Source: a candidate division WOR-3 bacterium
GTDB lineage: Bacteria > Hydrothermota > Tepidihabitantia > Tepidihabitantales > Tepidihabitantaceae
Assembly: GCA_039801085.1 (NCBI GenBank)
Contig: JBDRTY010000003.1
Location: 62,001-126,000, forward strand
Direction: 5' to 3'
Length of the DNA stretch: 64,000 nt
A program made the translations under genes and the position numbers. The notes under the pieces were generated by a model. That model was not told where the DNA came from and made no database searches. It was given only the letters and a program-made list of their open reading frames with translations. This document shows, one piece after another, positions 1 through 64,000 of the stretch. The first letter of the stretch is position 1; each line of letters begins with the position of its first letter.

Positions 1-807
1 ACTGAACGGATTCTGTTTCTGGGTGATGTCTGTGCCGAGCCGGGCCGGGAGGCGGTTAAACACCTGCTACCCGGATTGAAGGCGACATTTCACCCCGGTT
101 TCTGTATTGTCAATGGTGAAAATGCCGCCGGTGGCTACGGCATTACACCGAAACTGGCTGAGGAACTTCTGCGCGCCGGTGCCGACTGCATCACCACCGG
201 TGACCACTGCTTTGACCGCCACGAACTCTGGGAGTTTCTGAACACCGAAGAAAAGATTCTCCGCCCGCTCAACTTTCCACCCGGAGCACCGGGCAGAGGC
301 TTCGGCGTCTATGAGCTGAAATCGGGTATCGGCAGAATCGCAATTATCAATCTTGTAGGCAGAGTCTTCATGAAACCGGTTGACTGTCCGTTCCAGCGCA
401 TCCGGACTCTCCTCCCGGAGATTCGCAGTCGGACACCGGTAATCATCGTTGACTTTCACGCCGAAGCCACCGCGGAAAAACGGGCAATGGGCTGGTTTCT
501 TGACGGCCAGGTGTCCGCGGTTATCGGCACTCACACCCATATTCAGACTGCCGATGAAGAAATTCTGCCCGGGGGCACCGCCTACATCACCGATGCCGGC
601 ATGTGCGGTGCTTTTGATTCAGTGCTGGGTATGAAGAAGGACCTGTCCCTGCGCCGGCTCATCGAACAGGTTCCGCTCCGGCTCCAGCCGGCAACCGGCG
701 ACATCCGGCTCAACGGCGTAGTGGTTGACATCGACACCGAAACCGGCCGGGCGGTCCGGATTGAACGGCTCGTCCGGAAATATCCGGGACCGGCTCAGGA
801 GCGCTGA
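1..807 (+). CDS. ymdB: YmdB/TIGR00282-type metallophosphoesterase (5' end outside window)
   Basis: Reading frame 1 is open from the first base and starts with ERILFLGDV, matching the beta-strand and first metal-binding Asp near the N-terminus of YmdB proteins, so only a few codons are missing; the ATG at 76 is too internal to be the start. Other visible motifs are [20 protein letters not shown] and [11 protein letters not shown], the order expected for the calcineurin-like TIGR00282 family. Bacillus YmdB hydrolyses 2',3'-cyclic nucleotides and affects RNA turnover and biofilm formation. The usual GNH motif reads GDH here, an Asn-to-Asp change at a metal or phosphate ligand. The stop codon lies inside the convergent uvrA 3' end (13-bp overlap). 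The family call is firm; the substrate is not known. Confidence 0.9.
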
Positions 808-3638
808 AGCCTGAGCAGCGGTCTGAGAAACCGGCCGGTCCAGGATTGAACGCAGCCGGCAACCTGCTCCGGCGGACCGGCGCATACAACTCTGCCACCC
901 TCATCCCCGCCTTCCGGTCCAAGGTCAATCAGCCAGTCGGCACACTTGATCACCTCAAGGTTGTGCTCAATCACCACCACCGTATTTCCCCGCTCCACCA
1001 GCCGGTTCAGAACCCCGAGCAGCAGCCGGACATCCTCAAAATGCAGACCGGTGGTCGGCTCATCAAGGAGATAAAGCGTTCTGCCGGTTCCGATCTTCGA
1101 CAGCTCCCGGGCAAGCTTGATCCGCTGTGCCTCACCGCCGGACAGGGTCGGTGCCGGCTGACCCAGCTGGATATAGCCCAGGCCGACATCCTTCAAAAGC
1201 TTCAGCTTCCGTTCTACCGGGGGGATATTAATGAAGAAATCGTAGGCCTCATCAACGCTCATCGCCAGCACCTCGCTGATATTTCTGCCCTTGTATTTCA
1301 CCTCCAGCGTCTCCCGGTTATAGCGCCTGCCCTTGCAGACATCACAGGTCACATACACATCCGGCAGGAAATGCATCTCGACACGGATAATCCCGTCTCC
1401 GCCGCACGCCTCACACCTGCCGCCGCGGACATTGAATGAAAACCGGCCCGGCTTGTAACCGCGCAGCCGTGCCTCCTTTGTCCGGGCAAAGAGCTCCCGG
1501 ATCGGACCGAAGGCACCGGTGTAGGTTGCCGGATTCGAGCGAGGTGTCCGGCCGATCGGCGACTGATCAATATTGATCACCTTGTCAATTTTCTCCAGCC
1601 CGACGATCCGCCGGTGCGCCCCCGGCTTCTCAAGTGAACTGTAAAAGTGGCGTGCCAGCGCCCGGTAAAGGATATCGTTGACCAGCGTTGACTTGCCCGA
1701 ACCCGAAACCCCGGTCACACAGACCAGCAGCCCGAGCGGAATCTCAACATCAATATTCTTGAGGTTATTCTCCCGGCACCCCTCAACCCGCAAAAAACCG
1801 CGCTGCGGTTGACGCCGCTCCTTCGGCACCTCAATCCGGCGCCTGCCTGCCAGATAGGCACCGGTGATCGACTTCGGACAGGCGATGATCTCCTCGGGCC
1901 TGCCCTGCGCCACCACCCGGCCGCCCTGTGCCCCGGCACCCGGACCCAGGTCAATCACCCAGTCCGCCTCCCGGATTGTCTCCTCATCATGCTCAACGAC
2001 AATCACGGTATTACCCAGGTCCCGCAGACCCTTGAGCGTTGACAGCAGTTTCCGGTTGTCCCGCTGATGCAGACCGATTGACGGCTCATCCAGGATGTAA
2101 ACCACCCCCACCAGCCCGGAGCCGATCTGAGTTGCCAGCCGCACCCGCTGTGCCTCGCCCCCACCCAGACTTTCGGTCGTCCGGTCGAGTGTCAGATAGT
2201 CCAGACCTACCTGCTGCATAAATCCGAGCCGGCGCCTGATTTCTCTGAGCACCTCCCGTGCCACCGTCTGCTCCTTCGGACTCAACTTCAGTTCATCAAA
2301 GAACCGCAACGCCTCCTTCACCGACATCCTGGTCACCTCCGCAATATTCAGCCCGGCAATTTTCACCGCCAGCGCCTCCGGCTTCAAACGCGTGCCGTTG
2401 CACTCCGGACAGGGCAGAACCGACATGAACTGCTCCACCCACTCCCGCCGCGCCTCAGACTCAGTCTCACGGTAAACCCGCTCCAGATAAGGCACCAGCC
2501 CCTCATACCGGTCCTGCCAGGTGTATTCCCAGTCGTCACTCTCATAACGGAACTTCAGTTCCTCATCGGTTCCGTAGAGAATTGCCTGCCGGGCGGTCTG
2601 GGGCAGTTCCTTCCAGGGTGTCTCCAGACTGAATTTGAATCTTTTCGCCAGCGCTTCAAGCTTGCCCAGCAGCCAGCCGCTTTTCTCTCTTGCCTCCCCC
2701 CAGGGTTCCAGCGCTCCGTCAAGAATTGAAAGGTTCGGATCTGCAATCAGCCGGTCCGGGTCAATCTCCATCTTTGTCCCCAGACCGTGACATTTGGGAC
2801 AGGCACCATAAGGGGAGTTGAAAGAAAACAGCCGGGGGGAAATTTCCTCATACGAAAAACCACAATCCGGACAGGCGAATGCCGAAGAAAACACCCGCTC
2901 CTCAAAATTCCCCTCCTTATCCCCCTCAACCAGAACGATGCATCTCCCCTGCCCCTCATTCAGCGCCAGCTCCACCGAATCGGCAAGCCGCTTGCGCACC
3001 TCAGCCCGGACCGTGAGCCGGTCGATCACCAGCTCAATATTATGCTTCTTATACTTCTCCAGCGGTGGCACATCCTCAAGTTCATAAATTTTTCCGTCCA
3101 CCCGCACCCGGATATAACCCCGCCGTTTCGCCTGCTGGAGCTGCTCGCGGTACTCCCCCTTTCTCCCCCGCACCAGCGGTGCCAGAATCACAATGCTGGT
3201 GCCTGCGGGCAGACTGAGCAGACTGTCAACAATCTGGTCGCTGGTCTGGGAACTGATCGGCCGGTCACATTTCGGACAGAACGGCCTGCCCACCCGGGCA
3301 AAGAGCAGCCGCAGATAGTCATAAATTTCGGTGGTTGTCCCCACCGTTGACCTCGGGTTCCGGGCGCTGGTCCGCTGCTCAATCGCAATTGCTGGTGACA
3401 GCCCGGTGATCTGATCACAGTCCGGCTTCTCCAGCATCCCCAGAAACTGCCGGGCATAAGCGGAAAGCGACTCAATATACCGGCGCTGTCCTTCGGCATA
3501 AATCGTATCAAATGCCAGCGACGACTTGCCGGAACCGGAAATTCCGGTAATCACCACCAGCCGGTTTCTGGGAATGTCCAGACTGATGTTCTTCAGATTA
3601 TGCGCTCTCGCCCCACGGATTGAAATCACATCCTGCAT
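795..3638 (-). CDS. uvrA: Excinuclease ABC subunit A
   Basis: UvrA is the damage-sensing ATPase of nucleotide excision repair and loads UvrB. The 947-residue product has the normal family length. The first Walker A is at about residues 32-39 (GISGSGKS). A zinc finger with paired CPDC and CPKC motifs follows, then the signature [12 protein letters not shown], the second Walker [10 protein letters not shown], the second zinc finger CEAC...CDVC, and [12 protein letters not shown]. The start is the ATG giving [17 protein letters not shown]; a frame extending 26 codons upstream lacks family similarity and crosses the promoter. The predicted transcript start is only about 4 nt upstream, so no Shine-Dalgarno is possible. 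The gene is single and convergent with the YmdB gene. Confidence 0.97.
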
Positions 3639-3648
3639 CTGGACTTTT

Positions 3649-3676
3649 AGTATAAACCGCCCCCAACTCAAATCAA
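3649..3676 (-). promoter_or_regulatory. Sigma70-type promoter of uvrA
   Basis: On the minus strand TTGATT (3676-3671) and TATACT (3654-3649) are separated by 16 nt. The -10 box ends 10 nt before the uvrA ATG, giving a nearly leaderless transcript. Spacing matches the other promoters in the window. Confidence 0.55.
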
Positions 3677-3819
3677 TACCGCTGCCCTGCACCCTCCGGT
3701 GTAAAAAACCACCCAATCTGACTCAACCGACCGATTTAACAAACCACTACCGATCGGAAAAATCCGGCAGCGAATATTTAACAGGGTGGGGAAATAATAC
3801 TTATAATTAACTGTGCCCC

Positions 3820-4443
3820 TCAGTGGGTAAGAAAATAGCAGATAATATTAATCCCCATCCGCAGCGCCTGCTCCCGGACTTCAGGCGGATCGTTATACCG
3901 GTCGGTCCAGCCGTCGGAGATATTGGAGTTATAGGTATAGAAAACCGCCAGCCTGCCGCCGACATAAAGCCCGTAACCCCGGGGCGGACCCTCGTAATGC
4001 TCATGAATCTTCGGCGGACCGTTGGGAAAATCATAAAAGCAGTGGTAAATCGGATGGTCAAATGGCAACTCAACCAGTTCCGAATTGGGAAAGACCTTCT
4101 TCAGCTCCCGGCGGAATGATTCATCCATACCGTAGTCATCATCCGCATACAGAAATCCGCCTGCCTCCAGATAGCGCCGGAGCCTGGTTACCTCCTCCTC
4201 GGAGAAGCTGACATTACCGTGTCCGGTCATGAAGAGAAACGGATACTGATAGAGCCGTTCATCAAGGAGCGAGACCTGCGCCTCATCGGTGATACAGCGG
4301 ATGCTCGTGCGCCGGTTGAGCTCCCGGCACAGATTGGGGATGATCTCCGGGTCATTATACCAGTCGCCGCCACCACTGTATTTCAGCCGGGCAAGCTGGA
4401 GCTGACCGGAAAGAAGTGGCAGGAACAAAAGCAGATTCAGCAT
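3820..4443 (-). CDS. DUF4159-like exported protein
   Basis: The 207-residue protein starts with a short hydrophobic signal (MLNLLLFLPLLSG). It continues with LKYSGGGDWYNDPEIIPNL, FLFMTGHGNVSFSEEE, and GGFLYADDDYGMDESFRREL, features of the DUF4159 family, a glutamine-amidotransferase-like fold often found with membrane-linked MoxR and DUF58 systems. No catalytic Cys typical of active amidotransferases stands out, so a binding or structural role is more likely; no function is assigned. Its start overlaps the end of the PHP gene by 7 bp, so it is the last gene of the ftcD-PHP-DUF4159 operon. The Shine-Dalgarno is weak, suggesting translational coupling. Confidence 0.75.
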   Translation of the reverse strand: MLNLLLFLPLLSGQLQLARLKYSGGGDWYNDPEIIPNLCRELNRRTSIRCITDEAQVSLLDERLYQYPFLFMTGHGNVSFSEEEVTRLRRYLEAGGFLYADDDYGMDESFRRELKKVFPNSELVELPFDHPIYHCFYDFPNGPPKIHEHYEGPPRGYGLYVGGRLAVFYTYNSNISDGWTDRYNDPPEVREQALRMGINIICYFLTH

Positions 4444-5285
4444 TTTTTCACCCGGCGCTTGAGCGCCATCAGATACTGATAGGGCAGCCGGACATCACCG
4501 AGATAAATCCGGCCGAACTTCCGGCCACCATGACAGTCGGAACCGCCGGTGACCAGCAGCCCGTTCTTCTGGGCGACCTCGAGATAATGCTCCACCGCCC
4601 GCTGATTGTGCTCCGGATGCCACACCTCAATCCCGTCAACCCCTGCCGCAATCACCAGATAGACCAGCCCGTCATTGCCATAGGTTGCCGGATGGGCGAT
4701 CACCGCCAGCCCGCCCGCCTGATGAATCCGCTCAATCACCTCCGCCGGTGTCAGTCGCAGCTTGGGAAAGTATGCCGGACCGTCATAGCCGATGTATTTT
4801 TCAAACGCCTCGCTCATCGTCGCCACCCCGCCCGCCTCCACCAGCGCCTGCGCCACATGCGGTCTGCCGACCGCACCCGCACCGGCAATCTCCTTGACCC
4901 GCTCAAAACTCACCCGCCATCTCCCCGCTGCCAGTTCGTTCAGTTTATTCACCATCCGTTCTGCCCGCTGGAGCCGGAACTCCCGCACCCGGGCAAAGAA
5001 CTCCTGCACCCCGGCACCCCGGTAATCGATATAGTAACCGAGAATATGGACATCGGTACCATTGACATTACAGCTCAGCTCCACACCGGGCACAATCTCC
5101 ACCCCGGACCGCTTGCCCTGTGCCTTTGCCCGCTCAATGCCCTCGACCGAGTCGTGATCGGTGATCGCAATTGCGCTAAAGCCCATCTGCTCAGCCCGGA
5201 TAACCAGCTCCTCAGGTGTAAACAGGCCATCGGAAAAAATGGTATGCAGATGCAGGTCAACTACCGCCGGCTGACTACCCTTCAA
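4437..5285 (-). CDS. PHP-domain phosphoesterase (RNase AM/TrpH-like)
   Basis: The N-terminus carries DLHLHTIFSDG, then ITDHDSVEG and VPGVELSC, the metal-binding His/Asp/Glu set of the PHP superfamily. AVIAHPATYG and TGGSDCHGG supply the later metal ligands. This layout matches the TrpH/YciV group (COG0613), whose characterised members hydrolyse 3',5'-nucleoside bisphosphates or trim RNA 5' ends. The 282-residue length fits. The start is a TTG with AAAGGCGG about 9 nt upstream; no ATG or GTG occurs before the first motif. It lies 29 nt downstream of ftcD and overlaps the DUF4159 gene. Chemistry is well supported; substrate is inferred. Confidence 0.88.
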   Translation of the reverse strand: MKGSQPAVVDLHLHTIFSDGLFTPEELVIRAEQMGFSAIAITDHDSVEGIERAKAQGKRSGVEIVPGVELSCNVNGTDVHILGYYIDYRGAGVQEFFARVREFRLQRAERMVNKLNELAAGRWRVSFERVKEIAGAGAVGRPHVAQALVEAGGVATMSEAFEKYIGYDGPAYFPKLRLTPAEVIERIHQAGGLAVIAHPATYGNDGLVYLVIAAGVDGIEVWHPEHNQRAVEHYLEVAQKNGLLVTGGSDCHGGRKFGRIYLGDVRLPYQYLMALKRRVKKC

Positions 5286-5314
5286 TTAACGACCGCCTTT
5301 CGCCGGATAACCGG

Positions 5315-6829
5315 TTAACTCATCCTTCTGGCAACCGTATCCAGGTAACCCTTAACCAGCCCTTCCAGCTCTGAAGACAGCTCATCCAGTGTCTCCTGGA
5401 TGCCGGCAACAAAATCCCGGTCTCTGATACCGCCGAGATTGATCAGCACATTGAGCCTGGCACCCCGGAAGGCGGCATCAAGATTAAGCGTTGCTACTCC
5501 GGCATCACTGATTGAATTCTTGTTACCGTATTCCACGACCGGTTTTGCCAGCTTCAGCACCTCCAGCGCCAGCTTCATCGTCCGCAAGGGCACCTCGGCA
5601 GCCCGCTTCAGCGCCTCACTCACCGCCCGCTCCCGCTCCTGTCGTTCCGCCTCAGTCATCTTCGGCAGCTTGTATGCCTGCATCACCGCCTTGAACGACT
5701 CGGCATCCTCATCCATCAGACTGATAAACCGCTCGCGCAGCGGAATCAGCCGGTCCCTCACCGCTTTCAGCTCCTCCTCAAACTCCTCATAACCCTTCTT
5801 GCCGATCGTCAGATTTGCCACCATTGTGAACAGCGCGGTGCCGATCGCACCATTGAGCGCCGCTGCGGTCCCGCCCCCCGGTACCGGCGCCGAAGATGCC
5901 AGCTCACTCAGAAAGTCAGGCAGACCCTGAGCCGGCACCAGCCGGTTTTCCAGAATCTGCTCCTTCTTGAACTCATTCAACTGGAGATAAAACTTCGCGC
6001 AGTCCACGAGCGCCGCCTGCGGCACCAGTCCGACAATTTCCGACTCCACCACATTCACCCCGTAACGCTGTGCCTCCCGCTTCACCGTTTCAAACACCCG
6101 GTAAAGCGGTGTCTTGGTATAATCGGTCATGTTGATCGACACCTGGGCGCAGTTCTTCTCCTTGAGTTCAAACCCCAGCGCCTTGACATACCGGAACCCG
6201 CCCGAGCGGAACCGGATCGCCTTGGCGATCTTCTCGGCAATCTTCACATCCGGCGTGGAGAGGTTGATATTATAGGCAATCAGCGGCGCCCGCACTCCGA
6301 CCACGGTCGCACCGGCGGTCGGATGCAGTTCGGGCCGGCCGAAGTCCGGTGCCCGGTCCGGATCAGTCTTAATCGCCTCCCGCAACCCCTCAAACTCACC
6401 CTGCCGGATGTTTGCCAGGTCCTGCCGGTCCGGCCTGGTCGCCGCCAGTTCATAGAGGTAAACCGGTATTCCCAGTTCATCCGCAATCCGCTTGCCCAGC
6501 CGCTTTGCCAGCTCAATGCACTCCGCCTGTGTCACTCCGGAAATCGGCACAAACGGAATCACATCGGTGGCACCGATCCGCGGATGCTCACCCTGATGTT
6601 TTGTCAAATCAATCAGTTCCGCTGCGGTCTTTGCCGCCCTGAACGCCGCCTCCAGCACCGCCTCCGGCTCGCCGACAAAGCTGATCACCGCCCGGTTGTG
6701 GTCCGCATTCATCTCCTGGTCCAGCAGCGTCACCCCGGTCACCGACCTGATACTGCTGACAATCTGTTCAACAACCTCAGGCCGCCGGCCCTCGCTGAAA
6801 TTGGGAACACATTCAACAATTCTTCTCAT
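5315..6829 (-). CDS. ftcD: Bifunctional glutamate formimidoyltransferase / formimidoyltetrahydrofolate cyclodeaminase
   Basis: The protein (504 aa) begins MRRIVECVPNFSEGR, the classic start of the formiminotransferase domain, with DADHNR-type motif MNADHNRAV, RIGATDVIPFVP and the folate-binding region to about residue 300. The last 200 residues form the cyclodeaminase domain with PVPGGGTAAA and NKNSISDAGVATLNLDA. It transfers the formimino group from formiminoglutamate to tetrahydrofolate and then releases ammonia, linking histidine breakdown to one-carbon metabolism. No other hut gene is in the window. The ATG at 6829 has AAAGGAGC upstream and its own promoter; a longer frame to 6931 would run through that promoter. 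Confidence 0.95.
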   Translation of the reverse strand: MRRIVECVPNFSEGRRPEVVEQIVSSIRSVTGVTLLDQEMNADHNRAVISFVGEPEAVLEAAFRAAKTAAELIDLTKHQGEHPRIGATDVIPFVPISGVTQAECIELAKRLGKRIADELGIPVYLYELAATRPDRQDLANIRQGEFEGLREAIKTDPDRAPDFGRPELHPTAGATVVGVRAPLIAYNINLSTPDVKIAEKIAKAIRFRSGGFRYVKALGFELKEKNCAQVSINMTDYTKTPLYRVFETVKREAQRYGVNVVESEIVGLVPQAALVDCAKFYLQLNEFKKEQILENRLVPAQGLPDFLSELASSAPVPGGGTAAALNGAIGTALFTMVANLTIGKKGYEEFEEELKAVRDRLIPLRERFISLMDEDAESFKAVMQAYKLPKMTEAERQERERAVSEALKRAAEVPLRTMKLALEVLKLAKPVVEYGNKNSISDAGVATLNLDAAFRGARLNVLINLGGIRDRDFVAGIQETLDELSSELEGLVKGYLDTVARRMS

Positions 6830-6866
6830 TTTTTCTGCTCCTTTCAGGCTGAAAACGGTTTTCTCA

Positions 6867-6894
6867 ATCATAACCGGCACAGCAAAACTGTCAA
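6867..6894 (-). promoter_or_regulatory. Sigma70 promoter of ftcD operon
   Basis: TTGACA (6894-6889), 16-nt spacer, TATGAT (6872-6867) on the minus strand, 37 nt before the ftcD ATG, leaving room for its AAAGGAG ribosome-binding site. It is divergent from the capA-like gene promoter. Confidence 0.8.
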
Positions 6895-6920
6895 ATCGGG
6901 CTGGAGCCGGCAACTGAAGT

Positions 6921-6948
6921 TTGACCCGCACCCCCAGCCGGATAGAAT
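6921..6948 (+). promoter_or_regulatory. Sigma70 promoter of capA-like gene
   Basis: TTGACC (6921-6926), 16-nt spacer, TAGAAT (6943-6948). GGCGGA at 6956-6961 can act as ribosome-binding site for the ATG at 6968, so the leader is very short. Confidence 0.75.
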
Positions 6949-6967
6949 TAAACTTGGCGGACTGATC

Positions 6968-9922
6968 ATGAACGGACTGCTTCTTTTTCTGCTGGTAACT
7001 GTCAGCCCGCCTGCCTGTGCCGATACGGTTGAAAACTTTGAATCGGGCACAGTTGAACTTTACTCATTTCCCGGCGAGGACCAGGACCCCGACCTCTGGC
7101 TCCTGGATTCCACCAGTACCCATCAGAGCTCGCACTTCAGCCTGAAACTGCTCGGCAACACCTGGAAGATTGAGCCGGTTATCCCCTTTACCCTTGACAC
7201 AAGCACGGTGCTCTCGGTTGCCGCCTTTATTGAGGCGGTCGGCGAAATCCAGGGCTTCGGTCTGATCGGTGAAGGCGAAACCCTGCTTTATGCGTTTGCC
7301 GGCCGGGAAAAGGTTGACCCCAGCCGCTGGATCACCGTTTATCAGGGCGCGTTTCCGGTCCGAACCTGGAATGTGTATCTGCTCCCCGTGGGCGAAGACT
7401 GGCTTGCCCGGTTCGGCCGGCTTGCACCGGTCAGCGGTCTGGTATTTGTCAATGACCACGACAGCAGCCGCACCGGCAGTGTGCTCTTTGATGACATCCT
7501 GAACATCACTGCCGACCTGCCGGTCCCGCCGGAGCTGGAAATCTGGCATGAAATCCGGTCCGGGATCAAAAATCGCGACGGCACCTGGAGCGTCACGGTT
7601 CAGTTTTATTCCCGGGTGACCGACCCCGACTCCCGCCATCACTTCTACTTCTGGTCCTTTGGCGACGACTCCACCAGTCAGGACTCCTGTCCTCTGCACA
7701 CCTACAATGTCCGCGACGATCACCTGTTTACCGTGCTCTGTCAGGTCAGCGACTCCACCGGCAGATGGGCACGGGATACCACCCGCGTCCGGATTGAAAC
7801 CGGACCGTCCAGCCTTCCCCTGAAACTGAACTTCACCGGTGACATCATGCTTGCCCGCAGATATGAACAGCCCGGCGGCATCATTGATACACTCGGACCC
7901 GAGGGTGTTTTTACCCGGGTCCGGCACCTGCTGGCGGACAGCGCCGACCTCACCGTTGCCAATCTTGAATGTCCGCTCACGGACCGCGGCACACCCCATC
8001 CGACCAAACCGATCGTCTTCCGCGGCCGGCCATCCAATGTCCGGGGTCTTGTCTATGCCGGCATTGACCTCGTCTCACTGGCAAACAACCACATCCTCGA
8101 CTACGGTCGGGAAGGGCTGATTCAGACCTGTCAGGTTCTGGACTCCTGTGGCATCAGCAACTGTGGTGCCGGTGAGGACATCTATCAGGCATTTCAGCCT
8201 GCCTTCATTGTCAAATCCGGCACAAGCCTCGGCTTCCTTGCCTTCAGTGACCGGACCGGCCAGTATGACAACTACCAGCCCTTTCTCAACGCCGGCTACA
8301 ACAAACCCGGATTTGCCGAGCAGGACAGCTGGCGGATCTTTCAGACGCTTGCCCGCACCCGCACGGTTGCGGACTTCGTCATCGTCCAGCTCCATACGGG
8401 GGAGGAGTATCAGGAGACACCCGGTTTCAAGGCGGATGATGAATGGTTCTCACCCCGGGCAGAAAGACCATCAGACCATGGCCGTGCCCTGCGTCACCGC
8501 ATCATTGAAAATGGCGCAGACCTGATCATCTGCCACCATCCCCACATCCTCCAGGGAATCGAGGTTTATCAGGGAAAGGTAATCGCCCATTCGCTCGGCA
8601 ACTTCGCCTTTGACCAGGAGTATCCGGAGACCTATCCCACCGTAATTCTCCATACCCGGCTTGATGAACAGGGGTTCCGGCACTTTCGCCTCATCCCGGT
8701 CTTCATTGACGACTACCTGCCCACACCCGCAACCGGTGAGCTGGGGATTGCGATCCTGCGCCACCTCGCCGCGCTTTCCCGGGAACTGGGAACATATGTA
8801 ATTGTCAATCCGGAATCGGTGCTTGCCACCGTCATCCTGGACACCCTTCGCCTCTGCCGTCAGTACCAGGATGTCACCGACTCAGCTTTCATCCTGCCCG
8901 ATTCCGGCTGGTTTGTCTCCCCGCCCCGGCACCTGGACGCAAATGCTGATATCAGCCGGCTCGTCAGCATCAGCCCGGCAGCAGACTGGCAGTTCCGGCT
9001 CGGCCGGGACCTGGTCTGGTTCGGCAACATGGAAAATGAGGGGGCGACGATGTGGCTGCTGAATCAACCCGATGAGTTCTATGACCCGCTTGCGCGCCGC
9101 GGCAGCCGTTCCCTTGCCCAGCGCCGCACCGCCGGTACCGGCACCATCATCACCAACCTTGAGGAGCGTTATCCCCTGCCTCCTGACTCCGGTGATCTGA
9201 CCGTCTACTCCTGGCTCAGGGGTGAAAACGCCGGTCCGGCAAATATCAGGCTCAACCTCTACTCCAGCCGCAGCGCCGGTCTACCGGTCCAGACCTGCAG
9301 CCTTGCCACCCGGTTTTCGGGCACATTTGACTGGCGGTTTGAAACAGGCTCCACTACCCCGCTGGCAAATGCCGGCTTCTTTGATCTCTGGCTCACCAGT
9401 GCCGGTCCGGACTCCGGCACCGGGATTGCCCGGTTCGACGACGCCGGCGTAATCAAGTGGACCCCATGGCAGGATTTTGTGCCCGGGACCGAAATCCCGA
9501 CCCCGAACGAATACAGCTGGCTCCAGCTCCGCACCCGGACCGGCGCCACTCAGGCACAGCTCAATTACCAGACAGTCAACTACCGGCTTATGACCGGTGT
9601 CCGAAGCCCGGCTCCTTCTCAACCCGCACCTCTGCCCCTGCTTTCAGTTCAACCCTCCCATTCCCGGGTTCAGACAGTAATCAGCTATCACCTGCCCCGC
9701 ACCTCCCGGGTCCGGCTTGCGGTTTACAATTCTGCCGGACAGAAGGTCAGGACCCTGGTCAACCGGCTCCAGCCCGCGGGTCCGCACCAGCTTGTGTGGG
9801 ATCTGACCGCCAACTCCGGCAGACCACTGCCCACCGGCACCTACATCCTTCTACTCACCACTGAAAACGGCACCGCAGTCCGCCGGCTGATCCGGCTGAA
9901 CCCCGGAACCCAGAACCGGTGA
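6968..9922 (+). CDS. Secreted CapA/PgsA-like metallophosphatase-fold protein with PKD and sorting domains
   Basis: The start is the ATG of MNGLLLFLLVTVSPPACA, a signal peptide just downstream of a clear promoter; the frame is open far upstream but that stretch is antisense to ftcD. The 984-residue protein has an N-terminal jelly-roll-like segment, a PKD-like domain (WSFGDDS), then a CapA domain: LNFTGDIMLARR, ANLECPLTDRG, SLANNHILDYG, HTGEEY, ICHHPHILQGIE and HSLGNFAFD. CapA/PgsA proteins act in capsular poly-glutamate assembly. A second carbohydrate-module-like region follows, then a FlgD-like C-terminal domain (YNSAGQKVRTLV, TGTYILLL) typical of secretion-sorted surface proteins. Fusion to PKD and sorting domains suggests a surface-exposed enzyme rather than a classical capsule-assembly factor. 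Confidence 0.85.
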   Translation: MNGLLLFLLVTVSPPACADTVENFESGTVELYSFPGEDQDPDLWLLDSTSTHQSSHFSLKLLGNTWKIEPVIPFTLDTSTVLSVAAFIEAVGEIQGFGLIGEGETLLYAFAGREKVDPSRWITVYQGAFPVRTWNVYLLPVGEDWLARFGRLAPVSGLVFVNDHDSSRTGSVLFDDILNITADLPVPPELEIWHEIRSGIKNRDGTWSVTVQFYSRVTDPDSRHHFYFWSFGDDSTSQDSCPLHTYNVRDDHLFTVLCQVSDSTGRWARDTTRVRIETGPSSLPLKLNFTGDIMLARRYEQPGGIIDTLGPEGVFTRVRHLLADSADLTVANLECPLTDRGTPHPTKPIVFRGRPSNVRGLVYAGIDLVSLANNHILDYGREGLIQTCQVLDSCGISNCGAGEDIYQAFQPAFIVKSGTSLGFLAFSDRTGQYDNYQPFLNAGYNKPGFAEQDSWRIFQTLARTRTVADFVIVQLHTGEEYQETPGFKADDEWFSPRAERPSDHGRALRHRIIENGADLIICHHPHILQGIEVYQGKVIAHSLGNFAFDQEYPETYPTVILHTRLDEQGFRHFRLIPVFIDDYLPTPATGELGIAILRHLAALSRELGTYVIVNPESVLATVILDTLRLCRQYQDVTDSAFILPDSGWFVSPPRHLDANADISRLVSISPAADWQFRLGRDLVWFGNMENEGATMWLLNQPDEFYDPLARRGSRSLAQRRTAGTGTIITNLEERYPLPPDSGDLTVYSWLRGENAGPANIRLNLYSSRSAGLPVQTCSLATRFSGTFDWRFETGSTTPLANAGFFDLWLTSAGPDSGTGIARFDDAGVIKWTPWQDFVPGTEIPTPNEYSWLQLRTRTGATQAQLNYQTVNYRLMTGVRSPAPSQPAPLPLLSVQPSHSRVQTVISYHLPRTSRVRLAVYNSAGQKVRTLVNRLQPAGPHQLVWDLTANSGRPLPTGTYILLLTTENGTAVRRLIRLNPGTQNR

Positions 9923-9952
9923 TCTGCCAGTCTAATATAATAAAGGAGGCTT

Positions 9953-10603
9953 ATGTCACTGCTTAACGATGCGGTTAAGATTCAGGCACAGCAGATACTT
10001 AACAAACTGCCCAACCCGGTAAAAATCCTCGTCTTCACTCAGGAGATGGAGTGTCAGTTCTGCCGGGAAAACCGCCAGCTGGCTGAGGAGCTTGCCGGAC
10101 TTTCAGATAAAATCGTCCTTTCAGTCCACGACTTCCAGCAGGACAAAGAAACTGTGGAGAAATACCGGATCGAACGGGTGCCGGCGCTGGTGCTTGAAGG
10201 GGAAAAGGACTACGGCATCCGGTTCTACGGCATCCCGGCCGGCTACGAGTTCACCACCCTGCTCAATGCGCTCCAGATTGCGGGCAGAAGAGACAGCGGG
10301 CTCAAACCCGAGACCCGGGAAAAACTGAAAACGATCACCAGTCCGGTCAAGATTGAGGTCTTTGTCACCCTAACCTGCCCCTACTGTCCGATGATGGCGG
10401 GTCTGGCACACCGGTTTGCCATGGAAAATGAAAACATCACCGCCACGGCAATTGACGCCCAGGAGTTTCCGGTGCTGGCAAACTATTATCAGGTCAGTGC
10501 GGTGCCGAAAACGGTGATCAACGGTCTGCACCAGATTGAGGGTGCACTCCCGGAAGAACGGCTTCTCGCCGAACTGCTGAAAGTTGCCGGAGCACCGCAG
10601 TGA
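9953..10603 (+). CDS. Protein disulfide oxidoreductase (PDO, two thioredoxin folds)
   Basis: This 216-residue protein has two thioredoxin/glutaredoxin units with CQFC near residue 30 and CPYC near residue 145, and cis-Pro motifs RVPALV and AVPKTV. This is the PDO architecture known from hyperthermophilic archaea and thermophilic bacteria, where it forms and isomerises intracellular disulfides. There is no signal peptide. AAAGGAGG precedes the ATG, and a TATAAT (9936-9941) directly upstream may be a -10 box, though no good -35 is seen. It lies 32 nt before the ECF sigma gene, suggesting a redox or envelope stress unit. Confidence 0.9.
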   Translation: MSLLNDAVKIQAQQILNKLPNPVKILVFTQEMECQFCRENRQLAEELAGLSDKIVLSVHDFQQDKETVEKYRIERVPALVLEGEKDYGIRFYGIPAGYEFTTLLNALQIAGRRDSGLKPETREKLKTITSPVKIEVFVTLTCPYCPMMAGLAHRFAMENENITATAIDAQEFPVLANYYQVSAVPKTVINGLHQIEGALPEERLLAELLKVAGAPQ

Positions 10604-10635
10604 TCAGCCCTCTGCCGGGTCTAATTGTATAACTG

Positions 10636-11193
10636 GTGCCGGATTCACAACTGAGCGATGAACAGCTGGTTCGGCAGGCACAGCAAGGCGACCTGAACGC
10701 ATTTGAACAGCTGGTCCGGCGTCACCAGCAGGGACTTCACGCCTTTATCTACCGGATGGTCAGCAATCAGAGTGATGCTGAAGAACTTGCCCAGCAGGCG
10801 TTTGTCCGTGCCTGGCAGAAGCTTGCCGGTTTCAAACACGAAAGCAGTTTTAAAACCTGGCTCTACCGGATCGCCATCAACCTCACCCTGAACTTCAAAA
10901 CCCGGACCCGCCCCACCGAAGAACTGAGTGAACTCCAGCCTGCGGAGCCGGCAACTGAACCGCAGACCGACTATCACCGGCGCCAGCAGGAAGAGCTGAT
11001 TCAGCAGGCACTGCTCCAGCTCCCTGCTGACCAGCGGACCGCGCTGGTGCTAAAGGTTTATGAAAATTTAAGTTACAATGAAATTGCCCGGGTTATGGGC
11101 AGATCGGTGCGGGCGGTGGACTCCCTTTTAGTCCGTGCCCGTGCCCGGCTCAGGACCCTGCTTGAACCTGCCCGGCAAAGGGGGCTTTTGTGA
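10636..11193 (+). CDS. ECF-type RNA polymerase sigma factor
   Basis: The 185-residue product has region 2 (DLNAFEQLVRRHQ through AEELAQQAFVRAW and FKTWLYRIAINLTLN) and region 4 (LPADQRTALVLKVYENLSYNEIA, then VRAVDSLLVRARARLR), the minimal sigma-E/ECF layout. The start is GTG; there is no other start codon before region 2 and no clear Shine-Dalgarno. The next gene encodes a zinc-binding membrane anti-sigma, so activity is probably held at the membrane until stress. Likely targets are its own operon and envelope genes; no target promoter could be recognised by eye. Confidence 0.92.
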   Translation: MPDSQLSDEQLVRQAQQGDLNAFEQLVRRHQQGLHAFIYRMVSNQSDAEELAQQAFVRAWQKLAGFKHESSFKTWLYRIAINLTLNFKTRTRPTEELSELQPAEPATEPQTDYHRRQQEELIQQALLQLPADQRTALVLKVYENLSYNEIARVMGRSVRAVDSLLVRARARLRTLLEPARQRGLL

Positions 11194-11233
11194 AAACACC
11201 GCAGGAAAAGACCGACCACCGGGGTCTAATCAA

Positions 11234-11653
11234 ATGAAGTATATGAAATGCTCAAAGGTGCGCAAACTCCTGTCCCGGTTCCTGGACAACGAACTGTCCG
11301 GACCAGGGCAGGAGGCGGTAATCCGTCATCTCGCAGAGTGTGCCGGGTGCCGGCAGGAGTATGAACTGCTCCAGTCAGATCACCGACTGCTCCAGTCGGC
11401 AACCGTGCCCGAAATTTCGCCCTATTTCACCGCCCGCACCCTTGCCCGCATCCGCACCCTCAAACCCGCACCCGTTCTGCCGAAACTCGTCTGGCAGACT
11501 GCGGTCTCACTTCTGATTCTTGCCGGTATCGGACTGGGCATCCTCCTCGGCTCAACGCTGGCAGGAGGTTCAGGCACCGGCTCCGAACTGGCGGCGCTCA
11601 ACGCCGAGCCCTCAATTGAGGAACTGTTTACACCCGGAAACGGAGGCAGATGA
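11234..11653 (+). CDS. Membrane anti-sigma factor with zf-HC2 zinc finger
   Basis: The 139-residue protein has an N-terminal ZAS-type zinc finger (Cys near residue 5, then HLAECAGC giving HxxxCxxC), a linker, one transmembrane segment (TAVSLLILAGIGLGILLGS), and a short outer tail. This matches anti-sigma factors that hold ECF sigma factors in the cytoplasm. The ATG at 11234 was chosen because it immediately precedes the zinc-finger start; another ATG lies 9 nt downstream. It sits 40 nt after the sigma gene and overlaps the next gene by ATGA. Confidence 0.85.
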   Translation: MKYMKCSKVRKLLSRFLDNELSGPGQEAVIRHLAECAGCRQEYELLQSDHRLLQSATVPEISPYFTARTLARIRTLKPAPVLPKLVWQTAVSLLILAGIGLGILLGSTLAGGSGTGSELAALNAEPSIEELFTPGNGGR

Positions 11654-12117
11654 TGAAAACCCGCTGGCTCTACATCCTGCTGGCGGTGTCGCTGGCGATC
11701 AACCTTGCCGCCCTCGGCAGTCTCGCCTGGCTCCGGCTGCGCCGGCTCAACCGGCGGGTCCGGCTCCTCCGCCAGATCAAACAGCTCGCCCCGCAGCGGA
11801 TCGAACCGCTCCTTGACGCCTATCATCTCCAGATGGACTCCCTGCGCCTGGAATACTGGCGCGCCCGCAACCGGCTTGCCCGGCTGGCGCTGGAGGAAAA
11901 CCCGGAAAGTGCCGAAGTGGAACGCACCCTGAAAACCATCGGTGAAATTCACCAGCAGATGAACCGGCTCGTGTATGAAACCGGCAGACAGACCGGGATG
12001 ATTCTCCCGCCCGAACACCGGGAACGGCTGCGCCGCGGCTGGTGCCGGATGATGGAAGGTCCGGTACCGCCACCGCCGGGACCAAAACCCTGGAGAGAAA
12101 AAATTCGTCGAAGATAA
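11650..12117 (+). CDS. Membrane-anchored Spy/CpxP-like (periplasmic heavy-metal sensor) protein
   Basis: The 155-residue protein starts with an uncleaved-looking signal anchor (WLYILLAVSLAINLAALGSLAWL), followed by an Arg/Leu-rich helical domain and an ending motif LPPEHRERLRRG that resembles the LTPEQR element of CpxP/Spy-like stress sensors (PF13801 type). It overlaps the anti-sigma stop codon and has GGAGGC upstream. Placement directly after an ECF sigma/anti-sigma pair suggests it is the extracytoplasmic sensor or effector of that switch. Function is inferred from fold and neighbours. Confidence 0.7.
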   Translation: MMKTRWLYILLAVSLAINLAALGSLAWLRLRRLNRRVRLLRQIKQLAPQRIEPLLDAYHLQMDSLRLEYWRARNRLARLALEENPESAEVERTLKTIGEIHQQMNRLVYETGRQTGMILPPEHRERLRRGWCRMMEGPVPPPPGPKPWREKIRRR

Positions 12118-12136
12118 ACCGTAAACGGAGGAAAAA

Positions 12137-12658
12137 ATGAAAAGAAGTCACAAAATAACCTTCAGCCTGCTCATCACCGGGCTGATACTGACCATTGCTC
12201 CGCTTTCTGCTCAGGACCAGAACGCACCCCAGCAGCCGATGCCGATGATGCCGATGATGGCATCGGAAATGCCCCAGCTCACTGATGCCCAGCGCGAACA
12301 GCTCCAGAGTCTGCGCATCAAACACCTCAAGGAGATTTTGCCGCTGGAAACCGAAATCAGAATCAGGGAGCTGGAACTCCAGACACTCTGGGAGGCAGAT
12401 AAACTGGACTCCAAGGCGATCATCGCCAAGGTCAAAGAGCTCAGCGAACTGCGCAACAAACTGGAACTGGCACGCGTCAACCACCGGCTGGAGATCGCCC
12501 AGCTCCTCACCCCTCAGCAGCGCAAGCAGATGCGCCACATGTTCGGCATGGAAATGGGACCGGGAATGGGCATGGGCAGAAGGATGATGCGCCGGCACCG
12601 CTGCATGGAAGAGAACCAATTCGGACCGAAAGAGCCGAACTGCTGCCCGCAAAGATAA
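12137..12658 (+). CDS. Secreted Spy/CpxP-like LTxxQ protein
   Basis: The 173-residue protein has a cleavable signal peptide (ending APLSAQ), a Met/Pro-rich stretch (MPMMPMM), two LTxxQ motifs (LTDAQ and LTPQQ) flanking a long charged helix, and a Met/His/Cys-rich tail. This is the Spy/CpxP layout: small periplasmic helical chaperones or metal sensors induced by envelope stress. The Met- and His-rich tails could bind copper or other soft metals. GGAGG precedes the ATG and an intrinsic terminator follows, ending the PDO-sigma-antisigma operon. Confidence 0.75.
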   Translation: MKRSHKITFSLLITGLILTIAPLSAQDQNAPQQPMPMMPMMASEMPQLTDAQREQLQSLRIKHLKEILPLETEIRIRELELQTLWEADKLDSKAIIAKVKELSELRNKLELARVNHRLEIAQLLTPQQRKQMRHMFGMEMGPGMGMGRRMMRRHRCMEENQFGPKEPNCCPQR

Positions 12659-12685
12659 GGTGCCTCCTTTTCTCGGCTCGGTCAG

Positions 12686-12716
12686 GAACCGCCCCCTGCG
12701 GGGCGGTTCTTTTTTC
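12686..12716 (+). terminator. Intrinsic terminator of the ECF sigma operon
   Basis: A perfect 10-bp stem (GAACCGCCCC and GGGGCGGTTC) with loop CTGC is followed by six T. No T-tract follows on the other strand, so it works only in the plus direction. It ends at the stop codon of the convergent gene. Confidence 0.93.
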
Positions 12717-13882
12717 TACTCCTGGCGGTAGACACACTTTCTGATCACAATCTCATCCAGATATGCCCCCTCATACTCAGTGCTGAGATCACTGTTAAAC
12801 ACCCAGCCCAGCCAGACCCGCTCCCGGCCGCAGACACTGCCCACACCCGGCACCTGAGTCAGATCCAACTCCACCCGCTCCCAGGAACGGATATTACCGC
12901 CCGCCTGACCACAGACATAATAAGTGACGCTGTCTAACATCACAAACCAGAACAGCATGTCATGGCCGTATTCCGAATCAGTCCAGTGCCGGAACTCAAC
13001 CCGGGCACTGTCCGCATCGGCAAGGGAAAACGGACCGTAGATGGCAAATGCTCCCAGCTGCGATGGATAGCCCTGAGGCGGCTCGCGGCTGGAACCGGCA
13101 CACCAGATACTGAACCTGCCTGAATACTGCCGGTAACCGGTCGTATCCCAGGTCGGGTCACCCCGCACCTGCCAGCCCGGGCCCGGAAACCCCTGCTCAA
13201 ACCCCTCATTCAGCACCGTTACCCACCGCCGGCAGACATCAAACCGCAGTGTCTCTGCCGACCATCCGCTCGTATCGCCATGGATATCACGCGCCTGCGC
13301 CCGGATAAAGTAGATCCCGGTATCCTGAAATACATGGGTTAAGCCGAAATATGCGCCCGAACTGTCATAATTGCTCCAGGCTGAAACGGTGCCATCACCC
13401 CAGTCAAACCGCACCGCCACCGAATCCCCGTCCGCATCCACCGCACGCACCCGGAACCGGTACTCATAGCCCGCCACTCCGGAGTCCGGTCCGGAAAGAC
13501 TCTCCGGCACCGGCGGGCTCTGGACAATGGTAACCTGATACGGTGCTGACCAGCGCGACTCCAGACCCTGGATGTTCCGCACCCGCGCCCGGACCGAATG
13601 AACACCGGTGGTGGTGAAGCAGAGATAATAATGGACCGTCTCGACATCCCCAAAATAGGCGGTCCAACTCTCCGGTGCATTACTGTCCACCATTACCTGA
13701 TAACTCAACCGCCGGCCCTCGGCTCTGCCTCCGGTCAGACTGATAAAAAAGAAACTGTTAGTATACCAGACTGACGGACCGGAGACGACCGGTGGAGGTA
13801 ACTCCTCCTCCTTTGGGGAACAGACCGGTCCGGCACCGATGAGCAGAAACAGAAAAATCAACACCCGCCAGCTCTTTTTCAT
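12716..13882 (-). CDS. PKD-domain surface protein, probable lipoprotein
   Basis: The 388-residue protein starts with MKKSWRVLIFLFLLIGAGPVC, a signal peptide with a Cys where a lipobox would end, although Val before the Cys is unusual; GGAG lies just upstream. It contains an Ig/FN-like part, then a PKD-type domain (VRFDWGDGTVSAW, HVFQDTGIYFIRAQARD) and a C-terminal jelly-roll/carbohydrate-module-like region (DEGFEQGFPGPGW-type start, ending AYLDEIVIRK). No enzyme motif is seen. It lies 56 nt after the GxxExxY gene and may share its promoter. Confidence 0.7.
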   Translation of the reverse strand: MKKSWRVLIFLFLLIGAGPVCSPKEEELPPPVVSGPSVWYTNSFFFISLTGGRAEGRRLSYQVMVDSNAPESWTAYFGDVETVHYYLCFTTTGVHSVRARVRNIQGLESRWSAPYQVTIVQSPPVPESLSGPDSGVAGYEYRFRVRAVDADGDSVAVRFDWGDGTVSAWSNYDSSGAYFGLTHVFQDTGIYFIRAQARDIHGDTSGWSAETLRFDVCRRWVTVLNEGFEQGFPGPGWQVRGDPTWDTTGYRQYSGRFSIWCAGSSREPPQGYPSQLGAFAIYGPFSLADADSARVEFRHWTDSEYGHDMLFWFVMLDSVTYYVCGQAGGNIRSWERVELDLTQVPGVGSVCGRERVWLGWVFNSDLSTEYEGAYLDEIVIRKCVYRQE

Positions 13883-13938
13883 ATCTCCTCCTCTATCCAT
13901 AAATTTCAGCCCGGTCAACCATCGAACAAACAGCCCGG

Positions 13939-14742
13939 CTAACTGACCGGGACAACCCTGACCTTGCCCTCAGTCCCTGACGGAATCGCCACCAGATACC
14001 CCCGCTTCAGACCGAAATGGCGCACCAGCCCGGCAAACTCCATGACCTGCTCTGCTCGCTCCGCCTCATCCCGGTAAAAAACCACCTGTGCCACCTGACT
14101 GCTGTCAAACACAAAATCAAACCCGACCTCATCCACCGGATGGCACTTGTAAAGCAGCTGATAATTAGCCGATGCAAACCGCACCCCGGCAAGCCGCAGC
14201 TCCACCCCGATCGCTGCCGGAAACAGCTTCTCGGTTCCCTCCCGGTAGATAAACTCCGAACCGAAATATTCAAAAACCGCCTTTGCACACCGGGTCAGCA
14301 GTCCGGCGCTCACCTTTGCCCCCCTGCCCGGCTTCGGTTCCACCACCTTCCGCTCCACCCGCTCCTTTGGTGGCGCCACCTCCTCAACCAGCACACTGTC
14401 GCCAAAACTCAGCACCACCCCCTGCCGGATTCCGAGCGATGCCATATAAACCTGCGCCTGCCGGATATGCGCCTCACCAATCCGCTTCACCGCCTTCAGC
14501 TCCACGACCGCCTCCGCCTTGGAAACCCCGGCCCAGAGCGGATTGAGAATCAGATCCACCCTGCCCTCGGAAACCTTGTAACCCTTGTAAAGAATCTCAA
14601 AATTCCGCTGCCGCTCATAGGCGATCCCGCGCAGCCGCAGCTCATGCGCCAGCGCCTCCTCATAAACCGACTCCCGGTAGCCTGACCCCAGCACCGAGAA
14701 CACCTCATCGGCAGCCGACTTCAGCTGATTCAGCCAGCTCAC
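13939..14742 (-). CDS. GxxExxY protein with a duplicated, degenerate second half
   Basis: The GTG start is set by AAAGGAGG seven bases upstream. Residues 1-120 match the GxxExxY family (GSGYRESVYEEALAHELR, YKGYKVSEGRVDLIL, AVVELKAVKRI, ARQ-like HIRQAQVYMASLG), a PD-(D/E)xK nuclease-like fold with D and ExK in place. Residues 140-267 repeat the same pattern (FGSEFIYREGTEKLFPAAIGVELR, LLYKCHPVDEVGFDFVFD) but the ExK is replaced by VVFYRDE, so this half is probably inactive. Family members are often clustered with mobile or defence genes, but their function is unknown. It borders the defence island. Confidence 0.75.
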   Translation of the reverse strand: MSWLNQLKSAADEVFSVLGSGYRESVYEEALAHELRLRGIAYERQRNFEILYKGYKVSEGRVDLILNPLWAGVSKAEAVVELKAVKRIGEAHIRQAQVYMASLGIRQGVVLSFGDSVLVEEVAPPKERVERKVVEPKPGRGAKVSAGLLTRCAKAVFEYFGSEFIYREGTEKLFPAAIGVELRLAGVRFASANYQLLYKCHPVDEVGFDFVFDSSQVAQVVFYRDEAERAEQVMEFAGLVRHFGLKRGYLVAIPSGTEGKVRVVPVS

Positions 14743-14802
14743 AAACGACCTCCTTTCCTTTTTCCGGCAACAGCTCTGCCCCGGAAAAACTTCATACCGC
14801 AA

Positions 14803-14830
14803 AAAATAGCCGGCAGAAAGCCCCTGTCAA
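14803..14830 (-). promoter_or_regulatory. Promoter of the GxxExxY gene
   Basis: On the minus strand TTGACA (14830-14825), 16-nt spacer, TATTTT (14808-14803), about 60 nt before the GTG start. The -35 is perfect; the -10 matches at 4 of 6 positions. Confidence 0.6.
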
Positions 14831-15209
14831 CCCCTGCCACCATCCCCACAACCCTCCAGCATCAGAACCAAAAACTCATATTCCTCCCCAATTCCGCCAC
14901 ACTCTTACATTTTTAACCAGAGACCGCCACCACCCCAACCACCCAAGCCACCCCAACCCACAAAATCCGCACCGCTTAACCCCAAACCACCCGCCCCTGC
15001 CACCACGGTCGGGGGAACTGCCCCCAGACCAGGGTTTTCCGGGGTACAACTCGCTATCACATTGTAAAAAATAAATTTACAGAAAAATCCGCACCCCCGC
15101 AAAAATGGCTGTGGAATCTGGCGCCCAGAGGGAGTCTAAAATTTAAATGGACCACAATACAACCAGCCAAGGCTTTAACTCATATTAAACCGCCAGCCGA
15201 AAGAAAAAC

Positions 15210-15237
15210 TTGACAAAAGCACGGTACTACTAATAAT
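15210..15237 (+). promoter_or_regulatory. Promoter of the restriction island
   Basis: TTGACA (15210-15215), 16-nt spacer, AATAAT (15232-15237). It would give a leader of about 120 nt before the first gene, the longest inferred in the window, which leaves room for regulation. Confidence 0.6.
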
Positions 15238-15365
15238 GCCTATGAACAGATGTATTGTACATTGAAACCACAAGCCCCCAGTTCCATTGTGGAGCGAATT
15301 GCAAATTCACAAGAACACTCTCCTTGCAAAAGCAATGAATTCCGCAGCAAATAAGCTAACTGAAA

Positions 15366-16217
15366 ATGAGTAATTTCGAAATAGGTTCCCGCACTGCCAA
15401 AGGTGGATTTGCAAACGAAAGGGAAATTTGCAAAAAGTTCAATAATTGGAAAACTGATCCTGAAGCGCAAACGTGGCTTAAAATTATGGGATATGATATA
15501 AGGACGATTGATTCCGTAGAGGCGATTTTAATACCCACTCGTATAAAAAAAGAGGGGGCTGAAAAGTTGGGATTTAAAGAGTCTTTTGAAAACCTGATGA
15601 AGTTCAAGAAAGCGGATGCACAAATAAGGGTTATAATTACAATCGGCAGAATTGTAAAAATAGAAAACCTATCGTTAAAGAAAGCTAACTCCGATGCTGA
15701 CTACAATCAAGTAGATAAAAGATCGGTTGACTCTTATAAAGAAATCTGGGGATTCGACGATGATGTTGCCTTAGGTTTAAAGTTATTTACAGGTGAAATA
15801 GCTCCAAATTCTTACCCTGACATTACGGGAAATAAGAAATTAAGGGACAAAAGAAGGTTGTTTCTTGATGAACTACCGCAAACCTTGCAGGACAAGATAA
15901 TAAATTTTTTTAGGGAAAATAGAATTCTTGTTGTTTCGGATATTTTAAAAGGGAGGGGCGGGTTATCAGCAAATTGGATGCTTGTTACAAGATATAACAT
16001 AATTGATGATACTACTACCTGGACATTAAAGGATATTAACACCGCGATGAATTTCTTCGGTTCGGGTGAAGTAGAACTCTCCCCCAAAGGAAGTTTGTAT
16101 ATCGGAAGGATTACAATGCAAAGGAAAGGCGGAACTCCTGACCCAACAAAATTACAATTTAAAATAAAACCGTGTGAATTGTTTGATATGGAGGCTCAAA
16201 ATGAAAATTATTTTTAG
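15366..16217 (+). CDS. HinP1I-like type II restriction endonuclease (predicted GCGC)
   Basis: The 283-residue protein resembles the HinP1I enzyme (cuts G^CGC) along its length from memory of that sequence: ELGSKTAK-like start (EIGSRTAKGGFANE), SEAQDWL-like (PEAQTWLKIMG), QIDKHWLAHYQEMW-like (QVDKRSVDSYKEIWGFDD), FTGE, RVLVLTDILRGRG-like (RILVVSDILKGRGG) and GRVTIQRKGG-like near the C-terminus, ending LQFKI.P.ELFD. The PD-(D/E)xK core is D84 with SxK at 103-105 in place of the QxK of HinP1I. HinP1I is a type IIP enzyme. It is about 35 residues longer than HinP1I. The start lacks a Shine-Dalgarno. Recognition of GCGC is inference. Confidence 0.85.
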   Translation: MSNFEIGSRTAKGGFANEREICKKFNNWKTDPEAQTWLKIMGYDIRTIDSVEAILIPTRIKKEGAEKLGFKESFENLMKFKKADAQIRVIITIGRIVKIENLSLKKANSDADYNQVDKRSVDSYKEIWGFDDDVALGLKLFTGEIAPNSYPDITGNKKLRDKRRLFLDELPQTLQDKIINFFRENRILVVSDILKGRGGLSANWMLVTRYNIIDDTTTWTLKDINTAMNFFGSGEVELSPKGSLYIGRITMQRKGGTPDPTKLQFKIKPCELFDMEAQNENYF

Positions 16218-17265
16218 ACCCACCGAATACTCAATAAATGATTTTTTAGCGTGGGCACGACAAGGCGGACTGGAATTATCCCCGAAATTTCAAAGGAGAC
16301 GAGTATGGTCCGAAAAAGCAAAATCTTACCTCCTGGATACAATTGTAAGAGGCCTCCCCATGCCACCTGTTTTCATTAGAGAGAAAATTGACTTGGCTAC
16401 GCGCAAAACTACGAGAGAGGTGATCGACGGTCAGCAGCGGCTGTCTGCGATATTAGATTTTTTAAACGACGGATTCAAAATATTAAAAACTCATAATGAA
16501 GAGATTGGAGGAATATATTTTAGCCAGTTGCCGGAAGACATTCAACGTGAATTTCTGACATATCAGATAACTGTTAACATCGTCCAAACAATGGACGATA
16601 GGGACATTTTGGGGATTTTTGCAAGGCTAAACAGCTACACTGTGCCTTTAAATAAAACAGAACTTTTAAACGCCAAATACTTTGGAAGATTCAAGCAGCT
16701 GGTCCACGATTTGGCACACGAGCATTACACCTTCTGGATCGAAAGGAAAATCTTATCAGATAATAAAATTGTCCGTATGGGAGATGTGGAGCTTGTCTCC
16801 GAACTGGTTATTGCAAGTTTGGACGGAATAAAAGGGAAGAAACAGAAGGAAATAGAAATATATTACAGAAAATATGATGATGAATTCGATCAAGGGGTAA
16901 ATATTAAGAATAGATTTAGAGAATGCATAACCGCAATAGATAACATTTATGGGGATCGTCTTCCTGATTCTCGCTTTCACGGTATTCCCTTGTTCTATTC
17001 CCTTTATTGCCTAGTCTATGATTTGATATACGGTCTGCCAAATTCAGAGAATCAAAAGAGAATAGGCACATCCAGTTATCCGAAAATAAAGAACGCTCTG
17101 GAAGATCTAGAATCAATTTTAGGTGAATATGATAATAGCAAGTCCATGGAAATACCAGATGATATTAAAAAATTCAAGGAGGATTACACTCGGCATACAA
17201 CAATAAAAGATATCCGGAAAAGGCGCCATAATTTTCTACTTAATTTCATTAATAAATATTTATGA
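16201..17265 (+). CDS. DUF262 (GmrSD N-terminal/ParB-like) protein
   Basis: The ATG at 16201 has GGAGG upstream, inside the end of the nuclease gene (17-bp overlap). The 354-residue protein has FQRRRVWSEKAKSYLLDTI, RGLPMPPVFIRE, the hallmark EVIDGQQRLSAI, and RLNSYTVPLNKTELLNAKYFG, all typical of DUF262. In GmrSD-type type IV systems this domain is a ParB-like NTPase or nuclease acting on modified DNA. The second GmrSD half (DUF1524 HNH nuclease) is absent; a separate HEPN gene follows instead. DUF262-HEPN pairs are known from defence islands. Its role with a type II enzyme is not known. Confidence 0.88.
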   Translation: MKIIFRPTEYSINDFLAWARQGGLELSPKFQRRRVWSEKAKSYLLDTIVRGLPMPPVFIREKIDLATRKTTREVIDGQQRLSAILDFLNDGFKILKTHNEEIGGIYFSQLPEDIQREFLTYQITVNIVQTMDDRDILGIFARLNSYTVPLNKTELLNAKYFGRFKQLVHDLAHEHYTFWIERKILSDNKIVRMGDVELVSELVIASLDGIKGKKQKEIEIYYRKYDDEFDQGVNIKNRFRECITAIDNIYGDRLPDSRFHGIPLFYSLYCLVYDLIYGLPNSENQKRIGTSSYPKIKNALEDLESILGEYDNSKSMEIPDDIKKFKEDYTRHTTIKDIRKRRHNFLLNFINKYL

Positions 17266-17266
17266 T

Positions 17267-17881
17267 ATGCCTTCTGAGCTCAATAGATGTAAAATTAATT
17301 TACAGGACCAAATGGAAAATAGTTTTGAAATTTTAAGGACGGTAAATGGAATTAACCCCCAATTACCCAAAAACGTAGTCAGCTCAGTGTATGAGCTTTC
17401 ATTCCTAAAAATGTATCTGGCATGGGAATGGTTTTTGGAACGAACTTTCATTCTTTATATGCTCGGCGAGAAAACCGATAAAGGCTATTCTCCAAATCGC
17501 TATGTGAACCCCCGAGACGAGGAAAATGCTTATGATATTATAAAAGGCGGTGCTCGTTATCCTGACTGGTTAAGCGTGGATTTAGTAACAGAAAAAGCCA
17601 AAATTTTTTTTGAAAACGGCTCTCCATTTGTTGAAGCCCTTAAAGAAAAAGCCAATATAAACGATGCATTGAAACAAATGAAGCACATAAGAAATATGAT
17701 AGTCCATATTTCACGTTATGCAAAGAGAATATATGAAGATTTATTACGAAGGGAATTTGGTTCGAAGCGCGACCTCAGTCCGGGTGAATTTCTCGCTACT
17801 ATAAAGAAAGAGGAAAAAATTCCTTATATTGCTTATTATAAAAAAATTTTGGAGGCAGCCAGCGATGAAATTGTCAAATAA
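17267..17881 (+). CDS. HEPN-domain protein (MAE_28990/MAE_18760-like)
   Basis: The 204-residue protein is helical and charged, with the HEPN catalytic signature RNMIVH (R142-N143-x3-H147). HEPN domains are metal-independent RNases common in toxin-antitoxin and abortive-infection systems, and one subgroup is regularly encoded next to DUF262 genes. The ATG lies one base after the upstream stop without a Shine-Dalgarno, suggesting translational coupling; the 3' end overlaps the methyltransferase start by 17 bp. RNase activity is inferred from the motif. A structural HEPN role is the alternative. Confidence 0.75.
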   Translation: MPSELNRCKINLQDQMENSFEILRTVNGINPQLPKNVVSSVYELSFLKMYLAWEWFLERTFILYMLGEKTDKGYSPNRYVNPRDEENAYDIIKGGARYPDWLSVDLVTEKAKIFFENGSPFVEALKEKANINDALKQMKHIRNMIVHISRYAKRIYEDLLRREFGSKRDLSPGEFLATIKKEEKIPYIAYYKKILEAASDEIVK

Positions 17882-19766
17882 AGACATGGTATTTGTACTA
17901 GCAAAAGTAAAATTTGATTTGAGGGACCCTGATGAAATTTATTTTGCCCAAAGAGAGATAGACGCCCTTTTGGGAACGAAGACCGAATTTATTAAAACCT
18001 TAGCCTCGCTTTTTAGGGAAAAACCATTTAACCTGCTTGACGAAACCGTAATTCATTTAATTACGAGGTTAGTTTATCTTGGTGCTGGACAGGGATTTCT
18101 GGCGGAAATGCCGTTAATAAACCTAGCGGATGTCGTTAAAAGAGCCACATTCTTTAGAGAAATTTATGTAATTTTTGAATCCACAAATCCCCAAGAACTA
18201 TTAGAAAAGCTCGGCATAAAAGTTGAAAGAAAATTATTAACTGGCACAAGAGCAGATCCGAACCCCTGGACTCAAATTTTTTTACAGGATTTAAATGAGG
18301 CCGATAACAAATTAATAACAGTAAGGTTCTTACCATTCCAGACACTCTTTGAATATGCTACTGAAGTAAAAAAACTGCCTGCCTGTGTGTTTAGACCTCA
18401 AAATAGCGAAAATTGGGAAAACTATTTTGCAGAAAAAGAATCTGGAATTGAAAAAGGGCTAAATGAACTGATCAAACATCTAAAGGAGGGATATTACCGC
18501 TCACCCCATTTGGGACTTGGGAAAAATCATATAGGTGATTTTGTAGATTGGGCATCTACAGATCTCCGCAAACCTTTTCTGCATTACCTTCACAAGTATA
18601 AGGGAAAGGGTGATCCAAGAATATCAAGGGCCCTGATAAATCTTCTGAAAGTTAAAGAGGGCGATACAATACTTGACCCTTTTGTAGGCTCAGGTGCCTT
18701 TATCGCTGATGCCCCGACAATGGGAATCAACGCTATCGGGATTGAAATATTAAACATAGGCAGAATGATAGCCGAGACAAAATGCACACTTGGGATTAAT
18801 CTTAATCAATTAAGAGAAGCAATAATTAGGTTATTTGAATCAATCCAAGCCGGGCTTTCGGAAGGCAATGTTAAAACCAAGTCTATGTTATTGAGGGAGA
18901 TGCTTAAAAATACGGATAACAGTACTGTTTTGAAAAGAATAGCACCTCATCTTAATAACATATTAATGCTTAAAGAAGAAATTGAGAAAATTAAAGAAAG
19001 CGAAATCAGGCGGTTGCTACTGATTCTTCTAAGTCAGCAGGTTGTTGAGTATTCTGAAAAAAATCGCTCTTGGGATATAATTGCTTCATTTAAATCATAT
19101 GTAGAGGATAGATACTTGGTTCTGTATGCAACTCAAAAAATGGCCCAAATGTTGAATGTGAATTTAAACAAAGCGAAGGTAAAAATCATTAAAGGTGATG
19201 CAACAAATATGTCAATGATAAAAAGTGAAACTATCGACGGACTTTTAACCTCCCCCCCATACTTTGATGCATTAGATTACATTGGAAATAATAGAATTTC
19301 TATATTGATATTGGGCTTGGAAGAAGATCTGAAGTGGGAATCAACCAAGAAATTTTACGAAGCAAAATATCGTGATGAAAATGAATATGAAACCCTCCCT
19401 CTTTTTGTAAATGAAAAGTACTCATCTGTTTCTTTACCAGAATCTAGTTTAAGACTTATAGACTTATTGCGAACATCCCGAAGAATACAAAAAGCCGAGG
19501 TGGTCCAAAATTATCTTAAAATGATGAAGCTCTCATTTGAGGAATGCTACAGAGTTCTTAAAAAAGATAAATATTACTTGATGGTAGTGAGTAAGTGCCA
19601 CTCCTGGGTAATAAATGGAAAAGAAAAAATCATAGAAACATCCCCTATATTGGGAGATTTAGGAAAATCGGTTGGATTCAAACTGATTGATGTAATTGAA
19701 CATGGCCTATCAAAGGCAGACAAGGGGAAAATAGGGGTGGAAGATATTTTAATTTTCCAGAAATAA
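17865..19766 (+). CDS. DNA amino-methyltransferase (probable N4-cytosine)
   Basis: The ATG at 17865 has GGAGG nine bases upstream. The 633-residue protein has motif I DPFVGSGAF (271-279) preceded by HYLHKYKGKGDPRISRALI and, about 190 residues later, motif IV TSPPY (462-466). These belong to the N6_N4 methylase family; SPPY is more typical of N4-cytosine enzymes, which fits a GCGC site that contains no adenine. A 260-residue N-terminal extension and the long helical insert between the motifs could carry target recognition. It is the last gene of the four-gene island and presumably protects host DNA from the HinP1I-like nuclease. Confidence 0.85.
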   Translation: MKLSNKDMVFVLAKVKFDLRDPDEIYFAQREIDALLGTKTEFIKTLASLFREKPFNLLDETVIHLITRLVYLGAGQGFLAEMPLINLADVVKRATFFREIYVIFESTNPQELLEKLGIKVERKLLTGTRADPNPWTQIFLQDLNEADNKLITVRFLPFQTLFEYATEVKKLPACVFRPQNSENWENYFAEKESGIEKGLNELIKHLKEGYYRSPHLGLGKNHIGDFVDWASTDLRKPFLHYLHKYKGKGDPRISRALINLLKVKEGDTILDPFVGSGAFIADAPTMGINAIGIEILNIGRMIAETKCTLGINLNQLREAIIRLFESIQAGLSEGNVKTKSMLLREMLKNTDNSTVLKRIAPHLNNILMLKEEIEKIKESEIRRLLLILLSQQVVEYSEKNRSWDIIASFKSYVEDRYLVLYATQKMAQMLNVNLNKAKVKIIKGDATNMSMIKSETIDGLLTSPPYFDALDYIGNNRISILILGLEEDLKWESTKKFYEAKYRDENEYETLPLFVNEKYSSVSLPESSLRLIDLLRTSRRIQKAEVVQNYLKMMKLSFEECYRVLKKDKYYLMVVSKCHSWVINGKEKIIETSPILGDLGKSVGFKLIDVIEHGLSKADKGKIGVEDILIFQK

Positions 19767-20032
19767 TTCGCTGCTATATCATTGATTTACATATAAGTCA
19801 CGCACCGTTTCCGAATAATCAATAGCAATATTTCACCATCACTACCCGGGATAAAAAATAACCGGACAGAATAATCACTGCATTATAAACCCCACCCCAC
19901 ATCACCGTTATAAAGCCCGCCCCAGCCGGTTTGCCCTGCAGATAGCCGCAGGATAAAGCGGGGGATCTGACCTCCGGTCCAGGACCGGCACCTGCACCGA
20001 ACCGGTTCTGAAAGTGGTCTAAATAATTGAAT
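19767..20032. other. Intergenic region before clpB with two palindromes
   Basis: The left half continues the AT-rich island; composition returns to GC-rich by about 19890. No terminator with a T-tract is seen after the methyltransferase. Two palindromes, CCGGTCC-A-GGACCGG (19974-19988) and GAACCGGTTC (19999-20008), lie just before clpB. AATAAT (20022-20027) ends 5 nt before the clpB ATG, the leaderless -10 position used elsewhere here, but no -35 matches. Neither a CIRCE element nor a CtsR box is present. Confidence 0.4.
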
Positions 20033-22579
20033 ATGAACATTGATAAGTTTACCGAAAAGGCGCAGGGTGCGCTTTATGAGGCACAGTCGCTGGCACAGCG
20101 GCTGGGCCATCAGGAGCTGGATGCCGAGCATATCCTTCTGGCACTGGTAACACAGGATGAAGGGCTGGTGCCCCAGATTCTGGAGAAGCTCGGCACCAGG
20201 CCCGAGCATATCCGCCAGCATACCGAGACCGCTCTGCGCGACCGGCCCAGGGTTTCGGGTGGCGGTCAGGTGTATCTCTCCTCCCGTGCCCAGCAGGTTT
20301 TAACTGCGGCTGAGGAGGAGGCACGGCGGTTTAAGGATGAGTTCATCTCCACCGAGCATCTCCTGCTCGGACTGCTGGCACTCCGCGACGGTGCGGTTGC
20401 CCGGATCTTCCAGACCTTCGGAGTCGAGAAGAACCGGGTGCTTTCGGTGCTGCGGGAGCTGCGCGGGACCCAGCGGGTGACCGATCCGGGTGCTGAGGAC
20501 CGTTATCAGCCGCTGGAGAAGTTTGGCCGGGACCTGACCCGGCTTGCCCGCGAGGGGAAGCTCGATCCGGTGATCGGCCGGGATGATGAGATCCGGCGGG
20601 TGATGCAGGTCCTTTCCCGGCGCACCAAGAACAATCCGGTGCTGATCGGTGAAGCGGGTGTCGGCAAGACCGCCATCGTCGAGGGGCTGGCACAGCGGAT
20701 TGTCAAGGGTGATGTGCCCGAGAGTCTGAAGGACCGGCGGCTGATCGCCCTGGACCTCGGCGCCCTGATCGCCGGCACCAAGTACCGGGGCGAGTTTGAG
20801 AGCCGGCTCAAGGCGGTCTTGAAGGAGGTTGCCGCCTCGGACGGCAGGATTATCCTGTTCATTGATGAGCTCCATCTGATCGTCGGCGCCGGCAAGGCGG
20901 AAGGGGCGATCGATGCCGGTAATCTCCTAAAGCCGATGCTGGCGCGGGGTGAACTCCGCTGCATCGGCGCCACCACCCTCGATGAGTACCGGGAGTACAT
21001 CGAGAAGGACAAGGCGCTCGAGCGCCGGTTCCAGCCGGTCTATGTTGACCAGCCGAGCGTTGAGGAGACGATCTCGATCCTGCGCGGGCTGAAGGAGCGG
21101 TATGAGGTCCATCACGGGGTGCGGATTGCCGATGCGGCGCTGGTCGCTGCCGCGGTGCTTTCCAACCGCTACATCTCGGACCGGTATCTGCCGGACAAGG
21201 CGATTGACCTGGTGGATGAGGCGGCGGCAAAGCTGAAGATGGAGATCACCTCCAAGCCGGTGGAGCTCGATGACCTGGACCGCAGAATCCTCCAGCTGGA
21301 GATGGAGAAGCTCTCGCTGAAGCGGGAGGTGGATGAGGCGTCCCAGCAGCGGCTGGAGGAGATTGAAAGGGAGATCGCCAGTCTCAAGGAGGAGCAGGCA
21401 CGGCTGACCGCCCAGTGGGAGTCGGAGCGCAAGGTGGTGGAGCGTCGGCGTCAGCTCAAGGAGGAGATTGAGCGGGTCCAGCATGAGATTGAGACCGCCA
21501 AGCGGAAGTATGACCTGAACCGGGCCGCCGAGCTGGAGTACGGAAAACTGCTCCAGCTGAAAAAGGAGCTCGGGGAGCTTGATAAACAGGGCAGAAACCA
21601 CCGGCTGCTGCGCGAGGAGGTGACTGAAGAGGACATCGCCGAGGTGGTGTCCAAATGGACCGGGATCCCGGTGAAGAACCTGCTCGAGTCGGAGCGGGAG
21701 AAGCTTTTGCGCCTGGAGGAGGAGATTCACAAGCGGGTGGTGAATCAGAACCGGGCGGTCGAGGCGGTTGCCAATGCGATCCGGCGTGCCCGTGCCGGCA
21801 TTGCCGAGCGCAAGAAACCGATCGGCTCCTTCATCTTCCTCGGACCGACCGGTGTCGGCAAGACCGAACTTGCCCGCACGCTGGCGCAGGTGCTGTTTGA
21901 CAGTGAGGAGGCGATGGTCCGCCTGGACATGTCCGAGTATATGGAAAAGCATACCGTCTCCCGGCTGATCGGTGCACCACCGGGCTATGTCGGTTATGAG
22001 GAGGGCGGACAGCTGACCGAGGCGGTCCGGCGCCGGCCTTACCGGGTGATCCTGCTGGATGAGATTGAGAAGGCGCATCCGGATGTGTTCAACATCCTGC
22101 TCCAGATTCTCGATGACGGCAGACTGACCGACGGCCATGGCCGGGTCGTGGACTTCCGGAATACGGTGGTAATCATGACCTCCAACCTCGGCACCGAAAT
22201 GGCGCGGGCGGGCAGATTTGACCAGGATGAACTGCTCAGCCTGCTGCGCCGGCACTTCCGGCCTGAGTTCCTGAACCGGGTTGATGAGATCATCATCTTT
22301 GAACCGCTGAGCCGGGAGCATATCCGCCAGATTGTTGACCTCCAGCTCGCAAGGCTGAAAAATCAGTTGACAGAACAGGGAATTGAGGTTATAATTAATC
22401 CGGGCGTCGAGGATTTGCTCGCACGGGAAGGCTATGACCCGGAATTTGGGGCAAGGCCGTTGAAACGGGTGATCCAGAAACGCATTGAGAATCAGCTGGC
22501 AAGGCTGATTCTCGAGAAGAGACCGGAAAAAATTACAATCGGGGTGGAAAACGATGAGCTGATGCTCATACCGGAATAA
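20033..22579 (+). CDS. clpB: ClpB disaggregase (Hsp100)
   Basis: The 848-residue protein has the ClpB layout: N-terminal double Clp_N repeat (residues 1-145), first Walker A GEAGVGKT (206-213), a long coiled-coil M domain between about residues 410 and 510, second Walker A GPTGVGKT (604-611), and the D2 small domain. ClpB works with DnaK to rescue aggregated proteins after heat shock; the M domain separates it from ClpA and ClpC. The ATG giving [11 protein letters not shown] was chosen over a TTG six bases upstream. There is no Shine-Dalgarno. It is monocistronic with a hairpin terminator. Confidence 0.97.
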
Positions 22580-22597
22580 TTTAAAATCTGGAGTTTT

Positions 22598-22671
22598 GTC
22601 GGGAGCAGGTATCCCTCCTTCCCAACCCACCAAAATACCCCCTTGTTTCCCTGCTCCCGACACCATTTTTT
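22598..22671 (+). terminator. Long-loop hairpin terminator after clpB
   Basis: A perfect 12-bp inverted repeat, GTCGGGAGCAGG (22598-22609) and CCTGCTCCCGAC (22650-22661), encloses a 40-nt pyrimidine-rich loop. Six T follow four bases later (22666-22671). The long loop is atypical but stem and T-tract fit termination; the same stem could also act on glyQ transcription from the other side. Confidence 0.65.
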
Positions 22672-22728
22672 ATCGGGAAAATCTCTGGCTGGGGCAAATA
22701 TTTTAAAAGATTTAAACGGTGTGGTTAG

Positions 22729-23601
22729 CTATTTCCCCGGCTCGGGCTCAGCCTTGGCAAGATAGGCGAGCGCTGCCTGACGGGCGAGCCGGCGGACCCG
22801 GGCGATGTAGTTCTGGCGCTCGGTGACGCTGATCGCACCCCGGGCTTCAAGCATGTTGAAGAAGTGGGAGCACTTGATCACACAGTCATAGCCGGGATAG
22901 ACCAGCCCCAGTTTCAGCAGCCGCTGTGCCTCCTGCTCATACCGGTCGAACAGATACCGGTGCAGCTCCACATCCGCCTCCTCAAAGTTGTAGCGGGAGA
23001 ACTCCTCCTCATTCTGCCGGTAGACATCGCCCCAGGTCAGACTTTCGTTCCAGCGGACAGCAAAGATGGAGTTGACATTCTGGATGAACATCGCAATCCG
23101 CTCCAGCCCGTAGGTCAGCTCCACCGGGATCACCTTCAGGTCAATTGAACCGCACTGCTGGAAGTAGGTGAACTGGGTGATCTCAATTCCGTTCAGCTCT
23201 ACCTGCCAGCCCAGACCCCAGGCACCGAGCGTCGGGGACTCCCAGTCATCCTCGGTGAAGCGGATGTCATTCTTCTTCAGGTCAATCCCGATCGCCACCA
23301 GGCTTTTCAGATAACGGTCCTGGACATCGGCGGGCGCCGGCTTCAAAATCACCTGCAGCTGCCAGAACTGCTGGACCCGGAGCGGATTCTGGGCATATCT
23401 GCCATCCCGGGGTCTTTTGGAGGGCTCGCAGTAGACCACATTCCAGGGTCTGGAGTCCAGGACCCGCAGGAAGGTTGCCGGATTGAAGGTGCCGGCACCG
23501 ACCTCGGAGTTGTAGGGCGAAAGGACCGCACAGCCCTGCTCCGCCCAGTACTGCTGAAGTCTGAGGATCAGCTCCTGAAAGGTGAGCGGATTACCAGACA
23601 T
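22729..23601 (-). CDS. glyQ: Glycyl-tRNA synthetase alpha subunit
   Basis: The 290-residue protein is a full-length Gly[34 protein letters not shown], the class II motif 2 region [19 protein letters not shown], and [12 protein letters not shown]. It supplies the aminoacylation site of the alpha2-beta2 glycyl-tRNA synthetase. The beta subunit gene glyS, usually next in the operon, is not here: 22598-22728 holds no gene and clpB converges. The start is two bases after the upstream HD-protein stop, so the two are co-transcribed. Confidence 0.97.
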
Positions 23602-23603
23602 GA

Positions 23604-24149
23604 TTACAGCCCGAGCTGACCGGCGATGCAGCGCATCGCCCCGAGACAGATGGTGACAAACTCCTCAAGGGACAGCCCCAGCTCGCTGCAGCGCTGGATC
23701 TGCTCCCGGTTCGCACCCGCAGCAAACCGCTTATCCTTGAACCGGCGCAGGACAAATTCGGTGTCCACATTCGCCAGTTTCTTGGTCGGGTGCATCAGCG
23801 CCGCCGCAACGATCAGACCGGTTACCGGATCGGTGGCAACGATCGCCTTATCCAGCAGTGAGACCGGCTCGACATTGCCCGAGTGCGCCTTGACCGCCTG
23901 CACCACCTCGGGATCAACATTGTGATTTGCCAGGAGCTGGGCGGCAACCATGCCGTGGCTTGCCGGGTCGTCCTTGGTCTGCTCATAATCCAGGTCATGG
24001 ACCAGACCGGCAAGCCCCCATTTCTCCTCATCCTGACCCAGCCGGTGTGCCAGCGCCCGCAGACAGGCTTCGGTGGCGAGCATGTGCTTGATCAGGTTCT
24101 GATTCTTCACCGAACTGTTAATCAGATTCCAGGCTGTTTCCCGGTCCAA
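23604..24149 (-). CDS. HD-domain (HDIG) phosphohydrolase
   Basis: The 181-residue protein carries an HDIG-type motif set: [21 protein letters not shown] (HD), SHGMVAA and KAHSG. Similar small proteins act as nucleotide or cyclic-nucleotide phosphohydrolases; the substrate cannot be told. The start is TTG, fixed by GGAGG in the preceding ten bases and a strong promoter. It is the first gene of a two-gene operon with glyQ, which could tie its product to translation or tRNA metabolism, though this is only context. Confidence 0.85.
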
Positions 24150-24174
24150 ATTTGCCTCCAGTTTGCTTCAGTCA

Positions 24175-24202
24175 ATTATATTGTGCGCCGGGCAGCAGTC
24201 AA
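24175..24202 (-). promoter_or_regulatory. Sigma70 promoter of HD protein-glyQ operon
   Basis: On the minus strand TTGACT (24202-24197), 16-nt spacer, perfect TATAAT (24180-24175), 25 nt before the TTG start with a GGAGG in between. It is back-to-back with the tRNA-Asp promoter. Confidence 0.88.
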
Positions 24203-24222
24203 ACAAACCTTGTTAAACCTAT

Positions 24223-24251
24223 TTGACAATCAGGGGTAAATTTATTATCAT
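24223..24251 (+). promoter_or_regulatory. Sigma70 promoter of tRNA-Asp
   Basis: Perfect TTGACA (24223-24228), 17-nt spacer, TATCAT (24246-24251). It ends 8 nt before the tRNA 5' end, so the precursor has almost no 5' leader. Confidence 0.85.
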
Positions 24252-24259
24252 TAAACATC

Positions 24260-24334
24260 GGGCCCGTAGTGTAGCCTGGTTAACACGTCGCCCTGTCACG
24301 GCGAAGATCGCCAGTTCAAATCTGGTCGGGCCCG
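24260..24334 (+). tRNA. tRNA-Asp (anticodon GTC)
   Basis: The cloverleaf is complete: acceptor GGGCCCG paired with CGGGCCC, D-stem GTGT/ACAC, anticodon stem TCGCC/GGCGA with loop CTGTCAC (anticodon GTC), T-stem GCCAG/CTGGT with loop TTCAAAT, and discriminator G, the aspartate identity base. CCA is not encoded. The next base begins the TTG start codon of the downstream gene, and no terminator separates them. Confidence 0.97.
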
Positions 24335-25138
24335 TTGCTGAAAATTTATCCCCTCCTCCTTGCCCTGACCGCAGTCTGGGCAACCGAACCCAAACCGGAA
24401 TATCAGCTTGAACTCAAAGTGCAGCAGGTGTGCAATGCCCTGGTCAACGGTGACAGCCGGACCATCTACCGGCTGTTTGTGCCCGCATTCCGCCGGGAAA
24501 TCCCGTTTGCCCGCTTTGACTCCGCGGTCCGGGTCTGGCATCAGAACCGGCGCATCAACCGGATCCAGCCGCAGGTGGTTGACACCCGGGGCCGGGGCGC
24601 CCATGTCTCCACCTATCTCCGCTTTGCCGGTGAGGAGGAAAACGACTATCTGTATCAGAACTGGCTCTTTTCCGACTCCGGCTGGCAGCTTGTCTGGATC
24701 TCCAACATCCTGAACCCGACCTTCCAGTTCGGCTCCCGGGACACACCGGCAATGCGCCAGCTGGCACTGGCCGCGCTTGAGCAGGCGCTCAGCTATGAGA
24801 GTCTGAAGCGGATCCGGGTTCAGCGCCTGAACCTGCCTGATACGCTCTACATCCTCCAGCCCCTCTTTCCTCCGGAATCACTCTCCTTCCTCCGCTCCCG
24901 GCCGGTTCGCTGGCTGAGCGCCGAGCTTGACCCCCGAACCCGTCTGCCCCGCACCATCCCCTACTTTCTCCAGCTGGGCCAGCTCCGGATCTTTGGCACG
25001 CTCGCACTGGCGGTGGTGGACTTCTATCCGGTTTCCCCTGCCGGCAGAGCCGCACTCCGGCGCTACCGCAGCCTGGAGTTCTATCTCCGGCAGGAGGCGG
25101 GAAACTGGGTTTTTGACTCCTTCGGCAAGATATGGTAA
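24335..25138 (+). CDS. Exported protein of unknown function, starting at the tRNA 3' end
   Basis: The 267-residue product begins MLKIYPLLLALTAVWATEP, a signal peptide, and continues with a region resembling SnoaL/NTF2-like nuisance-length domains (VCNALVNGDSRTIYRLF, NDYLYQNWLFSDSGWQLVWI) without catalytic signatures. The only start that keeps the signal peptide is TTG at 24335, the first base after the tRNA-Asp discriminator, or CTG next to it. tRNA 3' processing would release a leaderless mRNA. The stop overlaps the next gene by 7 bp. I do not recognise a named family. Confidence 0.65.
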   Translation: MLKIYPLLLALTAVWATEPKPEYQLELKVQQVCNALVNGDSRTIYRLFVPAFRREIPFARFDSAVRVWHQNRRINRIQPQVVDTRGRGAHVSTYLRFAGEEENDYLYQNWLFSDSGWQLVWISNILNPTFQFGSRDTPAMRQLALAALEQALSYESLKRIRVQRLNLPDTLYILQPLFPPESLSFLRSRPVRWLSAELDPRTRLPRTIPYFLQLGQLRIFGTLALAVVDFYPVSPAGRAALRRYRSLEFYLRQEAGNWVFDSFGKIW

Positions 25139-27084
25139 GGCGGGTCTGGCTCCTTGCTGCCGGACTGCTGCTTGCCGGCTGCCCGCAACCGGATATAACC
25201 CCGCCCCGGGTCCGGATTGTCTTTCCGCAGGAAGGCGACACGCTCGCCGGTGCTGATACCATTCTGGTCGTGGCAAACGACAACCAGCAGATCCGGCTGG
25301 TACAGCTGACCGTTGACGACTCGCTGGTCACTGCCGATTCACTGGGCAGAGACACCCTGTTTGAATTTGTGTTTGACGGCGGCAGTTATCCGGCAGGAAC
25401 AGTGCACACGCTGCTGGCAATCGCCTACGACCGTGCCGGCAACTGCGACAGCTCTCCGCCGGTCGAGTTCCTCAGCTTCCCCCTGCCCGGCAGCTATCAT
25501 TCCGGAACGATCACCCGAGATGAGCTGTGGCGGGCTGATGCCAGTCCCCATTATGTGCTGGGAACCTTGCGGGTTGAGGCACAGCTGACGATTGAGGCCG
25601 GCGCCGAAATCCGGCTCGGTCCTGGCGCCACGATTACGGTCGGCTCTTTCGCCCCGGCCGGACTGCGGGCAGAAGGCACCACTTCCCGGCCGGTCCGGTT
25701 CACCGCCAGCGACAGTCTGAATTGCTGGAACCGGATTGAGTTCAACCCTCATGCCGAAGCGGGCAGCTGTATTCTGAACAACTGCATATTTGAGTTTGGC
25801 GGCAGTAATGGCGCATTACTGGCAGTCAACAGCAGCCGGATCAGCATTGAAAACAGTGTCTTCCGCCGCAGTGCCGGCAACGGGCTCGTCGTTTCCGGAA
25901 CCGGGTTCAGCAGCTTCCGGAATAATACGGTGACCGGCTGTGATGGCGCACCGCTGGTGCTCAGCCCGCAGGCAGCAGGCACGCTCGGCACCGGCAACCG
26001 TTTTACCGGTAACCGGCTGGACCGGATAACCATCACACCGGGCGCAATCGAACGCACCCTTAACCTGCCCAATCCGGATGTCCCGTATCTTGTTACCGGC
26101 ACCATCACCATCGCCGGCGACTCGGCACCGGTGGTTTTCATCAGCCCGGGCTGCTCTCTGCTTTTCACCGATTCTGCCCGGCTTCGGATCGGCGTCGGCA
26201 GAGCTGGCGGTCTGGTGGCAGACGGCAGCAGCGGTGAAATCGTCTTTGCCGGAATTGACCGCAATTTCTGGGGAGGAATTGAGTTCTGGAACTGGAGCAT
26301 AGCCGGGCAGTGCCAGTTCAAGGACTGCCGGATTGAAAATGCGGGTAGAAATGGTGTTGCCGCGCTGATCTGCTACGCACCGATCACCCTCCTCGGAACC
26401 GAACTGCTGGCGAGCGCCAGCGCCGGAATCTACCTTATCGGCACCGGATTTGAGCAGTTTGAGAACAATACCATCAGCAGCTGTGCCTCATTTCCAGTTC
26501 ATATTGAAGCCCAGTTTGTCAGCACCATGGGTGCGGGCAACCGGCTGAACGGGAATGGCAGAAATTATATTGAGGTTGTCGGAGGTGTCATTACTCAGGA
26601 TGCGGTCTGGCAGAATCACCAGACGCCATACCGGCTGACCGGCAGCGTTGATGTCGGCTCTCCGTTCGCACCGGCGCTGTTTCTCAATCCCGGCGTGGAA
26701 CTGCAGTTTACCCGCAACTGCGGACTGCGGATTGGGGAACTGGGTCCGGGCAGGCTGATTGCCATCGGAATTCCGGATTCAATCCGGTTAACCGGTGATA
26801 CAGCTACTCCCGGCTCCTGGCGGGCACTGGAGTTTGCTCCTCTGACCGGCTCAGGAACCACTATTGACCACTGTCAGCTGTTTTTCGGCGGGGGCGGCGG
26901 TGCAACTGCCGAAGTGGTGGTGCGGACCTCAAGTCCGACGATCAGAAATAACGAGATCGCCTGGTCCGGAAAATACTGCATTGCCCTGTTCAACAGTCCC
27001 CTTGACCCGGACCTGCTGCGCCAGCAGAACTGGCTTCATGACTGGGCAGAGGGCTACGACGATATCTATGATGAGGGACCCTGA
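25132..27084 (+). CDS. Parallel beta-helix lipoprotein
   Basis: The 650-residue protein has a clear lipobox (LLLAGC at residues 12-17), an Ig-like segment with TPPRVRIVFPQEGDTL, and then repeated right-handed beta-helix turns (for example NNCIFEFGGSNGALLAV, FRNNTVTGC, FENNTISSC, IRNNEIAWSG). Such folds are common in surface polysaccharide-binding or -cleaving proteins and in adhesins; no lyase active site is visible. It is translationally coupled to the upstream exported protein and ends exactly where the convergent PDZ gene ends. Confidence 0.78.
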   Translation: MVRRVWLLAAGLLLAGCPQPDITPPRVRIVFPQEGDTLAGADTILVVANDNQQIRLVQLTVDDSLVTADSLGRDTLFEFVFDGGSYPAGTVHTLLAIAYDRAGNCDSSPPVEFLSFPLPGSYHSGTITRDELWRADASPHYVLGTLRVEAQLTIEAGAEIRLGPGATITVGSFAPAGLRAEGTTSRPVRFTASDSLNCWNRIEFNPHAEAGSCILNNCIFEFGGSNGALLAVNSSRISIENSVFRRSAGNGLVVSGTGFSSFRNNTVTGCDGAPLVLSPQAAGTLGTGNRFTGNRLDRITITPGAIERTLNLPNPDVPYLVTGTITIAGDSAPVVFISPGCSLLFTDSARLRIGVGRAGGLVADGSSGEIVFAGIDRNFWGGIEFWNWSIAGQCQFKDCRIENAGRNGVAALICYAPITLLGTELLASASAGIYLIGTGFEQFENNTISSCASFPVHIEAQFVSTMGAGNRLNGNGRNYIEVVGGVITQDAVWQNHQTPYRLTGSVDVGSPFAPALFLNPGVELQFTRNCGLRIGELGPGRLIAIGIPDSIRLTGDTATPGSWRALEFAPLTGSGTTIDHCQLFFGGGGGATAEVVVRTSSPTIRNNEIAWSGKYCIALFNSPLDPDLLRQQNWLHDWAEGYDDIYDEGP

Positions 27085-28371
27085 TCAGAGTTCGCCAATC
27101 AGCTCCTCATAAAGCCCGAGCAGGTCGTTTTCAATCTCCTGAATTTCAGCAATGACCCGGGCCGCCTTCTGCTGATTTGCCGGCGAATCCAGCCGGAGGT
27201 TTGCTGCCATCACCCCTTCCAGTTTACCGATGATCGCCCGGTTTCTTCCCAGAACCTCCTCAATCAGATCCGCCTGTTCGGGCAGAACCTGCTTCATCTC
27301 GCTGAGAAAACGGTTGGCGCTTTCCTTTTTTGCAATCAGACGCCAGACCAGACGGTAAAAGCAGTCATTACCGGCATCAATTCCCTCCGGCACAACAGGA
27401 AACTGCTCCAGCTGTTTCAGCACAATATCATACGCTTCCAGCCCGGAATGCCACCCGCGGTCACTGGAGCGCAGTCCGAGCTCCAGCGCCTGCTCAAGCA
27501 CACTGGAAAGCATATCTGCCGGCTCCGGCGTTACCGGACCCCGGAAACTGGCCTCATAAACCGAGACAATCTCGCCGGTCAGTACCTGCTCGGTGCCATA
27601 GTCCAGAGTCCAGCCCAGAACTGTTGAGTCCGCCGGATTAATCCGGACCGGAATGCCCCAGAGGAGTGCTGGCTGATCCCCCCATTTTCCCAAAACAACC
27701 AGATCCCGGTTCTGAGCCAGCAGTTTCCGGACCACCAGTAATCCCGGATCCGGAGCAGCAGAATCTACCTCCTCACTTTCCCGGCTGTAACGGAGCCGGA
27801 GTGAAAGACCGGTAAACTGTTCAACGGTGTTAAGATAATTTTCTGCCAGACCGTCCGTTCCCCAGGAATAAGGGTTATTCTCCTCCAGCATCACGGCAAA
27901 CGACTCCCCGGAAAGCGCTGCCAGCCAGTCATACATCCCGGGCTGGCCATAGTGCTGGATAATATCATCCAGCGCCTTTGCCATACTGGCACCATACATT
28001 CTTGACTTCGGCAGAAAACCGAGCGGTGTCCGCCGGGCTTCAAAGCTGAGCTCCTGGTCATCCCGGAGCACGGTCAGCCGGACCTTTTCACCAGAACCCG
28101 CGGTCACCGCCTCCCTTTCCAGATGAAAATACTCATTGACATCCTGAACCGGCTCATCATTGTAGCCAATGATCACATCCCCTGCCTTCAGCCCGACCGT
28201 CTGGGCTTCACTTCTAGCCGGTATTTTCCAGATCTCAGCCTTACCCAGCTCCGCATAGGTCGCACCTAACGGCTTGCCGGGTGGTGCTGTTTTGCAAGCT
28301 GAAAATGCCAGGCTGATCAAACCCAGCCCGGCTCCGGCATACCGGCGCCAGACCGCTGTCCTGATTCTCAT
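27085..28371 (-). CDS. PDZ-domain lipoprotein
   Basis: The 428-residue protein has an N-terminal signal with lipobox-like SLAFSAC, then a PDZ domain at about residues 40-115 (AQTVGLKAGDVIIGYNDEPVQDVNEYF, VRLTVLRDDQELSFE). The rest is a helical domain with no protease triad (no trypsin-like GNSGG), so it is not a DegP-type enzyme. It lies 3 nt downstream of the methyltransferase gene, with GGGGGTAGG before the ATG. A scaffold or sensor role is a guess from the PDZ. Confidence 0.78.
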   Translation of the reverse strand: MRIRTAVWRRYAGAGLGLISLAFSACKTAPPGKPLGATYAELGKAEIWKIPARSEAQTVGLKAGDVIIGYNDEPVQDVNEYFHLEREAVTAGSGEKVRLTVLRDDQELSFEARRTPLGFLPKSRMYGASMAKALDDIIQHYGQPGMYDWLAALSGESFAVMLEENNPYSWGTDGLAENYLNTVEQFTGLSLRLRYSRESEEVDSAAPDPGLLVVRKLLAQNRDLVVLGKWGDQPALLWGIPVRINPADSTVLGWTLDYGTEQVLTGEIVSVYEASFRGPVTPEPADMLSSVLEQALELGLRSSDRGWHSGLEAYDIVLKQLEQFPVVPEGIDAGNDCFYRLVWRLIAKKESANRFLSEMKQVLPEQADLIEEVLGRNRAIIGKLEGVMAANLRLDSPANQQKAARVIAEIQEIENDLLGLYEELIGEL

Positions 28372-28374
28372 TAC

Positions 28375-29409
28375 CTACCCCCTTTCGGGTTTTACCGCCA
28401 CCACCGGTTCATCAGCGGCTGACGGAGCGTTGATTTCGGCACTCACTACCGCCAGCCCCTGACAGACCGCCTGCAGCTGAACCGGCGACAGCCCCTGTTC
28501 GGCAATCTGCGGCTGGAAGCGCCGCGCAAGTGTGCCGGCAGAATAGACAATCCGGACATCGGTAAAACCGACCTCCTCTACTGTGTCGCGCATCGTCTCG
28601 CTCGTAAAATGCTCAATCTCGTACCAGGTCCCGCCCTTGATTCCGCTCCGGTTGCGCGTCAGAAATTCCAGGCCGAGCTCAGGGACCTGCGCCGGCACCG
28701 GACCGAGCCGGTCAATCAGCTCCTGCAGACGCCGGAACTCCTCCTTCATTTCCGGGGTCGGCGTAAACTCAATCAGATAGTTCCGCTCCCAGGGAGGACG
28801 GTGATGCCGCAGGACATAATGATAGCCGAGCGAGATATCGGTTTCGGTAAGAAAAACCCGTTCCGTTGTCCCTTTCTCAGTATTGTTACCAGCCTCGAAG
28901 TAAATTTTGAGTCTGCCGCCAGGCTTGAGCACCCGGTAAATCTCACGCAGCACCTGATAGGGTTCCGGTGTCTGCTCCACGACATTTACCGCAACCACCC
29001 CGTCAAAGGTATTGTCTTCGAAACCAAGCTCGGTAGCTGACATCTGCTTCAGGGTAACATTCTTCAGTCCCATACGCCGGGCATTTTCGGTGGCGACTGC
29101 GATCCGGCGCGTGGAAGCATCTATACCGGTGACCTGAGGCAGGTGAGTTGCCAGCCGCAGCACGGGCCAGCCATCACCGCACCCGACATCCAGCACCCGC
29201 TCACACCCCTGAAAATAGAGCGCCAGCTCCCGGACGACCGCCTCCTCGCGGAAATCCTCCTCCCGGTTCAGATCCTGAGGCACATCAATTACCGGCATCC
29301 GTTCCCGGATCCGCACCAGCCGTTCATAGGTCTGGTCAACACTGTTGGAAAGAACCGGATTCACCTCGGCCAGAATCCAGTTTTCAATCTCACTGTATGT
29401 TTTTGGCAT
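28375..29409 (-). CDS. Class I SAM-dependent methyltransferase
   Basis: The 344-residue protein has motif I VLDVGCGDGWPVLRL, the acidic VTGIDAS, motif post-II FDGVVAVNVVEQTPEPYQVLREI and VLKPGGRLKIYFE, giving a Methyltransf_11/25 fold. No targeting domain identifies the substrate; small molecules or lipid precursors are typical. It is the first gene in a two-gene operon with the PDZ lipoprotein. The -10 box ends 8 nt before the ATG, so the mRNA is almost leaderless. Confidence 0.88.
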   Translation of the reverse strand: MPKTYSEIENWILAEVNPVLSNSVDQTYERLVRIRERMPVIDVPQDLNREEDFREEAVVRELALYFQGCERVLDVGCGDGWPVLRLATHLPQVTGIDASTRRIAVATENARRMGLKNVTLKQMSATELGFEDNTFDGVVAVNVVEQTPEPYQVLREIYRVLKPGGRLKIYFEAGNNTEKGTTERVFLTETDISLGYHYVLRHHRPPWERNYLIEFTPTPEMKEEFRRLQELIDRLGPVPAQVPELGLEFLTRNRSGIKGGTWYEIEHFTSETMRDTVEEVGFTDVRIVYSAGTLARRFQPQIAEQGLSPVQLQAVCQGLAVVSAEINAPSAADEPVVAVKPERG

Positions 29410-29417
29410 AGCAGGTT

Positions 29418-29446
29418 ATCATAACTGCAGATTTGGGCAAAGTCAA
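29418..29446 (-). promoter_or_regulatory. Sigma70 promoter of methyltransferase-PDZ operon
   Basis: On the minus strand TTGACT (29446-29441), 17-nt spacer, TATGAT (29423-29418); the start codon is 8 nt downstream of the -10 box. Confidence 0.82.
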
Positions 29447-29463
29447 GAGGAAAAACCGGAATT

Positions 29464-30261
29464 TCAGCGTCCGGTCCGCAAGGACGCACCGGTATCCGGC
29501 AGAACCCAGACCGGTACCAGCCGTTCAACCGCCGACCCGTAAACCCCGAGACCGCCACTCAACCGGCCGGGTTTAAGCGGATTCATTCCGGCTGCCCCGG
29601 ACACCCAGTCGTAGTAATTGGTGTCCAGCGCCCAGACCCGCAGGGTGCACAATGCCGGCGGGGAATCAGGTGGCGGTGCAACCAGCATCAGAAACAGCAT
29701 ATCCGGAATTCGAACAAAAAGTGAATCATAACTGACATCAAAGGAGTCATTGGGAATCAGGGCATCAATATAGAATGTATCCTGCGCCGCAATCTGCCGG
29801 AAGGAGAGATAATACCCCTTACTGCCCCGGCTCCGGCTCCAGACCATCGAGTCCCGGACCGTAACCGTATCACCCGCCCGGGGAAAAACAATTTCAAACC
29901 CGGCCGGCACGATCGTCCTGCCCCGCACCGTGTCAAATCCGGGTTTTGCCACCTCAAGGAACCAGGTGTCCTGCTCTGCGACCGGCACCGGACCCCGCGT
30001 CTGATAGGAGTCGCCGGCAACATATTCAAAATTCATCGTATCCTCACGACTGAATATCCGCACCTGCGCACCGGTGAATTCAGGGTTGTAACTCTCCTCC
30101 AGCCGGTAGGAGCGATTGACAAGGACCCGGACAACACCATTACCGCTCTGCAGCCGGGCATGCACAACCAGTTGCGGTGTAAACGGCTGCTCCGGTGTCA
30201 GCTCACAGGCGACAAACCCGGCAATCAGCGCGGCCAGGAGAACAGTTATGGTCCGGTTCAT
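29464..30261 (-). CDS. DUF4249-like outer-membrane-associated lipoprotein
   Basis: The 265-residue protein has a lipobox-type signal (AGFVAC at residues 14-19), then LTPEQPFTPQLVVHARLQSG, the characteristic start of DUF4249 proteins, which in Bacteroidota are encoded next to TonB-dependent receptors. Beta-rich transthyretin-like segments follow (VPVAEQDTWFLEVAKPGFDTV). Its start codon overlaps the stop of the TonB receptor gene by one base. It is probably a receptor accessory lipoprotein; the ligand is unknown. Confidence 0.82.
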   Translation of the reverse strand: MNRTITVLLAALIAGFVACELTPEQPFTPQLVVHARLQSGNGVVRVLVNRSYRLEESYNPEFTGAQVRIFSREDTMNFEYVAGDSYQTRGPVPVAEQDTWFLEVAKPGFDTVRGRTIVPAGFEIVFPRAGDTVTVRDSMVWSRSRGSKGYYLSFRQIAAQDTFYIDALIPNDSFDVSYDSLFVRIPDMLFLMLVAPPPDSPPALCTLRVWALDTNYYDWVSGAAGMNPLKPGRLSGGLGVYGSAVERLVPVWVLPDTGASLRTGR

Positions 30262-32477
30262 CAGAATTTCATCCTGATACCCAGTGTCGGCAGGGTTGGT
30301 AGCATACTGACCTGATGGCGCACCGGTCTGCCATCTGCAGCGGTGTCCCAGTAATATAGCAGAACATTCCGGGCATTATAAAGATTGATGATATCCAGAA
30401 ATACCGAAGCCTCAAACCTGCCCAGCCTGCCGGTCCGGCTCAGACTGAGATCCAGCCGGTGATATGCCGGATACCGGAAGGCATCCCGGTCACTGTAAAT
30501 CAGCTCCAGCTGTCTTTCTGCCGGACCCCCGGGCCGCTCAATCGTCCGGTAATAAAAACCGGCAATCCCGGCATAGGGCAGGCCGGTGCCCAGTGTCCAG
30601 CGCAGACTGAGATCATACCCCAAAAGAACTGCCGGAAAGTTAAGCACCAGGTTCAGACTGTGCCGGCGGTCATAATGAGGATAATAGGTTTCACCGTCCG
30701 CCTCCCTCCTGGTCCACATCCAGGAATAGGCGAGCCAGCCATTGACCCGGCCCGCGGTTTTCTTGACCAGCAGTTCTGCACCGAGTGAATAACCACGGGC
30801 ATCAAGCAGTGAGTCCGGCGGGGTGAACACCTCACCGTAGCGTGCCTCCAGCAGATGCCGGTAATCCTTGTAATACGCCTCAACCTGCAGTGTCAGATCA
30901 TCCCTGAGCCAGTGTTCGACCCCGGTGATGTAATGCCAGGCAGCAGGGAGCTTGCGGTTCGCCCGCACCGGCACCCAGACATCATAGATGGAAAAAATCG
31001 CCTCAGTGGAATTGAGCGTCACCAGCGGCTGGGTGTATCTGCCCAGCGCCGTATTCCAGGCGGTATTTTTACCCAGAAACAGTTTTGTCCCCAGGCGGGG
31101 TTCGGGCTCAAACCGTTTACCCTTGGAATACCAGGCAAACCGCAGTCCGGGCCGGACCATCAGCCGTTTGGAAATCAGCTCCCACTGATCTTCAAGATAA
31201 ACTGCCAGAGGCACCAGCGTATCCCGGGGAGCGAAACGGATCGTATCAAACTGCACCTTGAGCCCGACACTGTTCTTCTGCAGATCAGCACCAAAACCCA
31301 GGGTATGCCGGTCATGGAGGTAACCGGTGAAGTCGGCTTTCAACTGGTAGGTTGTAAGATCACCCTTCATTTTCACATCACCCGCATCCTGAAACTTGAC
31401 CGAGAAATCCGAAAAGAAACTGCTCCAGGCAGCCAGCAAATCACCGTAAATCACCGGCGTCCAGATGCTGGTCAGCCTCAGCGCCACACCACGGTTGCCC
31501 CAGGTGAGCCGGGACTTGAACGCATCGGGCTGAGCCGGATCCCAGAAGGAAAGCACATCCTCGGCACCCAGCCCGGCAAGGCTCAGCCGGTGATCCGGAT
31601 TCAGATGATAATTAACCTTCCCCATCAGATCATAAAAATAATAATTCAGTCCGGGCACACCAAAAGCCTTGAGGAGCAGATCCGGCAGATAGGTCCGCCT
31701 GCCGGCAAAAAGAAATGAGCCCTGAGGGATCGGACCTTCAACTATCCCTTTTGCCGCAATCATTGAAACCGACCCCTCACCACTGTAGGAACGGGAGTTT
31801 CCTTCCCGGGTGGTTACATCAAGCACCGAACTTAACCGGGAGCCGTATTTCGCCGGAAATCCGCCCGCCAGCAGTTGCACATCACTCACCGCCTCCGGCA
31901 CAAACGGCGAAAAAACCCCAAAAAGGTGGGACGGATTGTAGACGGTAATTCCGTCCAGCAGAATCAGATTCTGATCTGGTGACCCGCCGCGGATGTAGAG
32001 TTTGTTCGAAAAATCGGAGACGGTGATCACACCCGGCAGGAGTTGAACACTCCGGATGATATCCACTTCCCCGCCCAGCTTCGGCAGGAGGACCAGCTGC
32101 CGGGTGTCCAGTCGCTGAGTTGAAACCACCGCCTCCCGCTCAAACCGTGCCCGGGCGGCAGTTACCTTGACCTCACCCAGTTTTACCGGCTCCGGTATCA
32201 GCTCCGCATTCACCGTGCTCACCTGTCCCTCCCGGACCGAAACCGGCTGGCGCAGCGTCTGAAACCCGATATAGGAAATTATCAGCTGATAAGAACCAGG
32301 ATCGACTCCACCCAGATAGTAATATCCACTTGCATTGGTTACCGTACCCAGCCCGGTCCCCTGCAGCTCCACATTGGCATAGGCAAGCGGTTCGCCCGTC
32401 TTGGCATCCCGGACCACACCATTGACCGCGCCGGGGTGCACTGTTTCCAGTGCCAGGAGAAGAACCGTCAGCAGCAA
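30261..32477 (-). CDS. TonB-dependent outer-membrane receptor with carboxypeptidase-like N-domain
   Basis: The 738-residue protein has a signal peptide from a TTG start (the only start that keeps it), a CarboxypepD_reg domain (GVVRDAKTGEPLAYANVELQG), a plug domain (VDIIRSVQLLPGV, LYIRGGSPDQNLILLDGITVYNP) and a beta-barrel ending in a terminal aromatic strand (GIRMKF). It shows that the cell has an outer membrane. The two upstream genes encode a flavoprotein reductase and a nitroreductase, and a DUF4249 lipoprotein follows, which suggests metal or siderophore uptake followed by reduction. Confidence 0.93.
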   Translation of the reverse strand: MLLTVLLLALETVHPGAVNGVVRDAKTGEPLAYANVELQGTGLGTVTNASGYYYLGGVDPGSYQLIISYIGFQTLRQPVSVREGQVSTVNAELIPEPVKLGEVKVTAARARFEREAVVSTQRLDTRQLVLLPKLGGEVDIIRSVQLLPGVITVSDFSNKLYIRGGSPDQNLILLDGITVYNPSHLFGVFSPFVPEAVSDVQLLAGGFPAKYGSRLSSVLDVTTREGNSRSYSGEGSVSMIAAKGIVEGPIPQGSFLFAGRRTYLPDLLLKAFGVPGLNYYFYDLMGKVNYHLNPDHRLSLAGLGAEDVLSFWDPAQPDAFKSRLTWGNRGVALRLTSIWTPVIYGDLLAAWSSFFSDFSVKFQDAGDVKMKGDLTTYQLKADFTGYLHDRHTLGFGADLQKNSVGLKVQFDTIRFAPRDTLVPLAVYLEDQWELISKRLMVRPGLRFAWYSKGKRFEPEPRLGTKLFLGKNTAWNTALGRYTQPLVTLNSTEAIFSIYDVWVPVRANRKLPAAWHYITGVEHWLRDDLTLQVEAYYKDYRHLLEARYGEVFTPPDSLLDARGYSLGAELLVKKTAGRVNGWLAYSWMWTRREADGETYYPHYDRRHSLNLVLNFPAVLLGYDLSLRWTLGTGLPYAGIAGFYYRTIERPGGPAERQLELIYSDRDAFRYPAYHRLDLSLSRTGRLGRFEASVFLDIINLYNARNVLLYYWDTAADGRPVRHQVSMLPTLPTLGIRMKF

Positions 32478-32488
32478 CGCCGGTACCT

Positions 32489-33067
32489 TCAGCCGATTAT
32501 CTGACTGCGCAGGTCCCGGCCAAAGCGCCGGGCAGACTCAATAACCTCCTGCCGTCTTTTCAACACCCCCGGTTCGGAACAGCTGGGAACCACCAGCTGC
32601 CCTAAATAGTTCGCCTTGCCGAATTCAGCCAGCCGTCGGAACATCTCAACCGCCAGATCCGCACCGTCATAGTGATCCCCGCCCGCGGTCAGAATCAGCG
32701 CCCAGTTTGAACTCTTGAGCAGACTCTCCCCATTGAGCAGAGCAAAACAGCGATCCACCACCGCCTTGAGCTGACTCGTTACTCCCCAGCAGAAGATCGG
32801 ACTCGTCCAGATCACCAGGTCGGCATCGACGATCAGATCATAAAGCTCCAGCATGTCATCATCCTGCTGACAGCCGGCACTCCTCTTCTCCGCCCGGCAA
32901 CCGAAGCACTCCTGGCAGCCGGCGATATTCAGCTCGCACACCCGCACCCGCCGGACCTCCACCCCTTTTTTACCCAGTCCTTCCAGCACCCAGTCGGTCA
33001 CGAGTGCCGTATTTCCCCGGCGCGGACTGCCCTCCAGGACCAGCACCCTTTTTTTCATATCACCCAT
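32489..33067 (-). CDS. NADPH-dependent FMN reductase-like / iron-sulfur flavoprotein
   Basis: The 192-residue protein starts MGDMKKRVLVLEGSPRRGNTALV, the FMN phosphate-binding loop of the flavodoxin-like FMN reductase family. It also has CQECFGC followed by a fourth Cys and DDDM, the Cys cluster of the iron-sulfur flavoprotein (Isf) type, and TSPIFCWGVTSQLKAVVDR. AGAGGGG precedes the chosen ATG; a longer frame to 33196 overlaps the nitroreductase. It is co-transcribed with the nitroreductase and TonB receptor. Electron acceptor unknown; a ferric complex is plausible. Confidence 0.88.
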   Translation of the reverse strand: MGDMKKRVLVLEGSPRRGNTALVTDWVLEGLGKKGVEVRRVRVCELNIAGCQECFGCRAEKRSAGCQQDDDMLELYDLIVDADLVIWTSPIFCWGVTSQLKAVVDRCFALLNGESLLKSSNWALILTAGGDHYDGADLAVEMFRRLAEFGKANYLGQLVVPSCSEPGVLKRRQEVIESARRFGRDLRSQIIG

Positions 33068-33101
33068 TGCGTCCCCTCTTTTCGCATTTTTTGATATTCC
33101 G

Positions 33102-33665
33102 TCACTCTGGCGCCCGGTTGAAAAAGGCGATCTCCTCGAGCCGTTTGCGCCGCGGGATACGCTCCTGATTTTCATCTGCCGGATACCCGACCGCAAACAG
33201 CGCCACCGCCCGATAACCCCGTCTCAGCCCCAGGTGACGCAACAACGCCCGGGAGTCAAACCAGCCGATCCAGCAGGTCCCGAGCCCCTGCTCGGCGCAG
33301 GCAAGGACAAAATGCTCTCCCGCAATACCGGCATCAATCAGCTGAAACTGATTGCCGGCGATACCGCCTGCCACCCGGTTGACAATAACATTCTCCCGGA
33401 TCAGCAGCGCCACCAGCACCGGTGCCCGGGCAAAACGGCTGGAGGCGGCAAAGACACCCTTGAACACCGCATCGGCCAGCGCCTGCTTCTTTTCCGGCTC
33501 ATCAAATACGACAAACCGCCAGGGCTGAAAATTGTCCGCTGAAGGTGCGAGCCGTGCCGCCTCCAGTGCCAGAAACAGTTTCTCCCGCTCCACCGGTCGG
33601 TCCGCAAACCGGCGCACCGACCGCCGCTTACGGCACAGCTCAAGAAACGGTGAATCACTGCTCAT
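33102..33665 (-). CDS. Nitroreductase-family FMN oxidoreductase
   Basis: The 187-residue protein has the nitroreductase pattern: RKRRSVRRFADRPVE (FMN phosphate contact), LAPSADNFQPWRFVV, and near the end GLGTCWIGWF and ALFAVGYPAD. These flavoproteins reduce quinones, nitro compounds, flavins or ferric iron with NAD(P)H. It is the first gene of an apparent operon with the Isf-like reductase, TonB receptor and DUF4249 lipoprotein. GATAAT (33682-33677) precedes the ATG by 11 nt, but the matching -35 is ambiguous. Confidence 0.9.
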   Translation of the reverse strand: MSSDSPFLELCRKRRSVRRFADRPVEREKLFLALEAARLAPSADNFQPWRFVVFDEPEKKQALADAVFKGVFAASSRFARAPVLVALLIRENVIVNRVAGGIAGNQFQLIDAGIAGEHFVLACAEQGLGTCWIGWFDSRALLRHLGLRRGYRAVALFAVGYPADENQERIPRRKRLEEIAFFNRAPE

Positions 33666-33812
33666 AGCTATTTAAGATTATCCCTATCCGTTATCAGGTC
33701 AAGCAAGATAAGCGGAGGGGTGACTTCACCTGCCTAAACCGGTCTCCTTCCCTTGTCACCTTTGCAGCTCAACTAACGCATAAACTGATCCTCGGCACCT
33801 GAGGGCAGTTTT

Positions 33813-36755
33813 TCAATGCCGTCCGGCACCGCCCCGGATCTCAAACACCGGGCTTAAACCGTAGGCATTGATATTCTGGGCATTGGCAATTCTGATCCGG
33901 CAATTGGAGCTTGATACATTGGGCACGCTCCAGCGATAATAACCGTAATTCCCGGTGCTGGCAGCGATCTGATTCCAGGTGGCACCACCGTCGGTTGAAT
34001 AATCAATCCGGGCAGTGGAAAAGTCACCGGTCCAGTCCCAGGTGATGTAATAACTCCGTCCTGCATACCAGATATCTCCATTGAAAGGCGAAGTAACCCT
34101 TATCGTCTGAGGTGCAATGGTAAATTTCCCACTCACACCGAAGTTGTCGGTACCGGCAACACCTACCCGGACCTGGCAGTCACTCCCCGTAATAGCATCT
34201 GACAAAGACCATAGATAATAGCCGTCATTTTGGGTCGCGGAAGTAATTGGATTCCAGGAGGAACCATTATCGGTTGAATAATCAATCCGGGCAGTGGAAA
34301 AGTCACCGGTCCAGTCCCAGGTGATGTAATAGTCCTTGCCGCTCTGCCAGCTATCATTTGCCCTGGGTGCGGTAACTGTGATTGTCTGACGGCTGATGGT
34401 AAAGGTTTCGCTTTCGTCATAGATCGTGGGATTGGCTGTGCTGGTAATCTTTATCTTGCAGTTACTGCTGGAGAAATCGCCGTTAATCGACCAGAGATAA
34501 TAACCGCCGCTGGTGCTGGAAGTAATGGGATTCCACGAAGCTCCCCCATCGGTGGAGTAGTCAATACGCACCGTTCCGGAAAACGTTCCAGTCCAGGTGA
34601 CATAATAATCCCGTCCCAGTATCCAGTTGTCGTTGGAGGCTGGTGATGTGACCTGTATCGTATCAGAAACCTGGGCAGTGGTAATAGTAAAGTCATTATC
34701 GCTGATATCGTATGCAGCCGGGTCCTGAGAACTTACAACCTTGATCCGGCAGTTTGCTGAATTCACATTCGGCACTGTCCAGTTATACGAACCGTCATTG
34801 GTTGCCCCGGTTACAATATTGGTCCAAGTTGTGCCCCCGTCAGTCGAGTAGGCAATGGTTACCGTGCTGGCATTACCAGTCCAGTCCCAGTGAATTGGAA
34901 AATGCTTGCCGCTCCGGTATGTTTCGCCACCGTTAGGCCTTGTAATCCTGAACACCGGCCGGGCAATTGTGAAGTTGGCATTGCTCTCATCATTGAGAGC
35001 CGCGTCACTCTGATTCCTTACCCGGATTAGAGCAGTAGCAGCGGGTGTATTGTCAACATGCCAGGCGTAAGCGCCGTCATTGGTCGTGGATGTGATGACC
35101 GGAGTCCAGGAGCTCCCGTTATCAGTCGAATAGTCAATACTTACATCGGCGAAGTTCCCGGTCCAGTTCCAGAAGACCGGATAGTATTCGCCGACATAGT
35201 AATTTTCCCCGCCGTTGGGCATGACCACCGAAATGGTGTCACGGGCAATGGTAAAGTTCGCATCACTGATATCGTAGATGTTTAAATTTGTCGGATGGCT
35301 TACCCGGACCCGACAACTGGAAAATGTTGAACTCGTGTAGGGGACACGCCAGTGATAACAGCCGTCGTTTTCAGTGTTGGAAACAATCGTTGTCCAGGAG
35401 GATCCGCCATCGGTAGAATATTCAATCTTTACCGTGGGAAAACCTCCATACCAGTTCCAGTGGATAGGGTAATCTTCATCCGCAAGGTAAGTCTCGCCAC
35501 CATTAGGTCGCTTAATCACTATTCCCTCGGTGATATTGATGGAGTTCGGACTTGACCAGCCTGATGTCGCACCTTGAATATCCCGTGCCTGAGCCCGGAC
35601 CGAGAATGTTCCGGTAGCAGTATAAGTATGCGTATCCTGAACTGTGCCGCCACTGGCAACATAAGGGCTCCAGTCTGATGTATCTCCATCGCCCCAAGCA
35701 AACCGGATTGAGATATTCTGTCCTTCAGGGTCGGTAGCGGTTGCGGAAAATGTCTGGACAAGAGTAACATAACCGCTCGCCGGACCGGTCAGGATCGGAG
35801 TATTGGGCGGATTATTGGCACCGCCGGTGTAAATCAAAATCTGATGCGGGGCAGACCACGGCGATCTCAGACCATGGATATCCCTTGCCTGAGCAGTGAT
35901 ATTGTAGGAACCGGTACCGGAATAAACGTGCGCCATTGTTATTGGCGATCCGCTTGACACATAACTGCTCCAGTTCGAGGTATCGCCGTCGCCCCAAGCA
36001 AATCTGATTGAAACCGGTTCATTATCGGGATCGGTTGAGCTTGCGTCAAAATTATAGGAAACATCGGGGTTGCCACTTGCCGGTCCGTTGACCGTCGGCG
36101 CATAAGGCGCCTGACTTGAACCTGCGGTAACGGTAATTTGATGCGCCCCGGACCACCCCGATATCGCACCATTCACATCCTTTGCCTGGGCAGTGACACT
36201 GAAAGTTCCGGTCGATAAATAAGAATGGGTCATGGCGATCGTATCCCCGCTGACCTGATAAGAACTCCAGGCAGAGGTATCGCCATCACCCCAGGAAAAT
36301 CTTACCGCTACACCCTGTCCTCCTGGATCAGCAGCACGGGTATAAAACTCATAAGTATACTGAGAACCCCGGTAACCACTTGCCGGACCCCAAGGAGTAG
36401 CGGGAGTCTCGGGCGGATTAAGCACAACTACTGTGATCACTGCCGATGTCCCCTGATTGTTTGCCCGGTCAAATGCCTTGGCATAAATATTGTGCTGGGA
36501 GTTATCCTGTAATGCCGCTGTATTCCAATCGTGCGAATAGGGGGAAGATGGGTCGGTTCCGACAAGAATATTATCAACATAAAATTCCACTTTTGCCACT
36601 CCCTTATTATCTGTTGCCTCAGCTGTAATTGCGACTGTTCCACTGACAGTATCACCACTCACCGGCTGGATCAGGGAAACTTCCGGAGGCTCTTTATCCC
36701 CACAGCCAATAAAAAAAATTAACGCAGCCATGCCGGCAGCCAGCAACCTTTTCAT
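33813..36755 (-). CDS. Large multidomain Ig/PKD/Kre9-like repeat lipoprotein
   Basis: The 980-residue lipoprotein (lipobox FIGC at about residue 18) contains an Ig-like domain (EPPEVSLIQPVSGDTV, VAKVEFYVDN), three PKD-type repeats each with RF(S/A)WGDGDTS(A/N/D)WS, and six Kre9/KNH-type repeats of about 85-90 residues marked by PNGGE(T/N) or degenerate forms and SSNCRIKI-like endings. No enzymatic signature is present. AAGGAGG lies before the ATG. It is probably a surface adhesin or display protein. The 45162 gene uses related Ig repeats, so the genome has expanded this type. Confidence 0.85.
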   Translation of the reverse strand: MKRLLAAGMAALIFFIGCGDKEPPEVSLIQPVSGDTVSGTVAITAEATDNKGVAKVEFYVDNILVGTDPSSPYSHDWNTAALQDNSQHNIYAKAFDRANNQGTSAVITVVVLNPPETPATPWGPASGYRGSQYTYEFYTRAADPGGQGVAVRFSWGDGDTSAWSSYQVSGDTIAMTHSYLSTGTFSVTAQAKDVNGAISGWSGAHQITVTAGSSQAPYAPTVNGPASGNPDVSYNFDASSTDPDNEPVSIRFAWGDGDTSNWSSYVSSGSPITMAHVYSGTGSYNITAQARDIHGLRSPWSAPHQILIYTGGANNPPNTPILTGPASGYVTLVQTFSATATDPEGQNISIRFAWGDGDTSDWSPYVASGGTVQDTHTYTATGTFSVRAQARDIQGATSGWSSPNSINITEGIVIKRPNGGETYLADEDYPIHWNWYGGFPTVKIEYSTDGGSSWTTIVSNTENDGCYHWRVPYTSSTFSSCRVRVSHPTNLNIYDISDANFTIARDTISVVMPNGGENYYVGEYYPVFWNWTGNFADVSIDYSTDNGSSWTPVITSTTNDGAYAWHVDNTPAATALIRVRNQSDAALNDESNANFTIARPVFRITRPNGGETYRSGKHFPIHWDWTGNASTVTIAYSTDGGTTWTNIVTGATNDGSYNWTVPNVNSANCRIKVVSSQDPAAYDISDNDFTITTAQVSDTIQVTSPASNDNWILGRDYYVTWTGTFSGTVRIDYSTDGGASWNPITSSTSGGYYLWSINGDFSSSNCKIKITSTANPTIYDESETFTISRQTITVTAPRANDSWQSGKDYYITWDWTGDFSTARIDYSTDNGSSWNPITSATQNDGYYLWSLSDAITGSDCQVRVGVAGTDNFGVSGKFTIAPQTIRVTSPFNGDIWYAGRSYYITWDWTGDFSTARIDYSTDGGATWNQIAASTGNYGYYRWSVPNVSSSNCRIRIANAQNINAYGLSPVFEIRGGAGRH

Positions 36756-36808
36756 TAAACCTCCTTTTTGTTATAAAATCTCAAACTGTGCAGCCAGCTA
36801 TAATCCTC

Positions 36809-36835
36809 ATTTTAATCGCTTAATTTCAAAGTCAA
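36809..36835 (-). promoter_or_regulatory. Possible promoter of the repeat lipoprotein gene
   Basis: On the minus strand TTGACT (36835-36830), 15-nt spacer, TAAAAT (36814-36809). The spacer is short, and other TATA-like sequences lie nearer the gene, so assignment is tentative. Confidence 0.45.
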
Positions 36836-36963
36836 GATAAGAATTTAACTTGTAAAATCAGAAAAAACCCAGACAAGTGATCACCCGCCGGCGTTAAAAA
36901 TGGCTGATTGAATTGTTCAACGGTAAATGCCGGATATTCTGAAGGTAGCAGTGTCGGAGCTTT

Positions 36964-37854
36964 TCAATCCTCTTTTCCCTCCTCCGGCTCAATATGAACA
37001 ACAATATTGGTTACATCCGGATTGGTGCGCCGGATTTCCTGTTCCACCTGACTGGCAATTTCGTGTCCCTGCTGGACGGAAATTGAAGGATCCACCTGAA
37101 TGTGCACATCCATTTCTATCCTGTTGCCCGCACCGGCATGCCGGGCACGGAAGGCGTGAAAACCCCGGACCCCGGGAATCGCCCGAATCGTATTCTTCAT
37201 CTGCTGCTGAGTATCAGATCCTGGTGCCTGATCGCAGAGCCGGTACCAGGCATCACGAACGATCCTGACCCCGATGAAGATCAGAAATGATGCCAGCAGG
37301 ACCGCAGTCAGGTGGTCAAGAAATGACCAGCGCTCACCCCCGATCAGCGCCCCGGCAATACCTGCAGCGGCAGCAATGGAAGAAAAGGCATCGGAACGGT
37401 GGTGCCAGGCATTGGCGATGATCGCCGGGTTGTTGAATTTCCTGCCGACCGCCCGCGTCCACCAGTAGAGCAGTTCCTTGGTAACAATGGAACTGATCGC
37501 CATATAAAACGGCAACCAGTTACGCACCCCCCCGTGCCGCTGGCTGATAGTGTAAATCGCCTCTCCAGCGATAAACAGGGCGGCACCGCAAAGCAGCACC
37601 CCGACCAGCAGCGCGGTCACCGCCTCATAACGGAAATGACCATAGTGGTGATCCTCATCTGGCGGCATCTTCGCTGCCCGGATACCCCACAGCACCATGA
37701 TATCACTTGCCAGATCCGAAAAACTGTGCAACCCGTCAGCAATAATCGCACTGGAGCGGGCAATAATACCCGCCAGGATCTTGCCACCGCTCAGGAGGAT
37801 GTTCAGCACCATGCCGGCGATCGTGACCCGGCGCTCAATCTGCAGCTGGTCCAT
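36964..37854 (-). CDS. Cation diffusion facilitator (CDF) transporter
   Basis: The 296-residue protein has about six transmembrane segments and the CDF metal site: DGLHSFSDL (HxxxD, residues 43-47), DEDHHYGHFRYE, and AWHHRSDAFSS (HxxxD). A cytoplasmic domain with IPGVRGFHAFRARHAG and EMDVHIQVDP follows. It exports Zn, Mn, Fe or Co in exchange for protons. The ATG at 37854 is chosen over an earlier ATG at 37908 because a TTGCCA-17-TAAAAT promoter lies between them and puts the transcript start at this ATG. Confidence 0.95.
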   Translation of the reverse strand: MDQLQIERRVTIAGMVLNILLSGGKILAGIIARSSAIIADGLHSFSDLASDIMVLWGIRAAKMPPDEDHHYGHFRYEAVTALLVGVLLCGAALFIAGEAIYTISQRHGGVRNWLPFYMAISSIVTKELLYWWTRAVGRKFNNPAIIANAWHHRSDAFSSIAAAAGIAGALIGGERWSFLDHLTAVLLASFLIFIGVRIVRDAWYRLCDQAPGSDTQQQMKNTIRAIPGVRGFHAFRARHAGAGNRIEMDVHIQVDPSISVQQGHEIASQVEQEIRRTNPDVTNIVVHIEPEEGKED

Positions 37855-37859
37855 ACGGT

Positions 37860-37888
37860 ATTTTAACCCGGATATCGGAAACTGGCAA
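37860..37888 (-). promoter_or_regulatory. Leaderless promoter of the CDF transporter gene
   Basis: On the minus strand TTGCCA (37888-37883), 17-nt spacer, TAAAAT (37865-37860), ending 5 nt before the ATG. It decides the start of the CDF gene. Confidence 0.72.
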
Positions 37889-37908
37889 GGATTGACCTTT
37901 TGTGACAA

Positions 37909-37936
37909 TTGCCTTTTGCCGAAGCGGGGTTATTAT
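37909..37936 (+). promoter_or_regulatory. Promoter of the DUF4175-like/TPR operon
   Basis: TTGCCT (37909-37914), 16-nt spacer, TATTAT (37931-37936). The ATG is 9 nt further on, so the leader is only a few bases. It is divergent from the CDF promoter, with about 20 nt between them. Confidence 0.65.
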
Positions 37937-37945
37937 TTATTACTG

Positions 37946-40900
37946 ATGAAATCAGAACCGATTCGACGCATCGCCCGCATCCGCAACCGCACAATTTTCG
38001 TCACCACCGCCGCCCTGCTGGGCGTTGCAACCGGAACAGCAGCCATACTGCTCATCCTGATCAGCGGGCTCTTCCTTTCCGCCTGGCTGCTGATGCTGAT
38101 TTTGTTCCCGGTTCTGTTTCTTGGCTGGCGCTGGCTGCGCCGGGCTGACATCCGGAGTATCGGTTATCAGCTGGAGCAGCACTTCCCGGAATTAAGGAAC
38201 CGGCTGGTTGCCGCAATTGAGCTTGCCCGTTATCAGCCCGGAGCCGAAAACTACTCGCTCGAACTCCGGGATGCAGCGGTTGAACAGATCCGGGTGCAGA
38301 CAGCACATCTCAACCTGGAATCGGTCGTACCCGTTTACCGGTGGAAATGGTCGGCAATCTTTGCCCTCGCGGGCGTGAGCCTGTTTGTTTTCTACATTTT
38401 CACATTCTCTGCCCCGGCACGGTTCGGTCTCATCAATGCCTTCGCGCCGGCTGGAAACCGCATCCGGCTGCAGGTGACTCCGGGGGACACAACCGTAACT
38501 CCTAATACTGCGATAACGATTGGCTGTGCGGTTGAACCTGCCGGTATCTTCCGGACCATCACGCTGGAACTGATGCAGCCGGACGCACCGGTCCAGCGTC
38601 TGCACCTGAAACTGGTCTCGGACCGGTGCACACTGCCGGTTACTGTCAGAAGCAGAATCAATTACCGGTTCCGGCTGCTGGGAAAAACTTGCGGATGGTA
38701 TACAATCCGGACCCCGGAACCGGTAGTGCTGAAAAATGTCATCTTTACCGGTTATCCGCCCGAATATACCGGACTGCCACCGGTCCGGCTCACCGGTCCC
38801 GAACTCACCCTGCTTGCCGGCACCCAAGTGGAACTGACCGGGATTGCAAGTGCCCCGATCCGCCGGGCACGGCTCCTCATTGGTGCTGAAACCCTGCCGG
38901 TGCTAATGAACCCTGCTGAACCACAGCAAATCTGTGCCCGCTTCACCGTCCTCGAGGACGCCGCCGGTATTCTTGAACTTGCCACCATGTCAGAACCATT
39001 TCAACCCGCCCTGCAGTTTCATATCCGGAAACTCAGTGACGAACCACCGCTGGTCAACATCTTTCTCCCGGGGAGAGATATCGACCTGCCGCTGAAGATG
39101 CAGGTGCCGCTGGGCATCAATTCTCTTGACGATTTCGGACTCACTGCCATCTGGCTTCATTACGGCAAGGACACGCTCAACCGGAAACTACTGCTCAAAC
39201 GACCTCAGGGCGCACGTGAGGATACCGTCTTATATCTTTGGGATCTGTCGGGTATCAGTCTGCTGCCCGGTGAGGTCCTGCACTACTATGTCCGGGCGGT
39301 TGACAATGACCTGGTCTCCGGTCCCAAGTCCGGCACCAGCGCCATCTTCACCATCCGCTTTCCGACCATGACCGAAATCTATTCCCAGGCGGTGGAACAG
39401 ACTTCAGCGACGATTAATGAACTTGAACCGCTCCAGACCGAACAGGCAAAACTCGGCGCCGAACTGACGCGCCTGACCGAAGATCTGAAAAGACGCCGGG
39501 AACTCTCCTGGGAGGAAAAGAAACAGCTGGACCGAATCGCCCGGGAACAGAATGCACTCCTGTCAGAAATTGACCGGCTGCAGGAGGAAATCGCCCGCAC
39601 CAGCACCGATCTTTTGGAAGGGATGAGCTGGGACCCGGAAACGCTCGAACGGCTGACCCAGCTGCAGGAACTCCTCTCCCGGCTGATCCCGGAAAATCTG
39701 CAGCAGGCACTGCGCGAACTCAGCCGGAAACTCCAGCAGGAACCCGGCTCTCTGCGCCCGGTGCTCGAGCAGTTGCAGTCCGAACAGCAACGCCTGAAAA
39801 CCGGAATTGAACGGGCCCTTGAACTGCTCAGGCGGATGACGGAGGAAATTAAACTGGAGGCACTGGCGCGTCAGGCAGAAGAGCTTGCCCGCCGGCAGGA
39901 TCAACTCACCCGTAATTTACCGGCTCAGCCCGCGGAATCGCTGGGCCGGAACCAGGAGCAGATCAGTGCCGGCATTGACAGCATGATTAACGGCCTTGAG
40001 GAACTGAGCCGGAATTTCTCCGAGCCGGCGGTTGCCGAATCGCTTCATCGGCTGAATGAACAGCTGGCACAGAAAAATCTTTCTGGGCTTGCCCGCAGTC
40101 TTGCCCGCCAGCTGAATGCCGGCGCGAAAGCGGACGCGGCGAAAAAGAGCGAACAGCTGAACCGGAGTCTGAAGGAACTGGCAGAGGAATTGAACCGGCT
40201 GAGCTCCAGTTTGAAAAAATCAAGGTCCGAGGCGATTACCCGTCAAATTTTCACCTACACCACCGGCCTTCTGACCATCTCCGCGGAGCAGGAACGGCTG
40301 GAACAGGCACTTCAGCACGGCATATCACCGAACGAAATTGCGCCGGCAGAACAGGCACTGCTGGAAGCGGTGAAAATAGCTGCGGAGAGCATCGCCGGTC
40401 TGACGGGCCAAACTCTGAGTGTTCCCCCCACGGTCAGCCAGGAACTGGCACGGGCACTCAACAGCATGCGCACCGCGGGCGAGCAGGCAGCGGGCGGCAC
40501 GAGTTACGGTCTGGCAGCTTCGATGCGGCAGGCACGGCAGAGCCTGAACCGGGCAATCGCCCAGCTGCTTCAGGCAGGAAGCGCCGCCCGGCAGGGTGGA
40601 GGTTTGGCAGGCGGACTGCAGAACCTGCTGGAACAGCTTTCCCGGATGACCGCCGAACAGTTGGCAATCAATGCGGGAATGTCCGGGCTGCCGATACCGA
40701 TCCCGGCAGCCGGACTCTCCCCTCAGCAACAGGAACAGCTGATGCAACTTCTTTCCCGGCAGCAGGCGCTGCGCCAGCAGCTCGAGGATCTGCTCGGGTC
40801 GCTGGGCGGAGAAAAACCCGGGTTGACCGGAATGCTGGAAGGTCTGGTTGAAGAGATGAAGGGAATCGAACGTTCGCTGGCGGAACTGCAGGTGGACCGC

Positions 40901-41167
40901 AGACTGATTGAGCGGCAGCAGGGCATAGTCACCAGACTGCTTGATGTCCAGCGCAGCCTGCGACAGCAGGGATTCAGAGAGGAACGGGAGGCACAACGTG
41001 CTCAGCCTTATCAGCCAGCAGATGCTGCCCGCCTGCCTGAAGACCTGGGTGAACGGAACCGGCGTCTGCGGCAAGAGCTCCTCCGGGCACTGAAGCAGGG
41101 CTTTCCGGCAGAATATGAACCGCTGATCCGCTCCTATTTTGAAATGCTGCTTCAGGAGGCTCCATGA
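37946..41167 (+). CDS. DUF4175-like membrane protein with long coiled coil
   Basis: The start is the ATG 9 nt after a -10 box; the frame is open upstream but crosses the CDF gene. The 1073-residue protein has two N-terminal transmembrane segments (TTAALLGVATGTAAILLILIS and LLMLILFPVLFLGW), a third near residue 135 (IFALAGVSLFVFYIFTF), an Ig-like extracytoplasmic part (VTPGDTTVTPNTAITI) and a very long Gln/Glu/Arg/Leu-rich coiled-coil region to the C-terminus. This is the DUF4175 layout. The function is unknown; it overlaps the TPR gene by ATGA, so the two proteins are probably partners. Confidence 0.75.
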   Translation: MKSEPIRRIARIRNRTIFVTTAALLGVATGTAAILLILISGLFLSAWLLMLILFPVLFLGWRWLRRADIRSIGYQLEQHFPELRNRLVAAIELARYQPGAENYSLELRDAAVEQIRVQTAHLNLESVVPVYRWKWSAIFALAGVSLFVFYIFTFSAPARFGLINAFAPAGNRIRLQVTPGDTTVTPNTAITIGCAVEPAGIFRTITLELMQPDAPVQRLHLKLVSDRCTLPVTVRSRINYRFRLLGKTCGWYTIRTPEPVVLKNVIFTGYPPEYTGLPPVRLTGPELTLLAGTQVELTGIASAPIRRARLLIGAETLPVLMNPAEPQQICARFTVLEDAAGILELATMSEPFQPALQFHIRKLSDEPPLVNIFLPGRDIDLPLKMQVPLGINSLDDFGLTAIWLHYGKDTLNRKLLLKRPQGAREDTVLYLWDLSGISLLPGEVLHYYVRAVDNDLVSGPKSGTSAIFTIRFPTMTEIYSQAVEQTSATINELEPLQTEQAKLGAELTRLTEDLKRRRELSWEEKKQLDRIAREQNALLSEIDRLQEEIARTSTDLLEGMSWDPETLERLTQLQELLSRLIPENLQQALRELSRKLQQEPGSLRPVLEQLQSEQQRLKTGIERALELLRRMTEEIKLEALARQAEELARRQDQLTRNLPAQPAESLGRNQEQISAGIDSMINGLEELSRNFSEPAVAESLHRLNEQLAQKNLSGLARSLARQLNAGAKADAAKKSEQLNRSLKELAEELNRLSSSLKKSRSEAITRQIFTYTTGLLTISAEQERLEQALQHGISPNEIAPAEQALLEAVKIAAESIAGLTGQTLSVPPTVSQELARALNSMRTAGEQAAGGTSYGLAASMRQARQSLNRAIAQLLQAGSAARQGGGLAGGLQNLLEQLSRMTAEQLAINAGMSGLPIPIPAAGLSPQQQEQLMQLLSRQQALRQQLEDLLGSLGGEKPGLTGMLEGLVEEMKGIERSLAELQVDRRLIERQQGIVTRLLDVQRSLRQQGFREEREAQRAQPYQPADAARLPEDLGERNRRLRQELLRALKQGFPAEYEPLIRSYFEMLLQEAP

Positions 41168-42831
41168 GTACAATTGTCCGAATTCTGTTCCTTTTGCCAA
41201 TATCATTAAGTGCGGTTGCTGCCCAGGAGCTTTTTCAAGCCCAGCAGCTGGAACAGGCAGGCCAGATCGAAACTGCCTTTAAGCTTTATCTTCAGGCACT
41301 GGAGAAAAACCCGGAACAGGGACCGGCAATTGCCGGGCTGGTCCGCACCGGCGTCAGCCTGAAGAAATTTGATACCCTGCTGGTTGTGCTCGAAAGACTG
41401 AAACCGGTTGCCCGCAATCAGCCGGATATTGAACTGGGGATTATCGAAGCCCTGTTCGGACTCCGGCGCCGCTCTGAAGCCATCAGCCGGCTCGAACGGC
41501 TTCTGAGTTCGGCGCCCGACCGGGTGATGGCTGCAGCTGATCTCTTAATTCGCGTTCACGAATACGCACTTGCCACCCGCTATCTTGAACCACAGGTAAC
41601 AAACCGGTTCAATCCCCAGCTTACCGACCGGTTGCTCACCCTCTACGAACAAATGGGCAGGTTCAATGCTGCTGCCACTCTGATTGTTCAGCTTGTCAAT
41701 ACCGACACCAGCCTGCAGTCGGACGTTACACGGTATATTCTCCAAAACCTTGATCGACTGCGCATCTGGGGCAGAAAAGCCGGGCGTCAGAATCTGCTGG
41801 CAGAGCTGGACAAAATCCGTAACCCGTTGCTGCGCGTGCGTGCCCGGACACAGCTACTTCTGGGTGCCGACCGAGAAAACGATGCCGCCCGGGAACTGCT
41901 GAACGCACATCAGGCCGGGATTCTAAGCGGAACCGAACTGCATCAGCTGGCCCGCGAATGGGAACAGGCTGGCCAGTATCAGGCGGCACTCATTATCTAC
42001 CAGCAGCTCGGCAGGCTGGCAGATGCCGCCCGTACGCTCCGGTTTCAGGGCAAGACGGAAACTGCGCTCAAACTGCTCCAGTCGGACACGACCCCGGACG
42101 GGCTGTTTGAATATGCCGAACTGCTGCGTCAGGAAAAAAACGACTTCAGGACTGCCGCCGCAGTTTACCGTCGCCTGCTCCGCCTGCGTCCGAATGACCG
42201 GAACGCCCGGCTCGGTCTGGTGGCTGCGTTCATCGGCAGCGGTCAGCTGGACAGCGCCCTTAATTTTCTTGACCAGCTTAATCCGCCTGATGATCAAATC
42301 CTTTTTCTGCGAACTAAAATTCTGCTCTATCAGGAGAAGTTCGATTCACTCGCACCCGCAATCGCAGAGTTCAGCCGGCGGTATGGCGACAGCCCGCTCT
42401 TCAACGATTTGCTGGAACTGAACATTCTGACCCTGAGCAGTTCCCGAAGGGAGCTGGCAGCGATCATGTTCACCCTTGAGACCGGTAACTACCAGGAGGC
42501 ATACCGGCAGGCAGCCCGGCTCCGGTCAGGAGATGAACTTACAGCCCAGCAGGCGCTGATCATCACCAGCAAAATTTTTTCCCGCCAGCACCAGTATCAA
42601 TCCGCAATTGCAGTGCTTGATACGCTGATAAAAACCTTTCCCCGGGGGGAGTTGGCACCGGCGGCACTGTTCCGGCAGCTGGAGATTTGTCAGACCGGAC
42701 TTAATGATACTGACCGGGCGCAGCGTATCGCCGAACAGCTGATTCAGGAATACCCGACTTCACTATACGCCCCGCTTGCCCGCCAGCGGCTCAAACGCGA
42801 ATCATCTACTCCGTCGGGCACACTGCACTGA
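41164..42831 (+). CDS. Exported TPR-repeat protein
   Basis: The 555-residue protein has a signal peptide (IRILFLLPISLSAVAAQ-type) and about ten TPR-like helical pairs through its length (for example LFQAQQLEQAGQIETAFKLYLQALEKNPEQ and a last unit ERIAEQLIQEYPTSLYAPLARQRL resembling BamD-like outer-membrane lipoproteins). It is translationally coupled to the DUF4175-like gene. A scaffolding role with that protein is likely; no catalytic motif is present. Confidence 0.8.
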   Translation: MSTIVRILFLLPISLSAVAAQELFQAQQLEQAGQIETAFKLYLQALEKNPEQGPAIAGLVRTGVSLKKFDTLLVVLERLKPVARNQPDIELGIIEALFGLRRRSEAISRLERLLSSAPDRVMAAADLLIRVHEYALATRYLEPQVTNRFNPQLTDRLLTLYEQMGRFNAAATLIVQLVNTDTSLQSDVTRYILQNLDRLRIWGRKAGRQNLLAELDKIRNPLLRVRARTQLLLGADRENDAARELLNAHQAGILSGTELHQLAREWEQAGQYQAALIIYQQLGRLADAARTLRFQGKTETALKLLQSDTTPDGLFEYAELLRQEKNDFRTAAAVYRRLLRLRPNDRNARLGLVAAFIGSGQLDSALNFLDQLNPPDDQILFLRTKILLYQEKFDSLAPAIAEFSRRYGDSPLFNDLLELNILTLSSSRRELAAIMFTLETGNYQEAYRQAARLRSGDELTAQQALIITSKIFSRQHQYQSAIAVLDTLIKTFPRGELAPAALFRQLEICQTGLNDTDRAQRIAEQLIQEYPTSLYAPLARQRLKRESSTPSGTLH

Positions 42832-42842
42832 AACGCTAACTG

Positions 42843-42870
42843 TTGACGCCGCCTGATGTTATGATATGAT
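42843..42870 (+). promoter_or_regulatory. Leaderless promoter of the pseudokinase operon
   Basis: TTGACG (42843-42848), 16-nt spacer, TATGAT (42865-42870), then 6 nt to the ATG at 42877. The transcript start falls on or next to the A of the ATG. Confidence 0.8.
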
Positions 42871-42876
42871 TGAACC

Positions 42877-44145
42877 ATGGCGCGAGCGCTGACACTGGCG
42901 GATCTGCTTGCCCAGCGTCGGGTTCTGCCGCCCGGAGAACTGATTCCGCTGTTCAGTTCGGTACTGGAGGATCTGGAGAAGGCGCACAGCCAGGGGCATC
43001 TCCATGGAGATATCAAACCGAAAAAAATCGTCCAGGTGGAGGAACGCGTATGGCGGCTGATTGACTACGGGGTATCAAAAATTGGCACCGCCCGCTACAT
43101 TTCCCCGGAAAAGGCACAGAAACAGCCGATTGATGCCCGTGCTGATCTCTATTCTCTCGGCGTCGTGCTTTATGAGGCTGCTACCGGCAGGCCGCCGTTT
43201 GACGCCGAACTGGGCGCAGAACTGATTCAGGCTCATATCAGTCAGCCTCCCCCCCCACCCAGCACAGTAAAACCGGATCTGCCAGCGGATCTGGAGAAAA
43301 TCATTCTCCGCGCTCTGGAAAAAGACCCTGCGCGCCGGTTCCAGTCAGCCCGTGAATTTCGAAACGCACTCAACGCTTTGACGCCCAGAGAGACTGAACG
43401 TCCGGCACCTCCGCCCCCTGCGTCGGCTCCAGAAACCGCTGGTCCGGTTAAAACCAGATTAGCACCTCAGCGCCCAGCTGCTTCACAGCCCGAGCGCACT
43501 GCACCACCCCGAACGATGGCGCCACCGCGTCCGGCGCCGGCAGCAGCCCAAACACAACCCGTACATCCTGCCCATAAAGAAAAAGGCAGAATCCCTGTGC
43601 TCATCATCTCTCTTCTCCTCGTGATTGCCGCTGGTGCAGCACTTTTCTTTGTTTTAAGTAGCGGCGGAAAGATTTCTGTTCCCGAGGTTATCGGTCAGAC
43701 CGAGTCGGACGCCCGCGAAAACATCGAGTCAGCCGGTTTACGCTTCGCACTGGGACCGGACAAGGATGGACCCCTGCCAATCGGTCTTGTTGCCGAGCAG
43801 AACCCCAAGCCCGGTTCCAGAGTACGAAAGGGCACAGTGGTCCAAATCCGACTGAGTACCGGCATGATTGAAATCCCCTCAGTCACCGGACTGAACCGTG
43901 CTGAAGCTGAGAAACTGTTGCGTGCCACCGGGCTGGATAGTATAATTATCGCAAGTGAGTACAGCGATGAAGTTGAAATCGGCCGGGTTATCGGCGTGGA
44001 ACCGAAATCAGGCGCAAAGGTCCGGGCAAAGACACCTGTCCGCCTCAGAATTGCCGCCGGCAGAGCCACCTGTCCGCAGTGTGGTGCACGCCGCGAGCCC
44101 GGTGCTCAATTCTGCACCCGCTGCGGCTACCGTTTCCCGGAGTAG
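42877..44145 (+). CDS. C-lobe-only Ser/Thr pseudokinase with PASTA domains and zinc ribbon
   Basis: The 422-residue protein begins in the kinase C-lobe: HGDIKPKK (43-50) for HRDLKPxN, LIDYG (61-65) for DFG, SPE (76-78) for APE and DLYSLGVVLYEAATG. The whole N-lobe (glycine loop, catalytic Lys, helix C) is absent and the metal-binding Asn is Lys50, so ATP phosphotransfer is unlikely. After a Pro-rich linker come a transmembrane helix (VLIISLLLVIAAGAALFFVL), two PASTA domains (VPEVIGQTESDA; IPSVTGLNRAEA) and a C-terminal zinc ribbon (CPQC, CTRC). PASTA domains bind muropeptides in PknB-type kinases. The leaderless promoter shows the N-lobe is truly missing. Confidence 0.85.
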   Translation: MARALTLADLLAQRRVLPPGELIPLFSSVLEDLEKAHSQGHLHGDIKPKKIVQVEERVWRLIDYGVSKIGTARYISPEKAQKQPIDARADLYSLGVVLYEAATGRPPFDAELGAELIQAHISQPPPPPSTVKPDLPADLEKIILRALEKDPARRFQSAREFRNALNALTPRETERPAPPPPASAPETAGPVKTRLAPQRPAASQPERTAPPRTMAPPRPAPAAAQTQPVHPAHKEKGRIPVLIISLLLVIAAGAALFFVLSSGGKISVPEVIGQTESDARENIESAGLRFALGPDKDGPLPIGLVAEQNPKPGSRVRKGTVVQIRLSTGMIEIPSVTGLNRAEAEKLLRATGLDSIIIASEYSDEVEIGRVIGVEPKSGAKVRAKTPVRLRIAAGRATCPQCGARREPGAQFCTRCGYRFPE

Positions 44146-44151
44146 GAGATC

Positions 44152-45168
44152 ATGAGAAAAGTTGTGAAAGTACTGCTCTGCATCCTGCTGGTGATTACTG
44201 TCGCGTGGGCTGAGAAAATCTGCCCGAACTGCGGGACCGCCAACCGGGATGATGCCCGTTTCTGTAAAAAATGCGGTGCCCGTCTGCCCGAACCGGAAAG
44301 CCGTCCATCCCTTCCCCGGCTCCGGGTTACTGCTTCGGTTGAAGGCAATTCTGTAATCATCACTTCCGAACCATCTGGTGCCACAGTCCGGATCGACGAT
44401 GTTGAACGAGGAAAAACACCACTCACCATAACTGAACTCGCTCCCGGCAGGCATGAACTGGAAGTACGGCTTGCCGGTTATCAGACTTATTATTCCAGTT
44501 TCAACATTACTGCACGGCTGGCGACGCTCGTGGTTACCTCGGATCCAATCGGTGCCGACATTTACCTCGATGGTGCTTACAAAGGAAAAACTACCGAAAC
44601 CGGCTTGACCATTTCCCGCGTCCCCTTCGGCTCCCACTCCATCTCTGCCCGGCTCACCGGCTATCAGGAAGCAACAAAACTGGTGGAAGTCCGGGAGCCC
44701 GGACCCATCGGCATCCTGATCAAACTTGGCACCAGCCGGGGATTTCTCAGCGTTACCACCCGACCGGCAGGAGCTGATGTCATTGCCAATGGCAGAAAAC
44801 TGGGCACTGCACCGCTTGTAACCGCACTCGCACCGGACCGGTATGCCCTCACTCTTTCCAAACCCGGCTACGAAGACTGGCTCGGGTATGTCAACATCGG
44901 CTATGGCGAAACAACAGCGGTCAATCAGACGCTCTCCCGACTCCCTCAGCGCCAGCTGCCCATACTTTTGACCGGAATTGTGCTTACTGCCGGCGGTGCC
45001 CTATCGGCGCTGATGGGAGAGAAAAGCTACGCCGCATATCAGCAGGCAACAACCACACAGGAGGCGATCCGGCTCCATCAGGAAACCGAACGCTGGGATA
45101 TGCTTCGCAACATCGGGTTTGGTGCCGGTGCCGGCTGTATCGGACTTTACTTTGTAATCCGATGGTAA
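44152..45168 (+). CDS. Exported zinc ribbon-PEGA protein
   Basis: The 338-residue protein has a signal peptide (VLLCILLVITVAWA) followed directly by a zinc ribbon (CPNCGTANRDDARFCKKCG), nearly the same as the C-terminal ribbon of the upstream pseudokinase, then PEGA domains (VIITSEPSGATVRIDDVERGKTP; LVVTSDPIGADIYLDG; LSVTTRPAGADVIANG) and a C-terminal transmembrane stretch. PEGA domains are usually extracytoplasmic binding modules. A zinc ribbon outside the cytoplasm is unusual. GGAG before the ATG; the 3' end overlaps the next gene. Confidence 0.8.
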   Translation: MRKVVKVLLCILLVITVAWAEKICPNCGTANRDDARFCKKCGARLPEPESRPSLPRLRVTASVEGNSVIITSEPSGATVRIDDVERGKTPLTITELAPGRHELEVRLAGYQTYYSSFNITARLATLVVTSDPIGADIYLDGAYKGKTTETGLTISRVPFGSHSISARLTGYQEATKLVEVREPGPIGILIKLGTSRGFLSVTTRPAGADVIANGRKLGTAPLVTALAPDRYALTLSKPGYEDWLGYVNIGYGETTAVNQTLSRLPQRQLPILLTGIVLTAGGALSALMGEKSYAAYQQATTTQEAIRLHQETERWDMLRNIGFGAGAGCIGLYFVIRW

Positions 45169-48104
45169 AAAAATACTTTTGGTTCTTAAAATTCAGCCTG
45201 CTTTTAGCCCTTTCCCTGCTCGTCTGCCGGAAGTGGACTAATCCCTATGATCCGGCTGCCAACCGTCCCCCGTCTCCGCCTCGACTGCTGTTTCCCGACA
45301 GCGCTGCCCGGGATATTGATACCAATGTGGTTCTGCGCTGGACCTGTACTGATCCGGACAGCGTGGACACTCTTAAATATCTCCTTTATCTGGGTATCAG
45401 CCCGCCCCCCCCACTTTTCGATTCCGGTATCAGCGACACCTTCTACCATCCCCTGAACCTCAATGTCCTCGCGACCTACTACTGGCGTGTCGTTGCCCGC
45501 GACCGGTTCGGCGAAACCGCTTCCAGTCCGGTCTGGCGTTTTGCAACTGCAAAAGCAAATAATTTCCCGTTTATTCCCTCAAATCCGACACCTGATTCCG
45601 GTGCAGTCGGACAGTTCGTCCGTCTCACATTATCCTGGTCCGGTGGTGACCCGGATCCTGGGGATACGGTATTTTATGACATTTATTTGGGAACAACTAC
45701 TCCGCCCCCTCTGCTGATCCAGAATCACAATCAGACCAGTTACACCCCACACCGGCTGAAATACGATTCCACCTATTACTGGCGGATTGTCGCCCGCGAC
45801 CAGCGCGGCGCCACTGTCAGCGGGCCGATCTGGCAATTCCGCACCTTCCCGCCAATTGTTGTAATTCAGCCTAATGATACCACCCGTTGGCGTGTTACCT
45901 CCCAGCAGACTATCCGCTGGACAGGCGGACCGACGGTTACGGACAGCAAGAGATCGGGAAAAACTGCACACCGGCTGAATACTTTGAACACATCAGGTGC
46001 TGACTCTACGATTATCTACTACTCCACCAATGGCGGCACAACTTGGTTGCGACATGGTCGGGCAACTCAGTCCGGCAGTTATACCTGGACTGTACCCAGT
46101 CCGCCCAGCACTAACGCCCGCGTTCAAGTGCGGATGTTTATCTCTGGTGACACCTCCCTTGGGAATTCACCCCGCTATGAAGTATACGACCGGAACAAAC
46201 CCTCGCCCATTACCGTAACCTCTCCTGATTCGACTGCGGAATGGCGCATCGGCAACAGTTATGACATCATCTGGACTGGCGGCACTCTTTTAGGCATGGA
46301 CTCAACGGTCCTTTCCTATTCCACCAATAATGGAACAACCTGGCAGCGGATCGGTGCTACTACCCGGCCTAGCAGCTACCGCTGGACTGTGCCAGGACCT
46401 GCCACCCAGCAGGCAAAAATCAGGATACGGGCATTCTGCCTTGACTCATCTACTACTGGCTACAGCGCAACTTTCAAAATTGTTGAAGGGCTGCCGCCGA
46501 TTACCATCACTCAGCCAAACTCCGCCACCCGCTGGCGTGAAGGCTCAGCCCAGTCCATCCTCTGGACTGGTGGTCCGTCAACTCCCGATTCAGTTGTGGT
46601 CTTCTACTCCACCAACGATGGCGGTACCTGGGTAAGGCACGGCCGGGCAACCACTCCTAGTAGTTACAGCTGGAATGTACCAGGTCCTGCTACTGATCTC
46701 GCCCGGGTAACGGTCCGGGCCCATGTTGCCGGCGAATCGACTGTTGCAATCAGTGCCCGTTATGTTATCTATGATTCCCTGCCGCCATCACCGATCACTG
46801 TTACCTCACCAGCCGCCGGCGCGCGCTGGATCGTAGGCACAACGCACGAAATTACCTGGACTGGTGGCACTTTTGCCGGTATGGAATCAACTGTAATTTA
46901 TTACTCCACCGATGGTGGAACAAGCTGGAACCGCCAGGGTGTAACAACTCAGGCAGGCAGTTACACTTGGACCGTACCCAGTCCGCCCACTGCAAATGCC
47001 CAGATTGCAGTCCGTGCCTGGTGTGGAAACCATATGACCGAGGGTCGGAGCGGTATATTCACGGTCACAGGTGCAGGGGGAACACCGGATACAGTCCTTG
47101 CGACAATCACCGTTGGTGCAAAGCCCCGCGCACTGCTCTGGGACAGTCTGCACAACAAAATCTTCGTTGCAAATTACAACGATTCCAGCGTTACTATCAT
47201 TGATGGCAGCACGAATCAGATACAGACCACGATCCGGGTCGGCGGATTCCCTTACGCCCTGTGCCTTAACACATTAAACGGCCGGGTTTATGTTGCCAAT
47301 CAGATCAGCGGCACTGTGACAGTAATTGACGGTGCCAGCAATCAGGTTCAGACTACGGTCAGCGTCGGAAGTTATCCGCAGGCAATGTGTTTCAATTCGC
47401 ACGATAACCGCCTATATGTCAGCAACTACCGCTCGGCAACCGTAACTGTAATTGACGGTAATACCAGCGAAGTTATCACGACAGTGCCGGTGGATTCAAA
47501 TCCGATCGCCTTGGTTTACAACCCGGCGCACAACAAAATTTACTGCGCCAATTTTGCCCGTAATAATGTTACGGTAATTGACGGCACTACTAACAGTGTA
47601 CTCGGGACCGTACCGGTTGATTACCAACCTTGCGCACTGGTGGTCGACAGTAGAAACAACGTAGCTGTTGCCAATCGCTATTTCGGAAAAGTAACCATTA
47701 TCAATGGCGAAAATCAGTCCGTCATTACCACTCTGGATGTCGGCAGTGAACCCTACGCCCTTGCTTTCAATGCCACCGACAACCGGCTTTACTGTGCCAA
47801 CTCCGGAACCAATAATGTCTCGGTCATCAATGTCAGCAACTATTCACTCATGACTAACATCTCAGTCGGCGTTCATCCCCGCACACTTGGCTGGGCAGGC
47901 TGGGTTGACAAACTGTTTGCCGTCAATTACGATGGTACCAGTGTCTCACTGATCGATGGTGCCACTAATGCTGTTCAGAAAACAATCGCCGTCGGCAGCA
48001 ATCCGATCGCCATCTGCATCAACTCCTGGGACAGCAAGGTGTATATTGCCAATTACAACTCTAATACCGTAACCATTATCGGACCTCGCAGCGCCAGCCA
48101 TTAA
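45162..48104 (+). CDS. FN3/Ig-like surface protein with C-terminal YVTN beta-propeller
   Basis: The 980-residue protein has an N-terminal signal ending SLLVCRKWTNPYDP; the Cys followed by NPYDP is typical of lipoproteins in this group, though Val before the Cys is unusual. Two FN3-like domains (TYYWRVVARDRFGETASS) come first, then four Ig-like repeats with (I/V)YYSTNGGTTW and SYTWTVP patterns, then eight YVTN-type repeats of about 42 residues (for example NKIYCANFARNNVTVIDG) forming a seven- or eight-bladed propeller. It ends the pseudokinase-PEGA operon, which points to a surface complex. Confidence 0.85.
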   Translation: MVKKYFWFLKFSLLLALSLLVCRKWTNPYDPAANRPPSPPRLLFPDSAARDIDTNVVLRWTCTDPDSVDTLKYLLYLGISPPPPLFDSGISDTFYHPLNLNVLATYYWRVVARDRFGETASSPVWRFATAKANNFPFIPSNPTPDSGAVGQFVRLTLSWSGGDPDPGDTVFYDIYLGTTTPPPLLIQNHNQTSYTPHRLKYDSTYYWRIVARDQRGATVSGPIWQFRTFPPIVVIQPNDTTRWRVTSQQTIRWTGGPTVTDSKRSGKTAHRLNTLNTSGADSTIIYYSTNGGTTWLRHGRATQSGSYTWTVPSPPSTNARVQVRMFISGDTSLGNSPRYEVYDRNKPSPITVTSPDSTAEWRIGNSYDIIWTGGTLLGMDSTVLSYSTNNGTTWQRIGATTRPSSYRWTVPGPATQQAKIRIRAFCLDSSTTGYSATFKIVEGLPPITITQPNSATRWREGSAQSILWTGGPSTPDSVVVFYSTNDGGTWVRHGRATTPSSYSWNVPGPATDLARVTVRAHVAGESTVAISARYVIYDSLPPSPITVTSPAAGARWIVGTTHEITWTGGTFAGMESTVIYYSTDGGTSWNRQGVTTQAGSYTWTVPSPPTANAQIAVRAWCGNHMTEGRSGIFTVTGAGGTPDTVLATITVGAKPRALLWDSLHNKIFVANYNDSSVTIIDGSTNQIQTTIRVGGFPYALCLNTLNGRVYVANQISGTVTVIDGASNQVQTTVSVGSYPQAMCFNSHDNRLYVSNYRSATVTVIDGNTSEVITTVPVDSNPIALVYNPAHNKIYCANFARNNVTVIDGTTNSVLGTVPVDYQPCALVVDSRNNVAVANRYFGKVTIINGENQSVITTLDVGSEPYALAFNATDNRLYCANSGTNNVSVINVSNYSLMTNISVGVHPRTLGWAGWVDKLFAVNYDGTSVSLIDGATNAVQKTIAVGSNPIAICINSWDSKVYIANYNSNTVTIIGPRSASH

Positions 48105-48138
48105 TCCCGGTCCCATTATCACAGGCAGTATATAAACC

Positions 48139-48167
48139 TTGACCATTATTTTAGCCATTGTTATTCT
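48139..48167 (+). promoter_or_regulatory. Leaderless promoter of the poly(A)/CCA polymerase gene
   Basis: TTGACC (48139-48144), 17-nt spacer, TATTCT (48162-48167), 5 nt before the ATG at 48173. It shows the shorter ATG, not a TTG at 48158, is the start. Confidence 0.65.
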
Positions 48168-48172
48168 CAAAT

Positions 48173-49564
48173 ATGACATCTGAAATCCACGCCCGGCTGC
48201 AGAGCCTGGGGCGAACGTATGACCGGCTGATCGAACTGCAGGGAGACCGGCAGCTTTATCTTGTTGGTGGTGCGCTCCGGGACATCTTGCTTGATCGTCC
48301 ACCTCAGGATTTTGACTTTGCAGTCGCCGGCTCGGCAATTGAATTTGCTCATCAGTTTGCCTCCAGAATCCGGGGCAAACTTGTGATTCTTTCTGAAGAA
48401 GACGATGAGGCACGAGTTGTGTACCGCAGAAAAATTACCTTTGATTTCAACGGGCTGGGCAAGGAATCGATCGAGAGCGACCTTTTGCGCCGTGACTTTA
48501 CCATCAATGCCTTGGCACTGAAACTACCGGCAGGGGAATACATTATTGACCCGTACGGTGGACAGGTGGACATAAAAAGGAAACTCATCCGTCCGGTAAC
48601 GGATAGCTCCCTGGCTCGCGACCCGCTCCGGCTGCTGCGTGCATTCCGGCTGGCCCTGGAACTGGGGTTTACAATTGATCCAGCGGTCGAACACCAGGGA
48701 GCGACAGTCTCTCTTGCCCGGACTGCACCGGAACGCATTGGCATGGAGTTTATGAGAATCCTTAACACTCCGGGTGCCACAGACTGCATAAAAAGACTGA
48801 TCGCGCTTGGAAGATTGGCGGAGATAATACCCGAAATTTCAGCTTTGCTTGAAGAACCGGACCTGCGGGAACATACCCTGCGTACCTTTATTAAAATTGA
48901 GGAAGTGCTTAGCACACCCGGCTTCTTCTCCAGATTCCAGCCAGAATGGAACAGTTATCTGACTCAGGACCCCCCGCGCGCGCCGTTACTGAAACTTGCC
49001 GGCCTGCTCCACGACATCGCCAAACCGCATACCCGATTTGTCAACGAATCCGGAGAAACCCACTTTTACGGCCACGACAACCTCGGTGCCCGGCTGGCAG
49101 TAAAAATTGGCTATGAACGACTCCGCCTCTCGCGCCTGCAGGTTCGCATCCTGCGGACCCTGGTGAAGGAACATATGCGTCTCCATCTCCTCGCCACTGC
49201 ACCTGAACTCTCTGACCGGGCAATCCGGCGTTTTTTCCGGGACCTGGGTTCCGAAGCGTTGGGACTGATGATCCTATGTTACGCTGACGGCTGGGCAACT
49301 GCCGGCAGAACGATCCATCTGGAAGACACCATCACTCGGATGCTCAATCAGCAGCGAATGGAAAATGCCAGACGCCGCATCAAGAGACTTGTTACTGGCG
49401 ACGATCTGATCGCTCTGGGAATGAAACCAGGACCGGTATTCAAGGTAATCCTTCAGGAACTGGAAGACCTGCAGGTTGAGGGGAAAATCACCACCAAGGA
49501 AGAAGGTATTGAATATCTAAAAAGCTACTTAAAAACCCGGCGCAATGACCATCTTCTTGCCTGA
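48173..49564 (+). CDS. CCA-adding enzyme / poly(A) polymerase (class II nucleotidyltransferase)
   Basis: The 463-residue protein has the nucleotidyltransferase head (LYLVGGALRDILLDRPPQDFDFAV), the RRDFTINALA motif, PLRLLRAFRLALELGF, and an HD domain (LAGLLHDIAKPH) near the middle. These mark the class II CCA/poly(A) polymerase family with an attached HD phosphohydrolase region, as in bacterial CCA enzymes that also repair the tRNA 3' end. It cannot be told from the sequence alone whether it adds CCA or poly(A), but CCA is not encoded in the tRNA here, so a CCA-adding activity is needed. It is followed by the C25 protease gene with a 3-nt gap. Confidence 0.9.
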   Translation: MTSEIHARLQSLGRTYDRLIELQGDRQLYLVGGALRDILLDRPPQDFDFAVAGSAIEFAHQFASRIRGKLVILSEEDDEARVVYRRKITFDFNGLGKESIESDLLRRDFTINALALKLPAGEYIIDPYGGQVDIKRKLIRPVTDSSLARDPLRLLRAFRLALELGFTIDPAVEHQGATVSLARTAPERIGMEFMRILNTPGATDCIKRLIALGRLAEIIPEISALLEEPDLREHTLRTFIKIEEVLSTPGFFSRFQPEWNSYLTQDPPRAPLLKLAGLLHDIAKPHTRFVNESGETHFYGHDNLGARLAVKIGYERLRLSRLQVRILRTLVKEHMRLHLLATAPELSDRAIRRFFRDLGSEALGLMILCYADGWATAGRTIHLEDTITRMLNQQRMENARRRIKRLVTGDDLIALGMKPGPVFKVILQELEDLQVEGKITTKEEGIEYLKSYLKTRRNDHLLA

Positions 49565-49567
49565 TAT

Positions 49568-52500
49568 ATGCTGATTTTACCCGTTCTCATATTGATATAT
49601 CCTTCACTCTGCACCCTGAATCTTGAATTTAACCTTAATAACTTTCAGACAATCCCCACCCACAGTACGACCATTTTTACCATCAATGATGGTGAGTTCA
49701 ATTCAATCCCCGGAACCCCTCTGCTGCCGGAAATGAGCCGGGTCATTCCCCTGCCATCTGGCACCGTAATCAACCAACTGCTGATCCTGAAGGCAGAATT
49801 TGAAACCTTGCCCGGAAACTATCAGCTGGCAACTGCCCAGCCGCCTGTCCCCCTTTCACTGTCATCGTCGCCATCATCACTGGACCTCAAACCGGAAATT
49901 TCCTGTTTGTGCTCATTCTACCCGGAAACACTCTGCATGGTCACCGGATATGGGTACCGATGCGGGCAGAAACTTGCCTCCCTTGTCATTACTCCCCTTC
50001 AGTATCAACCGGTAACTCACAGAGTTCGCCGGCTACGCCGGCTGCAAATTATCTTTAAACTGACAGAATCAGAAGAGCCACACCCTCCTCCCCCTGCTGC
50101 TCCTGAGAGCTGCCGCTTTGAATATCTGATCGTTACCCGGGAAAATCTGGATTCCGTATTTCAGAACCTGCGCTATTGGCGGACCCTTACCGGCACTCCG
50201 GCACAAATCAGGCATATTGAATGGATAGTAAACCGATACCCCGGCCGGGACGATGCCGAAAAACTGCGCACCTACCTTCAGCAGTGTGCCCGCGACTCCG
50301 GACTCAAGTATTTACTGCTGGGCGGCGACACTGACATTCTGCCGTATCGTAAAGCCATCGCTCTGGTCAGCGGTGCCGGACTCCATCCCCGCGAAGACTC
50401 TCTGCCCTGTGACCTGTACTTTTCGGCACTGGATGGCAATTGGGATGGTAACAATAATGGCATCTTCGGAGAGCCTGACGACGGTGTCGACCTTCTCCCG
50501 GAAATCTATGTCGGAAGGGCGCCGGTCAGCACCCCGTCAAACGCTCGTACTTTTGTAGACAAAATCCTCGCCTACGAACGCAACCTGCTAAATGACTATC
50601 AGCGGCGCGCCTTGCTCGCCGGTGCGGTTCTCTGGGAAAACCCCTGGACTGATGAAATGATCGCCAAGGAACGCATCCGCCGGGAGCACTTGCCATCAAA
50701 TTTTCAGATCCAGACCCTTTATGAGTCAATGATGCCGGTAACCCCTGATACCGTAACCTCCCTGCTCAACTCCGGATTCGGAATTTTCAACCATTGTGGT
50801 CACGGCTGGATCAATGCTCTCGCCATCAGCCGTCAGTGCGTTCTGCGCAATTCTGATATTGACCAATTGACTAACAATACTCGAACGGGCATCGTTTATT
50901 CAATCGGCTGCTGGACAACTGCCTTTGATTTCGACTGCATTGCCGAACATTTTCTCCTCAACCCTACCGGCGGTGCGGTGGCATTCATCGGCAACTCATC
51001 ATATGGCTGGGGTGCACCCGGCAACCCCGGATTCGGCTACTCTGATCGCTTTGATTCTCGCTTCTTCCAGGAACTGTTTTCCGACCCGGCTCCCCGGCTC
51101 GGGGAAGTATTTGCCCGTACCAAAATCCATTTCATTCCCTACAGCTATTCACCTAATGTCTACCGCTGGCATCAGTTTGCGCTTAACCTGCTCGGGGACC
51201 CGGCGATGCCGGTACACACTGACACCCTCAGTCAACTCATGGTCAGAAAACCGCTCAGAATTCGCACTGGTGAAGACCTTGCCCTTTTCGTTGTCCTTGA
51301 CCGCAACGGTCCCGTCCCCGATGCCACCGTTGCAATTTATCAAGACAGCACTTCAGTTTACACGGGGGCTACCGGAACTGACGGATCTGCTGCGATCCAA
51401 ACCGGATTCACCCAGGCGGGGACCGTCCGGCTGACCGTCACAGCTCAAAATCACCGCCCTTTGCGCGATTCAATCGTTGTCGCCTCGGGACACAGCATTA
51501 CGCTCCTCAACTACGCCTTTCTTGACTCCACGGGTGACGGTAACGGCTGCATCTCAGCCGGAGAAACCTTCACCATCCGGCTGTGGCTGATAAACAACTC
51601 CCATCTCCCCCTTTATAATGTACTCTGCCGGCTCACCACCGACTCCCCTCTACTTACGGTTGAACAGGATGCTGGTCATATATCAGTTCTGACGCCGGAC
51701 ACAGCAGTCTCTGTGCGACTTTTTATTATTCGCTCTGCTAGTAGCGCTCGGAACGGGGACTATGCGCTCTGCACTCTGACCATTACCGAATCCAACGGCA
51801 GCTTCTCCCAATTTCCGGTTATAATTCAGTTCCGACAGCCGTTGCTAAAATTTGTCACTTGCTATGTTTGTTCCGACACCGCCGGTTCGTATTCAGCATT
51901 TTTCAGGGTAGTCAATACCGGTGCAGCACCAGCACCCGTTTCAACCGGCACCCTGTTCAATCCGGACCTAACTCAACCATTGACGCTGCTCACTCCGGGT
52001 ATCCTCTTCCCAAGTATCCTCCCCGGTGAAACTCTGTGGTCATCCGTGCCTGCCCGGTTTAAAGCTGAATCCGGACCGGTGCGGATTGGTCTGAATCTGA
52101 TCACCGGCAGATTCATTTTCAGCGATACCTTTAAAGTCCATCTGCCGCCGGCAGGTATTTATACCAGCTTTGACTCCGGCTTAGGTAACTGGACTGCTGC
52201 TGGCGCCAACGGCTCCTGGTTTCTGACCTGCAGTCAATTTCTCTCGCCCCCTTATTCAATTCATGCCGGCTATCCGGCCGACTCCTACCCACCCAACTGT
52301 ACCTGCGAACTTCTTTCTCCAAAATTCCCAATTCCTCCCTGCCCAAGATTAAAATTCAGCTGTTATTATGAGCTTCCTCTTTATGGCAGCGACGGCCTAT
52401 ACTGTATCATCTGCCATACCGGCCAGGAAGAAACTTTGGACTTTATTGGTGCTGGTGGTGCGCTCCGCTCTGGCAACCTATCTGCAGCTCAAACTTTGGA

Positions 52501-52975
52501 CCCGGCGAGCCGATGGTTCAATTATTCATATGAACTCTCCGCCCCTGCCCCGGGCGAAACGGCGCAACTCAAATTCGTCTTCATTTCGGATCCGGACCCC
52601 CAATCCGCTGCCGGATTCTTTCTTGATGACATCTCAGTAGCATCTGCTGATTTACCCACCTCGACTACTCCGGAAAGCACCCGATTTCTCACTCTCTTTC
52701 CCTGCCCCTTCCGCACTCGCACAACCATCTTCCTTACCCTCAACCGTCCTACCCCGCTAAATCTTGCTATCTTCAACACCGCGGGCAGCAGAGTGCGCAC
52801 GCTGATCTCCGGTAACATTCCTGCGGGCTGGCATTCAGTCGGCTGGGATGGCACCGATGATAATAACCACCCGGTGCCGGCAGGCATCTATTTCCTGCGC
52901 ATGAATTGTAACTCTGAACCGGATCACATGGTCATCCCTCCGGCACACATCCGCCTCAAAATTATCAAATTATAA
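49568..52975 (+). CDS. Gingipain-like C25 cysteine peptidase with sorting domain
   Basis: The 1135-residue protein has a signal peptide, a propeptide-like N-domain, and the C25 catalytic region with NHCGHGW (His412) and SIGCW (Cys448), the His-Cys dyad of gingipains, plus IGNSSYGWGAPG and LNLLGDPAMPVH. Ig-like domains and a jelly-roll module follow. A FlgD-like C-terminal sorting domain (FNTAGSRVRTLISGNIPAGWH, GIYFLRM) ends the protein, as in secreted proteins of Bacteroidota and related phyla. It is probably a secreted or surface protease for extracellular protein breakdown. It is in an operon between the polymerase and radical SAM genes. Confidence 0.9.
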   Translation: MLILPVLILIYPSLCTLNLEFNLNNFQTIPTHSTTIFTINDGEFNSIPGTPLLPEMSRVIPLPSGTVINQLLILKAEFETLPGNYQLATAQPPVPLSLSSSPSSLDLKPEISCLCSFYPETLCMVTGYGYRCGQKLASLVITPLQYQPVTHRVRRLRRLQIIFKLTESEEPHPPPPAAPESCRFEYLIVTRENLDSVFQNLRYWRTLTGTPAQIRHIEWIVNRYPGRDDAEKLRTYLQQCARDSGLKYLLLGGDTDILPYRKAIALVSGAGLHPREDSLPCDLYFSALDGNWDGNNNGIFGEPDDGVDLLPEIYVGRAPVSTPSNARTFVDKILAYERNLLNDYQRRALLAGAVLWENPWTDEMIAKERIRREHLPSNFQIQTLYESMMPVTPDTVTSLLNSGFGIFNHCGHGWINALAISRQCVLRNSDIDQLTNNTRTGIVYSIGCWTTAFDFDCIAEHFLLNPTGGAVAFIGNSSYGWGAPGNPGFGYSDRFDSRFFQELFSDPAPRLGEVFARTKIHFIPYSYSPNVYRWHQFALNLLGDPAMPVHTDTLSQLMVRKPLRIRTGEDLALFVVLDRNGPVPDATVAIYQDSTSVYTGATGTDGSAAIQTGFTQAGTVRLTVTAQNHRPLRDSIVVASGHSITLLNYAFLDSTGDGNGCISAGETFTIRLWLINNSHLPLYNVLCRLTTDSPLLTVEQDAGHISVLTPDTAVSVRLFIIRSASSARNGDYALCTLTITESNGSFSQFPVIIQFRQPLLKFVTCYVCSDTAGSYSAFFRVVNTGAAPAPVSTGTLFNPDLTQPLTLLTPGILFPSILPGETLWSSVPARFKAESGPVRIGLNLITGRFIFSDTFKVHLPPAGIYTSFDSGLGNWTAAGANGSWFLTCSQFLSPPYSIHAGYPADSYPPNCTCELLSPKFPIPPCPRLKFSCYYELPLYGSDGLYCIICHTGQEETLDFIGAGGALRSGNLSAAQTLDPASRWFNYSYELSAPAPGETAQLKFVFISDPDPQSAAGFFLDDISVASADLPTSTTPESTRFLTLFPCPFRTRTTIFLTLNRPTPLNLAIFNTAGSRVRTLISGNIPAGWHSVGWDGTDDNNHPVPAGIYFLRMNCNSEPDHMVIPPAHIRLKIIKL

Positions 52976-52984
52976 GGGGTAAAA

Positions 52985-53944
52985 ATGTCTGCCCAACCGG
53001 AAATTCACCCAAGAACAGAGCCGGTGCTCGTCTATGGACCGGTCCCTTCGCGTCGACTTGGGCTTTCGCTCGGTATCAACCTTGTCATGCCCAAAACCTG
53101 CACCTTCAACTGCGTATACTGCCAGTGTGGCAGAACCACTTGCCTCACTGCTTACCGCAAATCGTTCTTCCCGGTAGAAAAGATTATTACCGCAGTGAAT
53201 TCGGCGTTAATGAAAAGCAAAGTTGACTATCTGACACTCTCAGGCAGTGGTGAACCAACACTGAACCGGGACATCGGTGAACTCATTTCCATCCTGAAAA
53301 AACGCTTCCAGATTCCGGTGGCAGTAATTACCAACAGCTCTCTCCTTTCCAGTCCGGTTGTCCGGGATGCGCTCTATCAGGCAGACCTCGTCATACCGAC
53401 CCTCGCCTGCGCCGACGAGAAAACTTTTCGCCGGGTCCACCGACCTCACTCCAAAATCAGACTCAAAAACATCATCCGGGGACTCAAAATCTTCCGGCAT
53501 CGCTATCATGGCAGCCTCTGGCTCGAAATAATGCTCGTCAGGGACTTAAATGACCAGCCTGAGCATCTGTTCCGCCTGCGCCGGATTGTTCATTATATCC
53601 AGCCTGACCGGGTCCACCTTAATACCGTTGTCCGGCCGCCTGTTGAAGCATCTGCCCTTCCCGTTCCTTATGACCACCTGCTCCAGCTCCAGATGCTCTT
53701 TGGTCCAGAAACCGATATCATCCCGTCATCGGTGAAAAAGCACCAGAAACAATTCCGGGGCAACCCGAAACAGGCGATTCTGGCGGTCGTTGCGAACCGA
53801 CCGGTAACGGGCACCGACCTTACTCAGGCACTCGGACTGCCAGCAGAAACCGTAGCCCATACCCTCGGACATCTGACGGCTGAAGGCATAGTCAGAAAAT
53901 TTAAATTCAAAGGCAAAACCTTTTTCACCATACACCGAAAATAA
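52985..53944 (+). CDS. Radical SAM protein (COG0731-like) with C-terminal winged helix
   Basis: The 319-residue protein has YGPVPSRRLGLSLGINL, then the cluster CTFNCVYC (CxxxCxxC) binding a SAM-cleaving [4Fe-4S] cluster, then LSGSGEPTLN. COG0731 proteins are related to TYW1. After the barrel comes a winged-helix-like domain (QAILAVVANRPVTGTDLTQALGLP). A ribosome-binding site AAGGGG precedes the ATG, 9 nt after the protease stop. The reaction is unknown. It converges with the micro-gene described below. Confidence 0.87.
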   Translation: MSAQPEIHPRTEPVLVYGPVPSRRLGLSLGINLVMPKTCTFNCVYCQCGRTTCLTAYRKSFFPVEKIITAVNSALMKSKVDYLTLSGSGEPTLNRDIGELISILKKRFQIPVAVITNSSLLSSPVVRDALYQADLVIPTLACADEKTFRRVHRPHSKIRLKNIIRGLKIFRHRYHGSLWLEIMLVRDLNDQPEHLFRLRRIVHYIQPDRVHLNTVVRPPVEASALPVPYDHLLQLQMLFGPETDIIPSSVKKHQKQFRGNPKQAILAVVANRPVTGTDLTQALGLPAETVAHTLGHLTAEGIVRKFKFKGKTFFTIHRK

Positions 53945-53945
53945 T

Positions 53946-53976
53946 TAAAAACCCGTCCGACTGAGGTCGGACGGGT
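53946..53976 (-). terminator. Intrinsic terminator of the micro-gene
   Basis: A perfect 11-bp stem (ACCCGTCCGAC and GTCGGACGGGT, loop TGAG on the plus strand) at 53951-53976 is followed on the minus strand by five T and an AT-rich tail. On the plus strand the next bases are CACTGCC, so it is directed against minus-strand transcription. It lies 19 nt after the stop codon of the micro-ORF. Confidence 0.85.
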
Positions 53977-53995
53977 CACTGCCTTTCAGCCGTGC

Positions 53996-54055
53996 CTAAT
54001 TCATAGGTGGCGCCGGCAGCGGCGGTGGAAGAATCGGGATAATCGGACCGTCCAT
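53996..54055 (-). CDS. 19-residue proline-rich peptide micro-gene
   Basis: Too short for usual ORF finding. On the minus strand ATG is preceded by AAAGGAGG (54067-54060) four bases upstream, and the frame reads MDGPIIPILPPPLPAPPMN, then TAG. Nine of 19 residues are proline, with no Cys, Ser or Thr. A sigma54-type promoter lies upstream and a strong terminator downstream, so the unit is a complete small gene. It is not recognised as any known peptide. Alternatives are a leader peptide, a small regulatory RNA with a fortuitous ORF, or a secreted/ribosome-acting peptide. The flanking radical SAM gene is convergent and not a typical peptide-modifying type. Confidence 0.6.
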   Translation of the reverse strand: MDGPIIPILPPPLPAPPMN

Positions 54056-54111
54056 TTTGCCTCCTTTATCTTTTAGAGCTTACTGATTTCTGCATTATCA
54101 TAATTATAAAT

Positions 54112-54127
54112 AGCAATTACAATGCCA
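54112..54127 (-). promoter_or_regulatory. Sigma54-type (-24/-12) promoter of the micro-gene
   Basis: On the minus strand TGGCATTGTAATTGCT has GG and GC elements separated by exactly 10 nt, as in the RpoN consensus TGGCAC-N5-TTGCW; only the C of TGGCAC is changed. The predicted start is near 54101, leaving about 45 nt of leader before the micro-ORF. The neighbouring gene encodes a sigma54 activator. Confidence 0.72.
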
Positions 54128-54284
54128 GTACAGGATATTTAGCATAAGTTATTAAAAATCAGATTATTAACAAAAACAAAAAAGAAATTATTACCAGCTG
54201 TAAAATACGCAAATGTCGCACCATGCTTGGATTTTTTATCTAACTATTTGAAAAATTGTAACTTGAAAAAACAGGGAAATGCGT
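54128..54284 (-). promoter_or_regulatory. Possible enhancer region with TTTTTCAA direct repeats
   Basis: Between the activator stop and the -24 box the DNA is AT-rich. Two direct repeats, TTGAAAAA on the plus strand at 54248-54255 and 54263-54270, are 15 nt apart and 150-165 bp upstream of the predicted start, a usual distance for activator binding sites. Their function is a guess. Confidence 0.35.
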
Positions 54285-57200
54285 CTAGATCCCGAACTCT
54301 TCGGGCTTAATCCGGTAACGTTTGATTAACCGCTGCGCGTGTCGTCTGGTGATAGAAAGCAGCTGGGCAGCACGTGTAATATTTCCACCAGTCTGTTCCA
54401 GTGCCTGAAGCAGCTGGTGTCTGGTCAGTGGTCCCCCTCGTGCACCGGTCTCAGAGGGCTTGAGGTGGATAAAAGTTTCCCCTACATCCTCAAGCGTTAT
54501 TCGCGGGTTCTGAGTCATAATTACTGCACGTTCAATTGTATTCTGAAGTTCCCGGACATTTCCGGGCCAAGAATATTGCAGGAATGCTTCAGCAACATCC
54601 CGTTCAAATCCGTTAATCTCCTTGTTCAGCCGCTGCGCACATATCCGGAGAAAATAATTTGCAAGTGGAATTATATCCTGAACCCTTTCCCGGAGTGGCG
54701 GCACATTTATCGTCACCACATTCATCCGGTAAAACAAATCCTGGCGGAATCTACCGGCGTTCACCTCATTAATCAGGTTTTTGTTCGTTGCGCAGATCAG
54801 CCGGACATCAACAAGCCGGGTCTGTGTTTCACCGAGCCGGCGGATAATTTTATCTTCCAGCACCTGCAGGAGTTTTGCCTGAATTGCCGGCGTCGTATTA
54901 GTAATTTCGTCAAGAAATATTGTGCCTCCATTGGCAGACTCAAAGATGCCGATTTTGTCCCGCACCGCACCGGTAAATGCACCCCGGATATGACCGAAGA
55001 GCTCGGACTCAAACAACGTCTCGGGCAGAGTTCCGCAGTCAACAGCAACAAATTTATTATCCTTTCTGCCACTGCGGGAATGAATCAGCCGCGCCAGCGC
55101 CCCCTTCCCGGTTCCGGTTTCGCCGGTAAGGAGCACGGTGCAATCGGTCGGAGCAATCTTATCAATCAGAGCGAGAACCGGACGGATGGCTGAAGATCTG
55201 CCGAGAAAAATACCGGTTGCCCGGTCCACTGGCAGGTCATCGCAGGTGAGCACGGTCTCCTGATACCACCGCCGGTATACCCGGGAGCGTTCAATGGTAG
55301 CAGCAATCAAATGTCCCACCGACTGGAGCAGATTCTGATCTTCCTCAGTGAAAAGATGTGTAGTCAACCGGGAATCCAGATAAATCGTGCCGATTACCCG
55401 CTCGCCTACTACCAGCGGTACACAGAGCAGAGACCGGATTTTATTCAAAATCACGCTGTTTGCCGAATTGAACCGCGGATCAGTCAGCGCATCAACGCTG
55501 ATCAGCGGTTCCCGGCGGCGGCGCACCTTGCGCAGCACTGAATGGGAAATTACCTCGGCGTCCAGAACTGTTGAATTTTCCACATCCCGCACTGCTACCG
55601 GCGTCAGCCGGTCCCGATGAAAGAAAAAGATAATCCCCCGCTCTGCCCGGGTGACAGAGAGCACCAGGTCAAGCACCAGGTTAAGAAAATCGTCCCGGTC
55701 CAGAGCTGAATTCATTAGCTCGCTTAACTGATAAAAAACCTTCAGATACTCATTACGCTGCCGGGCTTTCAGCTGAATCACGCCAAAAATCTGCTCGAGC
55801 GATGCCAGAGTCTGCTCCGCGCGCTCAAGCTCAATCTGAGTCCCGAGCAGCCGGAAAAGGGAAATTGCCTCCTCCAGATTCGCCCGCACCCATTCATAAT
55901 GTTCAGCCGGCATTCCCCTTAACTTTTTCGGCAGGGACAGGGTATCAGTGCAGAGCAGCTCCGCAGTTGCGAGCAGTGTAAGCCCGAGTTCATACCTGGC
56001 ATTAAACTGCCGGAGAATCTTAATACTTTCCTCAAACTGAGTGCGTGACCGATCTTTTCTGCCGGCAGCAGCATCACAGCGCGCCGCCAGCCGAAGCGCC
56101 CCAGCATACTCCAGCGATACCGGACGGTTTCGAAAAGCAGCAATCGCCAGCTGAGATTCAAAATCAGCCCGGGAGCCGGTTGACAGCCGGAACTGTCCGG
56201 CAAGCAGCCACACGAGTGACCGGAGTCTCCAATCCCGCACTTTTACTGCTGAGCGCATAGTCCGGATCAGCCATTCTTTGCTCAGCTCCAGCCTTTCCCG
56301 GCGCAACTCCATTTCTGCGTGGACAAATGAAACCAAAAACTCCTGTTCTGAATCTTGGGAATTCTCAGCTAGCCGCTGGGCTGTGGCGAGATAACGCTCA
56401 GCAGACTGGAAGTCGCCGCGGATCGAGCTGAGGCGGGCAGAATAGACAACCAGCTGTGCCCGGCCTGACTCGGAGATTCTTTCTCCAGCTGTCTGACTGA
56501 GTTTGAGCGCCCGCTGACAACAAACCTCAACCCGGTTCCATTCCCCCTGGTCAAAGTAAACATTAGCCAGCAGGAGATTAAGATTGAAAGCAGCATTGAT
56601 ATAACCAACACGTTCAGCATACTGTAGCGCTTCGTTAAAATATCGCTCCGCCCGCTCAAATTCTCCCTGCTCATAACTGATCACCCCCAAACCATGACAG
56701 GAACTTAGCAGGTAATAAACATTACCGGTCCGGCGCTGAATCCGTGCCGCCTCCTCGTAGAATTCCCCGGCCCGGTGCGTATCACCACGGCGCAGACAGA
56801 GCGTTGCCAGAAACTGTGTCACGACCGAAACCATGAACTGCTCACCGATTGATTTGAACACATCCAGCGACTGCTCTGCCAGCTGCAATGCCAGTATGTA
56901 ATCTGCTCTTGCACCGGCGAGCACCGCAAAGTAGTAAAGTACAAGTCCGTTCAGGTAATTAGCCTCCTTGGGATGTTCCCGTTTTAAAAACTCGGACTGC
57001 CGCAGCGCCCGGACGAGGTAGTCCTCAGCCAGCTCCACCTTGCCCGCAGCACAATATGACCAGCCCAGATCTGCAAGCAACCGCGCCGACTCCAAACCGG
57101 ATTTATCCCCCAGAAGTGCCAGCGCCTGATTTAAAAAAAGCAGCGCTTCCTGATGTTCCCCCAGTTTCTGATGCACGAGTCCGAGCCGGCGCAGAAAGCG

Positions 57201-59519
57201 GGCAAGAATCATACGATTCTCCCCGGTAAACTGGGCTGCCAGGCTCATTCCCTGCCGGTAACTGTCAATCGCTTCGTGATATCTGCCGGTTGCCTCGCGG
57301 AGTTCACCGACCCGCTCAATCAGATTAAACCGTTCAGTCGGAGTGACAAAATCGGAAGAAAGGTTCAGTGCACTTTCATAGAAAAGCCGTGCCTCATCAA
57401 ACAGCAGCCACTCCTGCGCCTTTTTACCGGCTGCGAGTGCATAGCGGTATGCCTGCTCGCGATCACCACTCTGAATCCACTGATGAGCAAGGTCAAAAAG
57501 AATCTTATCCTTTTTATCTGTATGCACCAGCTCCAGCGCCAGTGCTACCCGGCGGTGCAGTTCCCGCCGGCGCTCCTGCGGAATTCGTTCGGTGACCGCG
57601 GTCTCCAGCACTTTGCTGGAAAGAATCAGCGCTCCACGAACCTCTTCCGACTCATTGTCCCGTGAATAAAATGTCCTGAGCAATCCGAGTCCCTTCAGCC
57701 GATTGACCGCCTGAAACAGTGTCCGGTCCGGATAATTGAGCACCACCCGGAGAAATTCAATCGTAAACGGACCGGCGGTTATTGCCCCGACCTCCAGCAG
57801 TTCCCGTTCCTCCGGTGTCAGCACCTCAAGCCGGTGCCGCACCAGTTCCGCAACATTCTTGGGAATGACAAAACTTCTTAAAGAGTCTGGGGAATACCGC
57901 CAGTGTAACCCCTCGCGGAAAATCACCCCCTGCTCAATCATACTATAGATCACCTCGATCGTTGCTAGCGGATTACCGCCACCGAATTCATAAACCCAGT
58001 CAACCAGTTCGTCAACATTATCGTCACCACCAACGATTGAAGTTACCAGCTCACGAACCGCCTCACGATCCAGAGTATCCACATCCAGGTGATAACAATA
58101 CGGCCTTTCGCTCAGTTCGCTGACAAGATCCAGCAGCCTCTTTTCTCTTAGTCCGGTGATCACCAAAAGCAGCCTTTCCTGTTCTAGGCTCAATGCCAGA
58201 TAACGCACAAACTCCAGACTCAGTGGATCAAAAAGTTCAAAATCATCCACCAGCAGTACCAGACTGTGGGGCACCCGATGGGAATCGGATAGCGCCTTCA
58301 ACCGCCGGACCAGCTGTTCAAACAGCTGAAACTTGGACTCCTGGAAAAACTCCAAGCTAATACCTGTTTCTACCTCCTCACCTCGCCAGAGAAGGTTTAT
58401 CAGACTCTCAACGAGCGACTGGGTCCGGGCACCCAGTGCCACCGGTTCAAAGGCGATAACCGTTGCCTGCTCCAGCTGGGCAAGGAACTTGAACTCCCCC
58501 AAAAGCCGGCTTTTGCCTGCACCCCGTTCCCCGGAAATAAAAACCACGCCGGGTTTACCGATAGCAGCCTCTCCCAGCAGTTCCTTCAGACGCGCAATCA
58601 GCGGGCCTCTGCCGACAAAGGCCGGTGCCAGCAAGTTCCGCCTTATTACTGAAGGCTCAACGATTGTCTGCATTCGGAACGATTCTGGCACAAGCAGTCC
58701 TGCTGATACTAATTCTTCCAGCAAATGCTCCGCACTTGCCGGCCGCCGTCTGGAGTCCGGATTGAGCAGACGCAGTACGAGATTGTCCAGCGCTGCCGGG
58801 ACTGCGGGGTTGAATTTGCTCACCGGCTCAAATCCGGAATAATACTGCCGTCTCAGCCATTCCTCCAGCGAACCTCCGCTTGCCGGTCCAACCCCGGTCA
58901 GTATCTCATATAAAACCAGACCGAGAGAATACAAATCGGTTCTGCTGTCCGCCTCGCCACCCTTGAGCAGCTCCGGGGCAATGTAGCCCAGTGTACCACG
59001 CGGAGATGCTGAAGAAAAAGCCATACCCTCAACAAATCCCAGATCCAGCAGTTTCACTACCGGTTTTCCTTCATCATCATAAACAAGAATATTAGAGGGT
59101 TTGATATCACAGTGGACCAGCCCCTCGCGGTGAATTGCATCCAATGCGGAAAGCAGTTGAATCAGCACCTCAAGCAGTGCCGGCTGGTAACCCCGGAAAA
59201 AACGGGTGATCGGCACTCCGGGAACAAACTCCATGGTGAAAAATGGGGAGTTGTCGATCGCTAGGCCGTAATCAAACACTCGGACGATATTGGGATGCGC
59301 CAGCTGCGAAAGATAAAAAAATTCCCGACTGAGTCTTAGGCCCGCTTCCCGGGACGCATTTTTCTGTAAAACCTTTAATGCAACAATCCGGCGTCCCAGC
59401 CGGTCCTTGACTTTATAAACTTCATTAAACTCACTTCTCCCGAGCAGCTCTAACGGTTCATAGCGCTCGTTAAGCTGCCGCAGAACATTGATATTCTCCT
59501 GCCCATCAAACCCCGTCAT
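54285..59519 (-). CDS. Ser/Thr kinase-AAA-TPR-GAF-sigma54 activator fusion
   Basis: This 1744-residue protein joins a whole signalling pathway. It has a kinase domain with Lys49, HCDIKPSN (136-143), DLG (159-161) and APE (181-183), but a degenerate glycine loop. An AAA-type NTPase follows (GERGAGKS, 330-337), then about 500 residues of TPR repeats and a GAF domain (roughly 1255-1415). A sigma54 AAA domain has GETGTGKG (1466-1473) and GAFTGA (1513-1518), which contacts sigma54. A Fis-type HTH is C-terminal. The RFRQDLFYR arginine-finger region is present. The protein probably senses a ligand or stress and drives sigma54 promoters. A sigma54-type promoter lies just downstream on the same strand. 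Confidence 0.93.
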   Translation of the reverse strand: MTGFDGQENINVLRQLNERYEPLELLGRSEFNEVYKVKDRLGRRIVALKVLQKNASREAGLRLSREFFYLSQLAHPNIVRVFDYGLAIDNSPFFTMEFVPGVPITRFFRGYQPALLEVLIQLLSALDAIHREGLVHCDIKPSNILVYDDEGKPVVKLLDLGFVEGMAFSSASPRGTLGYIAPELLKGGEADSRTDLYSLGLVLYEILTGVGPASGGSLEEWLRRQYYSGFEPVSKFNPAVPAALDNLVLRLLNPDSRRRPASAEHLLEELVSAGLLVPESFRMQTIVEPSVIRRNLLAPAFVGRGPLIARLKELLGEAAIGKPGVVFISGERGAGKSRLLGEFKFLAQLEQATVIAFEPVALGARTQSLVESLINLLWRGEEVETGISLEFFQESKFQLFEQLVRRLKALSDSHRVPHSLVLLVDDFELFDPLSLEFVRYLALSLEQERLLLVITGLREKRLLDLVSELSERPYCYHLDVDTLDREAVRELVTSIVGGDDNVDELVDWVYEFGGGNPLATIEVIYSMIEQGVIFREGLHWRYSPDSLRSFVIPKNVAELVRHRLEVLTPEERELLEVGAITAGPFTIEFLRVVLNYPDRTLFQAVNRLKGLGLLRTFYSRDNESEEVRGALILSSKVLETAVTERIPQERRRELHRRVALALELVHTDKKDKILFDLAHQWIQSGDREQAYRYALAAGKKAQEWLLFDEARLFYESALNLSSDFVTPTERFNLIERVGELREATGRYHEAIDSYRQGMSLAAQFTGENRMILARFLRRLGLVHQKLGEHQEALLFLNQALALLGDKSGLESARLLADLGWSYCAAGKVELAEDYLVRALRQSEFLKREHPKEANYLNGLVLYYFAVLAGARADYILALQLAEQSLDVFKSIGEQFMVSVVTQFLATLCLRRGDTHRAGEFYEEAARIQRRTGNVYYLLSSCHGLGVISYEQGEFERAERYFNEALQYAERVGYINAAFNLNLLLANVYFDQGEWNRVEVCCQRALKLSQTAGERISESGRAQLVVYSARLSSIRGDFQSAERYLATAQRLAENSQDSEQEFLVSFVHAEMELRRERLELSKEWLIRTMRSAVKVRDWRLRSLVWLLAGQFRLSTGSRADFESQLAIAAFRNRPVSLEYAGALRLAARCDAAAGRKDRSRTQFEESIKILRQFNARYELGLTLLATAELLCTDTLSLPKKLRGMPAEHYEWVRANLEEAISLFRLLGTQIELERAEQTLASLEQIFGVIQLKARQRNEYLKVFYQLSELMNSALDRDDFLNLVLDLVLSVTRAERGIIFFFHRDRLTPVAVRDVENSTVLDAEVISHSVLRKVRRRREPLISVDALTDPRFNSANSVILNKIRSLLCVPLVVGERVIGTIYLDSRLTTHLFTEEDQNLLQSVGHLIAATIERSRVYRRWYQETVLTCDDLPVDRATGIFLGRSSAIRPVLALIDKIAPTDCTVLLTGETGTGKGALARLIHSRSGRKDNKFVAVDCGTLPETLFESELFGHIRGAFTGAVRDKIGIFESANGGTIFLDEITNTTPAIQAKLLQVLEDKIIRRLGETQTRLVDVRLICATNKNLINEVNAGRFRQDLFYRMNVVTINVPPLRERVQDIIPLANYFLRICAQRLNKEINGFERDVAEAFLQYSWPGNVRELQNTIERAVIMTQNPRITLEDVGETFIHLKPSETGARGGPLTRHQLLQALEQTGGNITRAAQLLSITRRHAQRLIKRYRIKPEEFGI

Positions 59520-59528
59520 CAGTTTGCG

Positions 59529-59556
59529 ATTATAATTGCTACGCGAAACAAGTCAA
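59529..59556 (-). promoter_or_regulatory. Sigma70 promoter of the sigma54-activator gene
   Basis: On the minus strand TTGACT (59556-59551), 16-nt spacer, perfect TATAAT (59534-59529), 9 nt before the ATG. It is not a sigma54 promoter, so the activator is made independently of its own target class. Confidence 0.85.
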
Positions 59557-59589
59557 TAGTAACTTGCCCGTCAACTTAACCGCAACCAA

Positions 59590-61026
59590 CTACCGGACAA
59601 CCACCAGCCGTCGCACTTCCTGTCCACTCGCCTGATCAGAAAACATAAAATACACCCCGGGTGTCAGCTGTGGAACTCCATTTCTGCTCCGCTCGAACCT
59701 CCAAACCCGGCTGCCGGTAATATCAAACAGCATACCCGACTCCACTTTAGCACTGCTCTCAAATCCTTTCCGGACTAATGTCGCACGACATTTCTCAGAT
59801 TCAGAATAAACAGAACTTTCTTCCAATCCCTGTGCCGGCGTTGCCCATGCGTAATATATCTCCGCATTACCATCACGGTAATCGGTCCAGACCGCATACA
59901 CATTGCCCGGTGCTTCAGCATTACCACTGGCGATTGAAGGACGCTCACGGGTATTAACGGTATCAGTAACCTCAACCGGAGGACTCCAAGAACCATTAGT
60001 GGACCGTTCTGCATAACGAATCTGAGGAACAACCGGCGAGCCAGCGGTCCTGCCTGACCAGATGGCGTGCACCCTCCCGTCCAAGGTCGCTATGATCTGC
60101 CCCAGTTCCTGATCCAGCGTATCCCCGCAACCGGAAACGGTATCTGCGGGCTGCCAGCCGGTCTGATTCCGCCAGCGATGCACAATCCTCCTCACTAGGT
60201 CCTGGGCACCATAACACTGCCACAGCACATGCGGACAACCGGTTACCGGACTGACCGCAATTGAAGGATACATCTGATGCCGTTCCCCCTGAGAAACATC
60301 CTCAGTTGGACCCCATACCGTATCGGTCCGGACCTTGTAGAAGACATCGTAATAGCCGCTCGTCCCCTGTCTGCCATACCAGATCACATGCACACGGTTG
60401 TCCGGTCCGCCCGCCACAGCCGGATATGCCTTGTAATTACTTCCACCTTCAATTACAACCGGCGTCCGCCACAGGGTATCAACCTTCTCCCGATGAACAA
60501 TCGCCGTTCCTTCCAACCAGACCACATGGATATGCTGATCCGGTGTAACCGTGACGGTAGCGCACTCCTTCGTTACTGTCGGCGCGCTCACTGATAGCAA
60601 ACGGGAGTTCTGATCCCAGCCTGACTCCGGAGTCCAGGTTTTGAGATAGATATAATCATCGGTCACATCATCCGGTCCTGAGGTCCAGACCGCATAAATC
60701 CTGCCGGCAGAATCGCACGCCAGCGAGACATGCTTGGAGTTCAAATTCTGATTATAAAGATCGGCCGAAATCATCGTATCCGGTGTCCAGCCGCTGCCCG
60801 GCTCCCAGCGTTTATAGTAAATCTGGAAACGGTAGGTTCCCAGCCCGGAGTTCATGACATACCAGGCGACATGAACCCTGCCTGCGGGGTCCACCACAAT
60901 CCGGCGCTGAGTACTCCAGTAGGAATAGTCTGAATAATTATTATTTGTCAACCGGATTTCGGGCTGCCACTCGGTTGCCAGCAATCCGGCACTGGCTATT
61001 ATCAGCGACAGAACTAGCTTCTTCAT
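59590..61026 (-). CDS. BNR-like repeat secreted protein with C-terminal sorting domain
   Basis: The 478-residue protein starts with a signal peptide (MKKLVLSLIIASAGLLATE), placed by GGAGG upstream, and has repeated beta-propeller blades of sialidase/BNR-like type with V(H/Y)(V/A)(V/I)W motifs (for example RVHVAWYVMNS, HIHVVWLEG, RVHVIWYG, RVHAIWSG). The C-terminus is a FlgD-like sorting domain (FDITGSRVWRFERSR, TPGVYFMF). No sialidase catalytic residues are evident, so it is probably binding or structural. It is monocistronic. Confidence 0.82.
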   Translation of the reverse strand: MKKLVLSLIIASAGLLATEWQPEIRLTNNNYSDYSYWSTQRRIVVDPAGRVHVAWYVMNSGLGTYRFQIYYKRWEPGSGWTPDTMISADLYNQNLNSKHVSLACDSAGRIYAVWTSGPDDVTDDYIYLKTWTPESGWDQNSRLLSVSAPTVTKECATVTVTPDQHIHVVWLEGTAIVHREKVDTLWRTPVVIEGGSNYKAYPAVAGGPDNRVHVIWYGRQGTSGYYDVFYKVRTDTVWGPTEDVSQGERHQMYPSIAVSPVTGCPHVLWQCYGAQDLVRRIVHRWRNQTGWQPADTVSGCGDTLDQELGQIIATLDGRVHAIWSGRTAGSPVVPQIRYAERSTNGSWSPPVEVTDTVNTRERPSIASGNAEAPGNVYAVWTDYRDGNAEIYYAWATPAQGLEESSVYSESEKCRATLVRKGFESSAKVESGMLFDITGSRVWRFERSRNGVPQLTPGVYFMFSDQASGQEVRRLVVVR

Positions 61027-61074
61027 ATATTCCTCCATGTCCTTGATATTTGGCTAACATAAAATTACCAATTT

Positions 61075-61102
61075 ATTTTAAATCAAGAACCAGTCTTTGC
61101 AA
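61075..61102 (-). promoter_or_regulatory. Promoter of the BNR-like protein gene
   Basis: On the minus strand TTGCAA (61102-61097), 16-nt spacer, TAAAAT (61080-61075), giving a leader of about 40 nt that includes the GGAGG site. The stretch 61103-61220 between this and the smpB promoter holds no feature I can name. Confidence 0.6.
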
Positions 61103-61220
61103 TTTTTTGACAAACAATATGCTCCGGAATTGCCATACCGCTTGCATACCGGAAATCCACCAGCTTTACTCGTACCGTCACCTTAGCAACTGAAAAAATG
61201 ACGCTTCCAATTTATTACCA

Positions 61221-61248
61221 TTGACACATCCGCAGGCTTGTCTATAAT
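61221..61248 (+). promoter_or_regulatory. Sigma70 promoter of smpB
   Basis: Perfect TTGACA (61221-61226), 16-nt spacer and perfect TATAAT (61243-61248), the best consensus promoter in the window. It ends 3 nt before the smpB ATG and 6 nt before its second codon GTG, so the first transcribed start codon could be the GTG. Confidence 0.92.
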
Positions 61249-61251
61249 CAG

Positions 61252-61692
61252 ATGGTGAAGGTCGTGGCAACCAACCGCAAGGCGCTGCGTGACTATACCG
61301 TTTTCGAGAAAATGGAGGCGGGCATCGCCCTGACTGGCACTGAGGTCAAGTCACTGCGGGAAGGCGGCGCCTCACTTGACGGCGGTTATGCGATAATTGA
61401 AAATGGGGAGGCATTTCTCTGTGATGTCAGTATCGCCCCCTACCGTCAGGGCAACATCTTCAACCGTGACCCGCGGCGCCGGCGCAAACTGTTGTTACAC
61501 AAGGATGAAATCAAACGGCTCTTCGGTAAAACCACCTTGCGCGGATTTACCTTGATTCCGCTCCGGCTCTATTTCAACGATCGCGGCATCGCCAAGGTGG
61601 AACTGGCGCTCTGCAAGGGCAAGAAGGCGATTGACCGCCGGGAGGAACTGAAGAAACGGGCAATGGAACGGGAGGAACGGCGATGGCGATGA
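61252..61692 (+). CDS. smpB: SsrA-binding protein SmpB
   Basis: SmpB binds tmRNA and brings it to stalled ribosomes for trans-translation. The 146-residue product shows ATNRKALRDYTVFEKMEAGIALTGTEVKSLREG, then LLLHKDEIKRLFGK and a basic tail with KGKKAIDRREELKKR, full family length. The ATG at 61252 or the GTG at 61255 is the start; with TATAAT 3 nt upstream of the ATG, the GTG fits a leaderless transcript better. The stop codon overlaps the amidase start. Confidence 0.95.
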   Translation: MVKVVATNRKALRDYTVFEKMEAGIALTGTEVKSLREGGASLDGGYAIIENGEAFLCDVSIAPYRQGNIFNRDPRRRRKLLLHKDEIKRLFGKTTLRGFTLIPLRLYFNDRGIAKVELALCKGKKAIDRREELKKRAMEREERRWR

Positions 61693-63089
61693 AAAAGTTA
61701 TTTCTCCTTCTCTTGCTTTTATGGAGCATTATTACTTACGCTGTTCCCCAGAAAATTATTAATGGCATTGATTACCTGTCTCTCGCTGGCATCACCGCTC
61801 AGCTCAACGGCCGGTGCTGGCGAATTACAGTGAACGGAAATGCAACCCGTTTTGTTACCATCCTCCCGCCGCCCGCTGACTCCAGCAGCCGGCTTGATAA
61901 CGGGCGCTTGGAATATACTTTTATACCGGACAGTAATTTTGTGATTCACAACTCCCGGAAGCTGAAACTGCCCCTGCCCGCCATTGTTGACTCGGGTGAA
62001 CTCTATCTGCCGGCAGTTGTTGCTGCTGCTCTATTTCCGGAACTGGATGTACCGGTTCTCTCCACGATCGAAACTGATCGCAGAAGCGATACTCTGATTC
62101 TGCGGTTGCTTTTAAACCCGCTCCAAACCAGAAATTCGCCGCTGGTTTTCTTCAGCCAGAAAAATTCCTCGCTTGAATACCGGCTGATTCTTGGCTGCCG
62201 AATGGACTCAGTTTTCATCCAGCAGTTGCGACTGTTATCGCTTACCAGTTCCACCCTGCTTAACGGTATCAAACCCGACTCGGGCACGGTCGGCACCAGC
62301 CTTGTCTGCACCTTCCGCCAGCCGGTATCAGAAAAAATTGTCCCCTTGGCGAATGGACTTGAACTCCACCTGACACCACTGCCCAAACGCCGGGTTACCA
62401 GAATTATTATTGATCCCGGTCATGGTGGTAAAGACCCGGGAGCAATCGGCAGAACTGGAACACAGGAAAAGGAAATCGTCCTCGATATCGCCCGCCGAGT
62501 CGGTGAACGGCTGAAAAATCAGGGCTTTGAGGTGTATTTCACCCGTGATTGCGACCAGTATGTGTCACTTGCCGAACGGGCAGAAAAGGCGGTAAAAACT
62601 GCAAGCCAGATATTCGTCAGCATCCACGCCAACTGGTCGGAAAACCGCTCCGCATCCGGGCTTGAAACCTACTTTCTCTCAGAGGCAAAGACCGACTGGG
62701 AACGGGCAGTTGCCACCCGTGAAAATGAAGTATTTGAGCGGGAAATCGCCAACCCGTTCATCAGCAAAAACGATCCGGTATCACTGATTCTCGCCGATCT
62801 TGCCCAGCATGAATTTCTCTATGAATCCAGCATCCTCGCATTGCGGATTCAGGAAGCCGGACTTGACCTGGTGCGCACCCAGGACCGGGGGGTCCGGCAG
62901 GCAAACTTTTATGTTTTGCGCAACATCTTCATGCCCGCGGTTCTTGTGGAGTGCGGTTTCTTGAGCAACCGCCAGGAGGAGCAGGCACTGCGCAAACCGG
63001 AATACCGGGCAAAACTCGCCCGTGCCATCGCTGCCGGCATTATCGGCTTTGCCAAAGAATACGAACTCCGGCTCAACGGGAACCACTAA
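61683..63089 (+). CDS. N-acetylmuramoyl-L-alanine amidase (Amidase_3)
   Basis: The 468-residue protein has a signal peptide (LFLLLLLLWSIITYAVPQ), an N-terminal AMIN-like beta domain, then the zinc amidase: IIDPGHGGKDPGAIG, TQEKEIVLDIA, SIHANW and VLVECGFLSNRQEE, all metal or catalytic signatures. It cleaves the peptide from glycan in peptidoglycan, typically during daughter-cell separation. It overlaps smpB by 10 bp, and the pseudouridine synthase gene follows with a one-base overlap. Confidence 0.92.
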   Translation: MAMKKLFLLLLLLWSIITYAVPQKIINGIDYLSLAGITAQLNGRCWRITVNGNATRFVTILPPPADSSSRLDNGRLEYTFIPDSNFVIHNSRKLKLPLPAIVDSGELYLPAVVAAALFPELDVPVLSTIETDRRSDTLILRLLLNPLQTRNSPLVFFSQKNSSLEYRLILGCRMDSVFIQQLRLLSLTSSTLLNGIKPDSGTVGTSLVCTFRQPVSEKIVPLANGLELHLTPLPKRRVTRIIIDPGHGGKDPGAIGRTGTQEKEIVLDIARRVGERLKNQGFEVYFTRDCDQYVSLAERAEKAVKTASQIFVSIHANWSENRSASGLETYFLSEAKTDWERAVATRENEVFEREIANPFISKNDPVSLILADLAQHEFLYESSILALRIQEAGLDLVRTQDRGVRQANFYVLRNIFMPAVLVECGFLSNRQEEQALRKPEYRAKLARAIAAGIIGFAKEYELRLNGNH

Positions 63090-64000
63090 TGGCAACCTCT
63101 GCAACAATCAAGCGATTCCAGCGCATTGCCTCGCAGCGGCTCTGGGGTAAACGGCTGGATGTGTATCTTGTCCTTTCCGGACTCGGCGTTTCCCGGACCC
63201 GGGCGGCATCCCTGATTACCGCCGGCAAGGTACTGGTTAACGGTCAGACAGTCAAACCCAGCTACCGGGTGAAACCTGGCGATCTGATTACCGCCGAGTT
63301 TGAATACGAACCGGAGCTGACCATCGAGCCGGAACCGATGGAGCTGAATATTGTGTATGAAGATGAAGATGTAATTGTAATCGATAAACCGGCAGGAGTA
63401 GTGGTCCATCCGGCACGGGGAAACCGTTCGGGTACACTGGTTCAGGGACTGCTCTTTCACTGTCAGCACCTGCCGCTGCGACCGGACTCGCCGCTGCGTC
63501 CCGGTGTCGTCCATCGCCTCGACAAGGATACAACCGGACTGCTGATGTTTGCCAAAACTGATGAAGCCCTGCGCAGTCTCTCTACGCAGATCGAACACCG
63601 GACCGTTCTGCGGGAATACCTCTGTTTTGCCTGGGGCGATTTCGAGCTGTCCAGCGGCACGATTGATGCTCCAATCGGCCGGCACACGATCGACCGTCAG
63701 CGAATGGCAGTCACGCCGTTTTCAGCCCGGACCGCGATCACCAGTTATGAAGTTCTGCGCCGGTATAATGTCTGCACCTATCTCCGCCTGCGTCTGCGCA
63801 CCGGCAGAACGCACCAGATCCGGGTTCACCTCCAGCATATCAATCATCCAGTAGTCGGGGATCCGGATTACGGTGGCAGAAGTCTTGCGGTGCTCACCCA
63901 GCGGGAACATATCCCGTTACACCAAGAAATCCTCACCCGGATTAAACGTCAGGCACTCCATGCAGCCCGACTCGGCTTCACCCACCCCCGCACCCGCAGA
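63089..64000 (+). CDS. RluA/RluD-family rRNA pseudouridine synthase (3' end outside window)
   Basis: ATG at 63089 overlaps the amidase TAA. The visible 304 codons have an S4 RNA-binding domain (LDVYLVLSGLGVSRTRAASLI, residues 23-43), the typical VYEDEDVIVIDKPAGVVVHP, and the catalytic HRLDKDTTG (142-150, Asp145), later RLRTGRTHQIRVHLQH. RluD isomerises uridines of 23S rRNA helix 69. The window ends inside the C-terminal part with no stop. Family is certain; the RluD assignment over RluC is likely from the S4 domain and length. Confidence 0.92.
   Translation, partial: MATSATIKRFQRIASQRLWGKRLDVYLVLSGLGVSRTRAASLITAGKVLVNGQTVKPSYRVKPGDLITAEFEYEPELTIEPEPMELNIVYEDEDVIVIDKPAGVVVHPARGNRSGTLVQGLLFHCQHLPLRPDSPLRPGVVHRLDKDTTGLLMFAKTDEALRSLSTQIEHRTVLREYLCFAWGDFELSSGTIDAPIGRHTIDRQRMAVTPFSARTAITSYEVLRRYNVCTYLRLRLRTGRTHQIRVHLQHINHPVVGDPDYGGRSLAVLTQREHIPLHQEILTRIKRQALHAARLGFTHPRTRR

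Follow-up and report, generated by a model that had tools for sequence, protein, structure and literature searches.

Receptor-propeptide pairs of the RRNPP(A) type (PlcR-PapR, Rap-Phr, ComR-ComS) have been described in Firmicutes (PMC10075063, PMC9765709), and binding of proline-rich peptides in the PPII form has been described for a TPR fold (PMC12433258). Here we describe a locus in a 64,000-nucleotide stretch of DNA from a candidate division WOR-3 bacterium (we call the whole stretch analysed the window) where a micro-gene for a 19-residue proline-rich peptide lies right behind the gene of a TPR-bearing sigma54 activator. The two look like an undescribed regulator-plus-peptide circuit of a little-studied bacterial phylum; searching the literature for sigma54 together with a TPR-sensed peptide returned nothing relevant.

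The elements listed by a first-pass annotation of this locus (sigma54 site, Shine-Dalgarno, ORF, hairpin and T-tract) are all present on the minus strand and were confirmed to the base. The -24/-12 promoter TGGCATTGTAATTGCT (54127-54112) has exactly the claimed 10-nt spacing (GG-N10-GC). It is followed by the Shine-Dalgarno site AAAGGAGG (54067-54060), an AGGAGG-type site also found in relatives, and by an ORF of 19 codons running from ATG to TAG (54055-53996), whose frame is conserved and which encodes MDGPIIPILPPPLPAPPMN. The intrinsic terminator (53976-53947) is a perfect 11-bp hairpin, ACCCGTCCGAC-CTCA-GTCGGACGGGT, followed by TTTTT, with the T-tract in the minus-strand direction only. Between the predicted transcription start (about 54101) and the ATG there is an in-frame stop and no start codon, so the window ORF is truly leaderless. 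Downstream, the terminator is followed by a convergent radical SAM gene (52985-53944) and thus the peptide alone is expected on the transcript. A RiPP reading that would involve this neighbour was rejected because the gene is convergent and outside the peptide-gene transcript.

The same annotation held that each element alone is weak. This is true of the promoter, which taken alone is a chance-level match: genome-wide we found 15 exact matches to the promoter pattern with the right spacing compared to 20 with the N7 control (one base too long), so the bare sigma54 consensus is not beyond chance. The combination of elements, unlike the promoter alone, exceeds chance: Shine-Dalgarno, ATG and PPPxP come together at a single place in the genome (1.9 Mb) and nowhere in the reversed control. 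We consider it very likely that the gene is real and under sigma54 control, taken jointly, in the absence of transcript data and with the start near 54101 being a prediction.

In a sample of 147 genomes of the phylum, the activator was found throughout one class (65 species) and in a small number of others. The order of kinase-STAND/TPR-GAF-sigma54 activator, sigma54 promoter, Shine-Dalgarno site and proline-tailed short ORF is present in 34 of the 57 readable loci. This count follows a strict rule, which asks for a short ORF downstream of the activator whose tail is rich in proline, and leaves out related or possibly related forms in G004, G049, G057, G146, G074 and G076. Sequences drawn from a first-order Markov model of each locus gave 0.1 such loci on average and never more than 2. 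The micro-gene was absent behind all 80 unrelated sigma54 activators of the negative set, which were the generic activators returned by a scan of public-genome contigs. These controls exclude chance. Fourteen leaderless orthologues, counting that of the window, and 20 forms with a precursor occupy the same place, and in one genome (G051) two paralogous activators each have their own peptide.

Six aligned genomes retain the promoter TGGCA-N6-TTGC, with TGGCA and ATTGC invariant, as well as the start region; most proline codons are kept at positions one and two and differ at position three. Four leaderless pairs show about 26 synonymous changes over 59 sites compared to 20 nonsynonymous changes over 148 sites (p=5e-6), and the precursor pairs show a synonymous bias as well (p=3e-10). 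GC hairpins with T-runs follow the ORF in G003, G009, G013, G019, G022 and G024, with unrelated sequences; read by eye, the terminator hairpins are kept between clades although their sequences are unrelated. Flanked by a sigma54 promoter and a terminator and lying right behind the activator, the micro-gene is conserved and under coding selection. The refutation test set by the first-pass annotation was passed, since relatives with this locus conserve the reading frame, and the synonymous-substitution check that it proposed was run with the biased outcome given above. Two of its claims need amending: the gene it called autonomous is likely the local target of the adjoining upstream activator, and the product it called unlike any known peptide belongs to a family of proline-tailed peptides.

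Leaderless peptides of 16-21 aa, usually with PPxx at the end, characterise the window's family and one sister family. Examples are MDGPIIPILPPPLPAPPMN, MDGPIIPILPPPRPAPPMD and MDGPFAPIYPPPIPAPPTA in g1, MDAPIVPILPPPRPAPPVK, MDGIVPILPPPRPAPPVK and MDGWARPLPPPAPAPPQV in g2, MDGYPIPPKPGPLPDPPSQG among those of g4 and g5, and MFGVFVPPPPLPCPPK and similar peptides in family f3; G017 has two tandem peptide ORFs. Nearly all of the 14 leaderless species have an upstream in-frame stop and no usable start, which rules out Sec export of the peptide there. In most mature forms compared, the chain ends exactly two residues after the last PP. The net charge is -1 for the window peptide and ranges from -6 to +2 across the family, mostly near zero or negative. 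Most members contain PPP, which is absent in G006, G017, G018, G004 and G019.

In other families the peptide forms the tail of a longer, secreted-looking precursor. In f6 and f9, proteins of about 60-70 aa in the same place have a hydrophobic N-terminus, a site like AYA/DSDTV and tails such as SVPNMPPPPPID, giving the pattern AYA/DSDTV...PPPPID, while the f8 precursors are longer and end in PPPPPQV. Two species have four tandem peptide copies per precursor. The secreted-looking protein of G018 carries its copies as VYAD-PVDGIPHPPKPVPPTQ, LFAD-, SYAD- and SYAD-, the repeat unit being (V)DGIPHPPKPVPPTQ and the units being separated by [YF]AD; the G004 precursor has four GG(T/K)FPP(T/A)PGPNG repeats. 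The bare window peptide resembles one precursor repeat unit (DG...PP.P..PP). Signal-peptide and cleavage assignments were made by eye, without a predictor. No credible Pfam or NCBIfam family was found for the precursors, and phage records gave no match to the one precursor searched. Behind the peptide gene of f6 and f9 we also observed a second small gene of about 64 aa, LYEVKMLDGTRYKGEIAY...LSIRELGW (L059:6396 onward, L061, L077, L084-L086), likewise without a Pfam or NCBIfam match, whose product could perhaps be an Sm/SH3-like barrel.

The activator gene (54285-59519, minus strand) adjoins the micro-gene directly upstream on the same strand and encodes 1744 aa with the domain order Ser/Thr kinase, AAA_16 (STAND), TPR, GAF, sigma54 AAA+ (GAFTGA) and Fis HTH; orthologues are found across the class. 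Pfam matches include PF00158 (2e-66) and PF02954 (1e-6), the GAFTGA motif is present, and rpoN, the gene for sigma54, is found in the window genome (PF04552, 3.7e-47). The TPR part (residues about 560-1262) is matched by TPR_12 and TPR_MalT and was modelled as a long TPR superhelix (pLDDT 88). Nearest to it by both sequence and fold are peptide-binding TPRs (LGN/Pins), with a STAND-TPR protein further down the list; the Foldseek TM-scores are mostly modest.

Only degenerate half-sites for the activator are found in the window. One possible site, GGTGCGACA (54222-54214, minus strand), corresponds to a TGCGACA conserved in G001, G003, G009 and G013. The other, ATCTAGACGCATTT (54277-54290, minus strand), is weak and overlaps the activator stop codon, and rests on alignment with G001 (TAGTCGCA) and on the TGCGACA/TGTCGCA motif in relatives. 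Many relatives have clear palindromes between activator and promoter, clade-specific and often in two copies about 70 bp apart: TGTGTCATTTTGACACA in f6, TGCGACA...TGTCGCA in several families and GTGTAACAAAATGTTACAC in G146.

At least two paralogous groups can be told apart among the activator relatives of f6 and f9. Some of these drive HD-GYP or larger secreted proteins instead of the peptide, which is thus the most frequent local target without being the only one. Behind the sigma54 site of the paralogous kinase-sigma54 activators L060, L062 and L083 of f9, an HD-GYP-like protein takes the place of the peptide.

Two further sites were observed in the same genome as the window. At L027 (G000:C1:455195, plus strand) the C-terminus of another sigma54 activator is followed by TGAGACA repeats, the sigma54 site TGGCACATTTTTTGCA and a protein of 66 aa (MFNRGVERVMQILLVGVFG...) that seems to have a single membrane segment, forming a second local circuit. 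At L026 (G000:C1:292278, minus strand) the sigma54 site TGGCATATTTTTTGCT, with ATGCGACA just upstream, precedes a strong terminator by only about 90 nt; this may be a small RNA or a 7-codon ORF, and it adjoins a convergent gene that looks PhoU-like.

The best explanation overall is that the adjoining activator has the sigma54-dependent micro-gene as its dedicated local target, with the peptide feeding back as a TPR ligand. Lacking binding, transcript or peptide data, we regard this explanation as no more likely to be right than wrong, and on the feedback-ligand role itself, for which the same data are lacking, we lean slightly to the negative. We infer that the Fis domain would bind the half-sites just upstream of the promoter, that the kinase/STAND/TPR/GAF part would sense a state and that the AAA+ domain would open the sigma54 promoter, switching on the peptide gene. 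With less assurance, the proline-rich peptide would be the cognate ligand, bound to the TPR superhelix in an extended, PPII-like conformation and feeding back on the activator. A leaderless peptide, as in the window, would act inside the cell, while in relatives it would be secreted, processed and sometimes multi-copy.

Several observations favour this circuit: the gene order at 34 of 57 loci and at none of the 80 control activators, the synonymous bias, rpoN, the clade palindromes, the G051 paralogue pairs, the multi-copy precursors, the usual PPxx end, the TPR superhelix with its likeness to peptide-binding TPRs, and the precedent of a TPR fold binding proline-rich peptides. Against it stand the related activators with other targets, the degenerate half-sites of the window, the modest TM-scores and the missing importer. 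Concerning the latter, oligopeptide-binding proteins of the SBP_bac_5 type were found in neither the window genome nor any f1-f5, f8 or f10 genome searched, and are present in every f6, f7 and f9 genome. Uptake of released peptide by the usual route is thus unlikely in the window genome, f1-f5 and f8, which counts against classical quorum sensing in this organism, and the window peptide more likely acts inside the producing cell. The f8 family, G018 and G004 have secreted forms yet lack this importer.

A bolder hypothesis is also possible, though less likely: the peptide signalling might be a system in its own right, found widely in a single little-studied phylum. The kinase-STAND-TPR-GAF-sigma54 regulator might sense proline-rich peptides that are leaderless ligands inside the cell, secreted as single-copy tails or secreted as four-copy polyproteins. 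These three forms would imply that the same peptide moved between private feedback and cell-cell signalling.

Alternatively, the peptide may be an output and not a ligand, that is, a bioactive product (for example toxic, matrix-binding or signalling) switched on by the activator upon another signal. This remains possible. It is supported by the secreted and repeat-containing precursors, by the larger secreted or HD-GYP proteins that some related activators control and by the absence of an OppA-type importer from most families. The leaderless state in 14 species argues against it, and the mostly near-zero or negative net charge counts against a cationic antimicrobial.

We consider it unlikely that the ORF is a polyproline translation-arrest or EF-P-sensing element, in which the ribosome would stall on the proline run and gate something in cis. 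PPP, present in most members, stalls ribosomes (PMC4176338), and those forms that combine a signal sequence, a stall-like tail and a further gene downstream recall Sec-related arrest peptides (PMC10987492). However, behind the window ORF there is only a terminator and a convergent gene, with no downstream gene to be regulated in cis, and five genomes lack PPP, as listed above. A chain of 19 residues is also too short to leave the ribosome tunnel. Least of all do we favour a sigma54-driven small RNA with an incidental ORF: the transcript is short with a strong terminator and a folding z of -2.3, but change is synonymous-biased, amino acids are conserved more than nucleotides, the terminator sequences of the clades are unrelated and no Rfam family scored above threshold.

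What began as a single micro-ORF thereby becomes a family of about 40 regulator-peptide pairs that is open to experiment, in a phylum where few experiments have been done. It also points to a gene class missed by annotation, sigma54 targets of fewer than 25 codons. Should the feedback or signal role prove true, sigma54 and a eukaryotic-type kinase would form the basis of a peptide-sensing circuit outside Firmicutes, with naturally occurring intermediates that link leaderless, single-copy and multi-copy peptides.

Compared with known systems, the activator agrees with sigma54 enhancer-binding proteins in having AAA+, GAFTGA and Fis, rpoN in the genome and a GG-N10-GC promoter at a conserved place; of paired upstream activator sites, many relatives show clear palindromes and the window only degenerate half-sites. 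It shares with the one-component members the AAA+ domain with GAFTGA, the Fis HTH, the -24/-12 target and, in relatives, upstream palindromes; it differs in its N-terminal kinase, STAND and TPR parts and in having a peptide micro-gene as conserved target. Arrest peptides related to Sec/YidC (PMC10987492) are likewise short ORFs, some with a signal sequence and proline-containing C-terminal tails, but the window clade has neither a downstream gene to regulate nor a conserved arrest motif. Proline-rich antimicrobial peptides are short and proline-rich, as here, whereas the window peptide is not cationic (net -1) and has no conserved PrAMP motif. Weighed rival by rival, the evidence leaves the arrest-peptide, antimicrobial and small-RNA readings weaker than the circuit.

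Like RRNPP pairs, the system joins an intracellular regulator that bears a TPR domain to a tiny neighbouring peptide gene (here 19 aa and directly downstream, within the criterion of 10-100 aa). Secreted and multi-copy propeptides and Sec leaders also occur in RRNPP pairs (PMC9765709), whose regulator can activate the peptide gene. In contrast, RRNPP receptors are about 250-500 aa (PMC10075063), compared to a 1744-aa kinase-STAND-TPR-GAF-sigma54 activator that is not of the Firmicutes type, and the promoter here is sigma54-dependent with proline-rich peptides of 16-21 aa. RRNPP propeptides use a Sec leader (or PptAB) and an oligopeptide permease for re-import, while in the window no leader is possible, leader-like sequences being found in other families, and the genome has no SBP_bac_5. 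As it departs from RRNPP in the defining features of receptor size, leader and importer, the window system may work like such a pair without being one.
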